Of a stretch of 64,000 bases of DNA, positions 1 to 64,000 are shown piece after piece; position 1 is the stretch's first letter, and the number at the start of each line of letters is the position of its first letter. The stretch lies in the NCBI RefSeq assembly GCF_900102725.1, contig NZ_FNJW01000008.1:2330501-2394500 (forward strand), in the 5' to 3' direction. A program made the translations under genes and the position numbers. The DNA is from Carnobacterium viridans. Its GTDB lineage: Bacteria; Bacillota; Bacilli; Lactobacillales; Carnobacteriaceae. The notes under the pieces were generated by a model, which ran no database searches, was not told the origin of the DNA, and worked only from the letters and a program-made list of their open reading frames with translations.

Positions 1-2
1 TT

Positions 3-299
3 GTGTTTGAATATCCAGTACAATTAATTCATGGTGAAAAGAAAATTCTTGTTGAGATACAGGTGCGGACGTTAGCTATGAATTTTTGGGCAACGATTGA
101 ACATTCGTTAAATTACAAATATCAAGGTGAGTTTCCGGATGCCATCAATGTCCGGTTAAAAAGAGCAGCAGAAGCCGCTTTTCAATTAGATGAAGAAATG
201 TCTCAAATTAGAGAAGAAATCCAAGAAGCACAGCACTTATTTTCTCATAATAAAAGAACAGCGATCAATAAAGCACCTGAAAACAATGATTTTTTTTAA
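3..299 (+). CDS. relQ: Small alarmone synthetase (RelQ/YjbM type), 3' part only
   Basis: C-terminal 98 or so residues of a GTP pyrophosphokinase-like protein; the 5' end lies outside the window and the GTG at base 3 is only the first codon in frame. The segment EIQVRTLAMNFWATIEHSLN is the conserved C-terminal core motif of the RelA/SpoT synthetase fold. Family members transfer pyrophosphate from ATP to GDP or GTP to make (p)ppGpp. No TGS or ACT domain follows before the stop, which fits a small synthetase rather than a long Rel. The downstream order nadK then a pseudouridine synthase matches the yjbM-yjbN-yjbO order of Bacillus, which supports the RelQ assignment. Confidence 0.85.
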   Translation: MFEYPVQLIHGEKKILVEIQVRTLAMNFWATIEHSLNYKYQGEFPDAINVRLKRAAEAAFQLDEEMSQIREEIQEAQHLFSHNKRTAINKAPENNDFF

Positions 300-358
300 T
301 GCATATTGATTGAAGCTGCTACAGCAACATGTTTAAATGAAAAAAGGAGGGGACAACT

Positions 359-1171
359 TTGAAAATAGCAGTAGTTAATAATAATGTTGAGCAATCTTTA
401 AAGCTAGCCGAACAATTTCGGATACTCTGTTTGAAGAACCGTCTTCAGTTAGATGATAAAAATCCAGATGTCGTTGTAACGATTGGTGGAGATGGAACGT
501 TGTTGTCCGCCTTTCATAGGTATGCCCACATGCTTGATAAAGTCCGCTTTGTGGGTGTACATACAGGACATTTAGGCTTTTATACCGATTGGCGAGATTA
601 TGAATTAGAAGATCTCGTTGCAAGTTTGCTTAAAGATAAAGGCGAAAGTGTTAGTTATCCTTTACTTGATGTAAAAGTGACGTATCAAGGACAAAAGGAA
701 CCTTCTCACTTTTTATCTTTAAATGAATCAACAATGAAACGTATAGACGGGACTATGGTGTGTGATGTCTTTATAAAGGACGAGTTGTTTGAGCGGTTTA
801 GGGGAGATGGGATGTGTATCTCAACGCCTACTGGTTCAACAGGTTACAATAAGTCTGTTGGAGGAGCTGTTATCCATCCACGTCTTGAAGCATTGCAGTT
901 AACTGAAATCGCACCAATTAATAATCGCGTTTTTCGCATCTTAGGATCTCCTTTAATTGTGGCACGAGATGAATGGATCAGAATAAAACCACTTACTACA
1001 GAAGGATTTGTTTTAACGATTGACCAGTTAACCTCTTCTGAGAAGAATATTACTGAATTAACTTATAGCATTGCGAAAGAACGCATTCACTTTGCTCGAT
1101 ACAGACACACTCATTTCTGGAGTCGAGTTGAAGATGCTTTTATTGGAGCGAAAAAAAAATATGAAATTTAG
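359..1171 (+). CDS. nadK: NAD kinase
   Basis: 270-residue NAD kinase, which phosphorylates NAD to NADP in the cytoplasm. The GGDG nucleotide-binding motif is at residues 43-46 (IGGDGTLL), the NE motif appears in LNESTMKR, and the glycine-rich STPTGSTGYN segment lies near residue 160. Length is normal for Gram-positive NadK. The start is a TTG preceded by a strong AAAGGAGGGG ribosome site about 9 bases upstream. The gene follows the alarmone synthetase by 59 bases and overlaps the next gene by 11 bases, so the three are probably one transcript. No odd features are seen. Confidence 0.95.
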   Translation: MKIAVVNNNVEQSLKLAEQFRILCLKNRLQLDDKNPDVVVTIGGDGTLLSAFHRYAHMLDKVRFVGVHTGHLGFYTDWRDYELEDLVASLLKDKGESVSYPLLDVKVTYQGQKEPSHFLSLNESTMKRIDGTMVCDVFIKDELFERFRGDGMCISTPTGSTGYNKSVGGAVIHPRLEALQLTEIAPINNRVFRILGSPLIVARDEWIRIKPLTTEGFVLTIDQLTSSEKNITELTYSIAKERIHFARYRHTHFWSRVEDAFIGAKKKYEI

Positions 1172-2072
1172 TTGGAGTTATGATTTGCCAACTAGTTTAC
1201 AAGTGAAGTCATTTCTAAAAACAAAAGGAATTTCACGTAGTTTACTAGCAAAAATAAAGTTTCATGGAGGAAAGATTGAAGTCAATGAAACGGAGGTAAC
1301 GGTACGCTATCTTTTAAAAAGCAAAGATACTGTGCAAGTTACCATCCCTGATGAAGCGCCTCATGAAACAACTGTCCCTATTGATATTCCTATTGATATC
1401 GTATACGAAGATGAGCACTATTTGGTTGTAAATAAACCATATGGGGTAGCCTCAGTCCCTTCTCAAGTACATCCTGAAGGAACTATGGCTAATCGCGTCA
1501 AGGGCTATTATGTACGTCAAAATTACGCTGATCAGGTTATTCATATTGTGACTAGACTTGACCGTGACACCACAGGCCTTATGTTGTTTGCTAAACATGG
1601 ATACGCACATGCACTAATGGATACTAAATTAAGAGCTAAAGAAATTACAAAAAAATATACTGCCTTAATCGGTGGGCAGTTGAACAAAGCTGAACATGGA
1701 TTTATTGATGCGCCAATCGCACGCACCACTGATTCAATTATTACTAGAAGAGCTCATGATTCTGGAAAAGAAGCATTAACTGAATATTGGATCAAAGGAT
1801 CTTTTCCACAAGCTACTTTAGTTGATATTCAATTGCACACCGGCAGGACCCACCAAATTAGGGTGCATTTTGCCCATATCGGTCATCCATTAATGGGTGA
1901 TGACTTATATGGTGGTGAAAAAAATACTTGGATAACCAGGCAGGCGTTGCATTGCAGAGAGCTGAACTTTAGTCATCCTTTTACAAATGAACAAATAAAT
2001 CTTGAACTTAATTACCCAGAAGATATTACCCAATGGCTACATCAACATGAACAGCAAGAGGTTAATAGTTAA
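1161..2072 (+). CDS. RluA/RluD-family RNA pseudouridine synthase
   Basis: 303-residue pseudouridine synthase that isomerises specific uridines in rRNA or tRNA. A short N-terminal S4-like RNA-binding part (residues about 15-75, SRSLLAKIKFHGGKIEVN) is followed by the catalytic domain. The signature TRLDRDTTGL places the catalytic aspartate at residue 134, and the HTGRTHQIRVH segment is the second family hallmark. The ATG chosen at 1161 overlaps nadK by 11 bases and matches the usual family N-terminus; an earlier in-frame start at 1071 would run 30 unconserved codons through nadK. It corresponds in position to Bacillus yjbO. The exact RNA target cannot be told from sequence. Confidence 0.9.
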   Translation: MKFSWSYDLPTSLQVKSFLKTKGISRSLLAKIKFHGGKIEVNETEVTVRYLLKSKDTVQVTIPDEAPHETTVPIDIPIDIVYEDEHYLVVNKPYGVASVPSQVHPEGTMANRVKGYYVRQNYADQVIHIVTRLDRDTTGLMLFAKHGYAHALMDTKLRAKEITKKYTALIGGQLNKAEHGFIDAPIARTTDSIITRRAHDSGKEALTEYWIKGSFPQATLVDIQLHTGRTHQIRVHFAHIGHPLMGDDLYGGEKNTWITRQALHCRELNFSHPFTNEQINLELNYPEDITQWLHQHEQQEVNS

Positions 2073-2101
2073 TGGAACGAACTTAGAAAGGGGTGTAGCC
2101 C

Positions 2102-3466
2102 TTGAAAGAAGTACAAATGGAATTTGAAGAACAAATAGAACAACTAAAAGATTATTTGGCTGCCCAAGATATCATCTTATTTAGAGAGAGATTTTTAGAA
2201 TTGCACGTTTACGAACAAAGCCAAGTGTATCTTTCTTTATCCGACAATGAACGATTAGACTTATACAATTTTTTATCTCCTAAAGAAATGGCAGATATGT
2301 TTGAAGTCCTTGAGGAAGAGGAAGAGTCAGTTGAAAAATATTTAGAAGAAATGAATCCTCAGTATGCTGCAGATATGTTAAGCGAGATGTACAGAGATAA
2401 TGCAGTAGACATGTTGAATCAATTAGAACCAGCAACAATCAAAAAATATTTAAGTTTAATGCCTTCAGAAGATGCGGATGGAATTAAAAAATTATTGAAT
2501 TATGAGGACGATACTGCAGGTTCAATAATGACAACTGAGTATGTTTCAATTTTTGCGAATCAAACAATAAAATCAGCTATGGCCATTTTAAAAAAGAAAG
2601 CGCCAGAAGCTGAGACAATCTATTATGTGTACGTGGTAGAACTGAATAGAAAATTAGTGGGCGTAATCTCATTAAGAGATTTAATCGTACATGAAGACGA
2701 TGAAATGATCTCCGACATCATGGGAGACCGCCTAGTGTACGTCAATGTGAATGATGACCAAAGAGATGTAGCACGTACAATGCAAGACTATGACTTTTTA
2801 GCTATTCCAGTAGTAGACAATGAAGAACGATTAATTGGAATCATCACGATTGATGATATTATTGATGTCATTAATGATGAAGCCGCCAGCGATTACTCTG
2901 GGTTGGCTGGGGTCGATGTAGATGAAAAATCTGAAAATCCATTTGTTGTCGCTTCAAAAAGACTTCCATGGTTAATCATATTATTATTCCTTGGCATAGG
3001 CACATCTACTTTAATTAGCAATTATGAAGAAATGATTAGTGAGGCAAGCATTTTAGCTGTTTTTATCTCGTTAATCACAGGAACTGCGGGTAATGCAGGA
3101 ACCCAATCATTAGCTGTAGCGGTCCGTAAATTAGCAGACAGCGATGATAACAAGAGAAGTTTTAGAAAATTGATTTTGAGTGAAATAGCATCTGGTTTAA
3201 TTACCGGTGTGGTGACGGGAGTTACGATTTTTTTAGCAGTAGGACTATGGCAACAAAATTACATTTTAGGATTAGTAATTGGTATTGCAATGCTGGCGGC
3301 TATCACAATCGCCAACCTTGCGGGTAGTTTTATACCTATCTTAATGGAAAGAATAGGATTTGATCCGGCAGTGGCTAGTGGCCCTTTTATCACGACACTC
3401 ACAGATTTAACTAGTGTGCTGATATACTTTAATATTGCTGCATTATTTATGAATTATTTAGTCTAG
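2102..3466 (+). CDS. mgtE: Magnesium transporter MgtE
   Basis: 454-residue MgtE-type magnesium channel of the cell membrane. It has an acidic MgtE N-domain (about residues 10-130), a pair of CBS domains (about 140-260) and a C-terminal membrane region with about five helices from residue 285. The membrane part carries the family pore sequence SLITGTAGNAGTQSLAVAVR. The N and CBS domains normally sense cytosolic magnesium and close the pore. TTG at 2102 is preceded by AAAGGGG at a good distance; the ATG at 2117 is a less likely start. It lies 29 bases after the pseudouridine synthase gene, probably cotranscribed. No M-box riboswitch is visible upstream. Confidence 0.93.
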   Translation: MKEVQMEFEEQIEQLKDYLAAQDIILFRERFLELHVYEQSQVYLSLSDNERLDLYNFLSPKEMADMFEVLEEEEESVEKYLEEMNPQYAADMLSEMYRDNAVDMLNQLEPATIKKYLSLMPSEDADGIKKLLNYEDDTAGSIMTTEYVSIFANQTIKSAMAILKKKAPEAETIYYVYVVELNRKLVGVISLRDLIVHEDDEMISDIMGDRLVYVNVNDDQRDVARTMQDYDFLAIPVVDNEERLIGIITIDDIIDVINDEAASDYSGLAGVDVDEKSENPFVVASKRLPWLIILLFLGIGTSTLISNYEEMISEASILAVFISLITGTAGNAGTQSLAVAVRKLADSDDNKRSFRKLILSEIASGLITGVVTGVTIFLAVGLWQQNYILGLVIGIAMLAAITIANLAGSFIPILMERIGFDPAVASGPFITTLTDLTSVLIYFNIAALFMNYLV

Positions 3467-3538
3467 AAATGCATTATTGAAATAGTAAATACACTTAAAC
3501 AGAATAGAAGTATTTGCGCTAGAAGAGGATGAACATCT

Positions 3539-4561
3539 GTGGCAAATAGAAAGAAAAAAAAGATCACAAAAAAACAAAAAGAACAAAGAACAAAATTAAT
3601 TTCCGCCGGTGTCGTACTCTTGTTGGTTTTCTTCATGGGATTATTTCTAGGAGAAAATAAACAGTCTGATCTTTCTTTAAGTGGTAAAATAGAGCAGTTT
3701 AAAGAAGAACTGATCACAATTTTTCAGCCAGAAGAAAAAGAAGAAGTAAATGAGACAAAAAATCAAGAAACAACAATCCGTTTTTTAGATGCAAATCAAG
3801 GATCAGCAACTCTTATTCAAGCCAAGGACGGCACAACTATTTTAATAGATAGTGGACGTTATGAAGACAAAGATAAGAAAATTATTCAACAGCTGGATGA
3901 ATATATTGGAACAGGCGGAACGATTGATCTTCTTATATTCACTCACAATGATTCAGATCATATTGGGTATGGAGATCTTATTATCAATTATTATGATGTA
4001 AAAGAAGTCTGGATGAATGGAAATGATGCAACCAGTAAAATTTACGAGCGGGTATTAGATGCTGTAGATGCAAGTAACGCAGTCTACACTGAACCTAAAA
4101 CTGGTGAAAAACATCAAGTAGGGCCTTTTCAAATCGATGTACTCAGTCCTGATGAGCAGTCAGATAATGACCAAAATGATGATTCGATCGTAACCAAAAT
4201 TACGGTTAATCAAGTAAGTGGATTATTCAGTGGGGATGCTTCTCAAAGTATTGAAAAAGATATTGTTGAATCTGGAGCAGATGTAACAGCTGATTTCATT
4301 TTAATGGGACATCATGGATCAGACACTAGTACTGGCGAAGAATGGATTCAGGCAAGTCAACCCGAGTTTGCAGTTTTTTCAGCAGGAGAAAACAATAGCT
4401 ATGGACATCCTGGGGAAGAAGCGATTGGCAGATTACAAAAACTAGCTATTCCGGTTTATGGAACAATCGAATATGGTACGATTACTTTAACGGTTCATGA
4501 AGATGGAACTTATAGTATTCAAACTGAAAAGGGAGAGAATCCTGATGAAGATGGTGCTTGA
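3539..4561 (+). CDS. Membrane-anchored ComEC/Rec2-like metallo-beta-lactamase-fold hydrolase
   Basis: 340-residue protein with a very basic N-terminus, one membrane segment (about residues 20-39) and a long metallo-beta-lactamase domain that should face the outside. The metal-binding motif FTHNDSDHIGYG puts H136, D138, D140 and H141 in place; later SGLFSGDAS and MGHHGSDTS supply further ligands. This is the stand-alone hydrolase related to the C-terminal domain of the competence protein ComEC, but without the ComEC channel. Relatives are suspected nucleases or phosphodiesterases; the substrate here is unknown. GTG start with AGAGGATG upstream. It overlaps the DUF3006 gene by 17 bases, a pairing seen in other Firmicutes. 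Confidence 0.85.
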   Translation: MANRKKKKITKKQKEQRTKLISAGVVLLLVFFMGLFLGENKQSDLSLSGKIEQFKEELITIFQPEEKEEVNETKNQETTIRFLDANQGSATLIQAKDGTTILIDSGRYEDKDKKIIQQLDEYIGTGGTIDLLIFTHNDSDHIGYGDLIINYYDVKEVWMNGNDATSKIYERVLDAVDASNAVYTEPKTGEKHQVGPFQIDVLSPDEQSDNDQNDDSIVTKITVNQVSGLFSGDASQSIEKDIVESGADVTADFILMGHHGSDTSTGEEWIQASQPEFAVFSAGENNSYGHPGEEAIGRLQKLAIPVYGTIEYGTITLTVHEDGTYSIQTEKGENPDEDGA

Positions 4562-4781
4562 AGAAATAGAAGGTGAACTGGCTCGTTTCGTACCTGATGA
4601 AGGGCCCTTGGTTCTTGTGAAAAAGAATTGCTTACCAGAAAATTATCACCTTGGCGAGTTGTATGAAGTGTCTATAGAAGGTGAACGAGTTATTGCTATT
4701 AAACCTTTAAAAAAAGAAACAGAGGAAAGGCTTGCTAAGATGAAGCAAAAGAGAGCAAAACTTTTAAATAAAAAGCGATAA
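4545..4781 (+). CDS. DUF3006 family protein
   Basis: 78-residue protein with a DUF3006-like core (EGELARFVPDEGPLVLVKK followed by a LGELYEVSIEGERVIAIKP strand region) and a lysine- and arginine-rich tail. The family is small, beta-rich and of unknown function. The ATG at 4545 is chosen because GGGAGAG lies just upstream; the frame is open further up but inside the preceding gene. It overlaps the metallo-beta-lactamase gene by 17 bases, so the two are translationally coupled, which suggests a shared job. The basic C-terminus could bind nucleic acid or ribosomes, but this is a guess. Confidence 0.75.
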   Translation: MKMVLEEIEGELARFVPDEGPLVLVKKNCLPENYHLGELYEVSIEGERVIAIKPLKKETEERLAKMKQKRAKLLNKKR

Positions 4782-4822
4782 AAAAGCAATGAAAAACATA
4801 AGATGTTTTTCATTGCTTTTTT
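4782..4822. terminator. Bidirectional intrinsic terminator
   Basis: A long inverted repeat (arms about AAAAAGCAATGAAAAACAT and its complement, only a few loop bases) has an A-run on the left and a T-run on the right. It sits between convergent genes and can end both the DUF3006 transcript and the acetyltransferase transcript. Confidence 0.93.
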
Positions 4823-4832
4823 GATTGTAAGA

Positions 4833-5267
4833 TTAATCCAGCTTTTTACTCATCAAATGATGAGGGATGCCCGCATCCATAAAACCTTCACCTTCAACTT
4901 GATAACCTAATTTTTCATAAAAAGTTAAGGCATGGTCTTGTGCATCAAGCATGAGTGTATTAAATTTCTTTGTTCTAGCAAACCGTTCTATTTCTAGCAT
5001 TAGTTCATGACCTAAATTCATTTTACGAAAGTCCATTAAAACAGCCACTCGTTGGATTTTGAATGTACTTGTGTTTTTTTTGTAGATTCTTGCTGTAGAA
5101 ACGGCTTTGTTTTCTAAATAACCGATGACATGCTGAGTTTGATCTTCTAAGTCATCAATTTCTAATTCTGGAGGAACAAGTTGTTCTTCTACAAATACTT
5201 TATTTCTGATTTTTACAGCATCTTTATAATTGTTAGAGCTTAAGTCTGTTGTCCAAATAAATTCCAT
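4833..5267 (-). CDS. GNAT family N-acetyltransferase
   Basis: 144-residue acyl-CoA-dependent acetyltransferase. The N-terminal part (KIRNKVFVEEQLVPPELEID) and the length resemble the ElaA/YjcF-like branch of GNAT proteins. Motif A is visible as IQRVAVLMDFRKMNLGHELM, where KMNLGH stands in for the usual Q/R-x-x-G-x-G pyrophosphate loop; motif B is LMLDAQDHALTFYEKLGYQ. The substrate cannot be predicted. It is a monocistronic gene convergent with DUF3006 and divergent from the M42 peptidase gene. Confidence 0.85.
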   Translation of the reverse strand: MEFIWTTDLSSNNYKDAVKIRNKVFVEEQLVPPELEIDDLEDQTQHVIGYLENKAVSTARIYKKNTSTFKIQRVAVLMDFRKMNLGHELMLEIERFARTKKFNTLMLDAQDHALTFYEKLGYQVEGEGFMDAGIPHHLMSKKLD

Positions 5268-5421
5268 AATATCCCTGCTTTCTACGTAGTTAAAATCGTA
5301 CCATAACTAATAAAAGGAATCTATAAGAAAACAACTACAGCTTTTATTCAGAGCTTCTTTATTTATTTCAATGAATGAACTATACTAAAGAGTATAATTC
5401 ATAGGAATGGTGGTTAATGTA

Positions 5422-6456
5422 ATGAATGAAAAAACGATTCAGCTGGTTGAAAAATTAACAACAATCCCTTCTCCAACAGGGAATACGTATGAAATTATTG
5501 CCTTTATCGAAAACTATTTAAAACAAATAGGATATGAAGCAAAAAAAACAAATAAAGGCAGTTTAATGGTTACCGTAAAAGGAATAAACCATCAAAAACA
5601 ACGGTTTGTAACAGCTCATGTGGATACATTAGGAGCGATGGTAAGAGCAATCAAACCAAATGGACGACTTAAATTAGATTTAATTGGTGGATTTCGTTAT
5701 AACGCTATTGAAGGTGAGTATTGTACGATACATACAGCTAATAGGAATATATCGGGTACGATTCTGATGCACCAAACTAGTGTCCACGTTTATAAAGATG
5801 CAGGAACTGCGGAGAGAAATCAAGATAATATGGAAGTTCGGATCGATGAAAAAGTACACACTAAAGAGGAAACAAAAGATCTTGGTATTTCTATAGGAGA
5901 TTTTATTAGTTTTGATCCTAGAACTGAGATTACAGCTAACGGCTATATTAAATCGCGTCATCTAGATGACAAAGTAAGCGTAGCTATATTACTGCAATTT
6001 TTAAAAAAAATAAGCAATGAAAAAATAAATCTGCCATATACAACTCATTTTTATATTTCGACGAATGAAGAAATTGGGTATGGTGGGAATTCGAATATTT
6101 CTGATAAAGTGGTCGAATATTTAGCGGTTGACATGGGTGCAATGGGAGATGACCAACAAACAGACGAATACTCTGTATCTATATGTGTCAAAGATGGAAG
6201 TGGTCCTTATCATTATGAAATGAGGAAAAAACTAACTCAAATTTGTGAAGATAAAGGAATTCCTTACCAACTCGATATTTATCCTTTTTACGGGAGTGAT
6301 GCATCTGCAGCTATGAAAGCTGGTGCGGACGTTCGTCATGCATTAGTAGGCGCAGGAATCGAAGCTAGCCATGCTTATGAAAGAACCCATGAGGAATCAA
6401 TCATAGCAACAGAACAATTGATTGAGCAGTATCTAATGAGCAGTATGCAAGATTAA
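5422..6456 (+). CDS. M42 family metallopeptidase (glutamyl/deblocking aminopeptidase-like)
   Basis: 344-residue cytoplasmic zinc or cobalt aminopeptidase of the M42 family. Metal ligands appear as H66 and D68 in TAHVDTLGAM, the aspartate of SRHLDDKVSV, the glutamates of STNEEIGYGG, and the aspartate of YLAVDMGAMG. A beta-rich insertion between about residues 70 and 165 is the family dimerisation domain. The ATG at 5422 is preferred over the in-frame ATG at 5407 because GGAATGGTGG lies 8 bases before it. TATACT and TATAAT boxes at 5381 and 5393 are possible -10 elements. Family members trim N-terminal residues from peptides. Confidence 0.88.
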   Translation: MNEKTIQLVEKLTTIPSPTGNTYEIIAFIENYLKQIGYEAKKTNKGSLMVTVKGINHQKQRFVTAHVDTLGAMVRAIKPNGRLKLDLIGGFRYNAIEGEYCTIHTANRNISGTILMHQTSVHVYKDAGTAERNQDNMEVRIDEKVHTKEETKDLGISIGDFISFDPRTEITANGYIKSRHLDDKVSVAILLQFLKKISNEKINLPYTTHFYISTNEEIGYGGNSNISDKVVEYLAVDMGAMGDDQQTDEYSVSICVKDGSGPYHYEMRKKLTQICEDKGIPYQLDIYPFYGSDASAAMKAGADVRHALVGAGIEASHAYERTHEESIIATEQLIEQYLMSSMQD

Positions 6457-6477
6457 TCAGAGAGGACTAACTTTTTT

Positions 6478-7572
6478 ATGGATTACTTTAAAAAATCAAA
6501 ATTAATGTTTTGGACAGTTTGGTTATTAGTCAGTGCAACATTAATCTTTATGAGCACTAAAATCGAGTTTATTTTTCAACCATTGACAACATTTGTTTCG
6601 ACATTGTTTACACCGCTTATTGTTGCAGGTTTTTTATATTACTTATTAAATCCAGTAATTGGCCAATTAGAAAAAATCAAAATCAAACGAAACTATGGAA
6701 TCATCATCGTTTTTCTTTTATTCCTTAGTTTTGTAGCATTTTTAGCTGTTTCAGTTATTCCTAATTTATTAGAACAAGTTGGACAATTAATTACGAGCAT
6801 ACCGTCGTTTTTAAAAACATTAGAAGATTTTTCTAATGAACTTTTACAAGGACCAATGCTTGAAAACTTCGACTTAGAAAAAAGTTTAGGTACTATGGAT
6901 CTCTCCATTGAAAATATCGCTAATACGATTTTCACAACATTGACTGCAAGTGTTGGAACTTTAGTAGGCGCATTGACGAACACTACAATCGTCATTTTCA
7001 CTGTGCCAATCATCTTATTTTATATGTTTAAAGATGGAAAACACTTTCGACCAGCGGTGGCTAAATTTTTTCCAAAAGAATATAGAGGTCAAATGATTGA
7101 ATTATTAGGCCAAATGAATGAAACCATTGCTTCATATATTAGTGGTCAAGCTTTAGTTTGTTTATTTGTAGCAATATTTACTTATTTAGGCTATTTGATT
7201 ACAGGAATGCCTTATGGATTATTGTTAGGGATCATTGCAGGCGTTACAAATATTATTCCTTATATCGGTCCTTATATTGGGGCAGCCCCAGCAGTCTTTA
7301 TTGCTTTAACGATTTCTCCAACACAAGCTCTGCTAGTAGCGCTCGTAGTATTAGTGGTGCAACAGATTGACAGTGCATTTATTTCACCAAATGTGATTGG
7401 GAAAACATTATCAATCCATCCATTAACGATTATCGTCTTATTGTTGGTTGCAGGGAACATTGCTGGAATACTTGGAATGATCTTAGGAGTTCCAACATAT
7501 GCAGTCGTTAAGACGGTTGTTGTCTATTTAAGAGATATGTTTATGATTAGAAAAAAACATGCTTCAACTTAA
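6478..7572 (+). CDS. AI-2E family transporter (PerM/YdiK-like membrane protein)
   Basis: 364-residue integral membrane protein with about eight hydrophobic segments arranged as in the AI-2E family: three early helices, a soluble middle (about residues 100-150), then a cluster of helices from 155 to the end. The conserved GIIAGVTNIIPYIGPYIGA stretch and VQQIDSAFISPNVIG are family signatures. Members export small signals or ions; most are uncharacterised, and the family name does not prove autoinducer-2 transport. It lies 21 bases after the M42 gene, probably one operon, ending at the hairpin from 7609. Confidence 0.88.
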   Translation: MDYFKKSKLMFWTVWLLVSATLIFMSTKIEFIFQPLTTFVSTLFTPLIVAGFLYYLLNPVIGQLEKIKIKRNYGIIIVFLLFLSFVAFLAVSVIPNLLEQVGQLITSIPSFLKTLEDFSNELLQGPMLENFDLEKSLGTMDLSIENIANTIFTTLTASVGTLVGALTNTTIVIFTVPIILFYMFKDGKHFRPAVAKFFPKEYRGQMIELLGQMNETIASYISGQALVCLFVAIFTYLGYLITGMPYGLLLGIIAGVTNIIPYIGPYIGAAPAVFIALTISPTQALLVALVVLVVQQIDSAFISPNVIGKTLSIHPLTIIVLLLVAGNIAGILGMILGVPTYAVVKTVVVYLRDMFMIRKKHAST

Positions 7573-7608
7573 AAAAAATCCTATAAATTGTTGTTTTCTT
7601 TATAGAGT

Positions 7609-7660
7609 TTGTGATATAGTGTTCAGAGTGAAAGCATGAACACTATATCACAATTTTTTT
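7609..7660 (+). terminator. Perfect 16-bp inverted repeat plus T-run (terminator or operator)
   Basis: The arms are TTGTGATATAGTGTTC (7609-7624) and its exact complement (7638-7653) around a 13-base loop, followed by eight T's. The simplest reading is an intrinsic terminator for the transporter gene. The stem is unusually AT-rich and long, and the left arm contains a TATAGT that could act as a -10 box for the NADH oxidase gene downstream, so an operator role cannot be excluded. Confidence 0.75.
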
Positions 7661-7714
7661 TGGTGAGTGAATGTAGTCACATAATTTAAATGGCCTTATA
7701 GGAGGATACAAATA

Positions 7715-9070
7715 ATGAAAGTAGTCGTTATTGGATGTACACATGCTGGTACCTCAGCTGTTAAAACAATCTTAAAAGAAAACCCATCTGTGGAAGTATC
7801 TATTTTTGAAAGAAATGACAATGTTTCGTTCTTATCTTGTGGAATTGCAATGTATGTTGGTGGAGTTGTAAAAGATCCAGCAGGCTTGTTCTACTCAAAC
7901 CCTGAGGAATTAACTCAAATGGGTGCAAATGTTAAAATGGAACACAACGTTAAAAGTATTGATACGCAAGCTAAAAAAGTAACAGTAGAAAACATGAATA
8001 CTGGAGAAGTATTTGAAGAAACATATGACAAATTAGTAAACACAACTGGATCTTGGCCTATTACACCTCCAATTCCTGGTATCGAAACTAAAAATGTTTT
8101 ATTATGTAAAAATTACAATCAAGCAGAAGAAGTCATCAAACAAAACCAAACCGCTAAAAAAGTAGTTATTGTTGGTGGAGGCTACATTGGTATTGAATTA
8201 GTAGAAGCATTTGAACAATCAGGTAAACAAGTAACTTTAATTGATGGATTAGACCGTATTCTTAACAAATACTTAGATCCAGAATTTACGGATGTATTGG
8301 AAAGTACTTTAGAAGAACGTGGAATTAAACTTGCATTGAACCAAGCTGTAACTTCTTTCAACGCTGACGAAAACGGCGAAGTTAAATCTGTAACTACTCC
8401 AAAAGGCGAATACGAAGCAGACTTAGTTATTTTATGCGTTGGATTCCGTCCAAACAATGAATTATTAAAAGGTAAAGTTGACATGATGCCAAATGGCGCA
8501 ATCCTTGTTGATGATTATATGAGAACAAGTGATAAAGATATTTATGCAGCTGGAGACAGTTGTGCAGTTCATTACAATCCAAATGGCGGATCAGCTTACA
8601 TTCCTTTAGCAACTAACGCTGTTCGTATGGGAACTTTAGTAGGTAAGAATATTATTGAACCTAAAGTGAGATATAGAGGAACACAATCAACTTCAGGTTT
8701 GTACTTGTTTGGCTATAACATTGGTTCAACTGGTGTAAACGTTAATAGTGCTGCACACTTTGGCCTAGATGTTCGTGCAGTTTTCGTTAAAGACAACTAC
8801 CGTCCAGAATTTATGCCGACTACTGAAGAAGTTTTCATGAAATTAGTTTATGAAGTAGGAACAAACCGCATCGTTGGTGGACAAATTATGTCTAAATATG
8901 ATGTAACAGCTTCTGCTAACACACTTTCATTAGCTATTCAAAATAAAATGACGATTGAAGATCTTGCTTATGTAGATTTCTTCTTCCAACCTTATTTTGA
9001 CCGTCCTTGGAACTACTTGAACATCTTAGCTCAAGCAGCTTGTGATCAAGAAGACCAATTAGCTAAATAA
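7715..9070 (+). CDS. nox: NADH oxidase (water-forming)
   Basis: 451-residue FAD-dependent pyridine nucleotide-disulfide family oxidase that reduces oxygen to water with NADH and regenerates NAD in fermenting lactic acid bacteria. The N-terminal FAD fold ends at GCTHAGTSAV with conserved H10; the single redox-active cysteine is C42 in SFLSCGIAMYV. The second dinucleotide fold is at VVIVGGGYIGIELVEAF (about residue 150), and the AAGDSCAVHY segment near 280 binds FAD. A single active cysteine with this length is typical of Nox rather than CoA-disulfide reductase, although that relative is the main alternative. RBS GGAGG lies 10 bases before the ATG. Confidence 0.92.
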   Translation: MKVVVIGCTHAGTSAVKTILKENPSVEVSIFERNDNVSFLSCGIAMYVGGVVKDPAGLFYSNPEELTQMGANVKMEHNVKSIDTQAKKVTVENMNTGEVFEETYDKLVNTTGSWPITPPIPGIETKNVLLCKNYNQAEEVIKQNQTAKKVVIVGGGYIGIELVEAFEQSGKQVTLIDGLDRILNKYLDPEFTDVLESTLEERGIKLALNQAVTSFNADENGEVKSVTTPKGEYEADLVILCVGFRPNNELLKGKVDMMPNGAILVDDYMRTSDKDIYAAGDSCAVHYNPNGGSAYIPLATNAVRMGTLVGKNIIEPKVRYRGTQSTSGLYLFGYNIGSTGVNVNSAAHFGLDVRAVFVKDNYRPEFMPTTEEVFMKLVYEVGTNRIVGGQIMSKYDVTASANTLSLAIQNKMTIEDLAYVDFFFQPYFDRPWNYLNILAQAACDQEDQLAK

Positions 9071-9149
9071 TCGAACATATAAATTGATGTATAAAAACAG
9101 CAAAATCTTTGAAGCTTGATAGTTGAAAAGATTCATAATAAAATAGGTA

Positions 9150-9183
9150 AGGGTCTGAGACAGATAATCTCAGACCCTTTTTA
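9150..9183 (+). terminator. Intrinsic terminator after nox
   Basis: GGGTCTGAGA, a short loop, TCTCAGACCC and a T-run form a strong GC-rich hairpin 80 bases after the nox stop codon. Confidence 0.92.
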
Positions 9184-9209
9184 TAAGCATTTAATTTGGA
9201 GGTTCAACT

Positions 9210-9764
9210 ATGAAAATAAACAAGAAAATCATTTCTGGTATTATTGCGCTTATTCTTTTCTTTACAGGATCATTTGTTATTGACCAACAGCAAGAAACAC
9301 CTAGTACAGTAGCAGAGAATCAAACAGCTATTGAATTGGTAAGAACAATTGACGGAGATACAATCGTCTTTGCTGAAGATGGTGAAGAAAAAAAGTTGCG
9401 GTTATTGCTGATTGACACTCCAGAAAGTAGCACGACAAAAACGGGTTCTGCACAGCCATATGGTAAAGAAGCAAAAGATTTTTTAACGAATTATTTAGAA
9501 GGAAAAAAATTATCGATAGAATATGATCCTTCTCATGAAAAATTAGATGCCTATGATCGTGTATTGGCTTATCTTTACGCAGATGGAGAACTGATACAAG
9601 AAGTGATGGTTGAAAAAGGACTAGCACGTGTAGGGTATGAAAATGGAGATGAGCTTTATTTGAATGAACTTGAAGAAGCAGAGCAAGAAGCAGAAGTAGC
9701 AAATGTAAATATCTGGTCTGTTGATGGGTATGTTGGAGAATATGGATTTAATAAGCTAAAATGA
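9210..9764 (+). CDS. Thermonuclease-family (SNase-like) protein, secreted or lipid-proximal
   Basis: 184-residue protein with an N-terminal signal or anchor (basic start, hydrophobic residues about 7-24, no lipobox cysteine) and an SNase domain from about residue 42. Catalytic and calcium-binding residues of staphylococcal nuclease are present: VRTIDGDTI, RLLLIDTPES with the catalytic arginine, and YDRVLAYLY with the second arginine. It should cleave DNA and RNA outside the cell. RBS GGAGG precedes the ATG. The gene stands alone, followed directly by the 52-bp repeat array. Confidence 0.9.
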   Translation: MKINKKIISGIIALILFFTGSFVIDQQQETPSTVAENQTAIELVRTIDGDTIVFAEDGEEKKLRLLLIDTPESSTTKTGSAQPYGKEAKDFLTNYLEGKKLSIEYDPSHEKLDAYDRVLAYLYADGELIQEVMVEKGLARVGYENGDELYLNELEEAEQEAEVANVNIWSVDGYVGEYGFNKLK

Positions 9765-9823
9765 TGTTGATACCCATAAATTTTAGTTTAGTTTGGTTTA
9801 TCTGTAGGGATTACTGTATGCTT

Positions 9824-10262
9824 GAGTACCATATTCTGTATTTGATTGCACCTATATGGTAGGCAAAGGGTGTTTAAGTACAGTAAGTTGTATTTGATTA
9901 TATCCATATGGTAGGCATAAAGTGTTTGAGTACCGTAAGCTGAATTTGAGTACATCCATATGGCACGTAAAGGGTGTCTGAGTACCATAAGCTACATTTG
10001 AGTATACCCATATAGCAGGCAAAGTATGTTTAAGTACCATAAGCTACATTTGAATACATCCATATGGCAAGCAAAGTGTGTTTAAGTACCGTAAGCTACA
10101 TTTGAGTACATCCATATAGTAGGCAAAGTATGCTTGAGTACCATATTTTGCATTTGAGTATATCCATATGGCACGCAAAGTATGTTTAAGTACCGTAAGC
10201 TACATTTGAATACATCCATATGGTACGTAAAGTATCCTTATGCTTACCATAAGATTCATTTG
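9824..10262. repeat. Array of eight 52-bp tandem repeats plus decayed ends
   Basis: Eight units start at 9824, 9876, 9928, 9980, 10032, 10084, 10136 and 10188, each exactly 52 bp, with a degenerate ninth copy from 10240 and a partial copy before 9824. Each unit has two parts: RAGTACCRTAAGCTACATTT (20 bp) and a 32-bp part beginning GAGTACATCCATATGG. Both parts start with an AGTAC-like word and end in TTT, and the second contains the palindrome CCATATGG or a close variant. Units differ by substitutions only, not by length. Since 52 is not divisible by 3, all frames rotate, so coding is unlikely. It fills most of the 717-bp gap between the nuclease gene and prfC. Confidence 0.97.
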
Positions 10263-10365
10263 ATTTAAGCAGTTTATAAAATAATAATTCAGTAGAACAA
10301 ACAAAAGTGAACTAAGACTAAAATTAATTTAAAAAGGAATAGGGTATAAAATACAATACTAAATA

Positions 10366-10374
10366 TGCTATAAT
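10366..10374 (+). promoter_or_regulatory. Extended -10 promoter of prfC
   Basis: TGCTATAAT gives a consensus -10 box with the TG extension. The -35 position 17 bases upstream (TATAAA) is poor, which is usual for extended -10 promoters. The leader to the prfC start is about 100 bases, with no clear regulatory fold. Confidence 0.7.
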
Positions 10375-10481
10375 AATTGAGTTAATGAGACAGACTGCCA
10401 GGATAAGGTATTCGTATTACCTAAGAATGTAATCAAAGATTGAATTAGACTAAATAAAAAGACTTAAATGAGGGATAATGA

Positions 10482-12065
10482 ATGGAAAGCTATTTGAAAG
10501 ATGAAGTAGAGTCACGAAAAACATTTGCAATTATTTCCCATCCGGATGCAGGTAAAACGACCATCACAGAACAATTATTGTTATTTGGTGGAGCAATTCG
10601 TCAAGCTGGTACGGTCAAAGGGAAAAAATCTGGGAAATTTGCTAAATCAGATTGGATGGAAATAGAAAAGCAACGTGGGATTTCTGTAACCAGCTCTGTG
10701 ATGCAGTTTGATTATAAAGACAAAAGAATCAATATTTTAGATACACCAGGACACGAGGACTTTTCTGAAGATACGTATCGTACATTGATGGCCGTTGATA
10801 GTGCAGTGATGGTTATTGACAGTGCAAAAGGTATTGAGCCTCAAACAAAAAAACTATTTAAAGTTTGTCGTATGCGTGGCATTCCAATTTTCACATTCAT
10901 CAATAAATTGGACCGTGATGGAAGAGAACCACTTGATTTATTAGAAGAATTGGAAGAAGTATTGGAGATTGATTCTTATCCAATGAATTGGCCTATCGGT
11001 ATGGGAAAAGGTCTTTTAGGTCTTTATGATAACTATAACAAGACAATTGAAGTGCATCGTCCTGAAATTAATGGTTTAAATGGACAAAAAGTCATCAAAT
11101 TGAATAAAGATGGAGAAATCGAAGGTGATCATCCACTTAAAGATTCTAGTTTATATACTCAAGCTTTAGAGGACATTGAATTGTTGAATGAAGCAGGTAA
11201 TGAATTTTCCGAAGAAAAAATTGCTGCTGGAAAATTAACACCTGTATTCTTTGGATCAGCATTGACCAATTTTGGAGTAGAAACATTCTTAAATACGTTT
11301 ATTAATTTTGCGCCAAGTCCAACAGCTCATACTGCAACGGATGGTGAAAAAATTGAACCGACGACAAATGAATTTTCTGGTTTTATATTTAAAATCCAAG
11401 CTAATATGAATCCTGCCCATCGAGATCGAATTGCTTTTGTGCGTATTTGTTCAGGGATTTTTGATCGTGGAATTGATGTTACTTTAGCGAGAACAAATAA
11501 AAAAATGAAACTATCAAATTCAACCCAGTTTATGGCCGAAACACGTGAAGTTGTGCAACACGCTGTAGCAGGGGATATTATTGGACTTTATGATACTGGG
11601 AATTTCCAAATAGGGGATACGATTTTTGAAGGTAAATTAAATGTAGAATATGAAAAACTTCCTCAATTTACTCCAGAAATGTTCATGAAAGTTCAAGCTA
11701 AAAATGTTATGAAACAAAAATCATTCCATAAAGGTGTACAACAATTGGTTCAAGAAGGAGCTATTCAATTGTACAAAACATTCCATACGGAAGATTATAT
11801 TGTTGGAGCAGTTGGACAATTGCAATTTGAAGTTTTTCAATACCGAATGTTAAATGAATACAATTCTGAAATTATTATGTCACCAATGGGGAATAAAATT
11901 GCGCGTTGGATCAAACCAGAAGATTTGGATGAGAATATGTCTTCCAGCCGTAATTTATTGGTGCGTGACCGTTTTGGCAATCCATTGTTCTTATTTGAAA
12001 ATCAATTTGCGCTTCGTTGGTTTGCAGATAAATATCCGGATGTTGAGTTAACATCATTACTATAA
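10482..12065 (+). CDS. prfC: Peptide chain release factor 3
   Basis: 527-residue translational GTPase that removes RF1 or RF2 from the ribosome after termination. G1 is [13 protein letters not shown] (about residues 20-32), the switch I threonine segment is [11 protein letters not shown]3 is [11 protein letters not shown], and G4 is INKLDRDG. The length and the RF3-specific C-terminus ([12 protein letters not shown]) separate it from EF-G. GAGGGA lies six bases before the ATG. It is a single-gene unit between the repeat array and a terminator. Confidence 0.96.
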
Positions 12066-12070
12066 ACAAT

Positions 12071-12118
12071 AAAAAAACAAGCCATTCTGTTTTAACTTAG
12101 AACGGTTTGTTTTTTTTA
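12071..12118 (+). terminator. Intrinsic terminator after prfC
   Basis: AACAAGCCATTCT pairs with AGAACGGTTTGTT across a short loop, with an A-run before it and eight T's after it. Confidence 0.88.
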
Positions 12119-12168
12119 TTGTGAAAATGATAAATACCCTTAAAGAGTGCTTGAAATAAAAGGTAGTA

Positions 12169-12199
12169 ACCATTAAAGTTGAACTGTAGCTTTAATGGT
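12169..12199 (-). terminator. Weak hairpin after the DUF1827 gene
   Basis: ACCATTAAAG and CTTTAATGGT are perfect 10-bp arms around an 11-base loop just past the 3' end of the minus-strand DUF1827 gene. Only a broken T-rich tract follows on the minus strand, so termination strength is uncertain. Confidence 0.5.
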
Positions 12200-12214
12200 C
12201 ATAAACAAAAAAGA

Positions 12215-12496
12215 TTATTCGTAAACAGGAATAGATAGTTCAACAATATGTGGTGCGTGTAAGATTTCAACATTATCTAATGTTGTTTCAAGTATATTTT
12301 CTAACGCAAAGCTAATTTCCGCATTTTTTATATTGCGTACTTTGTTTAATAAAAGAACATCTTTATGCGTTGGAGCACCTGAATAAATGACAGTAGTCGG
12401 ACCTAGAGAAAAAACTTTCACAAAATTAGCATCAGTATTTTCTAGTTGTTCCATTACTAGTTCAGAATGATTATTTGTAACGTCTATTAGTTTCAT
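12215..12496 (-). CDS. DUF1827 family protein
   Basis: 93-residue protein matching the DUF1827 family of lactic acid bacteria; it begins MKLIDVTNNHSELV and has no signal or membrane segment. Function is unknown; it is predicted cytoplasmic and small enough to be a single alpha/beta domain. AGAGGTGG precedes the ATG on the minus strand, and a good sigma-A promoter lies upstream. It is monocistronic and divergent from the potassium transporter gene. Confidence 0.8.
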   Translation of the reverse strand: MKLIDVTNNHSELVMEQLENTDANFVKVFSLGPTTVIYSGAPTHKDVLLLNKVRNIKNAEISFALENILETTLDNVEILHAPHIVELSIPVYE

Positions 12497-12533
12497 AATC
12501 TTCCACCTCTTCTATACCGGTTAGGTTACAAAT

Positions 12534-12562
12534 ATTATATAATTAAAAGCACAACAATTCAA
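12534..12562 (-). promoter_or_regulatory. Sigma-A promoter of the DUF1827 gene
   Basis: On the minus strand, TTGAAT (12557-12562) and TATAAT (12534-12539) are separated by exactly 17 bases and lie about 40 bases before the start codon. Confidence 0.75.
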
Positions 12563-12631
12563 AACATTTTAACTCTTAAATAGCACTAATTGAGAAAAGA
12601 TAACATTGATACTTCATAAGGAGGCTAGTTT

Positions 12632-14005
12632 TTGAATATTTATAAATATATAACTCGTTTGTCTAATCAATTTTCTTCCATTCAATTGATTGTACTGTAT
12701 TATTTCATTGTCGTCATAGCTGCTAGTATCCTTTTAGCATTACCTATATTTAGAAATCCGGGGATGGAACTTTCTTTTATTGATTTGATTTTTACAGCTG
12801 TTAGTACTATTAGCGTAACAGGACTAACTACAATTAATTTAGGAGAAACTTATAATATTGCCGGTGTGATTCTTATGCAATTTTTATTTATGTTAGGAAG
12901 TTTAGGGGTAATGATGGTTTCGACTTCCTTTATGCTCATTAGAAGAAAAAAGGTTTCTTTGAAACAGCGACAACTTATCATGACAGATATGAATCAACCT
13001 AGGCTGAGTGGAACAGTTCGATTAATACGCAACACAGTGCTTATTATTTTAGGATTTGAGTTTATTGGTGGATTGATTTTAAGTACTTATTTTTTCCTTT
13101 TTTCAAACTGGCCACTAAAAGAAGTTTTATTCCAAGGATTTTTCACGAGTTTTTCAGCAGTTGCAAATGTCGGTGTAGACCTTACAGGGAAAGTACTGAT
13201 TCCATTTCATGATGATTATTTTGTTCAATTCATTATTATGCTGTTAATCATCGTAGGTGGAATCGGTTTTCCGGTATTATTAGAAATAAAAGATTTTTTA
13301 CAGTATCATAAAATGAAAAAAACATTGCCTTTTCGTTTTTCTTTATTTACTAAAATTACAGTCTTTTCCTTTTTTATTTTATTATTCGGTGGAGCGCTTT
13401 GTATTTGGTTGTTAGAATACAATCAATTTTTTAAAGGCATGTCGTTTACAGAAAGTGCTTTTTATTCTTTCTTTTATTCGGTAACTACTAGAAATGCAGG
13501 TCTTATGACTACATCGTTAGGCAATTTTAGTGAAGGAAGCTTGTTGCTGTTTTCTATTTTGATGTTCATTGGAGCAAGTCCTAGTTCTGTAGGTGGGGGA
13601 ATACGAACCACTACGTTAGCAATTGTGATGGTTTACTTAATTTCTTTTATTAGAGGTCATGATCAAGTTTCGTTATTTAAGCGTCGCATTGAACGAGACG
13701 ATGTGCAAAAATCCATTACGGTCTTTATTTTGTCTATGATTTTGTGTCTATTTAGTATCATGGTGTTAAGTGTTAGTGAATCACATGATCTGATCACGCT
13801 CATTGTAGAGGTGACTTCGGCGTTTGGAACAACCGGATTGTCATTAGGGATAACACCTACTCTTACAGTAGTAGGCAAATTGATTATTATTGTGTTAATG
13901 TTTATCGGAAGAATAGGAATGTTATATATGTTGATGCTGTTGGTTCCTAAACATAAAGCAGATAAAAATTATCATTACCCGACTGAAAAAATCATTATAG
14001 GATAA
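12632..14005 (+). CDS. ktrB: KtrB/TrkH-family potassium uptake membrane subunit
   Basis: 457-residue membrane protein with the repeated membrane-pore-membrane layout of the TrkH/KtrB/HKT family. Filter-like segments with the conserved glycine occur at STISVTGLTTIN, FSAVANVGVDLTG, SVTTRNAGLMT and SAFGTTGLSLG. It should carry potassium, usually with a cytosolic RCK subunit (KtrA) that is not encoded next to it. TTG start with AAGGAGG upstream. It is a single-gene unit with its own terminator. Sodium may be co-transported, as in other KtrB proteins. Confidence 0.9.
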   Translation: MNIYKYITRLSNQFSSIQLIVLYYFIVVIAASILLALPIFRNPGMELSFIDLIFTAVSTISVTGLTTINLGETYNIAGVILMQFLFMLGSLGVMMVSTSFMLIRRKKVSLKQRQLIMTDMNQPRLSGTVRLIRNTVLIILGFEFIGGLILSTYFFLFSNWPLKEVLFQGFFTSFSAVANVGVDLTGKVLIPFHDDYFVQFIIMLLIIVGGIGFPVLLEIKDFLQYHKMKKTLPFRFSLFTKITVFSFFILLFGGALCIWLLEYNQFFKGMSFTESAFYSFFYSVTTRNAGLMTTSLGNFSEGSLLLFSILMFIGASPSSVGGGIRTTTLAIVMVYLISFIRGHDQVSLFKRRIERDDVQKSITVFILSMILCLFSIMVLSVSESHDLITLIVEVTSAFGTTGLSLGITPTLTVVGKLIIIVLMFIGRIGMLYMLMLLVPKHKADKNYHYPTEKIIIG

Positions 14006-14014
14006 AATAAATAA

Positions 14015-14062
14015 AAAGAGCTCACGATCAAGATTTGATTACTTGATTGTGAGCTCTTCTCA
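14015..14062 (+). terminator. Intrinsic terminator after ktrB
   Basis: AGAGCTCACGATCAAG pairs with CTTGATTGTGAGCTCT with one mismatch around a nine-base loop. The T-run (TTTTTT) comes a few bases later. Confidence 0.8.
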
Positions 14063-14070
14063 TTTTTTCA

Positions 14071-14340
14071 GCTCTATACTTTTTAGAGTTGATAGCTTGG
14101 TTAAATTAAGGACACGAAAGTTTTTGGAGGAATAGGGTTTGCTTGTAGCCATTCAAAGAATTCAATGCGAATTACAAAGCGTTGGTGCGTTAGCGGTTAC
14201 GCTTTGTTTAAGGCTTGAAAGTCTGAAGACTATGAACTTTAGGCTTCAGGCGATTTCATGGCTCTCCACAAGCAAACCCGTTTATTCCAGAAGAAATTTT
14301 ATTTTCTTCTATCAACACCATTTCCTAGGTGCAGAATCAT
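14071..14340 (+). repeat. Intergenic nested-palindrome element, copy A (enlarged centre)
   Basis: This copy shares its left end (TATACTTTTTAG then GTTGATAGCTT and GTTAAATT) and its right end (TATTCCAGAAGA then CAACACCATTT) with copies at 20219 and 36285. The inner arms GGGTTTGCTTGTAGCCAT (from 14136) and the imperfect complement (to about 14279) enclose about 105 bases, against 10 bases in copy C. That centre contains further small hairpins such as GTCTGAAGAC. Near-terminal GTTGATAG and CTATCAAC form an outer inverted repeat. It fills the 349-bp gap between the ktrB terminator and the clpE stop. A 62-88 codon reading frame crossing it has no family support and is not called. Confidence 0.85.
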
Positions 14341-14354
14341 TTTTTAGTTTAGGA

Positions 14355-16598
14355 TTAAATTTCAGTATCTGGTTTCTCAATTTCTTCAACAGCAGATTCT
14401 GCTAAAGCAGTTTCTTTTGCTTCTACAATTAGATTCTTATCTTGATCTGTTTTTGCTACTAATTCTTTCACAGAAGGGTAATCAAGATAAAAATCAGCAA
14501 TACGGTCTTCAATTTGTTCTTGAATGACACGACGTAAGGGACGAGCACCTAGTTTTGGATCATAGCCTAATTCGACTAATTTTTCTTTAGCAGACTGATC
14601 AACTTCTATGGATATACCTTGATGTTCGAGCATATCATTCACATCTGCTATCAATAAATCTACAATATACAGTAAGTTTTCTTTTGTAAGTGAGTTAAAT
14701 TCGACGATGCCATCAAACCGGTTAATAAACTCGGGTTTGAAGTAATCCGTTAAATGATTTAAAACCGATTTTTGAGTACCAGAAGTGGCAGCACCAAAAC
14801 CGACACTTGCTTCTACATTACCGGTACCCGCGTTACTTGTCATAATGATGATGGTATCTTTGAAGCTCACCGTACGTCCTTGAGCATCGGTCAATCTGCC
14901 ATCGTCTAAAATCTGTAAGAACATATGCAAAACATCTGGATGAGCTTTCTCGATTTCATCTAATAAAATGAGACTATAAGGATTATGACGAACCTTTTCA
15001 GTCAATTGACCTGCTTCATCATAGCCAACGTATCCTGGAGGAGAACCAATCAATTTAGAGACACTATGCTTCTCCATATATTCACTCATATCAAAACGGA
15101 TATAAGCTTCTTTACTACCGAAAAGTTCTAGCGCTAATTGTTTAGCTAATTCAGTTTTTCCGACTCCTGTAGGTCCAACAAAAAGGAAAGAACCGATTGG
15201 GCGATTTTTACTATTAAATCCTATTCGATTTCTGCGTATTGCTCTAGAAACTTTTTCAATTGCTTCATCTTGTCCAATAACGTGTTTCTTTAAATCTTCT
15301 CCTAGATTACGCAATTGTTCTTGTTCCTTTTCTTTTAATTCGCCTACTGGAATATTTGTTTTCATTTCAATGATTTCAATCATATCTTGTTCGGTTACAG
15401 TAGGTTCATCTGAATCTGGTTTTTGCTGATCACGCATAGTAGAGAATTTTTTAGCCTGATCACGATAAAAAGCAGCTTTTTCATAATCTTCTTGCTGTAA
15501 AGCTAATTGTTTTTGTTGAGCAGCTTCTGCGATTTTATCTTCTAGTTGTTTAGGATCAACAACTTGTATCGTTAAGTTCTTTTTAGAACCTGATTCATCT
15601 AGTAAATCGATTGCTTTATCTGGTAAAAACCGATCCTGAATATAACGATTAGAAAGATTTACGGCGCTTGTAATTGCTTCGTTTGTATAATGAACGTGAT
15701 GATAATCTTCGTATTTTTTTTGCAGTCCTTTAAGAATGGTGATCGTCTCTTCAATAGACGGTTCGCTTACGCGTACAGGTTGCATACGACGTTCTAATGC
15801 AGCGTCTTTTTCAATTGTACGATATTCTCTTAAAGTAGTTGCTCCAACCATTTGCAATTCACCACGTGCAAGAGCGGGTTTAAGCATATTTCCAGCATCC
15901 ATACTTCCTTCTGCGCTTCCGGCTCCAACAATTTCATGAACTTCGTCAATAAATAAAATAATTTGTGGATTTTTCTTCAATTCATCCATTAATTGTTGCA
16001 TCCGCTCCTCGAATTGTCCACGAATACCAGTTCCTTGAACTAATGAAGCGACATCTAGACGAATAACTTCTTTACCTAATAATTTTTGAGGAACATCACC
16101 GTCAATAATTTTTTGTGCTAAGCCTTCTACAACAGCTGTTTTACCAACACCGGGTTCTCCAGTTAAGACAGGATTATTTTTAGTACGGCGGTTTAAAATT
16201 TCAATTACGCGTTCAATTTCCTTGTCACGTCCTATAACGGGATCAATAGCACCTGATCGAGCAGCTTCAGTTAAATTTGTTCCATATTCACCTAAAAGAC
16301 CAGGTATCTTATTAATAGGTGGTTGTCCTCCAGAACCGTTTTGAGTCGGAGGGGCGTCAGGATTATTTTGTTGGAAATTATTGTTTTGTGCATGTTGCAT
16401 TGAACGGAAAAATTGATCTAAGTTACCAAAACCAAATGGGTCTTGTGGTGTGCGGCTGTTTCTAATTTCTCCACGATTTTGTGCGTCTTTAATCAATTGG
16501 TAGCAATTTTGACAAACATCTAATTGACCTTTTTGGCCATTCATATTGGTATACAAATGGATAGTTGCTTCACGTTGGTTACAATTTTGACATAACAT
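14355..16598 (-). CDS. clpE: ATP-dependent Clp protease ATP-binding subunit ClpE
   Basis: About 747-residue Hsp100 unfoldase that feeds proteins to ClpP under heat stress. The N-terminal zinc finger with C3, C6, C29 and C32 is the mark of ClpE. It is followed by a Gly/Asn/Gln-rich linker, the first AAA domain (Walker [10 protein letters not shown]), a UVR-type coiled segment ([15 protein letters not shown]) and the second AAA domain (GPTGVGKTE). The ATG at 16598 is chosen since GAAAGG lies upstream; the ATG six codons earlier has no ribosome site. A sigma-A promoter and a CtsR-like operator precede it, so repression by CtsR is expected. Confidence 0.95.
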
Positions 16599-16651
16599 TT
16601 TAGCACAACCTTTCATATAATCGGTTAGTTAGGAAAACAAAAGATCAAAAA

Positions 16652-16668
16652 ATTGACCATTACTGACC
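16652..16668 (-). promoter_or_regulatory. CtsR-type heat-shock operator of clpE
   Basis: On the minus strand the 17-base site reads GGTCAGTAATGGTCAAT. It matches 14 of 17 positions of the CtsR direct-repeat consensus RGTCAAANANRGTCAAA with the right spacing. It sits directly downstream of the -10 box, a blocking position. Confidence 0.82.
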
Positions 16669-16681
16669 TTTCATGATTAGT

Positions 16682-16710
16682 ATTATACACCGACTTTTTT
16701 TTGCTTTCAA
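16682..16710 (-). promoter_or_regulatory. Sigma-A promoter of clpE
   Basis: On the minus strand TTGAAA (16705-16710) and TATAAT (16682-16687) are separated by exactly 17 bases. The CtsR-like site begins 14 bases past the -10 box. Confidence 0.85.
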
Positions 16711-16792
16711 GTAATTTACACTATAAATGTTTAGTATTTTCCATTAGACTATTAATATTCAAGAAAAAAAATAAAGCAAGGATGTTTTTAAA

Positions 16793-16978
16793 ATGACAAA
16801 GGAAGAACTGCAAATGATGATGGACCAATTAGTTCAAGGTCAAGTCGACGATATAAAAATTGAAAAAAATGATTTTATGATTTTTCGTGAAATTTGGATC
16901 AATCATGAAAAAAAAGACCAGATTATTGGAGAAGCTCTACATAATGGAGTTATCATTTATCGGTATAGGTCAAACTAA
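16793..16978 (+). CDS. Small conserved-looking protein between clpE and ptsH, function unknown
   Basis: 61-residue acidic and charged protein starting MTKEELQMMMDQLVQGQVDD, without signal peptide or membrane segment. AAGGATG lies upstream of the ATG at a plausible distance. Codon use looks like that of its neighbours. From memory, enterococcal genomes also have a small gene in this spot between clpE and ptsH, which supports it being real, but I cannot name a domain. It lies 169 bases before ptsH and may have its own transcript. No function is proposed. Confidence 0.7.
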   Translation: MTKEELQMMMDQLVQGQVDDIKIEKNDFMIFREIWINHEKKDQIIGEALHNGVIIYRYRSN

Positions 16979-17147
16979 AGAGCAGCAAAGCAAAATTAGG
17001 AAATAATAGTTGTTTAAATGAGCAAAAAATGGTATTCTAGTAAATTGTAAGGGCTGTATCAATTGTTTTACTGAAAAGAAATGTTATTGACAGTTAAAAC
17101 TGGATGTAGTTCTCAAAAATAATATTTATTAAAGGGGATTTTTAATT

Positions 17148-17414
17148 ATGGAAAAACGCGAATTTCATGTAGTAGCTGAAACAGGTATCCATGCACGTCC
17201 AGCAACATTATTAGTACAAACAGCAAGCAAATATAGCTCAGATATCAACTTAGAATACAAGGGTAAATCAGTAAACTTAAAATCAATCATGGGTGTTATG
17301 TCTTTAGGTGTTGGTCAAGGCGCTGAAGTAACTATCTCTGCTGATGGTTCAGATGAAGCTGAAGCTCTTTCAGGAATCGAAGAAACTATGAAGAAAGAAG
17401 GCTTAGCTGAATAA
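17148..17414 (+). CDS. ptsH: Phosphocarrier protein HPr
   Basis: 88-residue HPr of the sugar phosphotransferase system. The phosphoryl-accepting H15 lies in [12 protein letters not shown] and the regulatory S46, target of HPr kinase, lies in [13 protein letters not shown]. Length is standard. It takes phosphate from enzyme I and passes it to sugar-specific EIIA domains; its serine-phosphorylated form is the CcpA co-repressor in Firmicutes. AAAGGGG precedes the ATG. Its stop overlaps the ptsI start by one base. Confidence 0.97.
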
Positions 17415-19135
17415 TGGTTGAAAAATTAAAAGGGATCGCAGCAAGTGACGGTATTGCAGTAGCAAAAGCTTACTTACTAACTGAACCCGATTTAACTTTC
17501 AACAAAATTACAGTTGAGAACTCTGATTCAGAAATTGACCGCTTAAAATCGGCATTAAACGAAGCATCAAAAGAACTTGAGATCATTCGGTCTAAAGCAG
17601 CAGAATCTTTAGGTGAAGAAGAAGCCCAAGTTTTTGATGCTCATTTAATGGTTCTTTCTGATCCAGAATTAATCGGGAGTATCGAAAGCTCAATCGTCGA
17701 CAACAAGATCAACGCAGAAAGCGGTTTAAAAGAAGTAACAGATATGTTTATTGGTATGTTTGAAGGCATGGAAGACAATCCTTATATGCAAGAACGTGCA
17801 GCCGATATCAAAGATGTTACTAAACGTGTATTGAGCCATTTGTTAGGTGTCAAACTTCCTAATCCTTCAATGATTGATGAAGAAGTAATTGTAGTTGCAC
17901 ATGACTTAACACCAAGTGATACGGCTCAATTAAACCGTCAATTTGTTAAAGCCTTTGTTACAGACATTGGTGGACGTACTTCACATTCAGCTATTATGGC
18001 TCGTTCGTTAGAAATTCCTGCAATTGTAGGAACGAAAGAAATCACTTCTTTTGTTAAAGAAGGAGATCTTATCATCATTGATGGTTTAGAAGGCGATGTA
18101 ATCGTCCACCCTGAATCAACAGATGTTGCAACTTACGAAACAAAAGCTAAAGCTTTTGCTGATCAAAAAGCTGAGTGGGATAAATTAAAAGATGAACCAA
18201 CAATAACTGCAGATGGAAAGCACATTGAACTAGCTGCAAATATTGGAACTCCAAAAGATTTAGTGGGTGTAAAAAGTAACGGTGGAGAAGCTGTTGGATT
18301 ATACCGTACAGAATTCCTTTATATGGATTCACCTGATTTTCCTACAGAAGAAGCTCAGTTTGAAGCCTATAAAGAAGTTTTAGAAGGTATGGAAGGTAAA
18401 GCTGTTGTTGTCCGTACCATGGACATTGGTGGCGATAAAGAATTGCCTTACCTAACATTGCCACACGAAATGAATCCTTTCCTAGGGTACCGTGCCATTC
18501 GTATTTGTTTAGCACAACCGGACATGTTTAGAACGCAATTGCGTGCATTACTACGTGCGTCTGTTTTTGGACAATTACGTATTATGTTCCCAATGATTGC
18601 GACTTTGCAAGAATTCCGTCAAGCTAAAGAGATGCTTATGGAAGAAAAAGCTAAATTAGTAAGTGAAGGCGTAGATGTTTCAAATGATATCGAAGTTGGT
18701 ATCATGATTGAAATTCCTGCAGCTGCTATTATTGCAGATAAATTTGCTAAAGAAGTTGATTTCTTCAGTATTGGTACAAATGATTTGATTCAATACACTA
18801 TGGCTGCTGACCGTATGAACGAACGCGTTTCTTATCTGTACCAACCATATAACCCATCAATTTTACGTTTAATCAAAAATGTTATTGATGCTTCTCATAA
18901 AGAAGGAAAATGGACTGGTATGTGTGGAGAAATGGCTGGAGATCAAACTGCAGTGCCACTTCTTGTAGGCTTAGGACTAGACGAGTTTTCTATGAGTGCT
19001 TCAAGTATTCTTAAAACACGTAGTCTAATGAAACGTCTAGATACAAAACAAATGGCTGAGTTAGCTGATAAAGCAATCAATGATTGTGACACTGCTGATG
19101 AAGTTATAACACTTGTTGAAGCGTACACTAAATAA
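17414..19135 (+). CDS. ptsI: Phosphoenolpyruvate-protein phosphotransferase (enzyme I)
   Basis: 573-residue enzyme I that autophosphorylates from phosphoenolpyruvate and donates to HPr. The active-site histidine is H191 in [18 protein letters not shown]; the PEP-binding barrel carries [15 protein letters not shown] and the C-terminal signature [19 protein letters not shown]. Length is typical of Firmicutes. The ATG shares its first base with the ptsH stop, so translation is coupled. Both genes end at the terminator from 19145. Confidence 0.97.
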
Positions 19136-19144
19136 AGACAATTA

Positions 19145-19178
19145 AGCACAAGAATCTAATGGATTCTTGTGCTTTTTT
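19145..19178 (+). terminator. Intrinsic terminator of ptsHI
   Basis: GCACAAGAATC and GATTCTTGTGC form a perfect 11-bp stem with a four-to-five-base loop, followed by seven T's. Confidence 0.94.
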
Positions 19179-19220
19179 TGTAATCATTCATCAAAATGAC
19201 TGCGTTCTTCTTATTAGAAC

Positions 19221-19229
19221 TGATATACT
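19221..19229 (+). promoter_or_regulatory. Extended -10 promoter
   Basis: TGATATACT is an extended -10 element about 32 bases before the start codon of the dehydrogenase gene. No good -35 box is seen. Confidence 0.5.
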
Positions 19230-19261
19230 AGAATTAAATTAAGCTAAGGGAGAGGATGCAA

Positions 19262-20143
19262 ATGACAAAAACTATCGGATTTATTGGAACTGGGGTTATG
19301 GGTTCTTCCATTGTCAAACACTTATTAGCAGCTGATTATGCTGTAACAGTGCATAACCGCACCAAAAGTAAAACGGATGAATTGATTCAATTAGGAGCTA
19401 AATGGGCTGATTCACCAGCTGAGGTAACGGCTAAGAGTGAAATTGTTTTTACAATTGTTGGGTATCCGCAAGATGTAGAACAAACTTATTTTGGTGAAAA
19501 CGGAATTTTTACAACAGCAACCCAAAATCATATTTTAGTGGATATGACAACGAGTACACCTACATTAGCTCAAAAAGTGTATCAAGAAGGTAAAGAACGA
19601 GGAATTGAAGTTCTAGACGCTCCCGTATCTGGAGGAGATCTAGGCGCTAAGAATGGGACGTTGACCATTATGGTTGGTGGGGAAGAAAGAACGTATGAAA
19701 AAGTAAGACCTATTTTTAACGTATTTTCTGCTAAAGTAAATTTACAAGGTGGAGCGGGTAGTGGACAGCATACAAAAATGGCGAACCAGATTATGATTGC
19801 TGGCACAATGATGGGAATGGCAGAACTTTTAGCGTATGCTAATGCTGCAGATTTAGACCTTGAAAAAGTATTGGATACAGTTGGAGGAGGAAGCGCACAA
19901 AATTGGTCATTATCAAATTACGGACCAAGAATTCTTAAAGAAGATTACACAGCTGGTTTTTTTGTAAAACACTTTATCAAAGATTTGAAAATTGCATTGG
20001 ATGAGTCTGAAAAGATGAATTTAGATTTGCCTTCTACACGTTTAGCTAAACAATTATATGAAGATTTAGCGCTAAAAGGCTTTGAAAATGATGGAACACA
20101 AGCGATTATTAAGTTATGGTGGACAGAAGGAAAACGCCAATAA
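19262..20143 (+). CDS. NAD(P)-dependent beta-hydroxyacid dehydrogenase (HIBADH/GarR-like)
   Basis: 293-residue member of the 3-hydroxyisobutyrate / tartronate semialdehyde / 6-phosphogluconate dehydrogenase superfamily. The N-terminal dinucleotide fold starts TIGFIGTGVMGSSIV; the substrate signature is DAPVSGGDLGAKNGTLTIMVGG-like (about residues 118-138) and the catalytic lysine lies in GQHTKMANQI. The C-terminal half is helical, for dimer formation. The ATG at 19262 has GGGAGAGG six bases upstream; the ATG at 19256 directly touches that ribosome site. The true substrate is not predictable; succinic semialdehyde or glyoxylate reductase activity is possible. Confidence 0.87.
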   Translation: MTKTIGFIGTGVMGSSIVKHLLAADYAVTVHNRTKSKTDELIQLGAKWADSPAEVTAKSEIVFTIVGYPQDVEQTYFGENGIFTTATQNHILVDMTTSTPTLAQKVYQEGKERGIEVLDAPVSGGDLGAKNGTLTIMVGGEERTYEKVRPIFNVFSAKVNLQGGAGSGQHTKMANQIMIAGTMMGMAELLAYANAADLDLEKVLDTVGGGSAQNWSLSNYGPRILKEDYTAGFFVKHFIKDLKIALDESEKMNLDLPSTRLAKQLYEDLALKGFENDGTQAIIKLWWTEGKRQ

Positions 20144-20169
20144 AAAGTATGAAAAGAGAAATAAAAAAA

Positions 20170-20218
20170 TACACCAGTCCTAAGCATCGATTGCTTATGG
20201 ACTGGTGTACTTTTTTTT
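20170..20218 (+). terminator. Strong intrinsic terminator
   Basis: ACACCAGTCC with TAAGCA, a five-base loop, then TGCTTA and GGACTGGTGT form a 16-bp stem with one bulge, followed by eight T's. Confidence 0.95.
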
Positions 20219-20351
20219 GCTTTATACTTTTTAGTGTGGATAGCTTAGTTAAATTGGTTACAGGATTCAGACGTTTCTGTGGCTCTCTACAAGAAAAATC
20301 GTCGATTCCAGAAGAAATTTTATTTTTTCTAGCATCACCATTTGACGAAGC
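20219..20351 (+). repeat. Intergenic nested-palindrome element, copy B (reduced centre)
   Basis: Same left end as copy A (TTTATACTTTTTAGTG, GATAGCTTAGTTAAATTGG) and same right end (GATTCCAGAAGAAATTTTAT, ATCACCATTTGACGAAG). The central palindrome has decayed to GTGGCTCTCTACAAG-like remnants, so the element is about 133 bp. It directly follows the terminator at 20170-20218 and ends 17 bases before the aminotransferase stop codon, the same placement as copy A next to clpE. Confidence 0.85.
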
Positions 20352-20367
20352 GTTTTTTTGTGAAAAT

Positions 20368-21549
20368 CTATACAGTTTTAGAATGAGAGAGTGTATAGCT
20401 CTTCAATCGCTTAACAGCTTCTACTAAGTTTTCCATGCTGGCAGCATAGCTTAGACGGATATAACCTTCACCTGCATCTCCAAAAGCTGAACCTGGGATT
20501 AAAGCTAGCTTATTTTTTTCAGCTAAATCCACACAAAAATCCATGCTATTTTGGATGTACTCTTTCGGAATTTTTGCAAAAAGATAAAAAGCACCATTAG
20601 GACGTGCTACTTCAAATCCTAATTGAATCAATTCTTCATAAAGGTAATCTCTTCTCTTCTGATATTCTTTTTTCATAGGAAGAGCATCATCTATTCCAAC
20701 AGTTAAAGCAGCTAAAGCAGCTTTTTGAGAAATTGAAGTGGCACATGTAACTAAATATTGGTGTACTTTAATAATTTGTGCAGTAAGTTCTTTTGGTGCA
20801 AAGATAAACCCGATTCTCCAACCGGTCATTGCATGTGACTTTGAAAGACCATTAATGAGAATCGTTTGTTCTCTTAAGTACTCGGCGATAGAGACATGCT
20901 CATTGTCGTAAGTTAACTCGCTATATATTTCATCGCTTATAACAAATAAACCGTGTTTTTTCAGGACTTCAGCTAGAGCTTTGACTTCTTCACGCGTGTA
21001 AGTTACACCTGTTGGATTAGTTGGATAATTTAAAATAATGGCTTTTACAGAGCTGCCATGTTCGATCATTGTATCCTCAATCATCTGAGGAGTTAAGACA
21101 AAACCATTTACGCTCGTGTCTATAAAAATAGGTGTTGCTTGGCTTAAAGTAATCAAGGGTTCATAGCCAGGAAATATTGGGGAAGGTACCAATATTTTAT
21201 CACCTGGGTTTAAAATAGCTAATAAAGAAGCGGAGATGGCTTCAGTAGCACCAATGGTTACTAAAATTTCATTTATAGGATCGTAAGAAAGAGAATATTT
21301 CTTTTTAAGAAACTCAGAAGCTGCCCCTCGTAGCTGAATAGCACCAGCCATACCTGTATAATGGGACTCATTATTATTAATAGCTTCTATAGCGGCTTCT
21401 TTAATGTGATCGGGTGTATTGAAGTCTGGTGCTCCTAAAGTCAATTTAAGCATGCCTTCTATTGGCGACACACGTTCATCGAATTTACGGATATCTGAAA
21501 CTTCGATTTTATAGATTTGATCGTTAAAACGTTCTTGTAATGGATTCAT
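20368..21549 (-). CDS. patA: Class I/II PLP-dependent aminotransferase (PatA-like)
   Basis: 393-residue fold-type I aminotransferase. The PLP lysine is K237 in INGLSKSHAMTGWRIGF; NYPTNPTG (about residues 174-181) and SDEIYSELTYD carry the cofactor-binding asparagine, aspartate and tyrosine. The C-terminal IRLSYAAS arginine binds the substrate carboxylate. The sequence resembles Bacillus PatA, an N-acetyl-diaminopimelate aminotransferase, which would fit diaminopimelate synthesis here. Aspartate or aromatic amino acid aminotransferase is the main alternative. AAGGGGGTG precedes the ATG. Monocistronic, with repeat copy B at its 3' end. Confidence 0.85.
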   Translation of the reverse strand: MNPLQERFNDQIYKIEVSDIRKFDERVSPIEGMLKLTLGAPDFNTPDHIKEAAIEAINNNESHYTGMAGAIQLRGAASEFLKKKYSLSYDPINEILVTIGATEAISASLLAILNPGDKILVPSPIFPGYEPLITLSQATPIFIDTSVNGFVLTPQMIEDTMIEHGSSVKAIILNYPTNPTGVTYTREEVKALAEVLKKHGLFVISDEIYSELTYDNEHVSIAEYLREQTILINGLSKSHAMTGWRIGFIFAPKELTAQIIKVHQYLVTCATSISQKAALAALTVGIDDALPMKKEYQKRRDYLYEELIQLGFEVARPNGAFYLFAKIPKEYIQNSMDFCVDLAEKNKLALIPGSAFGDAGEGYIRLSYAASMENLVEAVKRLKSYTLSHSKTV

Positions 21550-21683
21550 TAATTTGGCACCCCCTTGTGATAATGTATTTCAATTATATTAACATAAGTT
21601 CTATTAAAGATTCGACATTTTTTGTGCAAAGATTATTTTTTTTATGAAAATAGAGTGAGTTTAATGTCTTTTATATAAAATTC

Positions 21684-21692
21684 TGGTAGAAT
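21684..21692 (+). promoter_or_regulatory. Extended -10 promoter of ykuJ
   Basis: TGGTAGAAT is an extended -10 element 36 bases before the ykuJ start codon; no clear -35 box. Confidence 0.55.
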
Positions 21693-21727
21693 GATTACTG
21701 AGTTAAGTTTGAAAGGGGCACGAAACT

Positions 21728-21961
21728 ATGACAACTTCACAATTAGTAGGAATTATTCGCCGATTGGAAGCTATGCTAGAAGATACAGAAAGTGAAGTTC
21801 AAGTTCGTCGATTTGAAAAAGAAGGAAACGAACGTTGTGTTATTACGTATGATGCAAAATCTGAAACATTTGAATTATTAGAAACTTCTACTCAGCAAGT
21901 TTATCAATTTGATGATGTAGACTTAGTTGCTATGGAAATATTTGAATTACTTCAAGATTAA
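21728..21961 (+). CDS. ykuJ: YkuJ family protein (DUF1797)
   Basis: 77-residue acidic cytoplasmic protein of the YkuJ family, beginning MTTSQLVGIIRRLEAMLED with a central ERCVITYDAKSETFELLE and an acidic C-terminus. Structures of relatives show a small alpha/beta fold, but no function is known. GAAAGGGG precedes the ATG. It is a single-gene unit with an extended -10 promoter and its own terminator. Confidence 0.85.
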   Translation: MTTSQLVGIIRRLEAMLEDTESEVQVRRFEKEGNERCVITYDAKSETFELLETSTQQVYQFDDVDLVAMEIFELLQD

Positions 21962-21980
21962 AATAGCCTGTTAAAGATAT

Positions 21981-22010
21981 ACAAAAAAGTTCTTTCAAGA
22001 ATTTTTTTGT
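21981..22010 (+). terminator. Intrinsic terminator after ykuJ
   Basis: ACAAAAAAGTTCTT and AAGAATTTTTTTGT form a nearly perfect AT-rich stem with a tiny loop; the right arm supplies the T-run. Confidence 0.75.
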
Positions 22011-22155
22011 ATGTCTTTTTTTTATTTGTTTTCGAGCTAGTATTTTTTTTGATATTCGTTATACTAGAAATATGTATAATTAGAAAAAAGTGAGATAGAG
22101 ATTGCTTAAACCTCATATTAACAGGAAATAATTTAGTTGGAAAAGGAGATATACA

Positions 22156-23445
22156 ATGAAAAACCATTTGCAAATAGGGATCTTAGGTTTTGGAACGGTT
22201 GGAAGTGGTGTGTTGCGTATATTGAAACATCATGAACCAAAATTAAATCAAGTGACCGGTGTTTCTTTAAGAGTAAAAAAAGTTTTAGTGCGCGATATTG
22301 ATAAAAAACGAGGCGCAATTGCTGAGGGCATTGAGTTGACTTTGGATGTCGATGAGATTATAAATGACCCAGAAATAGATATTGTAGTAGAAGTTATGGG
22401 AAGTATCGATGAAGCAAAAAACTACATTAAAAAAGCGTTGAAAGCTGGAAAGCATGTTGTCACAGCCAATAAAGATCTGATTGCGTTGCACGGAAATGAA
22501 TTGGTGGCATTAGCAAAAGAAAATCAGTGTGATTTATATTATGAAGCTAGTGTTGCTGGTGGAATTCCAATTTTACGTACGATAGTAGATAGTCTAGCTT
22601 CAGATGATATCCAAAAAGTTTTTGGAATTGTTAATGGAACAACGAATTTTATTTTGTCAAAAATGACGAGTGAAGGAAAAACGTATGAAGCAGCTCTAAA
22701 AGAAGCTCAAGAATTAGGTTTTGCAGAAAGCGATCCAACAAATGATGTTGATGGAATAGATGCTGCACGTAAAATGGTTATATTGACGCGTTTAGCTTTT
22801 GGTATGAATGTCGAATTAGATCAAATTGAAACAAAAGGAATTCGAGATTTACAACAAGAAGACATTCAAATGGCTGAAAAATTAGGCTATAAAATCAAAT
22901 TGATTGGTTCAGCAATTCAAATCGAAGAAAATATAAGTGTGGATGTCGGGCCAGTCCTTGTACCAGCTAAACATCCATTGGCAAGTGTTCAAAATGAAAA
23001 CAACGCTGTTTTTGTTGTTGGTGCAGCGGTAGGAGAAACGATGTATTATGGCCCCGGTGCAGGAGAGTTGCCCACTGCAAATAGTATTGTCAGTGATTTA
23101 ATTACAGTTGCGAAGAATATTCAGTTAGGCACGAGTGGGAACGTCTTTAGTTCTTACCAGCATGAAACAAGTCTTGCGCAAGACAGTGAAGTAAGAAATA
23201 AATACTATATTGCTATTGAGATGCAAGATAAAACTGGACAATTTTTAGCGTTAGCAAAAGTGTTCAGCCAATGCGATAGCGGTTTTGACCAAATTATTCA
23301 GCAACCACATTCAAGTGAAACGGCAAAAGTAGTGATTGTGACACATGAAATAAATAAAGCTCAACAAAAAGAAATTTTAAAAGCACTCAAAGATTCTAAG
23401 GATATGAATCTCCTTGTTTGTTTTAAAGTAATGGAGGGGAAATAA
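22156..23445 (+). CDS. hom: Homoserine dehydrogenase
   Basis: 429-residue NAD(P)-dependent enzyme converting aspartate semialdehyde to homoserine. The N-terminal fold begins [16 protein letters not shown], the catalytic region has [10 protein letters not shown] and [11 protein letters not shown] with [14 protein letters not shown], and a C-terminal ACT domain (from about residue 350, [17 protein letters not shown]) should give feedback control by threonine. AAAAGGAG precedes the ATG. First gene of hom-thrC-thrB; the stop overlaps thrC by one base. Confidence 0.96.
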
Positions 23446-24503
23446 TGTATCAAGGTTTACTTGAAAAATATAAAGAACTACTGCCTGTTACAGATAAAAC
23501 GCCCATGATTTCTCTTTATGAAGGAAATACACCTCTTATCCCACTAACGAATCTCTCTAAAGAACTCGGGATTGAGTTGTATGGAAAATACGAAGGGTTG
23601 AATCCTACTGGTTCATTTAAAGATCGTGGAATGGTTATGGCCGTAGCAAAAGCAAAAGAAGAGGGTGCGAAAGCCATCATTTGTGCATCTACTGGGAATA
23701 CCAGCGCTGCAGCAGCAGCATACGCTACACGAGCTGGTTTAAAAGCGTATATCGTCATTCCAGATGGTAAAATTGCTTTAGGTAAATTGGCTCAAGCAGT
23801 CATGTATGGCGCAGACATTATTTCAATCCAAGGCAATTTTGACCAAGCATTGAAAGCTGTTCGGAAATTGGCTGAAACAGAAGCTGTTACATTAGTTAAT
23901 TCGGTTAATCCTTATCGTATTGAAGGACAAAAAACAGCAGCTTTTGAAGTATGTGAAGATCTTGGAAAAGCACCGGATGTGTTAGCTATACCGGTTGGTA
24001 ATGCTGGAAATATTACTGCCTACTGGAAAGGATTTAAAGAATGGAATGAACTAAATCAAACGGGATTGCCAAGGATGCATGGATATGAAGCAGAAGGCGC
24101 CGCGGCTATTGTGCAAGGAAAAGTGATTGAAAGCCCTGAAACAATTGCAACAGCTATCAGAATTGGTAATCCTGCTAGCTGGGAATTAGCAGAGAACGCT
24201 CGAGACGAGTCTAAGGGGAAAATTGATTCTGTGACTGATGATGAGATCATTAATGCTTACCGTAAAGTTGCTGCAATGGATGGAGTATTTATTGAACCAG
24301 GATCTGCAGCTTCATTAGCGGGAGTGATTAAGGATATCAAAAGCGGAGCCATAACTAAAGGCGAAACGGTTGTCTGTGTGTTTACTGGAAACGGACTGAA
24401 AGACCCAGATACTGCTCTTGAAGTGACGGAAATTCCTATTTCAAAAATGGACGACTTAGAAGACATGAAAAAACATTTACAAGCAGGTGTTGGAAAATTA
24501 TGA
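23445..24503 (+). CDS. thrC: Threonine synthase
   Basis: 352-residue PLP enzyme that makes threonine from O-phosphohomoserine. The Schiff-base lysine is K59 in [11 protein letters not shown], and the phosphate-binding loop is [14 protein letters not shown] (about residue 185). The length is that of the short Bacillus-type enzyme. AGGGG lies before the ATG, which shares one base with the hom stop; the thrC stop overlaps the thrB ATG as ATGA. Confidence 0.96.
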
Positions 24504-25366
24504 AAATAATTGTACCAGGAACAACGTCAAACTTGGGTCCGGGTTTTGATTCATGTGGGTTAGCATTAAATCTCTATTTAACATTGGAAATAGGAACTGA
24601 AACGGACAATTGGATCATTCACCATCAACTCGGAGAAAGTATACCAAACGATGAAACAAATCTCATTATCCAAACGGCCTTATCGCTAGTTCCAACGCTT
24701 ACGCCTAGAGAGTTATGGATGGAAAGTGAGATTCCTGCAACACGCGGATTAGGAAGCAGCTCAGCAGCGATTATTGCAGGTATTGAAATGGCTAACCAAT
24801 TAGCTGACTTACAGCTAATTGATATGGATAAAGTGACTCTGGCTTCTAATTTAGAAGGGCATCCAGATAATGCTGCGCCTGCTATTCTGGGTGATTTTGT
24901 AGTAGCTAGCAAAATTCAAGATTCTGTTTATGCAGTAAAACACACTTTCCCAGATACGGGTATCTTGGCGGTTATTCCAACCGATGAATTATTAACAAAA
25001 GAAAGTCGAGATGTGTTGCCGAAAACACTAGCTTATACGCAAGCTGTACAAGCCAGTTCTATCAGCAATGTAATGATTGCAGCAGTCCTAGCGAATGATT
25101 TGAATTTAGCAGGAGAGATGATGGGAAATGATTTGTGGCATGAAAATTACCGTAAAGAGTTGGTGCCTCATCTATCTCAAATTCGGAGTCTAGCCAAAAA
25201 AAATGGAGCTTACGCTACCTTTTTAAGCGGTGCAGGATCAACGGTATTGATTTTAGCACCTTATCCGAAATTAAAAGAGCTGGAGCAACGTTTAAAAGAA
25301 ACCTTTACAGATACAGATGTACGACAATTTAGTGTTGAACGAAAAGGTATCCAAGTGAAAAAATAA
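24500..25366 (+). CDS. thrB: Homoserine kinase
   Basis: 288-residue GHMP kinase that phosphorylates homoserine for ThrC. The N-terminus has the usual [18 protein letters not shown], and the ATP-binding motif is [17 protein letters not shown] (about residues 78-94). The C-terminal [13 protein letters not shown] is the third family motif. It overlaps thrC by four bases and closes the threonine operon. Confidence 0.96.
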
Positions 25367-25407
25367 ACCAAAAAGTCAGAACACAAAGTTCTGACTTTTT
25401 TTGGTTT
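25367..25407 (+). terminator. Intrinsic terminator of hom-thrC-thrB
   Basis: AACCAAAAAGTCAGAAC and GTTCTGACTTTTTTTGGTT form a long stem around a five-base loop directly after the thrB stop codon. Confidence 0.93.
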
Positions 25408-25491
25408 GTTTTTCAAGGAGAGCATGCCTCTGTATGATCAAATCATTCATTGCAGAGGAAACGAATAAAAAAATTAGTTGAAAATGTGGAT

Positions 25492-26133
25492 TTAAAGTTC
25501 GCCAACTATTTTTGAACCATGTAATTCTGTAACGCCAAGGTGTTGCTGGATAGCATCTGCATTTTCACTACTGATGCCTCCACCAGGAAGAATAAGAATA
25601 CGATCTTTCGCATAATCAACTAATTCTTTAAGATGAGAAAGTGTTTCTTCAATTGGTAAGGTTAAATCTCCACCATGAGTTAAAATTCTTTGGACACCGT
25701 GTTCAGCTAACCAGTCAATAGCTTCAAATTGTTTTTCATTGGGTATAGCATCGAAAGCCATATGAAACGTTACTTGAAGTCCATAGGCTTCTTCTAGTAA
25801 TTGTTCCATGGCATCTTCATCAATCAATTGATCGTTGGTCAGACAACCTAATACAATCCCGTCTAATCCTAAATTACGCGCTTCAATAATGTCATAGCCC
25901 ATAATTTTAAGTTCACTGTCATTATAAATAAAATCACCTGAACGAGGACGGATCATAGCCATCAATGGAATCGATTTTTCAGCACAATAGGCAGCTGCTT
26001 CATGCATGACACCTTTACTGACAGTCGTTCCTCCACTGATTAAGTAATCACACAATTCAATTCTGGTTGCTCCTTGAGCAATGGCTTTAGGAATAAAACT
26101 ATAATTTTCTAAACAAACTTCTTTTAAATACAT
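25492..26133 (-). CDS. cutC: CutC family protein
   Basis: 213-residue TIM-barrel protein of the CutC family, with KEVCLENY at the start, GATRIELCDYL, MIRPRSGDFIYN, GCLTNDQLIDE, FHMAFDAI and the closing LPGGGIS. CutC has been linked to copper handling, but its biochemical role is still unsettled, and the copper label is historical. The start at 26133 is preferred because AAAAGGGG is nine bases upstream, whereas the ATG at 26139 is too close. Single gene with an extended -10 promoter. Confidence 0.88.
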   Translation of the reverse strand: MYLKEVCLENYSFIPKAIAQGATRIELCDYLISGGTTVSKGVMHEAAAYCAEKSIPLMAMIRPRSGDFIYNDSELKIMGYDIIEARNLGLDGIVLGCLTNDQLIDEDAMEQLLEEAYGLQVTFHMAFDAIPNEKQFEAIDWLAEHGVQRILTHGGDLTLPIEETLSHLKELVDYAKDRILILPGGGISSENADAIQQHLGVTELHGSKIVGEL

Positions 26134-26209
26134 TAGCATAAACCCCTTTTAAGTGGATGTAATAAGTTGTTGACTCTTTAATTGCTTATTTCAATGTGCA
26201 ACCAGTATT

Positions 26210-26218
26210 AGTATAGCA
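26210..26218 (-). promoter_or_regulatory. Extended -10 promoter of cutC
   Basis: Minus-strand TGCTATACT is an extended -10 element about 75 bases before the cutC start. The -35 region is weak. Confidence 0.5.
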
Positions 26219-26254
26219 AAAAAAACTAAATTGTTCATGGAATTCATAAGATAA

Positions 26255-26283
26255 TTGAAACTAAAGAATGTCTTCGCTATAAT
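26255..26283 (+). promoter_or_regulatory. Sigma-A promoter of dapG
   Basis: TTGAAA (26255-26260) and TATAAT (26278-26283) are separated by exactly 17 bases. This gives a leader of about 90 bases that contains the palindrome at 26304. Confidence 0.85.
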
Positions 26284-26303
26284 AAAACAGGAATGTTAAA
26301 TCT

Positions 26304-26325
26304 CCATTTTTAAATTTAAAAATGG
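26304..26325 (+). promoter_or_regulatory. Perfect 22-bp palindrome in the dapG leader
   Basis: CCATTTTTAAA is followed at once by its exact complement, with no loop. It begins about 15 bases past the likely transcription start and has no T-run after it, so it looks more like an operator or a leader hairpin than a terminator. A second small hairpin (CCTGT and ACAGG) follows near 26340-26362. Confidence 0.65.
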
Positions 26326-26381
26326 ACTTAATAGGTAGCCTGTATTTATCACAGCTAAACAGGTTTAAAGGATGGTAAACA

Positions 26382-27580
26382 ATGAAAATTTTAATTCAAA
26401 AATTTGGTGGTACATCAGTAAAAAATGAAGAGAGCCGATTAGCAGCAAAAACACACATTGAACATGCTGTCTCATTAGGCTATAAAGTAATTGTTGTTGT
26501 GTCCGCTATTGGAAGAATGGGTGATCCATACGCAACAGATTCTTTATTGAATTTGATTGATGGAGAGAGAAGCTATTTAGACCTAAGAGAGCGAGATATG
26601 CTGTTGTCCGTTGGAGAGACAATCTCAACAGCTGTTTTTACAAATCAATTAAAAAAACATGGCATTAATGCAGTTGGATTAACGGGACAAAGTGCTGGTA
26701 TTCGAACCAATGAAGACTACGGACAGGCAAAAGTGATAAGAATCGATACTGCAACAATAACTGAGCAGTTTAAAACAAAAGATGTTGCTGTAGTAGCTGG
26801 TTTCCAAGGAGTAAGTGATAATGGTCATGTCACAACAATCGGTCGCGGGGGAGTGATACGACTGCTGCCTTGTTAGGTGCTGCATTTAAAGCAGAAAGCA
26901 TTGATATTTTTACGGATGTTTCTGGAATGATGACAGCAGATCCTAGGTTAGTAGAAAATGCTCAATTCTTACAAGTCGTAAGTTATAATGAAGTCAGTAA
27001 TATGGCCCATGAAGGAGCAAAAGTCATTGATCCAAGAGCAGTTGAAATCGCGCAACAAGCAGGGATTCCGGTTCGAATCCGTTCAACTTATGAAACTGTA
27101 ACGGATGTGGGAACATTAATTACACATTCAGAAGACCGAAACATCCCGCAACGACTAGTGACGGGAATTGCTCATGTACCTCATTTGGTACAATTTACGA
27201 TTGAAACAAATGAAAAGCTACAGGAGTCATTGTTCAATCTCTTAGCGCAATCCGGCTTTAGTTTGGATTTCATCAATATATTTCCTGGTAAAATCGTATT
27301 CACTTTACCGCAACAAATTAGTGAAAGAGCCAAACAATTATTAGATGAACAAAGCGTTAGCTATACGACTCACGAAAATTGTGCGAAGGTAGCCATTGTA
27401 GGTGCGGGAATAACAGGGGTCCCAGGTGTGACTGCTAAAATCGTCACTGCAATGTCAAAACTGAAGATACCGATATACCAATCAGCAGATAGTTATACAA
27501 CTATTTGGATTTTGATTGAAGAAAAAAACTTGAAACAAGCATTGAATGAACTCCATGAAGTATTTTTACAAGTAAACTAA
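26382..27580 (+). pseudogene. dapG: Aspartate kinase, DapG type, interrupted by a one-base frameshift
   Basis: Aspartokinase, the first step to diaminopimelate, lysine, threonine and methionine. The first 155 or so codons (LIQKFGGTSVKNEESR, VVSAIGRMGDPYATDSLL, SVGETISTAVF) read in one frame and break at TIGRGG, after which the frame runs to a stop at 26876. The rest continues one base out of step: LLGAAFKAESIDIFTDVSG, GAKVIDPRAVEIAQQAG and two ACT domains ending YTTIWILIEEKNL. Homologues read GRGGSDT here; the run of five G's at 26847-26851 needs a sixth to restore this. Restored length is about 399 residues. ACT sequence and length resemble the diaminopimelate-sensitive Bacillus DapG. Either a real mutation or a homopolymer sequencing error. 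Confidence 0.88.
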
Positions 27581-27656
27581 AAATAATGCAGCTGTTCTTT
27601 ATAAGGTTAAAATAATTTTGTCATATGAGAATTAGCCTAAAAAAGACCGCTAATGA

Positions 27657-27684
27657 TTGTTTTTTTAATAATTTGGCGTATAAT
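27657..27684 (+). promoter_or_regulatory. Sigma-A promoter of the yqeG operon
   Basis: TTGTTT (27657-27662) and TATAAT (27679-27684) with a 16-base spacer, about 67 bases before the yqeG start. Confidence 0.7.
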
Positions 27685-27702
27685 TAAGAAAATAGTAAAC
27701 TG

Positions 27703-27728
27703 TAGGAGTACTGTAAGAGGTACTCCTA
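27703..27728 (+). promoter_or_regulatory. Leader hairpin before yqeG
   Basis: TAGGAGTAC and GTACTCCTA form a perfect 9-bp stem around an eight-base loop, followed by TTTT. It lies between the promoter and the start codon, so it could be a weak attenuator or an RNA-stabilising hairpin. Confidence 0.55.
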
Positions 27729-27750
27729 TTTTAATGAGTAGGGTGAAAAA

Positions 27751-28296
27751 ATGTTAAAGGTATTTAAACCGACTTATATGGTAGAAGCGATTTATCATAT
27801 AACACCAGAACAATTGAAAGAACAAAATGTCAAAGCTGTCTTAACAGACTTGGACAATACTTTGATTGCATGGAATAATCCAGACGGGACCAAAGAGTTG
27901 ATTGATTGGATCAACGTGATGGAAGAAGCCGGTATTCCTGTAGTGATTCTTTCGAATAACAAAGCTAAGCGTGTGGAGCGAGTTGCAAAAGTATTGCGAC
28001 TAGACTACGTTTCTAGAGCTTTAAAACCAACAACGATTGGATTTAAAAGAGCGAGTAAAAAATTAAATCTATCCACTAATGAGATTATTATGGTCGGCGA
28101 TCAGATTATGACGGATATTTGGGGAGCAAACCTTGCTGGGATACGTAACGTATTAGTAAAACCGATACTAAACACAGACGCTTGGAATACTCGATTTAAC
28201 CGTTTTATGGAGCTGCATATTATGAACTATATGATCAAAAAAGATCCAACTATGAGATGGAGGAAGTCAATAAATGACGACAAAAGAATTAACTAA
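27751..28296 (+). CDS. yqeG: YqeG family HAD-type phosphatase
   Basis: 181-residue HAD IIIA phosphatase. The catalytic motif is LTDLDNTLIAW (nucleophile and acid aspartates about residues 31-33), motif II is VILSNN, and motif III/IV is KPTTIGFKRA with MVGDQIMTDIWGA. The substrate is unknown. It leads the conserved Firmicutes block yqeG-yqeH-yhbY-nadD-yqeK-rsfS-yqeM, which links it by context to ribosome assembly. It overlaps yqeH by 23 bases, so translation is coupled. Confidence 0.92.
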   Translation: MLKVFKPTYMVEAIYHITPEQLKEQNVKAVLTDLDNTLIAWNNPDGTKELIDWINVMEEAGIPVVILSNNKAKRVERVAKVLRLDYVSRALKPTTIGFKRASKKLNLSTNEIIMVGDQIMTDIWGANLAGIRNVLVKPILNTDAWNTRFNRFMELHIMNYMIKKDPTMRWRKSINDDKRIN

Positions 28297-29407
28297 TGAG
28301 GAAGAGATTCGTTGTATCGGATGCGGAGCTATTATTCAAACAATGGACAAAGAGGCTGTAGGATACACGCCAGCTTCAGCCTTAGAAAAAGGGTTAGAAA
28401 AAGGTGAGGTCTACTGTCAACGTTGTTTCAGGTTACGCCATTATAATGAAATTCAAGATGTTCAATTGACGGATGATGATTTTCTGAAATTATTAAATGA
28501 ACTGGGTTCGGAAGATGCATTAATCGTGAACGTAATTGATATTTTTGACTTCAATGGCAGTTTGATACCTGGACTACACCGTTTTGTTGGGAAAAATCCA
28601 GTATTGTTAGTCGGGAATAAAGTAGACTTACTTCCTAAATCATTGAAGCGTGGTAAAATGACGCAATGGTTACGTGAACGAGCTCATGAAGAAGGGTTAC
28701 GACCAGAAGATGTCTTATTAACTAGCGCCATGAAACCTGCTGAGATGGAGATCTTGCTTGATGCTATTGAGAAACATCGTAAAGGACGTGATGTATTTGT
28801 AGTTGGAGTTACCAATGTTGGGAAATCGACATTGATCAACCAAATCATTAAATCAACTGCTGGCGTTCAAGACTTGATTACGACTTCTCAATTTCCAGGA
28901 ACAACACTTGATCGGATCGAAATTCCGTTAGATGATGGCAAAAATTTAATCGATACACCAGGAATTATCCATCGTCATCAAATGGCTCATGTTTTAGGGG
29001 ATAAAGATTTGAAATTGATTGCACCTAAAAAAGAGATCAAACCGATCGTTTATCAATTAAACGAAGGACAAACGTTGTTTTTTGGTGGAGTCGCTCGTTT
29101 TGATTACTTAAAAGGAGCAAGACATTCATTTACTTGTTTTGTATCTAATGATTTGCATATACACCGTACTAAATTAGAAAAAGCGGATGAATTGTATCAA
29201 AAACAAGTAGGTAAATTATTGCAGCCTCCTCGTGAAGATGAGGTTGATGGATTCCCTGAGTTGGTTCGATTTGAATTTTCCGTTAAGGAAAAAGCTGACA
29301 TTGTTTTTGCAGGCCTTGGTTGGGTAACCGTTAATGAGCCTGGATGTGTCGTAGCTGGATGGGCGCCTAAAGGTATAGATGTCCTTATTCGAAAATCTTT
29401 AATATAA
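28274..29407 (+). CDS. yqeH: Ribosome biogenesis GTPase YqeH
   Basis: 377-residue circularly permuted GTPase needed for 30S subunit assembly. An N-terminal zinc finger (CIGCGAIIQ ... CQRCFRLRHYN) is followed by the permuted G domain: G4 NKVDLL and G5 TSAM come before G1 GVTNVGKSTLI and G3 DTPGI. A C-terminal domain follows. The ATG lies inside yqeG with GGAGG upstream. The permuted order is diagnostic. Confidence 0.95.
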   Translation: MTTKELTNEEEIRCIGCGAIIQTMDKEAVGYTPASALEKGLEKGEVYCQRCFRLRHYNEIQDVQLTDDDFLKLLNELGSEDALIVNVIDIFDFNGSLIPGLHRFVGKNPVLLVGNKVDLLPKSLKRGKMTQWLRERAHEEGLRPEDVLLTSAMKPAEMEILLDAIEKHRKGRDVFVVGVTNVGKSTLINQIIKSTAGVQDLITTSQFPGTTLDRIEIPLDDGKNLIDTPGIIHRHQMAHVLGDKDLKLIAPKKEIKPIVYQLNEGQTLFFGGVARFDYLKGARHSFTCFVSNDLHIHRTKLEKADELYQKQVGKLLQPPREDEVDGFPELVRFEFSVKEKADIVFAGLGWVTVNEPGCVVAGWAPKGIDVLIRKSLI

Positions 29408-29461
29408 CAGACTAGAAATAAAGTAGAAGAGATCACTATGGTCTTAATGGAGTGAATAAAA

Positions 29462-29776
29462 ATGAAGTTAACAGGTAAACAAAAACGTTTTTTAAGAAGC
29501 AAAGCACATCATTTAAATCCTATTTTTCAAATTGGGAAAAATGGATTGAATAAAGAAGTTATCGTACAAATTAATGAAGCTTTAGAAAAAAGAGAATTAA
29601 TCAAAGTAGGATTATTACAAAATACAGATGAAATAGCTGAAGATGTAGCAGCTGTTCTTGAACAAGAAATCGGCTGTGATGCAGTACAAGTCATTGGTCG
29701 TGTTATTGTGTTATTTAAGAAATCTAATCAAGAAAAATATCAACGTATTTCGAATGAAATTCCACGAGCAAAATAA
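29462..29776 (+). CDS. yhbY: Ribosome assembly RNA-binding protein YhbY
   Basis: 104-residue CRM-domain protein that binds pre-50S rRNA. It starts MKLTGKQKRFLRSKAHHL, followed by the GxxG-type loop in FQIGKNGLNKEV and a C-terminal strand VIGRVIVLFKKS. Standard length. Third gene of the assembly operon, 54 bases after yqeH. Confidence 0.93.
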   Translation: MKLTGKQKRFLRSKAHHLNPIFQIGKNGLNKEVIVQINEALEKRELIKVGLLQNTDEIAEDVAAVLEQEIGCDAVQVIGRVIVLFKKSNQEKYQRISNEIPRAK

Positions 29777-29820
29777 CAAACCGTTTAGTTAGTATATTTT
29801 TGGGAAGAAAGGTGATTAGC

Positions 29821-30465
29821 TTGAAAAGGCAATCTTTTTCTAATAGTAGAACTCAATTAGCAACAGAAGTTGACTTTGACATCCAACAAAAAAAAAGAGT
29901 TGGTATTCTTGGAGGGACGTTCAACCCTCCTCATATCGGACACTTGATTATTGCGGATCAAGTTTGCCATCAATTGGGGTTAGAAAAAATCTATTTCATG
30001 CCAAGTGCCAATCCGCCACATCAAGATGAAAAAAAAGCAATTGAAGCTAATCATAGACTTCATATGGTTGAACTAGCCATTGAAGGCAATCAAAGATTTG
30101 ATGTTGAAAAAGCAGAAATTGAACGTGGTGGAAAAAGTTATACCTATGATACAATAGTGAAATTGAAGGAAGAACATCCGGATACAGATTATTATTTTAT
30201 TATTGGTGGAGATATGGTGGAGTACTTACCAAAATGGTATAAAATAGAAAAATTGGCTCAGCTTGTAGAGTTTGTGGGAGTTAACCGCCCAGGATACAAT
30301 CTTCTTAGCCCTTATCCAATTATTTGGGTAGATGTACCTTCAATGGATATCAGTTCTACTTCCTTGCGTAAAAGTTTAGAAATGAACTGTCCAGTAAATT
30401 ATTTGATCCCTAGAAAAACGCTAGAGTATATTTGGCGTGAAGGGTTGTATCAAAATGGAAGATAA
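29821..30465 (+). CDS. nadD: Nicotinate-nucleotide adenylyltransferase
   Basis: 214-residue enzyme that adenylates nicotinate mononucleotide to deamido-NAD. The nucleotidyltransferase motif is GGTFNPPHIGHL (about residues 31-42), and the SSTSLRK motif lies near the C-terminus. A 25-residue N-terminal extension precedes the domain. TTG at 29821 is chosen because GAAAGGTG lies upstream; seven more codons to 29800 are open but lack a ribosome site. It overlaps yqeK by 11 bases, and with nadK nearby gives two NAD genes in this window. Confidence 0.93.
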   Translation: MKRQSFSNSRTQLATEVDFDIQQKKRVGILGGTFNPPHIGHLIIADQVCHQLGLEKIYFMPSANPPHQDEKKAIEANHRLHMVELAIEGNQRFDVEKAEIERGGKSYTYDTIVKLKEEHPDTDYYFIIGGDMVEYLPKWYKIEKLAQLVEFVGVNRPGYNLLSPYPIIWVDVPSMDISSTSLRKSLEMNCPVNYLIPRKTLEYIWREGLYQNGR

Positions 30466-31063
30466 AATGAATCAATTGAGGTATTCAAACAACTACACAA
30501 CGTTGACAAGAAATGAATTGATTCAAGCTGTTCAAAGTCAAATGAGCCAAAAACGGTTTCAGCATGTTTTAGGTGTAGAGCAAACTGCTGTTGAATTAGC
30601 AGAAAAATATGGTGCCTCCAATGAAGCAGCTAGTATTGCGGCGTTAACGCATGATTACGCAAAAGAACGCAGCGATAAAGAGATGCAGGAATTAATTTAT
30701 CGCGAACAGTTTGATTTAGAATTGCTGGAATACGGAAGCAATATTTGGCATGGACCATTGGGTGCGTTTTTAGTTGAACAAGAACTAGGAATATCTGATT
30801 CTGATATTCTAAATGCTATTAAATACCACACAATAGGTGCACCAGAAATGACTATTCTAGAACAAGTTATTTATGTTGCTGACTATATTGAACCTGGCAG
30901 AAATTTTCCTAGTGTAGAAAAGGCTCGGAAAATTGCAGCAGAAAATTTACAAGCAGCAGTTCAATATGAAACAAAACAAACCTTGCAACATCTGATTGAA
31001 AAAAATAGAAAAATTTATCCAAAAACAATTGCTACTTATAATAAATGGGTAGCAAATCCTTAG
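30455..31063 (+). CDS. yqeK: HD-domain hydrolase YqeK (bis(5'-nucleosyl)-tetraphosphatase, symmetrical)
   Basis: 202-residue HD-superfamily protein. Metal ligands appear as FQHVLGVEQTA (H), ALTHDYAKE (HD), WHGPLGA (H) and VIYVADYIEPGRNF (D). The YqeK family hydrolyses diadenosine tetraphosphate to two ADP. The ATG at 30455 with GAAGGG upstream is preferred; an in-frame start at 30437 inside nadD is less likely. It follows nadD as in other Firmicutes; in some species the two are fused. Confidence 0.9.
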   Translation: MEDKMNQLRYSNNYTTLTRNELIQAVQSQMSQKRFQHVLGVEQTAVELAEKYGASNEAASIAALTHDYAKERSDKEMQELIYREQFDLELLEYGSNIWHGPLGAFLVEQELGISDSDILNAIKYHTIGAPEMTILEQVIYVADYIEPGRNFPSVEKARKIAAENLQAAVQYETKQTLQHLIEKNRKIYPKTIATYNKWVANP

Positions 31064-31073
31064 GAGGAACAAC

Positions 31074-31430
31074 ATGGTAACTGAAAGTATAGAATTAGTA
31101 GAATTGGTTGTAAAGGCAGCAGATGACAAAAGAGCAGAGGACATCATCGCGATGGATGTTAGCAAAATTTCTATTTTAGCAGATTACTTTATTGTTATGC
31201 ACGGGAATAGTGAAAAACAAGTTAAAGCTATCTCTGAAGAAATCATTGATAAAGCTGAAGAAGCTGGAATTGATGTAAGAAGAGTTGAAGGACGTGATTC
31301 ATCTAAATGGTTGCTAATTGACCTTGGAGATGTAGTTGTCCATGTTTTCCATTACTCAGAACGTTCATTTTATAATCTTGAAAAATTATGGAGTGATGCT
31401 CCGTTGGTAGACATCACTAAGATGGTCTAA
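31074..31430 (+). CDS. rsfS: Ribosomal silencing factor RsfS
   Basis: 118-residue RsfS/Iojap protein that binds L14 (uL14) on the 50S subunit and blocks subunit joining under starvation. Family motifs are KAADDKRAEDIIAMDVS, ADYFIVMHGNSEKQVKAI and the C-terminal DSSKWLLIDLGDVVVHVF. A strong AGGAGG lies before the ATG. Conserved operon position after yqeK. Confidence 0.95.
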   Translation: MVTESIELVELVVKAADDKRAEDIIAMDVSKISILADYFIVMHGNSEKQVKAISEEIIDKAEEAGIDVRRVEGRDSSKWLLIDLGDVVVHVFHYSERSFYNLEKLWSDAPLVDITKMV

Positions 31431-31435
31431 TTTCA

Positions 31436-32170
31436 ATGAGTTATCAAACATTTGCACAAGTATATGATGCGATTATGGATGAATCCCTTTATGATCGTTG
31501 GGGGCAATTTGTTGATAAGCACCTTCAAAATAAAAAGACAAATGTGTTGGAACTTGCTTGTGGAACGGGTGCGTTAGCTGTAGCACTCTCTAAAAGAGGC
31601 TACACTGTAACGGGACTAGATTTATCTGACAATATGCTGAGTTTAGCAAATGAACGAGCAATGGCAGAAAAAGTAGATCTACCCTTAATTCAAGCAGACA
31701 TGATGGAACTATCTGACATTGGTCAGTATGAAGCTGTTACTTGTTTTTCAGACTCATTATGCTATATGCCAAATGAAGAAGCAGTGTCAAAAGTTTTCCA
31801 ACAAGTCTATAATGTGTTAACAGAATCAGGAACGTTTTTGTTTGATGTTCATTCGACCTATCAAACGGATACCGTATTTCCAGGATATATGTTTAACGAC
31901 CAATCTGAAGAAATTAGTTTTTTATGGAAAAGTTATGCGGGTGAAGAACCTCATTCTGTCGAACATGACCTAACATTCTTTGTTTATGATGAAGAATTAG
32001 ATCTATATGAACGCTACGATGAAACACATAAAGAACGAACCTATTCAATCGAACAGTACAAAAATATGCTTTCAAAAGCTGGTTTTTCTTCAATTGAAAT
32101 AAGTGCTGATTTCGGGGATACTGAAGTAACCGAAGAAAGTCCACGTTGGTTTTTTGTTTGTACGAAATAA
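31436..32170 (+). CDS. Class I SAM-dependent methyltransferase (YqeM)
   Basis: 244-residue methyltransferase with the SAM motif NVLELACGTGALAVALSKRGY (about residues 36-56, motif I) followed by VTGLDLSDNML and IQADMMEL. It starts MSYQTFAQVYDAIMD as do YqeM proteins of this operon. The substrate is unknown; a role in ribosome or tRNA modification is suspected only from context. The ribosome site is weak and the gene begins five bases after rsfS, so reinitiation is likely. Confidence 0.88.
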   Translation: MSYQTFAQVYDAIMDESLYDRWGQFVDKHLQNKKTNVLELACGTGALAVALSKRGYTVTGLDLSDNMLSLANERAMAEKVDLPLIQADMMELSDIGQYEAVTCFSDSLCYMPNEEAVSKVFQQVYNVLTESGTFLFDVHSTYQTDTVFPGYMFNDQSEEISFLWKSYAGEEPHSVEHDLTFFVYDEELDLYERYDETHKERTYSIEQYKNMLSKAGFSSIEISADFGDTEVTEESPRWFFVCTK

Positions 32171-32200
32171 ATAGCTTATGAATGAAACCTTTTTAATGGA

Positions 32201-32237
32201 AAACAGAAAAATCGATTAGGATTTTTCTGTTTTTTTA
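32201..32237 (+). terminator. Intrinsic terminator of the yqeG-yqeM operon
   Basis: AACAGAAAAATC and GATTTTTCTGTT form a perfect 12-bp stem around a six-base loop, followed by T's. Confidence 0.92.
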
Positions 32238-32268
32238 CATAATGATTTCTATCGAAAGGAGAGATACA

Positions 32269-34038
32269 TTGTTAACAAAGGCCTATCATGTGCTCCAAGA
32301 GACATATGGTTTTACAGAATTTAAAACAGGACAAAAAGAAGTCATTGAAAAAGTTTTACAAGGAAAAGATACGTTAGCCATTATGCCAACAGGCGGGGGG
32401 AAATCCCTTTGTTACCAGATTCCTTCTCTAGTCTTTGAAGGAGTGACAATAGTTGTTTCACCGCTTATTTCCTTGATGAAGGATCAAGTAGATGCATTAA
32501 CAGAAGTAGGTATACCGGCTACTTATTTAAATAGTACGTTAACTGCTGCAGAGATGAATGTACGTTTGAAAAAAGCAGTCAATGGAGACTATAAGTTGAT
32601 TTATGTTGCTCCTGAGCGATTCCAAACGGAAGAAATTTTTTACTTGATGCATACGATAAATATCTCAATGATAGCTATCGATGAAGCGCATTGTATTTCT
32701 CAGTGGGGGCATGATTTTAGGCCTAGTTACTTATCTTTAGGAGAATCAATCCAACAATTGGATTATCGACCTATCGTATTGGCTTTAACAGCTACGGCAA
32801 CACCTATTGTCTCAAACGATATTTTGAATTTATTAGGTATTCTTCCTGATAATCGAGTGAAAACAGGATTTGAGCGTGATAATCTAGCTTTTCAAGTGAT
32901 TAAAGGACAAGAACGCAACCGGTTCTTATTGGATTATTTAACCGTTAACAAAGGACAATCTGGAATTGTCTACGCTAGTACACGAAAAGAAGTAGAGCGG
33001 ATCTATGAACTGTTAAACGCCAAAAAAATTAAGGCTGGTAAGTATCATGGCGGGTTAAAAGAAGATGAGCGTAACAGTTGGCAAGAAAAGTTTCTATATG
33101 ATGAAGTAACAGTAATGGTCGCGACAAATGCATTTGGTATGGGGATCGATAAAAGTAATGTCCGTTTTGTTATTCATTATCAAATTCCAAAAAATATTGA
33201 AGCATACTATCAAGAAGCTGGACGTGCAGGTAGAGATGGACTGCCAAGCGATGCGATTTTATTATTCTCTCCTCAGGATATGCAAATTCAGAAGTTCTTT
33301 ATCGACCAATCCGAGATGACGGAAGAATTAAAAAACCAAGAATACCGAAAACTAAGAGAGATGGCCCAATATGGCTCAACGCAAATTTGTTTGCAGCGGT
33401 ACATTGTCGAGTACTTTGGTGACAATTGTGAAGATTGTGGAAGGTGCAGCAACTGTTTAGATGATCGTGAAGTTGCAGATATTACGTTAGAAGCTCAAAA
33501 AGTATTATCTTGTGTTAAGCGAATGGGTCAAACGTATGGAAAGTCGCTTATCATGAAAGTATTGACTGGCTCAAAAGATAAAAAAGTCACGCAATGGCAT
33601 TTTGAAAACCTTTCAACTTATGGGTTGATGAAAGGGGTGCCTCAAAAAGATGTAACACAATTGATTGATTATCTAACGGCTGAAAAATATTTAGCGCCTA
33701 CTGATGGTCAGTATCCCATTTTAAAATTAACCGAAAAGGCTGTTGCTGTTTTAAAAGGAGAACTATCTGTTACCAGAAAACAAGCAAAAATTGCACAAAA
33801 AGTAGCAGTAGATGATGCTTTATTCGATCAATTAAGAGAATTAAGACGTGCATTTGCAACGGAACAAAAAGTTCCACCGTATGTTATTTTCTCAGATGAA
33901 ACATTGCACCAAATGTGTGTATTAATGCCTCAGAATGAAACTGAAATGTTGACAGTAAAAGGTGTAGGAGAAAATAAATTAGAAAAATATGGAGAAGCTT
34001 TTTTAACCTGCTTAAAACAAGCTAAAGTAACGAGTTAA
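32269..34038 (+). CDS. recQ: ATP-dependent DNA helicase RecQ
   Basis: 589-residue 3'-to-5' helicase. Walker A is [12 protein letters not shown], the DEAH box is [19 protein letters not shown], motif VI is [12 protein letters not shown]. The RQC zinc cysteines are in the segment from [10 protein letters not shown] to CSNCLD, and a C-terminal HRDC domain follows from about residue 510. The TTG at 32269 is chosen because AAAGGAGA lies directly upstream; the ATG at 32242 would place that ribosome site inside the gene. Probably cotranscribed with tmcAL, 14 bases downstream. Confidence 0.94.
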
Positions 34039-34052
34039 AGAGAGGTCTTTGA

Positions 34053-35276
34053 ATGATGAAGAGTTGTGGTGTAGTTGTAGAATATAATCCATTGCATAAT
34101 GGTCATGTGTATCATTTGAAAAAAGCTAGAGAGGTATCGGGTGCGGATATTATTATTGCTGTAATGAGTGGGAATTTCTTGCAACGCGGTGAACCAGCAA
34201 TTGTAGACAAATGGACTAGGACACAAATGGCGTTAGCAGCTGGAGCAGATATAGTGATTGAACTACCAGTAGCTTTTAGTGCGCAACCTGCTGATCATTT
34301 TGCTAAAGGAGCCGTTGGATTATTACAAGCCATGAAGTGTGATGCAATTTGTTTTGGCTCTGAATCAGGTGAAGGGTCGGATTACCAAAAACTAGCTCAA
34401 TTTTTAAATCAGCATACTGCAGCTATTAACCAACGATTTAAAGAAAATAAAAACCAAGGACAAACATATGCTTCACAAATGGAACAAGTTCTTAAGGAAC
34501 TCCTTCCAAGTCAACCCATTGCTCTCTCTACGCCAAATAACATTTTGGGATTAGCCTATGCAAAAGAAAATCTGCTGTATGAAAAACCGATGGAACTTTA
34601 TGCCCTGAGACGGATTGGATCAGCTTATCATGACGAAGAATTAATTGAGCAAAATTTTTCAAGTGCTACAGCTATTCGGAAAAAATTATTGGAGAAGAAT
34701 CAAAAAGCTGTATCTCTTGAAGAATTAAAGGCAAATATGCCAGCAAGCAGTTTGGAGTTGATAACGGACAATCCGCTTGTTAGCTGGGAAAATTATTGGC
34801 CTTATTTAAAATATCAAATAGAAGTTCAGTCTTTGGAGGAGCTTCGGTCTATTTACCAAGTAACAGAAGGTATTGAATACCGCTTAAAAGAGTGTATTCA
34901 AGAAGCCAATAGTTTTGAGCAGTTTATTTCGTTAGTTAAAAATAAACGTGTATCATGGACTCGATTGCAACGAATGTGTGTGTACATCTTGCTTCAATTA
35001 AAAAAAGAAGATATGGTCAAGGAATTGCAAAAACCAAAAGCTGTCCACTTATTAGGGTTCAGCTTATTAGGAAGAAAGTACTTGCAAGAAATTAAAAAAG
35101 AGTTGACGATACCCTTAATAGCCAATGTAACCAAAAAGAATAAAAAATTATGGACATTAGATATAAAAGCAGGTAAGATTTACCAAATGGGTCAGTTGGG
35201 TTTAATAAAAGAACAAGATTATTATCGTCAGCCGCTAAATTTTTATTTTGAAAATACCTATGAAAACAAAGCTTAG
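34053..35276 (+). CDS. tmcAL: tRNA(Met) cytidine acetate ligase TmcAL (YlbM)
   Basis: 407-residue nucleotidyltransferase-fold enzyme that uses ATP and acetate to acetylate the wobble cytidine of elongator tRNA(Met). The N-terminal signature GVVVEYNPLHNGHVYHLKKA contains the HxGH-like motif, and AVMSGNFLQRGEPAIVDKWTR follows. Length matches the Bacillus protein. The order tmcAL-yceD-rpmF is conserved in Firmicutes, which supports the call. Confidence 0.93.
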   Translation: MMKSCGVVVEYNPLHNGHVYHLKKAREVSGADIIIAVMSGNFLQRGEPAIVDKWTRTQMALAAGADIVIELPVAFSAQPADHFAKGAVGLLQAMKCDAICFGSESGEGSDYQKLAQFLNQHTAAINQRFKENKNQGQTYASQMEQVLKELLPSQPIALSTPNNILGLAYAKENLLYEKPMELYALRRIGSAYHDEELIEQNFSSATAIRKKLLEKNQKAVSLEELKANMPASSLELITDNPLVSWENYWPYLKYQIEVQSLEELRSIYQVTEGIEYRLKECIQEANSFEQFISLVKNKRVSWTRLQRMCVYILLQLKKEDMVKELQKPKAVHLLGFSLLGRKYLQEIKKELTIPLIANVTKKNKKLWTLDIKAGKIYQMGQLGLIKEQDYYRQPLNFYFENTYENKA

Positions 35277-35303
35277 CAAGAAAAGACTGTAAGGTAAAAT
35301 ACG

Positions 35304-35332
35304 TTGACAAAGGGTTCATTCACTAGTATAAT
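35304..35332 (+). promoter_or_regulatory. Consensus sigma-A promoter of yceD-rpmF
   Basis: TTGACA (35304-35309) and TATAAT (35327-35332) with a 17-base spacer: a full match to the consensus in both boxes. Confidence 0.93.
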
Positions 35333-35361
35333 AATCTTTGTTGCTTTAGGAGTGATGTAAA

Positions 35362-35925
35362 ATGAAATGGTCATTAAACGAATTGCAAAAATACCGCAAT
35401 GAGCCGTTAGTTTTCTCGGAAACTGTTGACTTAAAAAAACCGTTGATGAATCGAGAAAAGGAATTAATGGATGTTTCTCCAATTAACTTAGAAGGAACAC
35501 TCATTGTTCATGAAAAAGAAATCTTGCTTCATATGGTTGTTTCATTAAATGTGACACTACCCTCTGCAAGATCACTAAAACCAGTTTTGTTCCCTATGTC
35601 AATTGGAATAGATGAAATCTATATTCCGCCTTCTGCTACTCCTGGATCTAAAATAGATAATGAGGAAGAAACAGTCATTCTTTTAGATAAAGATATGATT
35701 GATCTGTCTGAAGCTATCACGGATGCAGTTTTGTTAAATCTTCCATTGCAAGTTTTTACGCAAGAGGAGATAGAAGGACAAGAAATGCCTAGTGGAAATG
35801 ATTGGCTGGTCGTTTCTGAAGATGAATACATTTCAGATTTAGAAACACAGAAATCAGAAACTGAGGATCCTCGTTTTGCTGGTTTGAAAGATTTGTTTAA
35901 AGACGAATCTGATAATCAGAAATAA
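35362..35925 (+). CDS. yceD: YceD family protein (DUF177)
   Basis: 187-residue acidic protein of the YceD/DUF177 family, starting MKWSLNELQKYRNEPLVF and ending in the conserved DPRFAGLKDLFKD. The segment near residues 120-140 (DLSEAITDAVLLNLPL) is the family core. Relatives are implicated in 23S rRNA or 50S maturation and are almost always next to rpmF. GGAG precedes the ATG. Transcribed from a consensus promoter together with rpmF. Confidence 0.92.
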   Translation: MKWSLNELQKYRNEPLVFSETVDLKKPLMNREKELMDVSPINLEGTLIVHEKEILLHMVVSLNVTLPSARSLKPVLFPMSIGIDEIYIPPSATPGSKIDNEEETVILLDKDMIDLSEAITDAVLLNLPLQVFTQEEIEGQEMPSGNDWLVVSEDEYISDLETQKSETEDPRFAGLKDLFKDESDNQK

Positions 35926-35993
35926 GTATGTATTATAGGCTTCTTTTTAGCACAAACTTGTGTAAAGAAGCAATTTTTAAGGAGGTGTAAGGA

Positions 35994-36173
35994 ATGGCAG
36001 TACCAGCAAGAAGAACATCAAAAGCTAAGAAAAACAGACGTCGTACTCATTTTAAATTAGAAGTTCCAGGTATGAACGCATGCCCTAACTGTGGCGAATT
36101 GAAAAAAAGCCATCACGTTTGTGCATCATGTGGACATTACGATGGTAAAGAAGTAATCAGCAAAGAAGCTTAA
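35994..36173 (+). CDS. rpmF: 50S ribosomal protein L32
   Basis: 59-residue bL32. It starts [19 protein letters not shown] and has the four-cysteine zinc ribbon [18 protein letters not shown], so it is the zinc-binding form. AAGGAGGTG precedes the ATG. It lies 68 bases after yceD, as in most Firmicutes, and ends at its own terminator. Confidence 0.97.
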
Positions 36174-36204
36174 TTTTTTGCACATTTCATCATGAGATGA
36201 TTTG

Positions 36205-36244
36205 AAAACCCTTATTGAGACCATGGCTCAATGGGGGTTTTTTG
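36205..36244 (+). terminator. Intrinsic terminator after rpmF
   Basis: AACCCTTATTGAG and CTCAATGGGGGTT pair around a seven-base loop, followed by T's. Confidence 0.9.
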
Positions 36245-36284
36245 ATTTTTAAACTAGTATTTAATTTGGAGTATACAAAAAGGA

Positions 36285-36446
36285 TTCTTCGTCAAATGGT
36301 GTTGAATAAAACAAAAAAAATCTTCTGGAATAGACGGTTTTGCTTGTAGCCATGGAATCCAATGCATGGCTACAAGCAAACCCTATTCCTCCAGAAATAT
36401 ACTGTACCCAATTTAACTAAGCTATCAACACTAAAAAGTATAGAGC
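36285..36446 (-). repeat. Intergenic nested-palindrome element, copy C (inverted, compact)
   Basis: Reverse orientation of copies A and B. Read on the minus strand it runs GCTCTATACTTTTTAGTG, TTGATAGCTTAGTTAAATT, CTGGAGGAATAGGGTTTGC, the central palindrome, TATTCCAGAAGA, and CAACACCATTTGACGAAG. The central arms TTTGCTTGTAGCCATG (36339-36354) and its complement (36365-36380) are a perfect 16-bp match around ten bases. Outer GTGTTGA and TCAACAC give a second inverted repeat. It lies in the 385-bp gap between rpmF and the DUF3397 gene; the rest of that gap holds the rpmF terminator and nothing else recognised. Confidence 0.87.
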
Positions 36447-36558
36447 CACAAAAGCTGAAATTACGTTAAATTTTAAAAGAGCGTATTTTATGATAGTGTA
36501 GTCTAATAAGTAGCCAGATATTAAGTAAGGCATATACATATTTAAAAGGTGGGATGAA

Positions 36559-36933
36559 ATGGGGTCCGAGACTTCTTTAATAATAGGGAAAATGATACTG
36601 TACTGTTTGCCACTTGTTTTGCTACTTTTTTTCAGTAAGATAACGCAACGTCATTTTAAAAGGCAACATTCAGCTATTAAGTTACCAGATCTACTGGTTC
36701 CTTTCTTAATTTTAGGTATTCATATTCTTAGCGAGCTAACCTATGGATTTACTGTAATTCCATATTTTTTAATTTTTATATTTAGTTTAGGAATTGTTGT
36801 ACTTTTGTTTATTGCAGCAAAAAAAGGTGAGATTTTATATAAAAGTTTTTTTAAAACGTATTGGCGATTTGTTTTTATTAGCTCTCTATTAACCTATTAC
36901 AGTTTGGTTACAGCTAATATAATAATGACTTGA
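36559..36933 (+). CDS. DUF3397 family membrane protein
   Basis: 124-residue protein with four predicted membrane helices (about residues 9-27, 43-63, 65-87 and 101-121) and short charged loops. It matches DUF3397, a family of unknown function that sits just ahead of mraZ in Lactobacillales, as here. AAAGGTGGG lies before the ATG. Position suggests a link to envelope or division, but nothing in the sequence gives a mechanism. It has its own terminator, so it is not part of the mraZ transcript. Confidence 0.8.
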   Translation: MGSETSLIIGKMILYCLPLVLLLFFSKITQRHFKRQHSAIKLPDLLVPFLILGIHILSELTYGFTVIPYFLIFIFSLGIVVLLFIAAKKGEILYKSFFKTYWRFVFISSLLTYYSLVTANIIMT

Positions 36934-37046
36934 AAAAGACTTAAAAAATCTGGACAACTAAAAAAATAGTGTTATTTTTTAATTTTGAGAATAATAGATG
37001 AACTAGAAATAATAGTGTTTGAAGATGATTTAAAGATTGATTAAGC

Positions 37047-37096
37047 AAAAAAAGCAAGCGAGAGGCAATTTTGTCCTCTCGTTTGCTTTTTTTTTG
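37047..37096 (+). terminator. Strong intrinsic terminator before the division cluster
   Basis: AAAAAGCAAGCGAGAGG and CCTCTCGTTTGCTTTTT form a 17-bp stem with one mismatch around a nine-base loop, followed by T's. It separates DUF3397 from mraZ. Confidence 0.95.
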
Positions 37097-37210
37097 AAGT
37101 AATTTGGGAAAACTCCCCACTTGAAATTTGTCATAGGAATAGAAGTATTTACATGTTTAAAAATAATCAAGCTGTAACCAAAAAGATTTATGTCTTTTTT
37201 TGAATAAATG

Positions 37211-37235
37211 TGGAGGAAAGTGGGGCATTGTGGTA
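37211..37235 (+). promoter_or_regulatory. MraZ-type operator: three TGG repeats on a 10-bp pitch
   Basis: TGGAG, TGGGG and TGGTA start at 37211, 37221 and 37231, each separated by five bases. MraZ is known in E. coli to bind three TGGGN repeats spaced by five bases in front of its own gene, and this matches that layout. A TAGACT at 37234-37239 could be the -10 box. The 341-bp gap from 36934 otherwise holds only the terminator. Confidence 0.75.
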
Positions 37236-37274
37236 GACTAAAAATATCTAATTGGAGTTTGGGGTGAGACAGCT

Positions 37275-37706
37275 ATGTTATTGGGTGAACACAAGCACAA
37301 CATTGATGCCAAAGGTCGTTTAATCATGCCATCAAAGTTTCGATCTGATTTAGGGGAGAAGTTTATTCTTACTCGTGGATTAGATGGATGTTTGTTTGGA
37401 TATCCGCAAGATTCATGGTCTGCTCTTGAAGAAAAACTCAAACAACTTCCGTTAGCAAAAAAAGAAGCTCGTGCTTTTACAAGGTTTTTTTACTCAGCTG
37501 CTGTTGAATGTGAAATAGATAAACAAGGAAGAATCAATATTCCTCCAACTTTAAGAGAACATGCAAAATTAGAAAAAGTTTGCCATGTTGTTGGCGTTTC
37601 TGAACGAATTGAAATTTGGGGAGAAACAAGATGGAACCAGGTTTCCCAAGAAGCTGAAGAGACATTTGATAGTATTGCTGAAGATATGATTGATTTTGGA
37701 TTCTAG
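37275..37706 (+). CDS. mraZ: Transcriptional regulator MraZ
   Basis: 143-residue protein with two AbrB-like SpoVT domains: [20 protein letters not shown] with the DAKGR motif, and [18 protein letters not shown] with DKQGR. It binds DNA as a large ring and represses the division and wall cluster in other bacteria. It is the first gene of the cluster and lies 40 bases after the three-repeat operator, so it is probably autoregulated. Confidence 0.96.
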
Positions 37707-37762
37707 CAATCTACCAATTTAAAATAAAGATAAATAAATTAGTGAGTTAGGTAGGCGAAAAA

Positions 37763-38719
37763 ATGACAGCATTTAATCATGAAACAGTCTTATTACGCGA
37801 AACAGTTGATGGGCTGTCGTTATCTCCAGAAGGTATTTACGTTGATTGTACTTTAGGTGGAGCAGGACATAGTGAATATTTATTATCACAATTAAATGAA
37901 AACGGGCATCTATTTGCTTTTGACCAAGATGAGCGTGCAATTGAAAACGCAAAAGTTCGTTTAGCTGAATATGTTGAAAAAGGTATGGTTACCTTTATTA
38001 AAGCAAATTTCCGATATATTAAAGAAGAATTAACTGAACGTGGAATAAGTGAAGTAGATGGAGTGTTATATGATTTAGGAGTTTCTTCTCCACAGCTAGA
38101 TGAAGCAGAACGTGGCTTTAGTTACCATCAAGATGCACCTCTAGACATGCGAATGGATACAGATGCTCCATTAACAGCAAAAGATGTCGTTAATGAATGG
38201 TCTTACCACGATTTGATTAGAATTTTCTACCGTTATGGAGAAGAAAAATTCTCAAAACAAATTGCTCGTAAAATTGAAGCAGCTAGAGAAATTAAGCCAA
38301 TTGAAACAACTAGTGAACTAGTTGAACTCATTAAATCAGGAATACCTGCACCAGCTAGAAGAAAAGGTGGACATCCAGCAAAACGTGTCTTTCAAGCGAT
38401 ACGAATTGCCGTTAACGATGAGTTATCTTCAGTAGAAGATTCGTTGGAACAAGCAATTGAGTTAATGTCAATTGGTGGACGTATCAGCGTAATTTCGTTT
38501 CATTCATTAGAAGATCGAATTGTTAAATCTATCTTTAAAGATCATTCTAAAGGACCTGAATTGCCTCGTGGATTACCCGTTATTCCAGACGAATTTTTAC
38601 CTGAATTAAAATTGATTACCAGAAAGCCAATATTACCTTCAGAAGAAGAGTTAGCCGTAAATAATCGCTCGAGAAGTGCCAAGTTACGAATTGCTGAAAA
38701 ACAAACTAAAGTAAACTAA
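37763..38719 (+). CDS. rsmH: 16S rRNA (cytosine(1402)-N(4))-methyltransferase
   Basis: 318-residue RsmH (MraW), which methylates C1402 in the ribosomal P site using SAM. The N-terminal [15 protein letters not shown], the SAM motif [36 protein letters not shown]-type segment and the C-terminal [14 protein letters not shown] are all hallmarks. Standard length and position after mraZ. Confidence 0.97.
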
Positions 38720-38750
38720 ACAATAAAGGATAGGAAGGAAGTATTATAGT

Positions 38751-39134
38751 ATGCCATTAGAAAGTAATTTAGCTAGAAATCTTGAAGTCGAAGTACCCTT
38801 TCAGCCGCAGACAACTCCTACTCCTAAAAAGGAAAAGATACATACTCCTTTTACAAAAAGAATTGGGATAACAAAAGGAGAAAAACTACTTATCAGTTCA
38901 GTTTTAATTATTTTGTTTGCTCTTATTGCTATTAGTATTTCTTTAGAGATTACCATCGCCAGTACTAATCGTACGCTACAAGATGCAACAACCTCTATTG
39001 CTGAAACCACAACGGTAAATGAAAACTTAGAACAAGAAGTCCAAGAATTATCACGTTATGATCGTGTGTATGAGATTGCAAACAAATTTGGTTTAGAAAT
39101 GAACGAAGAAAATGTAAGGAATGTTATAAAATGA
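38751..39134 (+). CDS. ftsL: Cell division protein FtsL
   Basis: 127-residue bitopic membrane protein: basic cytoplasmic N-terminus, one helix (about residues 45-68, LISSVLIILFALIAISISLE), then an external coiled coil with heptads ending KFGLEMNEENVRNV. FtsL joins DivIB and DivIC to activate septal wall synthesis. The sequence is weakly conserved in the family, so the call rests on topology, length and position between rsmH and the PBP gene. It overlaps the next gene as ATGA. Confidence 0.92.
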   Translation: MPLESNLARNLEVEVPFQPQTTPTPKKEKIHTPFTKRIGITKGEKLLISSVLIILFALIAISISLEITIASTNRTLQDATTSIAETTTVNENLEQEVQELSRYDRVYEIANKFGLEMNEENVRNVIK

Positions 39135-41290
39135 CGAATAAAAACCCTTTAAAAAACAGAAAAAAAGTTGCTATACTGTTGTTTTTTGGCACTATTCTTT
39201 TACTAACTGTTTTTACGGGACGAATTGCATTTATCATGGTAAAAGGTGAAGTTAATGGAGAAGATTTGTCTCAAAACATAAATAATTTATACACGAGAAG
39301 TAGCATCCTAGAAGCAAACCGAGGAACCATATATGACGTTGGGGGGGAATCGGTTGCAATGGACGCTACTTCTTATTCTTTAGTAGCTGTTTTAACAGAT
39401 GAATGGTCTAATTCTGAGGACCCTCAGCATGTAGTTGATAAGGAAAAAACAGCTGAAACGCTAGAAAAATACATTTCAATGAGCAAAGAAGAAATTTTGG
39501 CTAAATTAAATCAAAAAGACCTTAATCAAGTTGAATTTAGTGAAGAAGGGAAAAATTTATCCTATGATACAAAAAAGGGGATTGAAGAAGAAAATCTACC
39601 AGGTATTGTTTTTGAAGAAACGCCTACAAGACTATACCCCAATGGGATATTTGCTTCACATTTAATCGGATATGCAGCATTGCCCTCTGGAGAAGAAACA
39701 GACGTTTCAAGTACAGACTTAACCGGTATGATGGGGATTGAACTCGCTTATGACGACTTGCTGAAAGGAACAGATGGAAAAAAAATTTATCAAAAAGATA
39801 GTTTTGGTTATGTAATTCCTAACTCTGAAGTAGAAACGACAGAACCGGTTAACGGTGATGATATTTACCTTACTCTTGACAAACGAATGCAAGTATACCT
39901 AGAAAACGTTATGAGTGAAGTAGATGAAAAATACAATCCTGCTATGATGACAGCAACGTTAATCAATCCAGAAACAGGTGCTATTATCGCTACTTCGCAA
40001 AGACCAACATTTAACGGCACAACAAAAGATGGAATTGACCAGTTGTGGCAAAACGTATTAGTTGAAAATACTTATGAACCGGGATCTACAATGAAAATAT
40101 TGACCTTAGCGTCAGCTGTCAGTGAAGGTGTATTTGATCCAAATGCTTATTTTCAATCCGGAGTCAAAAACGTTACTGGTGGGTCAATTCATGATCATAA
40201 TCCAGACGGCTGGGGGACAATCTCTTATTTAGAAGGTTTGGCTCGTTCGAGTAATGTAGCATTTGCTAACTTAATGGAAAAAATGGGTGCAGACACTTGG
40301 CAAGAATATATGAACGCTTTTGGAATTGGTCAAACAACTAATTCGGGATTGGCAAATGAAGCTAAGGGCTCGATTGCTTACAATTATCCCTTAGAACAAG
40401 CCAACACAGCTTTTGGTCAAGGATTGACAGTAACTGCATTTCAAATGTTGCAAGCTTTTACAGCTATAGCAAATGATGGGAAAATGATGAAGCCACAATT
40501 TATCAGTAAAACGGTTGATTCTGACACAGGAGAAGAAACAATCGTTGAGCCAGAAGTTGTTGGTGAACCTATCACAGAAGAAGTAGCCGATCAAACACTA
40601 GAATACCTTAAAGAAGTTGTTTATAACAAAAATGGTACAGGAGTAGATTATCAAATCGAGGGATATGAAATTGCCGCAAAAACTGGGACCGCAGAAATTG
40701 TCAATCCTGAAACAAAACAGTATTATAGTGGGGGAACCGATTATGTCTACTCAGTAGCAGCTATGGCTCCAGCGGATGATCCAAAAGTAATTCTTTACAT
40801 TACTGTACAACAACCAGAAATTAAGGATGGCAGTACAACAGGAAGTGGCGTAGTTAAAGAAATTTATCATCCTGTTATGAAGCGAGCATTAGAATATTTG
40901 GCCTTAGGAGAAGATGAAGAATCCGAGGAAAATGCGGTCGAAATGCCAAAAGTTACTGGAATTTCAAAAGATGAAGCACTTAAATCATTAGAAGGTACTC
41001 AGTTAAATGTGACCGTTGTTGGAAATGGTGATACAATAGTACAACAATTACCATTATCAGCTGAGACCACTATTGAAAATCAACGTGTGGTTTTAATGAC
41101 TAATGGTGCTATGACTATGCCGGATATGATGGGATGGTCAAAAAATGATGTTTTAAAAGTTTCAGAAATAACCGGATTAGAATTTATATTTGAAGGGGAA
41201 GGTTATGTCGTCAGTCAAAACCTTGAACCAAATGCGAATATGCAAAGTACGGATAAAATTACCATAAAATTAGAAACACCACAAGAATAG
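39131..41290 (+). CDS. Penicillin-binding protein, septal transpeptidase with PASTA domains (PBP2x/FtsI type)
   Basis: 719-residue class B penicillin-binding protein. One N-terminal membrane helix (about residues 12-33) is followed by the PBP dimer domain and the transpeptidase. Active-site motifs are S319-TMK, S373-SN and K517-TGT. Two C-terminal PASTA domains follow from about residue 600 (MPKVTGISKDEALKSL, then MPDMMGWSKNDVL). It cross-links septal peptidoglycan; the PASTA pair is typical of the PBP2x branch. Position after ftsL confirms a division role. Alternative names are pbpB, pbpX or ftsI. Confidence 0.94.
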   Translation: MTNKNPLKNRKKVAILLFFGTILLLTVFTGRIAFIMVKGEVNGEDLSQNINNLYTRSSILEANRGTIYDVGGESVAMDATSYSLVAVLTDEWSNSEDPQHVVDKEKTAETLEKYISMSKEEILAKLNQKDLNQVEFSEEGKNLSYDTKKGIEEENLPGIVFEETPTRLYPNGIFASHLIGYAALPSGEETDVSSTDLTGMMGIELAYDDLLKGTDGKKIYQKDSFGYVIPNSEVETTEPVNGDDIYLTLDKRMQVYLENVMSEVDEKYNPAMMTATLINPETGAIIATSQRPTFNGTTKDGIDQLWQNVLVENTYEPGSTMKILTLASAVSEGVFDPNAYFQSGVKNVTGGSIHDHNPDGWGTISYLEGLARSSNVAFANLMEKMGADTWQEYMNAFGIGQTTNSGLANEAKGSIAYNYPLEQANTAFGQGLTVTAFQMLQAFTAIANDGKMMKPQFISKTVDSDTGEETIVEPEVVGEPITEEVADQTLEYLKEVVYNKNGTGVDYQIEGYEIAAKTGTAEIVNPETKQYYSGGTDYVYSVAAMAPADDPKVILYITVQQPEIKDGSTTGSGVVKEIYHPVMKRALEYLALGEDEESEENAVEMPKVTGISKDEALKSLEGTQLNVTVVGNGDTIVQQLPLSAETTIENQRVVLMTNGAMTMPDMMGWSKNDVLKVSEITGLEFIFEGEGYVVSQNLEPNANMQSTDKITIKLETPQE

Positions 41291-41306
41291 AAAAAGGTGA
41301 AAAACA

Positions 41307-42785
41307 GTGAAAGCAATCGAATTAATCAACCCATTAAAATCAAAGGAATTTTCTACAAATTTTTCTGATAGTTTAGAAATTACAAAAGTTACTCAAGATA
41401 CAAGAGAAGTTGAACCGGGTTCTCTTTTTGTCTGTATTATTGGTTCTCTTCACAATGGACATGAGTTAGCAAAAGAAGCTGTTCAAAAAGGAGCAGTTTT
41501 AATAGTGGCAAGTGAACCACTAGATGTAGACGTTCCAGTGGTCTATGTAAACAATACAATGAAAGCTATGGCAATTTTAGCAGCTGCTTTTTTTGATTAT
41601 CCGAGTCAGGATTTGCGAGTTATAGGTGTTACTGGTACTAATGGTAAAACAACAGTCACACATCTTTTAGATTATATTTTTCACGATCACAAGGAAAAAA
41701 CCGGAGTTATCGGAACGATGTATCGTCGTATAGGCTCTGAAGTTTACGAAACAAAAAATACTACACCAGATAGTCTTACGTTGCAAAAAACTTTGCGCGA
41801 AATGAAAGAAAACGGCGTACAGACTTGTTCTATGGAGGTTTCTTCACATTCTTTGGTTCAAGGTAGAGTGTGGGGGACTGATTTTGATATTGCAATTTTT
41901 ACTAATTTAAGTCAAGATCATTTGGAATATCATCACACTATGCAAAAATATGCTGAAGCTAAAAGTTTATTGTTTTCACAATTAGGTAATGGCTATCAGC
42001 AAGATAAACCAAAATTTGCTATTTTAAATTTTGATGATCCAGTGGGCAGAAGCTTTGAAGAAAAAACGGCTGCTTCTGTTTTTTCTTATGGAATCGATCA
42101 ACCGGCTGATTTCAAAGCTACCGATTTAAGGATTACGAATAAAGGTACCCGTTTTAATTTGAATTTTGAAAATCAAGTATACGAAGTACAATTACAACTC
42201 GTTGGTAAGTTTAATGTGTCGAATGCTTTAGCAGCTATTGCAGGGGCATATGCTGCTGGATTGGAACTGCCATCTGTTATTCAGTCACTTAGCCAAATAA
42301 GTGGCGTAAGAGGCCGTTTTGAGATTGTTAAAGGGGAGTATGATTTTGCTGTAATCGTTGATTACGCGCACACACCAGACGGGTTATTGAATGTATTAAA
42401 TGCAGTAAATGAAATTAAAACTGGAAATGTGTTTTGTGTAGTTGGGTGTGGCGGAGACCGTGACCGCACTAAGCGTCCAATAATGGCTGAAATTGCACAA
42501 AAAAATTCAGATACAGTTATCTTTACATCAGACAATCCAAGAACGGAAGACCCTGATGCTATATTAAATGAAGTAGTTGCAGGATTAGAAGAAGATTCAT
42601 ATCAATTAATTCCTGATAGAAGAGAAGCTATCCAGTCTGCTATTCAACAAGCAGCACCAAATGATATTGTTTTAATTGCTGGAAAAGGCCATGAAAATTA
42701 TCAAATTATCGGGACTGAAAAAATTCATTTTGATGACGTAGAAGAGGCTGAAAAAGCAATACTCATAAAAAACATTGATAAATAG
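41307..42785 (+). CDS. murE: UDP-N-acetylmuramoyl-tripeptide synthetase (MurE), diaminopimelate type
   Basis: 492-residue Mur ligase that adds the third residue of the stem peptide. The ATP loop is GVTGTNGKTTVTHL (about residues 107-120), KNTTPDSL is the carbamylated-lysine region contact, and the C-terminal domain follows from about 335. The amino-acid selector motif is DNPR at residues 409-412, the form that recognises meso-diaminopimelate in E. coli and Bacillus; lysine-adding enzymes have other residues here. With dapF in the same window, a diaminopimelate wall is likely. AAAAGGTG precedes the GTG/ATG start region. Confidence 0.94.
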   Translation: MKAIELINPLKSKEFSTNFSDSLEITKVTQDTREVEPGSLFVCIIGSLHNGHELAKEAVQKGAVLIVASEPLDVDVPVVYVNNTMKAMAILAAAFFDYPSQDLRVIGVTGTNGKTTVTHLLDYIFHDHKEKTGVIGTMYRRIGSEVYETKNTTPDSLTLQKTLREMKENGVQTCSMEVSSHSLVQGRVWGTDFDIAIFTNLSQDHLEYHHTMQKYAEAKSLLFSQLGNGYQQDKPKFAILNFDDPVGRSFEEKTAASVFSYGIDQPADFKATDLRITNKGTRFNLNFENQVYEVQLQLVGKFNVSNALAAIAGAYAAGLELPSVIQSLSQISGVRGRFEIVKGEYDFAVIVDYAHTPDGLLNVLNAVNEIKTGNVFCVVGCGGDRDRTKRPIMAEIAQKNSDTVIFTSDNPRTEDPDAILNEVVAGLEEDSYQLIPDRREAIQSAIQQAAPNDIVLIAGKGHENYQIIGTEKIHFDDVEEAEKAILIKNIDK

Positions 42786-42797
42786 GAGCGGAATAGA

Positions 42798-43763
42798 ATG
42801 CAATGGACAGAAATGTTACTCGCAGTTGTGAGTGGGTTTGCCTTAACTATTATGGCAATGCCAATCGTGATTGGTTTTTTTAGAACAAAACAATTAGGAC
42901 AAACAACTAGGGATGAAGGACCGAAGTGGCACGAAGTGAAGACGGGGACTCCAACTATGGGAGGGATTGTCTTTCTAGTAGCGGCAATTATTTCAACAAT
43001 TTGGGTTTCTATATGGCAAAACGTCTTTTCAATAGGTATTGTGCTAACTCTTTTCATCCTAATTCTTTATGGTTTATTGGGATTCTTGGACGACTTCATT
43101 AAGGTGTTCAAAAAGAGAAATCTTGGTTTGACTTCTAAACAAAAGTTAATAGGTCAAATACTCGGGGGTGTGCTTTTTTTTGGTGTTTCCCTTTATAAAA
43201 ACATACCGACAGAATTGGCTTTCCCTTTTGTAGGCCCAGTAAATATTGGTTGGTTTTATGGATTATTTATTATCTTTTGGTTAGTTGGGTTTTCAAATGC
43301 TGTTAACTTAACGGATGGTTTAGACGGGCTAGTTGCCGGAACAGCAAGTATTGCTTATGGCGCATATGCTATTATCGCTTGGAATCAACAACAACTTGAT
43401 ATTTTAATTGTTTGTTTAACTATCATAGGTGGGTTGATTGGATTTTTCTTTTTTAATAAAAAACCTGCTAAAATATTTATGGGAGACGTTGGTTCATTAG
43501 CATTAGGTGGCGGTTTAGCAGCCATTTCAATTCTATTGCATCAAGAATGGTCTCTTCTTTTAATCGGACTTGTTTTTGTTATGGAAACCGCAAGTGTTAT
43601 GATCCAAGTCACTTCTTTTAAATTAAGAGGTAAGCGCGTCTTTAAGATGAGCCCTATTCATCATCATTTTGAAATGAGCGGTTGGAGTGAATGGCGTGTG
43701 GTTCTTACTTTTTGGTCTATCGGATTACTAGCTGCAGGAGCTTGTCTACTAATTATTCTATGA
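42798..43763 (+). CDS. mraY: Phospho-N-acetylmuramoyl-pentapeptide-transferase
   Basis: 321-residue membrane enzyme that makes lipid I from UDP-MurNAc-pentapeptide and undecaprenyl phosphate. About ten helices are visible. Conserved cytoplasmic motifs are GTPTMGGIVF, LGFLDDFIKVFKKRNLGL with the DD pair, NLTDGLDGL and MSPIHHHFE. Normal length, standard cluster position. Confidence 0.97.
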   Translation: MQWTEMLLAVVSGFALTIMAMPIVIGFFRTKQLGQTTRDEGPKWHEVKTGTPTMGGIVFLVAAIISTIWVSIWQNVFSIGIVLTLFILILYGLLGFLDDFIKVFKKRNLGLTSKQKLIGQILGGVLFFGVSLYKNIPTELAFPFVGPVNIGWFYGLFIIFWLVGFSNAVNLTDGLDGLVAGTASIAYGAYAIIAWNQQQLDILIVCLTIIGGLIGFFFFNKKPAKIFMGDVGSLALGGGLAAISILLHQEWSLLLIGLVFVMETASVMIQVTSFKLRGKRVFKMSPIHHHFEMSGWSEWRVVLTFWSIGLLAAGACLLIIL

Positions 43764-43828
43764 AGATTCCAGTAGTTTTAAGTGCTTGATATTAAAATAT
43801 CCTTATTTTAAGAAAAAGAGGTTTAGAC

Positions 43829-45214
43829 ATGAAAAAAATAAAATGTTATGAACATAAAAAAGTATTGGTTTTAGGTCTCGCTTTAAGTGGAGTCAATGCA
43901 GCTAAATTACTTCATTCATTGGGTGCACTAGTAACCGTTAATGATTATAAAAATTTTGATGAAAATCCTCAAGCTCAAGAATTATTAGAATCTGGTATAC
44001 GAGTAGTTACTGGAGGACATCCCGTTGAGCTATTAGACGAAGATTTTGAATGGGTCGTGAAAAACCCAGGTATTATGTATAACAATCCTATCATCATGAA
44101 AGCTGTTGAAAAGGGTGTACCTGTCATTACAGAAGTTGAATTAGCCTATGAAGTAGCTGAAAGTATGATTATTGGTATTACAGGTACAAACGGAAAAACA
44201 ACAACAACAACTATGATAGCAGAGTTGTTAAATGCAGAACGTTCTAAAGGTCAAGCTTTTGTGGCTGGGAATATCGGAACTCCTGCAAGCTTGGTAGCTC
44301 AAAAAGCAACAAGAGACGATGAAATCATAATGGAGTTGTCTAGTTTTCAATTAATGGGAATCACTCAACTAAGACCGCATATTGCAGTGATAACAAATAT
44401 TTATTCTGCTCATTTAGACTACCATGGAACAAGAGAAGAGTATGTGGCAGCTAAGATGAGTATTACGAAGAATCAAACTGAAGAAGATTATTTGATTGTC
44501 AACTGGGATCAACCTGAATTAAGAAAACTGTCTCAACAAAGCAAAGCCACTATTGTGCCTTTTTCAAGAAAAGAGATCTTAGAAAACGGAGTGTATTTGC
44601 AAGACGATGTGATTTTTTATCAAGGAGAGCCAGTAATGGCTAAGGAAACTATTTTAATCCCTGGTGATCATAACGTTGAAAATGCAATGGCAGCTATTGC
44701 GGTTGCTAAGTTATTGAATCAAGAAAATGGCGTGATTCGGACGAGTTTAGAACAATTTGCTGGTGTCAAACACCGGACTCAATTTGTAAGAGAGTGGAAT
44801 GAACGTCGTTTTTACAATGATTCAAAAGCTACAAATACGTTAGCAACGGAAAATGCATTAAAAGGTTTTAATGACCCAGTTATTTTATTAGCTGGTGGTT
44901 TAGATCGAGGAAACAATTTTGATGAATTGATTCCAGTAATGAATAAAAAAGTAAAAGCTTTAATCGTTTTTGGAGAAACGGCAACTAAATTAAGTGAAAC
45001 GGGTACTGAAGCTGGAATACCAACGATTCTATCTGTTCAAAATGTTGAAGCAGCTGTGCCAGTTGCTTATGAACTTAGTGAGCCTAACGATGTCATTCTG
45101 TTATCGCCTGCTTGTGCAAGTTGGGATCAGTATCGAAGTTTTGAGGTTCGTGGCGATGCCTTTATTCATTCAGTTGAACAATTAATAGAAGAAGCAACAG
45201 AAGAGGAGGAATAG
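43829..45214 (+). CDS. murD: UDP-N-acetylmuramoylalanine--D-glutamate ligase
   Basis: 461-residue Mur ligase adding D-glutamate. It has an N-terminal UDP-binding fold (KVLVLGLALSGVNAAKLL), the ATP loop ITGTNGKTTTTTMI, and a C-terminal domain with FYNDSKATNTLATENAL and LLAGGLDRGNNFDEL. Length is typical. It precedes murG by 20 bases. Confidence 0.97.
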   Translation: MKKIKCYEHKKVLVLGLALSGVNAAKLLHSLGALVTVNDYKNFDENPQAQELLESGIRVVTGGHPVELLDEDFEWVVKNPGIMYNNPIIMKAVEKGVPVITEVELAYEVAESMIIGITGTNGKTTTTTMIAELLNAERSKGQAFVAGNIGTPASLVAQKATRDDEIIMELSSFQLMGITQLRPHIAVITNIYSAHLDYHGTREEYVAAKMSITKNQTEEDYLIVNWDQPELRKLSQQSKATIVPFSRKEILENGVYLQDDVIFYQGEPVMAKETILIPGDHNVENAMAAIAVAKLLNQENGVIRTSLEQFAGVKHRTQFVREWNERRFYNDSKATNTLATENALKGFNDPVILLAGGLDRGNNFDELIPVMNKKVKALIVFGETATKLSETGTEAGIPTILSVQNVEAAVPVAYELSEPNDVILLSPACASWDQYRSFEVRGDAFIHSVEQLIEEATEEEE

Positions 45215-45234
45215 GCCTTTTGGTCTAGCAGCCA

Positions 45235-46338
45235 ATGAAAATTTTATTATCTGGTGGGGGAACTGGAGGACATGTCTATCCAGCACTCGCACTTATGCGT
45301 CGAATACAAGAACTAAATCCAACGGCAGAATTTTTGTACGTTGGAACTGAAAAAGGGTTAGAAAAAAGAATTGTAAAGGAGTATGGGATACCTTTTGCTT
45401 CTGTAGAAATAAAAGGATTTAAACGCTCATTATCTCTTGATACAGTTAAAACGATACGGATGTTTATCAGTAGTATTAAGCAAGCTAAAAAAATTGTTAA
45501 GAACTTCCAACCTGATATTGTTATTGGGACGGGTGGGTATGTATGTGCGCCGATAGTATATGCTGCATCAAAATTAGGTGTGCCAAGCATAATCCATGAA
45601 CAAAATAGTGTTGCAGGTATAACGAATAAGTTTCTTGCACGTTATGTAACTAAAATAGCTATTTGTTTTGAAGAAGTTCGAAATGACTTTACTAAATATC
45701 CTGAAAAAGTTTGTTTTACAGGTAATCCAAGAGCACAAGAAGTCAGTACTGTGCAAAAAAATGCGGCTTTAGAAGAATACAATTTAGATTCTGAAAAACC
45801 AACTGTCTTGATTTTTGGTGGTAGCAGAGGAGCAAAAAAAATTAATGATGCTTTTGTCGAAGCTCTGCCTTTGTTAGCGAATAAAGATTATCAAGTATTG
45901 ATAGCTACAGGAGATATTCATTTTGAAAAAATTCAAAGTCAGTTAACAAAAATCAAGAATGAGAAGTTTAACGTTTCAGTAGTATCCTACATTCCGAATA
46001 TGCCAGAAGTCTTCTCGACAGTTTCTTTGGTTGTTTCAAGAAGCGGGGCTACAACGTTGGCAGAACTTACAGCACTTGGATTACCAAGCGTCTTGATTCC
46101 TAGTCCGTATGTGACCAATGATCACCAAACAAAAAATGCAGAAAGTTTAGTAAATAAAAACGCTGCAAAATTAATCAACGAATCAGAATTAACTGGAGAA
46201 AAGTTAGTCCAAATATTGGATGATCTAATGTTGAACCCAAACATGCGACAAGAAATGGCAAGAAATGCTAAAAAAATGGGTATGCCAGATGCTTCAGATA
46301 GAATAATTGAAGTAATAAATAAAATTGTGAAAAAATAA
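45235..46338 (+). CDS. murG: Undecaprenyldiphospho-muramoylpentapeptide beta-N-acetylglucosaminyltransferase
   Basis: 367-residue GT-B glycosyltransferase that converts lipid I to lipid II. The three glycine-rich motifs are visible: LSGGGTGGHVYPALA at the start, GTGGYVCAPIVYAA (about residue 100) and FGGSRGAKKIND. The C-terminal VSRSGATTLAEL binds UDP-GlcNAc. Membrane-associated on the inner face. Confidence 0.97.
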   Translation: MKILLSGGGTGGHVYPALALMRRIQELNPTAEFLYVGTEKGLEKRIVKEYGIPFASVEIKGFKRSLSLDTVKTIRMFISSIKQAKKIVKNFQPDIVIGTGGYVCAPIVYAASKLGVPSIIHEQNSVAGITNKFLARYVTKIAICFEEVRNDFTKYPEKVCFTGNPRAQEVSTVQKNAALEEYNLDSEKPTVLIFGGSRGAKKINDAFVEALPLLANKDYQVLIATGDIHFEKIQSQLTKIKNEKFNVSVVSYIPNMPEVFSTVSLVVSRSGATTLAELTALGLPSVLIPSPYVTNDHQTKNAESLVNKNAAKLINESELTGEKLVQILDDLMLNPNMRQEMARNAKKMGMPDASDRIIEVINKIVKK

Positions 46339-46361
46339 CTTTTATAAAGGAGGATAGGTGC

Positions 46362-47291
46362 ATGAGAAAACAGAATAAAAAACAAAAAGCTGTAACTAAC
46401 CTGCATCTTTCTTCTTTAAAAAAAGGAGAACAAAAAAAAGAAGCGGCAGATAGTGAGAAGCAAGCTGTATTTCAAAGAACAAAATCATTAGAACATACGT
46501 TACCAAAATTAAAAAAACAACGTCAGAAAAAACTTTTCTCACGATTAATCATGCTTATTTTATTATTTTCATTTGCAATTTTGATAGTTGTGTATTTTAT
46601 AAGTCCTTTAAGCAAAGTGGACATCGTTTCTGTTAGAGGTACAAAAGAAGTAGCCGATCAAGAAATAATTGATGAAAGTGGTATTAAATCTGGAGGTAAT
46701 CTCTGGGAAATATTCTTTGAAAGAAATAAAATTTCTGGAGAAGTTGTATCTGAACTGCCACAAGTTAAATCTATGAAAATTGTTTTAGATGGTTTGAATG
46801 ACTACACTTTGGAAATCCAAGAGTATGAGACAGTTGCTTATTTAGTTAAAGACAATAAATACTACAATATCCTTGAGAATGGGAAAATTGTAAATGAAAG
46901 TAGAAAAGTATCTATTGGAAACCCACCAATTTTCAAAGAGTTTGAAGAAAACAAAGCGTTAAAGGAAATGATTGCTCAATATCAGTCATTAAATGAAAAT
47001 ATCCAAAACAGTATTTCAGAAGTCCAGTATACGCCCAGTGAGGTTGACGATTATCTTATTAAGCTATATATGAATGATGGGAATGAAGTAATCGCTTCGA
47101 TACCTTCCTTTGCAGAAAAAATGAATTACTATCCTGATATGGTGAAAAAAGTGGGCGACCAAAAAGGAACAATAAATATTGAAGTTGGGGCTTATTTTTC
47201 TCCATTTAAATATAGTGAGGATAAAAAGGAAGAGTCAAACGGAACTTCTGATGAAAACGGTATTGAACTCGTTCCAGAAGAAGCCCAATAG
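46362..47291 (+). CDS. divIB: Cell division protein DivIB (FtsQ)
   Basis: 309-residue bitopic division protein. It has a long, very lysine-rich cytoplasmic part (residues 1-62), a membrane helix (about 63-84, RLIMLILLFSFAILIVVYF), a POTRA domain (VDIVSVRGTKEVADQEIIDE) and the FtsQ/DivIB domain, then an acidic tail. It forms a complex with FtsL and DivIC at the septum. AAAGGAGG precedes the ATG. A 135-bp gap follows, with a possible promoter and an inverted repeat before ftsA. Confidence 0.93.
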   Translation: MRKQNKKQKAVTNLHLSSLKKGEQKKEAADSEKQAVFQRTKSLEHTLPKLKKQRQKKLFSRLIMLILLFSFAILIVVYFISPLSKVDIVSVRGTKEVADQEIIDESGIKSGGNLWEIFFERNKISGEVVSELPQVKSMKIVLDGLNDYTLEIQEYETVAYLVKDNKYYNILENGKIVNESRKVSIGNPPIFKEFEENKALKEMIAQYQSLNENIQNSISEVQYTPSEVDDYLIKLYMNDGNEVIASIPSFAEKMNYYPDMVKKVGDQKGTINIEVGAYFSPFKYSEDKKEESNGTSDENGIELVPEEAQ

Positions 47292-47360
47292 AAAAAAGGA
47301 ATAAAAAGTTTTCTACTTAAATAGAAAAAAATACTGAAATACTTCGTAAATTGGTACCGC

Positions 47361-47399
47361 TTATGTTAAAATTGGTAATAACTATAGGTTTTAACATAA
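47361..47399 (+). promoter_or_regulatory. Inverted repeat and possible promoter before ftsA
   Basis: TTATGTTAAAA (47361-47371) and its exact complement TTTTAACATAA (47389-47399) are 17 bases apart. The left arm contains TGTTAAAAT, an extended -10-like element, so the repeat could be an operator on an internal ftsA-ftsZ promoter. There is no T-run, so it is not a terminator. Confidence 0.55.
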
Positions 47400-47426
47400 A
47401 ATGATGATATAGGAGGTTTCAATGAA

Positions 47427-48758
47427 TTGGGGAATACTGAAATGTATGTAAGTCTAGATATTGGAACCACTTCAATAAAAGTAGTTGTAGCTGAATATAT
47501 AAACGGACAAATGAATATTATTGGAGTAGGCAATGAAAAGTCTGAAGGCTTAAACCGTGGGATTATCGTAGATATTGATAAAACGGTACAATCAATTAAC
47601 AAAGCCATTAAACAAGCAGAGAAAAAAGCAAATGTAACTATTCGTAACGTTATTGTAGGCATTCCAAGTACATCTGTCGAAATAGAAGCGTGTCATGGAA
47701 TGGTAGCAGTATCAGGAGAAAATCGTGAGATTACTGAAGTAGACGTCCAAAATGTTTTGGCAGCTGCAATGGTAAAATCAGTTCCTCCGGAAAGAGAAAT
47801 CTTAACCATTTTACCGGAAGAATTTATTGTTGATGGATTTGATGGCATCAAAGATCCGAGAGGAATGATTGGCGTCCGTTTGGAAATGCATGCTATTATG
47901 TTAACTGGACCAAAAACTATCTTACATAACACGAAACGTTGTGTAGAAAAAGCTGGTTTACAAATTCAAAATATCGTCTTGCAGTCTTTGGCAGCAAGCA
48001 GTGTAGCAATGTCTAGCGGCGAAAGAGATTTTGGCACAATCTTGCTTGATTTGGGAGGCGGACAAACAACGGCTTCAGTTATGCATGATCACCAGTTGAA
48101 ATACACGTATGTAAATCAAGAGGGTGGAGATTACGTAACAAAAGATATCTCGGTTGTCTTAAACACCACCATTGAAAGTGCCGAAAGAATAAAACGTGAT
48201 TATGGATATGCTTTGCCAGAAGAAACTTCTCCAGAAGAAACTTTTCCAATAGAAGTGATTGGCAAAAGCCAACCGGTAAAAATTGATGAACGTTATTTGT
48301 CAGAGATTATTGAAGCTCGGATGGTTCAAATTTTTGAAAAAGTGAAATTTGAATTAGACAAGGTTGGAGCAAGAGCTTTACCTGGTGGAATGATTTTAAC
48401 GGGTGGTGCCGCAGCCTTACCTGGTGCAATAGAGCTTGCTGAAGATACGTTTGAAATTCCAGTTAAACTTTATATTCCTCATCAAATGGGTCTGCGTTAT
48501 CCAGCATTTACTACAGGTATAGGTTTGATTCAATATGAAGCTAACCTAGATGATATTCATCAAATTATGAAAGAATATCAATTAGGTGTTACAAGGTCAG
48601 AAGATTCTTCTTACAATGTTAAATCAGAAAATTTTCCAGAAAATGATGAACACAGTTTTTTAGAATATGAAAAAGAAAAACCCCTTAAAAAAGAAAAGAA
48701 ACAAGAAGACAAGTGGAGCAATAAGGCGAAAAACTTTATCTCAAATTTCTTTGATTAA
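47427..48758 (+). CDS. ftsA: Cell division protein FtsA
   Basis: 443-residue actin-like protein that tethers FtsZ to the membrane. The phosphate 1 motif is VSLDIGTTSIKVVVAE, and ILLDLGGGQTTASV is phosphate 2; GMILTGGAAALPG is the adenosine motif. The C-terminus KWSNKAKNFISNFFD is the amphipathic membrane-targeting helix. TTG at 47427 is chosen because AGGAGG is ten bases upstream and the resulting N-terminus matches homologues; the ATG at 47442 is an alternative. It precedes ftsZ by 36 bases. Confidence 0.96.
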   Translation: MGNTEMYVSLDIGTTSIKVVVAEYINGQMNIIGVGNEKSEGLNRGIIVDIDKTVQSINKAIKQAEKKANVTIRNVIVGIPSTSVEIEACHGMVAVSGENREITEVDVQNVLAAAMVKSVPPEREILTILPEEFIVDGFDGIKDPRGMIGVRLEMHAIMLTGPKTILHNTKRCVEKAGLQIQNIVLQSLAASSVAMSSGERDFGTILLDLGGGQTTASVMHDHQLKYTYVNQEGGDYVTKDISVVLNTTIESAERIKRDYGYALPEETSPEETFPIEVIGKSQPVKIDERYLSEIIEARMVQIFEKVKFELDKVGARALPGGMILTGGAAALPGAIELAEDTFEIPVKLYIPHQMGLRYPAFTTGIGLIQYEANLDDIHQIMKEYQLGVTRSEDSSYNVKSENFPENDEHSFLEYEKEKPLKKEKKQEDKWSNKAKNFISNFFD

Positions 48759-48794
48759 ATAAAATACATTCAGATTGTAGTAGGAGGAAATAGA

Positions 48795-50054
48795 ATGGAC
48801 TTAGAATTTGACACAAATCCAGCTAATGGAGCGATCATTAAAGTAATTGGTGTTGGTGGAGCTGGGAATAATGCGGTTAACCGAATGATTGATGAAAATG
48901 TACAAGGTGTAGAATTTATCGTAGCAAATACTGATTTACAAGCTTTAGCAGGTTCAAATGCTGAAGTAAAAATCCAACTTGGGCCAAAGTTAACACGTGG
49001 TCTAGGAGCAGGAGCAAATCCTGAGATTGGTCGTAAAGCAGCAGAAGAAAGTGAAGAACAAATTGCTGAATCATTACGTGGAGCAGATATGATTTTTGTA
49101 ACTGCTGGTATGGGTGGTGGAACAGGTACTGGTGCTGCACCTATCGTAGCTCGTATTGCTAAAGAGCAAGGCGCTTTAACAGTTGGAGTTATTACTAGAC
49201 CCTTTACTTTTGAAGGACCTAAACGTGGGCGTTTTGCTGCTGAAGGTGTAGCACAAATGAAAGAACACGTGGATACTCTTGTTATTATTTCAAATAATCG
49301 TTTATTAGAAATTGTTGATAAAAAGACACCAATGCTTGAAGCCTTCCATGAAGCCGATAACGTTTTACGCCAAGGTGTTCAAGGGATTTCAGATTTAATC
49401 ACTGCACCTGGATATGTAAACTTAGATTTTGCTGATGTAAAAACAGTTATGGAAAATCAAGGATCAGCATTAATGGGTATTGGTATGGCAAGTGGTGAAA
49501 ATCGTACAGTCGAAGCGACTAAAAAAGCAATTTCATCTCCATTGCTAGAAGTTTCCATTGATGGCGCAGAGTCTGTATTGTTAAATATTACAGGTGGATC
49601 TGACTTAACATTATTCGAAGCGCAAGATGCTTCAGATATCGTTTCAGCAGCCTCTACGACAGAAGTAAATATTATATTTGGTACTTCTATTAATGAAAAC
49701 TTAGGTGATGACGTTATTGTAACGGTTATTGCAACAGGTATCGATACAACTAAAGCAAAAGAAGTAAAACCACAAACAAGTGAAAGAAATCGAAACAGTT
49801 CTACTCAAAGAATTGTGCCTGAGACATCAGCTGCCCAATCAGATCAAACAAAAGATCCTTTTGGCGATTGGGACATTCGTCGCGAACCTAGTTTGCGTGA
49901 TCAAAGAGCTAAATCTCAATCGAATGAGTTAAATCAACAAAACGAAAAACCTGACTTCGATATTTTTAAACGAGAAGAAAAGCAAGAAAAAGAAAGTCAT
50001 CAAGAAGAAGATAATCTTGATACACCTCCATTCTTTAGAAGACGTCGTAAATAA
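48795..50054 (+). CDS. ftsZ: Cell division protein FtsZ
   Basis: 419-residue tubulin-like GTPase that forms the division ring. The N-terminal [15 protein letters not shown], the tubulin signature [15 protein letters not shown] (about residues 105-119) and the T7 loop [11 protein letters not shown] are present. A long glutamine- and charge-rich linker (about 320-400) leads to the C-terminal peptide [11 protein letters not shown] that binds FtsA and SepF. AGGAGG precedes the ATG. Confidence 0.98.
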
Positions 50055-50056
50055 AA

Positions 50057-50731
50057 ATGAGTTCTGTTAAAGAAAATTGTCAAGAAATTGAACGTAAGTT
50101 AGGTTTGTCGTTAAAAAAAGTCAATCGAGAACGTTCTAGTATACAAGTTGTTGCAGTGACTAAAAGTGTTTCTAGTGAACAGGCTATTACTGTAATTGAA
50201 GAAGGCTATACGCATCTGGCAGAAAATCGTCCTGAAGGTTTGGAAGCAAAGTTGGAAGAACTAAATAATCCTCAATTGGTCTGGCATTATATTGGAAATC
50301 TACAAACAAGAAAAGTAAAGAAAGTAATCAATAAAATTGATTACTTTCATGCTTTGGATCGTTTGGCATTAGCTGAAGAAATTGAGAAGAGAGCGAATAA
50401 AACTATTTCTTGTTTTGTTCAAGTAAATGTGACGGGTGAAACTTCCAAAAGTGGTATAAGCCCGGATGATCTTGATGGATTTATTGATAGTCTTTTACAG
50501 TATCCAAAAATAAGAGTCGTTGGTTTAATGACTATGGCGCCTTTAAATGCTGAGGAGATAGTTGTTCGCAGGGCTTTTGCTCAGTTGAGAGACTTGCAAC
50601 AGACGATTCAAGAAAAAACACTCTCTCACGCCCCCTGTACAGAACTTAGTATGGGAATGAGTAAAGATTATACTATTGCTGCTGAAGAGGGAGCAACGTT
50701 TATTCGAATCGGAACGTCTTTTTTTGAATAA
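50057..50731 (+). CDS. yggS: YggS family PLP homeostasis protein
   Basis: 224-residue PLP-binding barrel protein without a catalytic domain. The cofactor lysine lies in VVAVTKSVSSEQA (about residue 36); AENRPEGLEAK, WHYIGNLQTRK and LSMGMSKDY are the family motifs. It controls free vitamin B6 levels in other bacteria (YlmE in Bacillus). It starts two bases after ftsZ, in the conserved order yggS-sepF-yggT-ylmH-divIVA. Confidence 0.93.
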   Translation: MSSVKENCQEIERKLGLSLKKVNRERSSIQVVAVTKSVSSEQAITVIEEGYTHLAENRPEGLEAKLEELNNPQLVWHYIGNLQTRKVKKVINKIDYFHALDRLALAEEIEKRANKTISCFVQVNVTGETSKSGISPDDLDGFIDSLLQYPKIRVVGLMTMAPLNAEEIVVRRAFAQLRDLQQTIQEKTLSHAPCTELSMGMSKDYTIAAEEGATFIRIGTSFFE

Positions 50732-50780
50732 AAATCAATTTCAGTAAAGAAGGAAATTGGTTTAAAAAGGAGGACTTTAA

Positions 50781-51266
50781 ATGAATATGTTAACTAATTT
50801 ATCTCAATTCTTTGGTTTAAATGATGAAGAAGAATTCGAACTAGAAACTGCAGCTGACAATCAAGAAAGTAGACCATCAAAAGCAGAAAAAAGTGAAACT
50901 AAGCGAGAATTAAAAAAACAACGAGCTTTCAATACACGTCGTGAACCAGCAACAACGAATAAAGTTGTTTCACTGAAAAACCCTGAGATCCCTTACCAAT
51001 CTAAAATTGTTGTTTTTGAACCTAGAGTTTATTCTGAAGTTCAAGAGATTGCAGATTTATTGCTTAGCAATCAATCAGTTGTTTTAAATTTTACTCGTAT
51101 TGAAGAAGATCAAGCTAAAAGAATCGTTGATTTTTTGACTGGAACTATCTACGCTATAAGCGGGGATATTCAGCGTATTGGTGAAGAAATTTTTTTATGT
51201 ACACCTAAGAATGTTGAAATAAATGGTGCATTGTCAGATGCTATGCAAGAAAATGATTTTTATTAA
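50781..51266 (+). CDS. sepF: Cell division protein SepF
   Basis: 161-residue SepF, an FtsZ-bundling protein and alternative membrane anchor. The N-terminus MNMLTNLSQFFGL is the amphipathic membrane helix; a disordered charged linker (about 20-70) leads to the C-terminal domain with VFEPRVYSEVQEIADLLL and FLTGTIYAISGDIQRIG. AAGGAGG precedes the ATG. Confidence 0.95.
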   Translation: MNMLTNLSQFFGLNDEEEFELETAADNQESRPSKAEKSETKRELKKQRAFNTRREPATTNKVVSLKNPEIPYQSKIVVFEPRVYSEVQEIADLLLSNQSVVLNFTRIEEDQAKRIVDFLTGTIYAISGDIQRIGEEIFLCTPKNVEINGALSDAMQENDFY

Positions 51267-51287
51267 AGAAAAGAGGAAAAATCGATA

Positions 51288-51575
51288 GTGGCTTATTTTA
51301 TGTCCTTACTTTACACGATACTTTCTAAAGCATTAGATATCTACTCTACTCTGATTATCGTATATATCTTAATGTCTTGGTTTCCTGGAGCTTATCAATC
51401 AAAATTTGGTCGTCTATTGTCATCTATTTGTGAGCCGTACCTAGGCTTCTTTAGACGGTTTATTCCACCAATTGGTATGATTAGTTTTTCAGGAATTGTT
51501 GCTTTGATTGTTTTAAATTTAGCTAAAAGCGGATTATATTCACTCTTTCAGCTAATCATGAGAATAGTGTATTAA
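51288..51575 (+). CDS. yggT: YggT family membrane protein
   Basis: 95-residue protein with two membrane helices (about residues 5-27 and 65-88) and the conserved SWFPGAYQSKFGRLLSSICEPYLGFFRRFIPP between them. Family function is unsettled, with links to envelope and division. GTG start with AGAGG upstream. Part of the division cluster. Confidence 0.9.
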   Translation: MAYFMSLLYTILSKALDIYSTLIIVYILMSWFPGAYQSKFGRLLSSICEPYLGFFRRFIPPIGMISFSGIVALIVLNLAKSGLYSLFQLIMRIVY

Positions 51576-51595
51576 TTGAAGGAGGTATTTTTCTA

Positions 51596-52378
51596 ATGAT
51601 TGAAAATGTCTATCAGCATTTTAGAAAAGAAGAGCAATCCTTTATTGATACAGTTATTGGTTGGATAAGAAACGTTGAAGATCAATATACTCCTTATTTG
51701 ACAAATTTTTTAGATCCACGTCAATTGCATATTGTAAAAACAATCGTTGGGAAAAATAGCGAGATTACTATTCATTCTTTTGGAGGATATGAAGCAGCAG
51801 AGAGGGTGAGAGCTTTCATCTGTCCTTCATATTTCACTCCAAAGCAGGATGATTTTGGAATAACGATTTGTGAAATCCGTTACCCTATAAAATTTGCATC
51901 GTTGTCGCATGGAAAAGTATTAGGAACTTTGCTTTCAACTGGACTAAAAAGGGATTATTTCGGAGATATTATTTCGGATGGTGCACGTTGGCAAGTATTT
52001 GTCGAAAATACAACGAAAAGTTATGTGGAGCAGCAAGTTATCAGTATTGGGAAAGTTGCAGTCCGTATGGAAGAAAGAAACTATACCGACATTTTAGTTC
52101 CTATAGATAATTGGACAATTGAGAGTCAAACCGTTTCATCCATGCGTTTGGATACATTGGTTTCCAGCGTATTCAAGATATCTAGACAACGCGCCAAACA
52201 GATGATTGAATCAGGAAAAGTGAAGTTGAATTGGGTTGAATCAACTCGACCGGATTTTGAAATCGGGTTGCTAGATATTGTTTCAGTTCGTGGATACGGA
52301 CGATTACAAGTTCAAGAAATTGAAGGCAAAACTAAAAAGGATAAATGGCGTTTGCAGTTAGGTGTATTATATAAATAA
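51596..52378 (+). CDS. ylmH: YlmH family RNA-binding protein (S4 domain)
   Basis: 260-residue protein with an N-terminal YlmH domain and a C-terminal S4 domain (from about residue 180, SMRLDTLVSSVFKISRQRAKQMIESG). Relatives bind the ribosome and act in rescue of stalled 50S subunits. GGAGG precedes the ATG. Conserved position between yggT and divIVA. Confidence 0.92.
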   Translation: MIENVYQHFRKEEQSFIDTVIGWIRNVEDQYTPYLTNFLDPRQLHIVKTIVGKNSEITIHSFGGYEAAERVRAFICPSYFTPKQDDFGITICEIRYPIKFASLSHGKVLGTLLSTGLKRDYFGDIISDGARWQVFVENTTKSYVEQQVISIGKVAVRMEERNYTDILVPIDNWTIESQTVSSMRLDTLVSSVFKISRQRAKQMIESGKVKLNWVESTRPDFEIGLLDIVSVRGYGRLQVQEIEGKTKKDKWRLQLGVLYK

Positions 52379-52461
52379 CTCTTAACTCATTTACTTGTAG
52401 ATTAGTTTATGATAATTTAGTACTAAAGCACGTAAAAATTAAAAAAATGGAGGTGTCTTAT

Positions 52462-53148
52462 ATGGTGTTGACTCCCTTAGATATACATAACAAAGAGTTC
52501 CCTGTCAAGATGCGAGGCTACGATCAAGATCAAGTAAACGATTATTTAGATCAAATCATTAAGGACTACGAAATGGTTTTAAAAGAAAAACGTGAATTAG
52601 AAAAAAACTTGCAATTTTCTGAAGAAAAAGTTGGACACTTCAACAATCTTCAAGACGCTTTAAATAAATCGATTATTGTTGCTCAAGATGCAGCAGATAG
52701 ATTAAAAGAAAATGCGGCTAAAGAAGCAAATATTATTCGTTTAGAAGCTGAAAAAAATGCGGATCGTTTGTTAGATGAGGCCGTTTCTAAAGCTAGAAAA
52801 ATTACTACTGAAACAGATGAATTGAAAAAACAAAGTAGAGTCTTTAAACAACGTCTGCAGATTATGATAGAATCTCAACTAGAAATGGTTAAGAATTCAG
52901 AATGGGATGATTTGTTAAGACCTGCTGAAGAAGAAACGCTCAACATTCCTACATTAAAAGAAATATTAGCAAGTGTTAATCAACCAGAAGAAGTTGTCAG
53001 TTCTAATGTTGAATCGAACGATGAAACAATTGGAGAAAATAATTCTGAGAAACTGACAGTAGTTAGCGCTAATGAAATAGAAAACAATGATACACAAGAA
53101 CAGCCTTCATTAGAAGGCACTTTGCCCGCTATTGAATTGCCTAAATAA
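52462..53148 (+). CDS. divIVA: Cell division initiation protein DivIVA
   Basis: 228-residue coiled-coil protein that marks curved membrane at septum and poles. The N-terminal crossed-loop membrane-binding motif is LTPLDIHNKEFPVKMRGYDQ, followed by QVNDYLDQIIKDYE; coiled coil runs to about residue 150, then an acidic disordered tail. The ATG at 52462 with GGAGGTG upstream is the natural start; the ATG at 52447 lies on the ribosome site. It ends the division cluster before the ileS leader. Confidence 0.95.
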   Translation: MVLTPLDIHNKEFPVKMRGYDQDQVNDYLDQIIKDYEMVLKEKRELEKNLQFSEEKVGHFNNLQDALNKSIIVAQDAADRLKENAAKEANIIRLEAEKNADRLLDEAVSKARKITTETDELKKQSRVFKQRLQIMIESQLEMVKNSEWDDLLRPAEEETLNIPTLKEILASVNQPEEVVSSNVESNDETIGENNSEKLTVVSANEIENNDTQEQPSLEGTLPAIELPK

Positions 53149-53159
53149 GTAAAAGCAAT

Positions 53160-53399
53160 GAATGGAACAGAAAAACGCTAGAACACTAAAGTAAGCGAGT
53201 TAGGAATAGTGAAAGCCTAACAGTCCCTTCTAGTTGTCAGATCCTCCAGGAGTGTTAATTTGAACTTGAGTAAAATTAACCGTTTAATTGACGTTATACA
53301 ATTACTTAAGAGAAGGAAAGAATTTTGAATTTTTCCCTTCTAAATTTGGGTGGTACCACGAAGATTTCGTCCCTCTAGGGATGAAGTCTTTTTTTTTTT
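53160..53399 (+). promoter_or_regulatory. T-box riboswitch leader of ileS (isoleucine)
   Basis: The T-box core GGGTGGTACCACG lies at about 53348-53360, followed by a terminator stem (GATTTCGTCCCT with AGGGATGAAGTC) and a long T-run to 53399. Stem I can be drawn from AACACT (53183-53188) to AGTGTT (53251-53256) and contains an AGTA motif and an inner GTTAGG/CCTAAC hairpin. ATC at 53241-53243, just before the lower 3' arm, is a plausible isoleucine specifier codon. Uncharged tRNA(Ile) should favour read-through into ileS. It fills most of the 348-bp gap after divIVA. Confidence 0.93.
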
Positions 53400-53496
53400 G
53401 ATAAGATTAGTTGCAATTGATATATCTCAGTTGTATGATGAGCATGTCGTTTTGGAACTAAGAAGATAAATCATAACAAATAAGGAGTAGATCTTA

Positions 53497-56286
53497 ATGA
53501 AAATGAAAGAAACATTACAATTAGGAAAAACAAAATTTCCCATGCGTGGAAATTTACCGGTTCGTGAGTTAGAATGGCAAAAAAACTGGGAAGAATTAGA
53601 TATTTATGGACAAAGACAAAAAATCAATGAAGGTAAACCAACATTTGTTTTACATGATGGACCACCTTATGCAAATGGAAACATTCATATTGGGCATGCT
53701 TTAAATAAAATTAGTAAAGATATCATTGTCCGTTACAAATCAATGTCTGGATTCAGATCTCCTTATGTACCAGGTTGGGACACTCATGGACTGCCGATTG
53801 AACAAGCCTTAACAAATAAAGGTGTTAAACGTAAAGAAATGAGTCTTGCAGAATTCCGTAAGTTATGTGAAGAATATGCTTGGGAACAAGTAAATAAACA
53901 AAAAGAAGATTTTAAACGTTTAGGTGTAGCCGGAGAATGGGATCATCCATATGTAACACTAACGAAGGAATACGAAGAAGCACAAATTCGCGTGTTTGGA
54001 AAAATGGCTGAAAAGGGTTATATCTATAAAGGGTTAAAACCCATTTATTGGTCTCCATCTAGTGAATCTGCACTTGCAGAAGCTGAAATTGAATACAAAG
54101 ACGTTAAATCAGCAAGTATTTATGTAGGGTTTAAAGTTGTTGATGGGAAAGGTCTGATCGATGAAGATACTTCATTTGTTATTTGGACAACTACACCATG
54201 GACTATCCCATCAAATCTTGCTATTACTGTTCATCCAGAATATGACTATTCTGTTGTAGTTGCAGACGGTAAGAAATACGTTTTAGCAAAAGATTTAATT
54301 GATGCTGTTGCAGAAGAAATTGGTTGGAATCAAGTTGAAACGATTAAAGAATTAAAAGGCAAAGACTTGGAATTCATGACGGCTCAACACCCAATGTATG
54401 ACCGTACTTCTCTTTTGATTTTAGGTGACCATGTAACTCTTGAAGCCGGTACTGGACTTGTTCATACAGCTCCAGGTCATGGGGATGATGACTTTATTGT
54501 AGGACAAAAATACAAATTAAGTGTTTTATCACCAGTTGATGATAAAGGATGTTTCACAGATGAAGCTCCAGGTTTAGAAGGTATTTTTTACAATGATGGA
54601 AACAAAGTCATTACTGAGTGGTTGGAAAAAGAAGGAGCACTACTAAAATTAAACTTCTTTACTCATAGCTACCCACATGACTGGAGAACTAAGAAACCGG
54701 TTATTTTCCGTGCAACACCTCAATGGTTTGCTTCTATTGATCAATTCCGTGGAGACATTTTAAAAGCCGTGGAAGGTGTTGAATGGGTTCAAAAATGGGG
54801 TATGCAACGCTTATACAACATGGTCCGTGATCGAGGCGATTGGGTGATTTCACGTCAACGTGCTTGGGGAGTTCCTTTACCAATCTTCTATGGTGAAAAT
54901 GGCGAAGCTATTATAACACCGGAAACAATTGAACACGTAGCAGCTTTATTTGGAGAGTTTGGTTCAAATGTATGGTTTGAACGCGAAGCTAAAGAGTTAT
55001 TACCAGAAGGATTCACTCATCCCTCAAGTCCAAATAATCAATTTACAAAAGAAACAGACATCATGGATGTATGGTTTGATTCTGGTTCATCTCATGAAGC
55101 TGTACTAAGAGCTAGAGAAAACTTAACTTTCCCAGCGGATATGTATCTTGAAGGTTCAGATCAATACCGCGGTTGGTTTAATTCAAGCATTACGACCAGT
55201 GTAGCTATCAACGGAGTAGCACCATATAAAACAGTTCTCTCTCAAGGAATGGTTTTAGATGGAGACGGTCGTAAAATGAGTAAATCTCTTGGAAACACGA
55301 TTGCACCAAGTAAAGTTATTAAACAAATGGGAGCAGACATTGTGCGCCTATGGGTTTCTAGTGTAGATACACAAGCAGATGTGCGTGTGAGTGATGAAAT
55401 TTTAAAACAGGTTTCTGAAGTTTACCGCAAAATTCGTAATACCATGCGTTTCTTATTGGCTAATACCGCTGACTACAATCCTTCAACAAATAAAATAGCG
55501 TTTAACGACTTAAGATCTGTTGATAAATACCTCATGATTCGTTTGAATCAGTTGGTAGAAAAAGTAGAAAGGCACTATGATAACTATGAATTTTCTTCTA
55601 TTTATCAATTAATAAATAACTTCTGTACAGTAGACTTATCTCAATTCTATCTAGATTTTGCTAAAGATGTTGTTTATATTGAAGCTGAGGATGCTTATGA
55701 ACGCCGTGCTATGCAAACAGTGTTCTATGAAGTATTAGTAAAAATTACAAAACTATTAACACCAATTCTTCCACATACTGCTGAAGAGATTTGGACATTC
55801 TTAAGTGAAACCGATGAATTTGTTCAATTAACGGATATGCCAGTCATTGATCGATATGAAAATGAAGCTGAACTATTAGACATGTGGGATGCTTTCATGG
55901 ATATTCGCGATGTAGTTCAAAAAGCTCTTGAAGAAGCACGTAATGAAAAAATCATTGGAAAATCTTTTGAAGCAAAAGTTACTATTTACCCTACAGAACA
56001 AACAAAAGATTTGTTTGTTTCATTAAATAGTGATATAGCACAATTATTAATTGTTTCTAATTTAGAAATAGCAGAATCGATTGAAGAAGCACCTAGTAAC
56101 GCGGTTCATTCAGAATCTGTAGCCGTTGTAGTAGAACACGCTCATGGCGAAACTTGCGAAAGATGTCGTGCTATCAAAGAAGATGTAGGTTCTAATGAAA
56201 ATGCACCAACTCTTTGTGCTCGTTGTGCTGCAATCGTTGAAGAACATTTTCCAGAAGCTTTAGTACCTGAAACTGAAGCAGAATAA
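53497..56286 (+). CDS. ileS: Isoleucine--tRNA ligase
   Basis: 929-residue class I aminoacyl-tRNA synthetase. HIGH motif is [15 protein letters not shown] (about residues 57-71), the editing domain contains [13 protein letters not shown], and KMSKS is [11 protein letters not shown] (about residue 594). The C-terminal zinc knuckle has cysteines in [10 protein letters not shown] and [11 protein letters not shown]. Length matches the bacterial type 1 enzyme. Regulated by the upstream T-box. Confidence 0.97.
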
Positions 56287-56298
56287 ACCTTTTATAAA

Positions 56299-56336
56299 AT
56301 AAGGGAGTGAGACAAACGTCTCACTCCCTTATTTTG
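56299..56336 (+). terminator. Intrinsic terminator after ileS
   Basis: AATAAGGGAGTGAGAC and GTCTCACTCCCTTATT form a perfect 16-bp stem around four bases, followed by TTT. Confidence 0.94.
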
Positions 56337-56353
56337 ATACTTTATATTTTTTA

Positions 56354-56381
56354 TTGTAATCTGTAAATGAAATGGTAAAAT
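56354..56381 (+). promoter_or_regulatory. Promoter of dapF
   Basis: TTGTAA (56354-56359) and an extended -10 TGGTAAAAT (56373-56381), 16-base spacer, about 30 bases before the dapF start. Confidence 0.75.
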
Positions 56382-56410
56382 ATGGTAAGGAAAAAGGAGG
56401 TACAATCATT

Positions 56411-57391
56411 ATGCAAGTAGACTTAATTAAAGTTCATGGATCAGAAAACGAATTTTTTATTTTAGATGAAACATTGCTCGAAAGAACAGTGACACAAGAT
56501 GAACTTGTATCTCTGACTCAAATCATTACGGATCGCAACACAGGGCTTCTAAAGGGAGCTGACGGAGTTCTTTTAGTAGGAACAACGAATCATGAAGAAT
56601 CAGACGGACGTATGAGAGTAATCAATTATGATGGTAGTGAAGCTAGTATGTGTGGCAATGGATTAAGAACGGTTGCGCGTTATCTTTCTGAAAAAAATAA
56701 AAAAAATGAGTTTATTGTTGAAACAATGCATGCTGATCTACACGTAAAAAAAGCAGAAGAATTAGGAAAAGATATTCAAACTTTTCAAGTAGAGATTTCT
56801 CCAGTATCTTTTAATGTAGATGATTTGCCATTCAATTGGTCATCAGAAAAGTTTATTGATCAAGAATTACCAGAACTAGCTCCTAATTTGCGCTTTTCTG
56901 CGGTTGCAGTGCCAAATCCTCATTTAATCAGTTTTGTTGATCATGAAACAGTATACAGTTCACAATTTGAGGAGCTTGCAACCTATTTAAATGGTAAAAA
57001 CCCTTATTTTCCTGACGGAGTAAATGTTAGCTTTGTAGAAGTATTGGATAAACAATCCCTATTTGTCCGTACTTTTGAAAGAGGAGTAGGTTTTACAAAT
57101 GCTTGCGGTACTGCAATGGCAGCGAGCAGTTTAATGTATGTGTTATTAAAAAATGGACAATTTGAAGAAAAGATTCAAGTGACTAACCCTGGAGGAATGG
57201 TTCAAACAGTTGTTCACAAAGATGAAGATGGAATTTACTGGATGGACTTAATTGGAAATGCAACGTATTTAAATAAAGTGTCTATCTCATTAGAAGACAT
57301 TTTAACTCATAAACTAGATAATCATACCCAAATCCCACTAAATGAAAATGAAAATTACCATAAATTTTTAAAGGAACTTACGATTGATTAA
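56411..57391 (+). CDS. dapF: Diaminopimelate epimerase
   Basis: 326-residue cofactor-free epimerase that converts LL- to meso-diaminopimelate. The two catalytic cysteines are C81 in SEASMCGNGLRTVARY and C232 in GFTNACGTAMAA, one in each half of the pseudo-dimer. It is somewhat longer than the E. coli enzyme (about 274), with extra sequence at about 120-165 and at the C-terminus. ATG at 56411 has AAGGAGG ten bases upstream; earlier in-frame codons overlap the promoter. It supplies MurE and lysine synthesis. Single-gene unit. Confidence 0.94.
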   Translation: MQVDLIKVHGSENEFFILDETLLERTVTQDELVSLTQIITDRNTGLLKGADGVLLVGTTNHEESDGRMRVINYDGSEASMCGNGLRTVARYLSEKNKKNEFIVETMHADLHVKKAEELGKDIQTFQVEISPVSFNVDDLPFNWSSEKFIDQELPELAPNLRFSAVAVPNPHLISFVDHETVYSSQFEELATYLNGKNPYFPDGVNVSFVEVLDKQSLFVRTFERGVGFTNACGTAMAASSLMYVLLKNGQFEEKIQVTNPGGMVQTVVHKDEDGIYWMDLIGNATYLNKVSISLEDILTHKLDNHTQIPLNENENYHKFLKELTID

Positions 57392-57433
57392 AAAACATAG
57401 ATGAAAATGTTGCTGTTAAAGCAAAGTAAACCC

Positions 57434-57462
57434 TTGCAAAACTAAAAACACTGAGTTATAAT
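57434..57462 (+). promoter_or_regulatory. Sigma-A promoter of the cold-shock gene
   Basis: TTGCAA (57434-57439) and TATAAT (57457-57462) with a 17-base spacer. The leader is about 83 bases, the long type usual for cold-shock genes. Confidence 0.85.
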
Positions 57463-57551
57463 AATTTTGTAATTGATTTTATTTTTTTGAAAGACAATAG
57501 GTCACAAAAGAGAATCAATTGCAAAACGACTAAGCGGAGGTACAGTGAATT

Positions 57552-57752
57552 ATGGAAAAAGGAACAGTAAAATGGTTTAATGCAGAAAAAGGTTTTGGTT
57601 TTATTGAGGTTGAAGGCGGGGACGACGTGTTTGTACACTTTAGTGCAATTACAGGTGACGGCTTCAAATCATTAGAAGAAGGACAAGCAGTTGAATTTGA
57701 GATTGTTGAAGGAAACCGTGGAGCACAAGCTGCGAATGTTGTAAAACTTTAA
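57552..57752 (+). CDS. Cold-shock protein (CspA family)
   Basis: 66-residue single-domain RNA chaperone. It starts [20 protein letters not shown], with RNP1 KGFGFIEV and RNP2 VFVHFSAI. It melts RNA structure at low temperature. GGAGG precedes the ATG by 11 bases. The long leader suggests control by RNA structure, as in other csp genes. It is monocistronic with its own terminator. Confidence 0.96.
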
Positions 57753-57770
57753 TTTTAATTCAATTAATCG

Positions 57771-57807
57771 TAGTACCAGCAGATTAAAGTCTGTTGGTAC
57801 TTTTTTT
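57771..57807 (+). terminator. Intrinsic terminator after the cold-shock gene
   Basis: AGTACCAGCAGA and TCTGTTGGTACT pair with one G-T wobble around a six-base loop, followed by T's. Confidence 0.92.
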
Positions 57808-57836
57808 GTAGAGAGAGATTAAACCTGATTTTTTTG

Positions 57837-57886
57837 TTGACTTTAAGTTAGTGTTGATATATTATAGTTAGCATGCTAACTATAAT
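57837..57886 (+). promoter_or_regulatory. Promoter with a 26-bp palindromic operator (MarR-ABC operon)
   Basis: TTGACT (57837-57842) and TATTAT (57860-57865) have a 17-base spacer. A perfect 26-bp palindrome, half-site ATTATAGTTAGCA, spans 57861-57886 and so covers the -10 box and the start point. This is the classical position for autorepression by the MarR-type regulator encoded 42 bases downstream. Confidence 0.85.
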
Positions 57887-57927
57887 TCGTTCTGTAAATT
57901 TCTGAAAAGGATAGTCGAAAGATTGAG

Positions 57928-58398
57928 GTGAGAATAATTTTTTTTGATGAAGAGAACAATGAAAAAGAAATTGGAATGGAAATACGTAAATTAGTAAATT
58001 TTATACACCGAAATGTCGATTCTTTTAAAACAGAAGATGAAAAATACCATATTACCAAGATGCATGGAATGATCATTGGTTTTTTAAATAATGCAAAAGA
58101 CGAAGATGTATTCCAAAAAGATATTGAAAAAAAATTTTCAATGCGCCGTTCAACTACTTCAACAATGTTGAAAAGTATGGAAGATAAAGGATTGATTGAA
58201 CGTATTTCTATTGAAAAAGACGCACGAATGAAGAAGTTACAATTATCCCAAAAAGGTCAAAGCTTAGTTGAAAAAGTAACAAAAGAGTACCAAAGAATAG
58301 AAAATTTATTACTTAAAGATTTAACGGACGAAGAGCTTGAACAGTTTTTCAAGACCATTCATAAGATGCAACAAAATATGTTGAAAGATATAGAGTAA
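57928..58398 (+). CDS. MarR family transcriptional regulator
   Basis: About 156-residue winged-helix regulator. The recognition region is FSMRRSTTSTMLKSMEDKGLIER, followed by the wing ISIEKDARMKKLQLSQKG and a helical dimer part at the C-terminus. The start is uncertain: GTG at 57928 itself lies in a GAGGTGAG ribosome-site-like word, and ATG at 57976 is a shorter alternative that would keep the whole core fold. It most likely represses its own gene and the two ABC genes through the 26-bp palindrome and is released by a drug-like ligand. Confidence 0.88.
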   Translation: MRIIFFDEENNEKEIGMEIRKLVNFIHRNVDSFKTEDEKYHITKMHGMIIGFLNNAKDEDVFQKDIEKKFSMRRSTTSTMLKSMEDKGLIERISIEKDARMKKLQLSQKGQSLVEKVTKEYQRIENLLLKDLTDEELEQFFKTIHKMQQNMLKDIE

Positions 58399-58429
58399 GA
58401 CTCAGTTAAAGAAACGAAGGAGAACGACT

Positions 58430-60208
58430 ATGCTAAAAATATTAAAATATTTAAAACGAAAAGAATGGATGATGATTTTATTTAGCGTTATCTTTATAGT
58501 TGTTCAAGTCTATTTGGATTTAGAACTACCAGAATATATGTCTAAAATTACGCAACTTATTCAAATTCCGGGTTCAAAAATGCAAGATATATTTGAAAAT
58601 GGCGGCTATATGATGCTGTGTGCTCTAGGTAGCTTAGTCGCATCTTTTGTAACAGTGTTTTTTGTTTCAAAAGTAGCGGCTGGTCTTTCACGCACGATAC
58701 GATCAGAAGTATTTACAAAGGTTGAAGGATTTTCAATGGAAGAAATCAATCATTTTTCTACTTCAAGTTTGATCACCCGTTCTTCAAATGATGTAACCCA
58801 GATTCAAATGGCAATGTCATTAGGTCTGCAAGTGTTAATCAAAGCTCCTATTATGGCTATATGGGCCATTTCCAAAATAGTTGATAAATCTTGGGAATGG
58901 ACACTTTCAACAGCGGGGGCAGTAGGTGTTTTGTTCCTTATTATAAGTGTTGTCGTTATATTCGCTTTACCAAAGTTTAAAGTGATCCAAACCTTAACCG
59001 ATAACCTTAACCGAGTTACACGTGAAAATCTAACCGGATTACGCGTTATTCGTGCATACAATGCAGAAAATTTTGAAGAAGAAAAATTTGAAACAGCAAA
59101 TCACAAACTAATGAATACAAACTTATTTATCAATAGAATCATGGCGATTATGGGACCAGGGATGACATTGATCATGAGTGGATTAAGTTTATCTATTTAC
59201 TGGATCGGTGCTTACTTAATCAATGATGTTCAACTAACTAGTCAAGCAAGTGTTTTAGATCGTGTTGATATATTCAGTGATATGGTTGTGTTCTCTTCTT
59301 ATGCTATTCAAGTTGTTATTTCATTTATGATGTTAACGATTGTATTTATTATCGTTCCTCGTGCTGCAGTATCAGCTGGACGTATTTTAGAAGTTTTAAA
59401 TACAAAAGAAACCATTAAGGATGGAACATTGACACAATCTACTCAAGATCAAAAAGGTACCGTAGTATTTGATAATGTATCTTTTCAGTATCCAGATGCT
59501 TCTGAAGCTATATTGGAAAATATTTCCTTTACGGCAAACAAAGGTGAAACAGTTGCTTTTATTGGTTCTACCGGTAGTGGGAAAAGTACGTTAGTCAATT
59601 TGATCCCTCGTTTCTTTGATGTAACAGGTGGCCAAATTAAAGTTAACGGCCAGGATATCAAAGAATATACACAAAAATATCTGCATTCTTTAGTTGGGTT
59701 TGTTCCACAAAAAGCGTTTTTATTCAGTGGTACGGTTCGTTCAAATGTGAGTTATGGAGATGCTGGACACGAAGTAACTGAAGCCGACATGAAAAAAGCT
59801 ATTGAAATAGCTCAAAGTAGCGACTTTGTTGAGAAAATGGAAGATGGATATGATGCCTCAATTTCTCAATCAGGAAGCAACGTATCAGGAGGTCAGCGTC
59901 AACGTTTAGCAATCTCACGTGCGATTTCACGGAAGCCAGAGATTTTGGTTTTTGATGACTCATTTTCAGCTTTAGATTACAAAACAGATCGTGTATTACG
60001 TGCAGCGTTAAACAAAGAATTAAAAGATACAACAAAATTAATTGTCGCTCAACGTATTGGTACCATTCGTGATGCAGACAAAATTATTGTTTTAGATGAA
60101 GGAAAAATTGTTGGAATTGGTACACATCAAGAATTGATGCAAACGTGTGAAGTCTATCAAGACATCGCTTATTCTCAACTTTCTAAGGAGGAATTAGCAG
60201 ATGAGTAA
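58430..60208 (+). CDS. ABC exporter half-transporter with degenerate ATPase residues (LmrC/BmrC-like)
   Basis: 592-residue half-transporter: six helices (about residues 15-315), then the ATPase domain. Walker A is GSTGSGKST (379-387) and the signature is the canonical VSGGQ (485-489). The catalytic glutamate after Walker B is replaced by D510 (FDD), and the H-loop histidine by Q541 (VAQR). These two changes mark the non-catalytic partner of heterodimeric multidrug exporters such as LmrCD and BmrCD. AAGGAG precedes the ATG. It overlaps the next gene by eight bases. Confidence 0.93.
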   Translation: MLKILKYLKRKEWMMILFSVIFIVVQVYLDLELPEYMSKITQLIQIPGSKMQDIFENGGYMMLCALGSLVASFVTVFFVSKVAAGLSRTIRSEVFTKVEGFSMEEINHFSTSSLITRSSNDVTQIQMAMSLGLQVLIKAPIMAIWAISKIVDKSWEWTLSTAGAVGVLFLIISVVVIFALPKFKVIQTLTDNLNRVTRENLTGLRVIRAYNAENFEEEKFETANHKLMNTNLFINRIMAIMGPGMTLIMSGLSLSIYWIGAYLINDVQLTSQASVLDRVDIFSDMVVFSSYAIQVVISFMMLTIVFIIVPRAAVSAGRILEVLNTKETIKDGTLTQSTQDQKGTVVFDNVSFQYPDASEAILENISFTANKGETVAFIGSTGSGKSTLVNLIPRFFDVTGGQIKVNGQDIKEYTQKYLHSLVGFVPQKAFLFSGTVRSNVSYGDAGHEVTEADMKKAIEIAQSSDFVEKMEDGYDASISQSGSNVSGGQRQRLAISRAISRKPEILVFDDSFSALDYKTDRVLRAALNKELKDTTKLIVAQRIGTIRDADKIIVLDEGKIVGIGTHQELMQTCEVYQDIAYSQLSKEELADE

Positions 60209-62003
60209 ACAAAAAAATGGACCGATGAGTGGACCAATGGTAGGTAAGAAACCTGATAATTTTAAAGAGTCTATTGGTAAGTTAGCAAAATATTGTAAAC
60301 CTTATATGATATACATTATAGTAGCATTTGTATTTGCTATTTTCGGTACAGTATTTAATTTAATAGGCCCGGATCGTCTTAGTGAAATTACAGATATAAT
60401 TACTGCAGGCATTACTGGTGCTATAAATTTAGAAAAAATAAAAAGTATTGGTTTATTTTTAGTTACGTTATATGTTCTTGGTGCAATGTTATCTTATTTC
60501 CAAGGATTTATTATGGCTACTGTAACTCAAACCGTTACTAAAAAATTGCGTACAGATATTTCAACAAAAATTAATCGTTTACCATTACGATACTTTGATA
60601 GCAACAATCATGGTGACATTTTGAGCCGTGTAACAAATGATGTGGATACAATTGGCCAAACATTAAACCAAAGTTTAGGCCAATTGGTAACCTCTATTAG
60701 TTTATTTATCGGTTCATTGATTATGATGTTTTATACAAATGTGCCTATGGCTTTATCTGCCATCCTATCAACCGTTATTGGTTTTGGCTTAATGATCACC
60801 ATCATTAAAAAGTCACAAAAATATTTCAGTCAACAACAAAAAAGTTTAGGCGAATTAAATGGTCATGTCGAAGAAATATATACAGGTCATAATATTGTAA
60901 AAGCCTTTAATGGTGAAGAGTCAGCAATTGAAGAATTTAATGAAATCAATGATACATTATTTGATAGTGCATGGAAATCTCAATATATTTCTGGTCTAAT
61001 GATGCCATTAATGAACTTTATTGGGAACTTTGGATATGTAGTGGTTTGTGTAGTTGGAGCTTATCTGGCATTCAATGATCAAATTACTTTTGGTGTGATT
61101 GTTGCCTTTATGATGTATATTCGTTTCTTTACACAACCTCTTTCACAAATTGCACAAGCTTTTACTAGTTTACAATCGGCAGCAGCTGCAAGTGAGCGTG
61201 TCTTTAATTTCTTGGAAGAAGACGAGTTAGAAGTGGAAACTGGGAAACCTACTTCGTTAGGGACAGTTAAAGGAAATGTTACATTCGATCATGTGAAATT
61301 TGGATATAATCCTGACAGACCAATTATTAAGGACTTTTCTCTAGAAGCTAAAGCTGGACAAAAAATTGCAATCGTAGGTCCAACTGGAGCAGGTAAGACG
61401 ACATTAGTGAACTTGTTAATGCGTTTCTATGAAGTGAATAGTGGAGAAATCTACATTGATGGAACACCAATTTCTAGTGTTACTAGAGGAGCCTTACACG
61501 AACAATTCTGTATGGTATTACAAGACACTTGGTTGTTTGAAGGAACGGTTAGAGAAAATATTGTCTACAGTAAAACAGGTGTAAAAGATGAAGAAGTGGT
61601 CAACGCTTGTAAAGCAGTTGGAGTACATCATTTTATTCAAACTTTACCACACGGTTACGATACAATTTTAGATGATACAACAAGTTTATCTGCTGGGCAA
61701 AAACAATTAATGACGATTGCTCGTGCAATGGTCGCAGATGCCCCATTATTGATTTTGGACGAAGCAACAAGTTCTGTTGATACCCGTACTGAATTGATTA
61801 TTCAAAAAGCAATGGATAGCTTAATGCATGGAAGAACGTCTTTCGTTATTGCACATCGTCTATCAACTATTAAGAATGCAGATTTGATTATTGTGATGAA
61901 AGATGGAGATGTAGTAGAAAGTGGAAACCATGATGTTTTATTGCAAAAAAATGGATTTTATGCGGATCTTTACAATAGTCAATTTGATCAAGAAGAAGAG
62001 TAA
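60201..62003 (+). CDS. ABC exporter half-transporter, catalytic partner (LmrD/BmrD-like)
   Basis: 600-residue partner. Six helices (about residues 35-330) and an ATPase domain with Walker A GPTGAGKTT (393-401), Walker B LILDE with E521 and H-loop H552 (IAHR), all canonical; but its signature reads LSAGQ (496-500) instead of LSGGQ. Thus one ATP site is whole and the other degenerate, built from the first protein's Walker B and this signature. Likely exports drugs or amphipathic peptides; cargo unknown. AAGGAGG precedes the ATG, inside the upstream gene. Confidence 0.93.
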   Translation: MSKQKNGPMSGPMVGKKPDNFKESIGKLAKYCKPYMIYIIVAFVFAIFGTVFNLIGPDRLSEITDIITAGITGAINLEKIKSIGLFLVTLYVLGAMLSYFQGFIMATVTQTVTKKLRTDISTKINRLPLRYFDSNNHGDILSRVTNDVDTIGQTLNQSLGQLVTSISLFIGSLIMMFYTNVPMALSAILSTVIGFGLMITIIKKSQKYFSQQQKSLGELNGHVEEIYTGHNIVKAFNGEESAIEEFNEINDTLFDSAWKSQYISGLMMPLMNFIGNFGYVVVCVVGAYLAFNDQITFGVIVAFMMYIRFFTQPLSQIAQAFTSLQSAAAASERVFNFLEEDELEVETGKPTSLGTVKGNVTFDHVKFGYNPDRPIIKDFSLEAKAGQKIAIVGPTGAGKTTLVNLLMRFYEVNSGEIYIDGTPISSVTRGALHEQFCMVLQDTWLFEGTVRENIVYSKTGVKDEEVVNACKAVGVHHFIQTLPHGYDTILDDTTSLSAGQKQLMTIARAMVADAPLLILDEATSSVDTRTELIIQKAMDSLMHGRTSFVIAHRLSTIKNADLIIVMKDGDVVESGNHDVLLQKNGFYADLYNSQFDQEEE

Positions 62004-62036
62004 AATGATAAATCTTAAAAATAGCTAAACCTATAG

Positions 62037-62071
62037 GGTGTGAATGAAGAAATTCATTCATGCCTTTTTTT
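62037..62071 (+). terminator. Intrinsic terminator of the MarR-ABC operon
   Basis: TGAATGAA and TTCATTCA around GAAA, extended by GG/CC, followed by seven T's. Confidence 0.85.
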
Positions 62072-62224
62072 GTGTCTAGTAAAAACCAAGCGCCTATTCG
62101 TTAAATTTAGGCGTTTTAAGGCCTTGAAATCCAAACTAAGATACTTATATGTAATTCTCTACAAAGATACTTAAAATAGCGTTATTTCATCCTGTCTAGG
62201 TCTGTTATTCTCAAATACTGGACA

Positions 62225-62268
62225 CAAAAAAAGCAGTCCAAGAAATTTCTTTCTTGAACTGCTTTTTT
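62225..62268 (-). terminator. Intrinsic terminator of the GlsB/YeaQ gene (bidirectional)
   Basis: AAAAAAGCAGT with CAAGAA pairs with TTCTTG and ACTGCTTTTTT across a short loop. A-run and T-run on both sides let it work in both directions; it directly follows the minus-strand gene. Confidence 0.88.
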
Positions 62269-62278
62269 ATGATTATTC

Positions 62279-62527
62279 TTAACCTTTGCGTCTTCCAACA
62301 ATAAGTGAGAAGATAAAAATTAAAATAATAGCTCCAATTAGTGCTGGAATAATCGCGAAACCGCCAATGATAGGTCCGAAATCGCTTAATAATGAACTAC
62401 CGATCCATGATCCGATAAAACCAACAATAATGTTTCCGATAATTCCGCCTGGTACATCTTTACCAACTATCATACCTGCGATAGCTCCTAAAATTCCACC
62501 TACAATTAATGACCAAATAAATCCCAT
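62279..62527 (-). CDS. GlsB/YeaQ/YmgE family stress-response membrane protein
   Basis: 82-residue very hydrophobic, glycine-rich protein with three helices (about residues 3-22, 30-48 and 55-77). It begins MGFIWSLIVGGILGAIAGMI and contains GGIIGNIIVGFIGSWIGS, the family pattern once labelled transglycosylase-associated. Function is unknown; relatives respond to envelope or acid stress. ATG at 62527 has AAGGAGG upstream; six further codons are open before it. Single gene with a good promoter. Confidence 0.88.
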   Translation of the reverse strand: MGFIWSLIVGGILGAIAGMIVGKDVPGGIIGNIIVGFIGSWIGSSLLSDFGPIIGGFAIIPALIGAIILIFIFSLIVGRRKG

Positions 62528-62572
62528 GTTCTTTTCCTCCTTCAAAAAATGTTATTCTCTATTACTCTTATT

Positions 62573-62601
62573 ATTATAGTCACCTTTTGTTCACATATCA
62601 A
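62573..62601 (-). promoter_or_regulatory. Sigma-A promoter of the GlsB/YeaQ gene
   Basis: Minus strand TTGATA (62596-62601) and TATAAT (62573-62578) with a 17-base spacer. The -35 box lies in an imperfect palindrome CATATCA-AA-TGATATG (62594-62609), a possible operator. Confidence 0.8.
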
Positions 62602-62632
62602 ATGATATGCTCTTCGTAGTATCTGATGGATA

Positions 62633-62686
62633 AAAAAAGCATTTAGACAATCAATCGAAGGCTGCCAATTGATTATCTAAATGCAA
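62633..62686 (-). terminator. Intrinsic terminator after telA
   Basis: On the minus strand GCATTTAGATAATCAAT and ATTGATTGTCTAAATGC pair with one mismatch around about ten bases, followed by seven T's. Confidence 0.92.
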
Positions 62687-62690
62687 TTAT

Positions 62691-63911
62691 TTAACTTTTA
62701 TCAGTTGTCAGTTCTAATAATTTATCACGTAAAGAGGTTTCCATAACGGATAATTCCCGTTCAGCTTCTTTTCGTTTGACTCGTCCATCTTGTTGAATTT
62801 GCAATGTTTCTTGTAGAGTTTCAATTAAATCGTTTTGAGTTTTTTGCAAAGTCTCAATATCGATGATGCCGCGTTCGTTTTCTTTGGCAGTTTCAATAGA
62901 TGAGATTTTTAACATTTCAGAATTCTTCTTCATTAAATCATTCGTTGTTTCGGATACTTGTCGTTGAGCTGTAACAGCATCTTTTTGACGAAGCAACGTA
63001 AGAGCAATCGCAATTTGGTTTTTCCAAAGAGGGATGGCCATATTAATCGAAGATTGGATTTTTTCAGCTAAGGCTTGATTGGTATTTTGAATCAAGCGAA
63101 TCTGTGGAGCTTGTTGAATCGTCATTTGACGCGCAAGTTTCAGATCATGGGTTCTTTTTTCTAAACGGTCTAAAAACTGATTTAAATCATTGACCGTTTG
63201 TACGTCCATTTGATTGGTACTCGTTTCCGCTTTTTTTACAGCCTCTGGAATAAGGTTATTAAGCAAATCGTCAATTTTTACTTCTCCAGCAGCGATGTAA
63301 ATATTTAAGGCATCAAAATAATCTTTGTTCTTATTATAAAGCTGTTCTAACATTAAATTATCGTTTAATAAACCGGCTTTTTCCTTATCTAATTTCACGG
63401 AAATCTTATCAATTTGTGCACCGATTTTTTGATATTTTGCAGTCATTTCATAAATTGATTTTTTTACACGGCCAAATATTTTTTTAAACATATTGCTATC
63501 TTCAGCACGCAAGTCTTCTGGGTTAGCTTCGTTTAAGCGATACATTAAATCATTTAAGGTATCACCAATTTCTCCAGTATCTTGGTTTTGAACATGATTT
63601 AACATAGAATGAGAAAACTCTCCAAGTTTTTGTTGCGCAGCTGAACCATACATCATAACAGATTGAGCGTTAGTGACATCAATTTGTTCAGCTAATGAAC
63701 GAGCTTGTTCTTGACGTTCTTTTGGCAAACTATCAATTAAGCGTGGCACTTGTTCTGTTTGGACCATTTCTTTTTCAATTTGTTCTTGTTTTTGTAAAAC
63801 AGGTGCGTTTTCAGATACATCTCCGAAAGGATTAGCTAATAAACTTTCTAATTCAGAGTCGACTTCTTTGACTGTAGAAGATTGTTTTAGTACTTCGTTT
63901 TCTTTATCCAT
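62691..63911 (-). CDS. telA: TelA/KlaA-like toxic anion resistance family protein (YceH)
   Basis: 406-residue cytoplasmic, mostly helical protein of the TelA family. The N-terminus is acidic and disordered; the core from about residue 125 ([48 protein letters not shown]) to the end is coiled-coil rich. The family was named for tellurite resistance but probably has an envelope-stress role. AAGGAG precedes the ATG. The gene before it on the minus strand ends only 19 bases upstream, as in xpaC-telA operons. Confidence 0.9.
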
Positions 63912-63930
63912 CTTACCATCTCCTTAAAGA

Positions 63931-64000
63931 TTATAATTCTTCTGATTCTATTGATTGTGTATGACCATTATCGCGTTCAATTGCTTTCTTTGCAAGCTCT
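63931..64000 (-). CDS. 3' end of a gene upstream of telA, probably xpaC-like
   Basis: Only the last 22 codons are in the window (ELAKKAIERDNGHTQSIESE then EL and stop). The sequence is too short to identify by itself. By position it is probably the XpaC family (5-bromo-4-chloroindolyl phosphate hydrolysis protein) that normally precedes telA in this order. It ends 19 bases before the telA start, so cotranscription is likely. Confidence 0.55.
   Translation of the reverse strand, partial: ELAKKAIERDNGHTQSIESEEL

Follow-up and report, generated by a model that had tools for sequence, protein, structure and literature searches.

In plasmid iterons and the partition sites parS and sopC, binding sites for a protein recur at regular intervals, often next to the gene that encodes this protein, and REP repeats are imperfect hairpins that are processed as single strands. 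The abstract of PMC2817692 describes the REP/RAYT system as a gene flanked by alternating, regularly spaced, and dispersed repeats, in which repeat abundance correlates with the cognate gene and gene and repeat coevolve. For the NERD domain, the excerpted text of a 2022 paper (PMC9040797) states that, to its authors' knowledge, no experiments had addressed what the domain actually does until their own, and excerpts of PMC10910872 mention NERD solely in the legend of a figure, as a putative auxiliary gene of CRISPR. Within the open-access literature in PMC, we found no report linking NERD to repeat arrays and nothing relevant on the repeat described here.

That repeat forms an array in a window of 64,000 nucleotides (the whole stretch of DNA that was analyzed). 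Judged from sequence, the array is probably a dispersed member of a nuclease-repeat pair, which would work like REP/RAYT with another enzyme and with double-stranded sites phased on one face of the helix. The features of the locus are given below in window coordinates.

9210 to 9764, plus strand: SNase-like gene (PF00565), a neighbor of the array; the extra segment starts within its last codons
9754 to 10330, no strand: extra segment of ~577 bp relative to the nearest relative (G002); ends approximate
9826 to 10226, no strand: type-1 array, in which the 10-bp site STACCRTAWG occurs 16 times, alternating between plus and minus strands, starts 27 and then 25 bp apart, period 52
9836 to 9852, no strand: first 17-bp linker, between a direct site and the following inverted site
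9853 to 9887, no strand: first 35-bp core, composed of an inverted site, KYAAA-N5-TTTRM, and a direct site
10482 to 12065, plus strand: neighboring gene, which we take to be prfC; used as the control gene

The initial annotation had described eight tandem units of 52 bp with no indels, and this description stands. TRF places the array at 9840 to 10223 (period 52, 7.4 copies, 80% matches, 0% indels, score 446), and a count of full units gives eight, spanning 9826 to 10241. Scores at longer periods are 521 (period 104) and 556 (period 156), whereas the best other repeat within the window scores only 59, the score of a 15-bp short tandem repeat at 48216 to 48254. Self-match of the array is 0.76 at a lag of 52, compared to 0.21 to 0.29 at lags of 50, 51, 53, and 54. 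Each unit had been read as two AGTAC-led parts, a division that we replace: the repeating element is a single 10-bp site in alternating orientation, and a scan of the window with the pattern STACYRTAWG finds 16 such sites from 9826 to 10226. The second AGTAC (TTTGAGTAC) sits in the linker and is absent from the other arrays read, while the palindrome CCATATGG does occur in the units but is the inverted site CATAYGGTAS plus the preceding C. Further 35-bp cores follow the first every 52 bp, starting at 9905, 9957, 10009, 10061, 10113, and 10165. The decayed flanking copies that had been reported are present as partial sites at 9811 and 10244, but they are out of register. As far as seen there is, as claimed, no gene inside the array; minus-strand ORFs of 62 and 66 amino acids resemble chance frames of a 52-bp repeat. 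Between 9600 and 10600, scans returned 4 promoter-like sites (5.5 expected) and no terminators.

The closest relative by PrfC (99% identity) is G002, and in the alignment with it no clear target duplication was seen around the segment inserted in the window. The site before prfC lacks an array in all eight relatives looked at, so the window array is private to its own genome among nine, and insertion in this lineage would be simpler than repeated loss. The SNase-like gene was considered as the partner of the array and dropped: it precedes prfC without an array in seven of the eight relatives and was not seen there in G013.

Used as a query against its own genome (G000), the array DNA found five places in four loci, and 11 type-1 arrays, possibly more, were read there. 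All 11 are intergenic when array-overlapping ORFs under ~100 amino acids are treated as spurious, and the genes around them are convergent, divergent, or in tandem. The search pattern, a pair of inverted sites separated by 17 bp and allowed at most two mismatches, has 35 matches in this genome (control, 0), 7 in G003 (control, 2), 5 in G005 (control, 0), and 1 in G001 (control, 1), with no match in G002 and G004; one own-genome match, at 1927335, was discarded as chance because it lies inside an ORF. Among genome contigs the site pattern matched two stretches, one from Bartonella bacilliformis and one from Desemzia sp. RIT 804, the latter a real array that is the same DNA as G013. Viral contigs had no match.

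Two of the type-1 arrays in the own genome flank an ORF (G000:C8:613895-614818), encoding ~305 amino acids, in which Pfam finds only the NERD domain (PF08378; E = 3.2e-14, 53.8 bits against a gathering cutoff of 22.1). A sequence-only unit model, made from 47 units of G000, G003, G005, G017, and G013 with G012 as an independent positive, was run against 18 genomes of the family. It matched at least 90 units in G000, at least 34 in G003, at least 25 in G005, at least 61 in G017, at least 41 in G012, and at least 10 in G013, and none in the other twelve at E ≤ 0.01, with at most 150 candidates scored in each genome. Exactly the same six genomes carry an ortholog of the NERD gene (58 to 100% identity); in the other twelve, identity to the protein reaches 39% at best, and four of them lack any relative. 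Six genomes drawn at random from 18 would coincide in this way with a probability of 1 in 18,564, a figure that treats related genomes as independent draws. The occurrence of both states (arrays with NERD, and neither) within each of three genera counts more.

The type-1 NERD gene adjoins glpK (named by eye) in all six genomes, and this synteny extends over three genera. Strict site pairs, defined as 17 of 20 letters at the right spacing (shuffles give ~0), lie on both sides of the gene in G000 (14 and 6), G005 (5 and 5), and G013 (4 and 1) and on the 3′ side only in G003 (2), with none beside the gene in G012 and G017. Weaker matches to the unit model lie beside it in G012 (3′, E = 2e-5; 5′, 0.037), G017 (0.005 to 0.018), and G003 (5′, 0.065); the noise level can be gauged from an unrelated NERD locus, where the model matches at E = 0.032. 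The neighborhood link between gene and array is firm for four of the six genomes, and the genome-level link for all six; the NERD protein of G012 and G017 may have changed its site. In G005 the type-1 gene has an in-frame stop, yet the arrays remain. In G002 the glpK side retains 92% DNA identity, and the NERD gene and both arrays are replaced by 12.8 kb; this replacement (L249:5584-18140) contains a sortase-like gene, a 3309-amino-acid repeat-rich surface protein, and a regulator-like gene (names by eye).

A second type of array, beside a NERD paralog in G001, is dispersed too and occurs in all six genomes of the genus (14 matches in G001, 21 in G004, 7 in G002, 6 in G003, and 5 each in G000 and G005). 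In each of G000, G001, and G002, the matching NERD gene is followed directly on its 3′ side by a type-2 array; in G004 no array adjoins the type-2 gene. No type-2 NERD gene was found among the NERD matches of G003 and G005, judged by protein starts, so these arrays can outlive or lack the gene. Where the period was measured (20 of the 58 matches), it is 51 in 12 of 12 arrays from G000, G002, G003, and G005 and 52 in 8 of 8 from G001 and G004. At L225:3778-4460 (G000:C8, 3′ of a type-2 NERD gene), a 51-bp array whose 13 units each span 17 codons overlaps a 204-amino-acid open frame, which could be misannotated as a repeat protein. An array of G326 has just two weak further places in its genome; given this near lack of spread, dispersal may be local to the Carnobacteriaceae.

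Arrays beside NERD genes recur across the Bacilli. After 12 of 77 loci were dropped as the same place repeated, 65 distinct NERD loci among the matches listed, mostly the best per genome, were scanned with TRF over 1,500-bp flanks. Tandem arrays with a period of at least 18 lie beside 45 of the 65 at a score of ≥200 and beside 50 at ≥100, with no array at the latter threshold for 15, although relatedness among the loci means that these counts are not independent. At the control gene prfC, available in 30 of those genomes, the corresponding counts are 0 and 1, compared to 26 and 29 for the NERD loci of the same 30. The sole control array (L183:1299-1416, in G555) is 21-bp phased with variable linkers and could represent, in dispersed form, the 21/42-bp kind that adjoins the NERD genes of that group. 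Outside the order (n = 28), arrays lie on the 3′ side only at 23 loci, on the 5′ side only at 2, on both at 2, and on neither at 1; the same categories number 5, 3, 1, and 7 in the order outside the family (n = 16) and 4, 9, 1, and 7 in the family (n = 21), where loci without arrays include type-1 loci whose decayed sites TRF misses. Array motifs differ between NERD paralogs. Long tandem periods (226 to 344 bp) also occur beside NERD genes (L078, L079, L081, L085, L088, L090, L131, L134, and L234) and may be higher-order units of phased sites, and 226-bp-period arrays with another motif lie 5′ of the type-1 gene in G017 (L228:1349-2494) and G012 (L229:3302-4015).

The helical phasing proposed in the initial annotation extends beyond the window, as arrays flanking NERD genes have periods near integer multiples of 10.3 to 10.4 bp. 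The shortest strong periods of 43 flank arrays are 52 (17 arrays), 51 (4), 53 (2), 41 (3), 42 (3), and 20 (2), followed by 62, 63, 82, 83, 103 (4), 102, 104 (2), and 15 (1). Their circular resultant is 0.90 at 10.3 bp, with a phase near zero, and 0.89 at 10.4 bp, falling to 0.53 at 9.5 bp and 0.51 at 11.5 bp; in this test the arrays are partly related, the pitch was scanned, and periods of 226 to 344 bp were left out. A 50-bp array at L226 fits helical multiples less well. Of 30 array consensi, 28 come from NERD genes and the other two are the window array and A1801; 13 of them contain inverted pairs of 10-mers matching at 9 or more of 10 positions, where shuffles would give 0.35; the window consensus itself has such a pair at only 8 of 10 positions (P = 0.17).

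These results favor the reading of the window array as a helically phased protein-binding array, but not the nucleoid or partition protein that had been suggested as its binder; the arrays track a NERD protein encoded elsewhere in the genome. An unrelated chromosomal protein (a nucleoid, partition, or segregation factor) could still be imagined at arrays to which NERD genes are merely near: alternating sites at helical spacing would suit a cooperative binder, a chromosomal role would fit both the intergenic position of all 11 own-genome arrays and the failure to find NERD relatives on plasmids and phages, and two type-1 genes have no strict sites beside them. We consider this unlikely, because different NERD paralogs go with different motifs, none of the other eight genomes looked at has the window array, and searches of close relatives, one of them with a 99% identical PrfC, found no arrays, which makes an essential role improbable.

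The geometry of the sites bears on an origin by slippage. Across 20 type-1 arrays, with sites matching at 9 or more of 10 positions, 54 pairs run from a direct to an inverted site, of which 44 are spaced by 27, 7 by 28, 2 by 26, and 1 by 36; of 49 pairs that run from an inverted to a direct site, 45 are spaced by 25; the search pattern fixed the spacing of 27 for some arrays and the spacing of 25 for none. Identity between type-1 arrays is 0.70 for sites, 0.47 for the inner 15 bases, and 0.33 for linkers, compared to 0.29 for shuffled linkers. Within homogeneous arrays (window, A1801, and Desemzia) linker identity reaches 0.79 to 0.89, with the window array at 0.79, and within others linkers are nearly unrelated (0.31 in A614, 0.33 in G5_510, and 0.39 in A1642). 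It follows that copy number grows by duplication in some arrays and that site and spacing outlast the linkers.

A neutral minisatellite, arising from slippage and unequal recombination, would explain the similar linkers of the window array and the difference of 4 versus 8 units between near-identical orthologs. It would also suit one orthologous pair in which linkers are better kept than sites: between A1310 and G5_510 (G005), two linkers are identical at 17 of 17 positions and several site positions differ, a result that selection on sites would not predict. We nevertheless regard this origin as quite improbable, because the same site and spacing recur despite nearly unrelated linkers (A614 and A1642), the same periods are common to different motifs beside different NERD genes, and prfC loci lack arrays. 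Freely varying copy number with units of unequal length, or an unconserved palindrome, had been named in advance as pointing to slippage; copy number does vary, with 4 versus 8 units between orthologs of one locus, and none of the eight relatives looked at has the window array, but unit length holds and the site is conserved even between arrays with unrelated linkers. The A1310 place is rearranged in G002 and G003, so the loss of its array cannot be dated. A near-identical block is found in two species (L032:3100-3460 and L036:2910-3480) with 4 versus 8 array units, suggesting recent exchange; it comes after a short SDR-like frame extending into the array.

A transcribed and processed RNA element, whether a hairpin array, a 3′ untranslated region, or a CRISPR-like guide array, is also hardly probable. 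Arrays do lie on the 3′ side at 25 of the 28 NERD loci outside the order (23 only there and 2 on both sides), linkers vary between units in some arrays, and the window array folds at a z score of −2.29, with 1 of 100 shuffles as stable, as inverted sites would cause. Against this, covariation between arms across 47 units stays within shuffles (410 of 500 reach the score inside the core and 111 of 500 across the linker), periods follow the turn of B-DNA, arrays also lie between divergent gene starts, and the single Rfam match is below its gathering score. The sites vary independently, as separate protein sites would. Since site and spacing persist where linkers are unrelated and the arms show no covariation, neither plain slippage nor an RNA stem accounts for the arrays.

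Aligned NERD proteins share G41E42, D74, E87xK89, and four zinc-ribbon cysteines, all invariant or nearly so; D74 and K89 are invariant, and E87 is invariant in 16 of 16 proteins and conserved at ≥90% in a wider set of 16. By these residues (D, ExK), the protein appears to retain an intact PD-(D/E)xK-like set of the catalytic type. Its C-terminal part is helical-looking, and a comparison with solved structures gave weak zinc-ribbon-type matches only (best E = 0.046). Of 295 genomes from the order and 299 from the class, 59 and 54, respectively, hold members of the NERD profile at E ≤ 1e-20, often several per genome. NERD paralogs split into two ORFs or with an in-frame stop occur at L227 (G000:C8:1101395-1102266), L237 (G002), and L076 (G005), with intact relatives elsewhere. 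A tblastn search with one sequence found no NERD relative among 72,556 plasmid records and 50,697 phage records, nor did a pattern-based scan of the IMG/VR viral contigs find any; distant members could be missed in these searches. A defense or toxin-like nuclease, titrated or restrained by its own arrays, is very improbable: it would draw on weak PADLOC matches to MkoA and PglW, a subcutoff NCBIfam match to a defense kinase, and a rare defense system that encodes a NERD endonuclease (excerpts of PMC12458937), but those searches of plasmids, phages, and IMG/VR found no match, the type-1 gene is syntenic across three genera, and titration needs no large set of dispersed arrays.

We return to the nuclease-repeat pair. 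The association of the NERD protein with the arrays, together with the symmetry and phasing of the site, suggests that this protein recognizes the 10-bp site on double-stranded DNA. As the sites recur at whole numbers of helical turns, several NERD molecules could then be aligned along the same face of the helix. The nuclease activity to which the conserved residues point may act at the arrays directly or by provoking recombination and repair, and its action would keep unit length and site intact, expand or contract copy number, and let array segments appear at new intergenic places. Such maintenance and spread would be in keeping with sites that hold their spacing, with a type-2 period that is uniform across each genome, and with an insertion in the window that is private to its genome, and would parallel the supposed role of RAYT for REP/BIME. 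We infer that the pair may also benefit its host. More tentatively, nuclease-repeat pairs of this kind may be widespread on the chromosomes of Bacilli, with each NERD-zinc-ribbon protein owning a private, helically phased array that it keeps uniform in period and spreads; this would be a counterpart of REP/RAYT on a different enzyme fold and would provide the first concrete DNA target for NERD. If true, it would be a repeat-maintaining system with a nontransposase enzyme, whose arrays come and go between sister species. NERD domains are widespread, and if cognate arrays adjoin their genes, DNA targets could be read from genomes.

Set beside known systems, the pair resembles several in part. 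Staphylococcal SmdA, which is NERD-like, shares a partial NERD domain; in the excerpted text of PMC9040797, however, it is a cell-division protein of the membrane in which several of the conserved NERD residues are missing, and repeats are not mentioned. CRISPR and other interspaced arrays, as described in excerpts of PMC10910872, likewise have a constant unit length, variable linkers (here in some arrays), and a nuclease-domain gene nearby, whereas the arrays described here have 17-bp linkers, inverted sites inside the unit, and dispersed copies; no cas genes were recognized among ORF starts read by eye at array and NERD loci. With iterons and partition sites the NERD arrays share regularly spaced sites that often adjoin the gene of the (here putative) binding protein, but they are chromosomal, occupy many dispersed loci, and were not detected in close relatives; among the ORFs read by eye at array and NERD loci, none beside them was recognized as a Rep or ParA/ParB gene.

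The closest likeness is to REP/RAYT. Of the features given in the abstract of PMC2817692, flanking of the gene, alternation, regular spacing, dispersal, abundance correlation, and coevolution are seen or partly seen for NERD arrays. Type-1 genes have their own strict sites on both sides in three of six genomes, on one side in one, and on neither in two, and 50 of the 65 NERD loci have some array at a TRF score of ≥100, which was checked to be the gene's own repeat for a few. Abundance follows the gene for type 1 (six of six genomes with it versus 0 of 12 without), and type-2 arrays also occur in two genomes without the gene. The differences lie in the enzyme, a NERD (PD-(D/E)xK-type) protein with a zinc ribbon rather than a tyrosine (Y1/HUH) transposase, Pfam finding NERD PF08378 only; in the repeat, a helically phased array without stem covariation rather than an imperfect hairpin; and in host and scale, with cases in Bacilli and about a dozen arrays compared to more than 100 copies. 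NERD arrays fall outside REP/RAYT by their enzyme and the structure of their repeats, and not by their logic.
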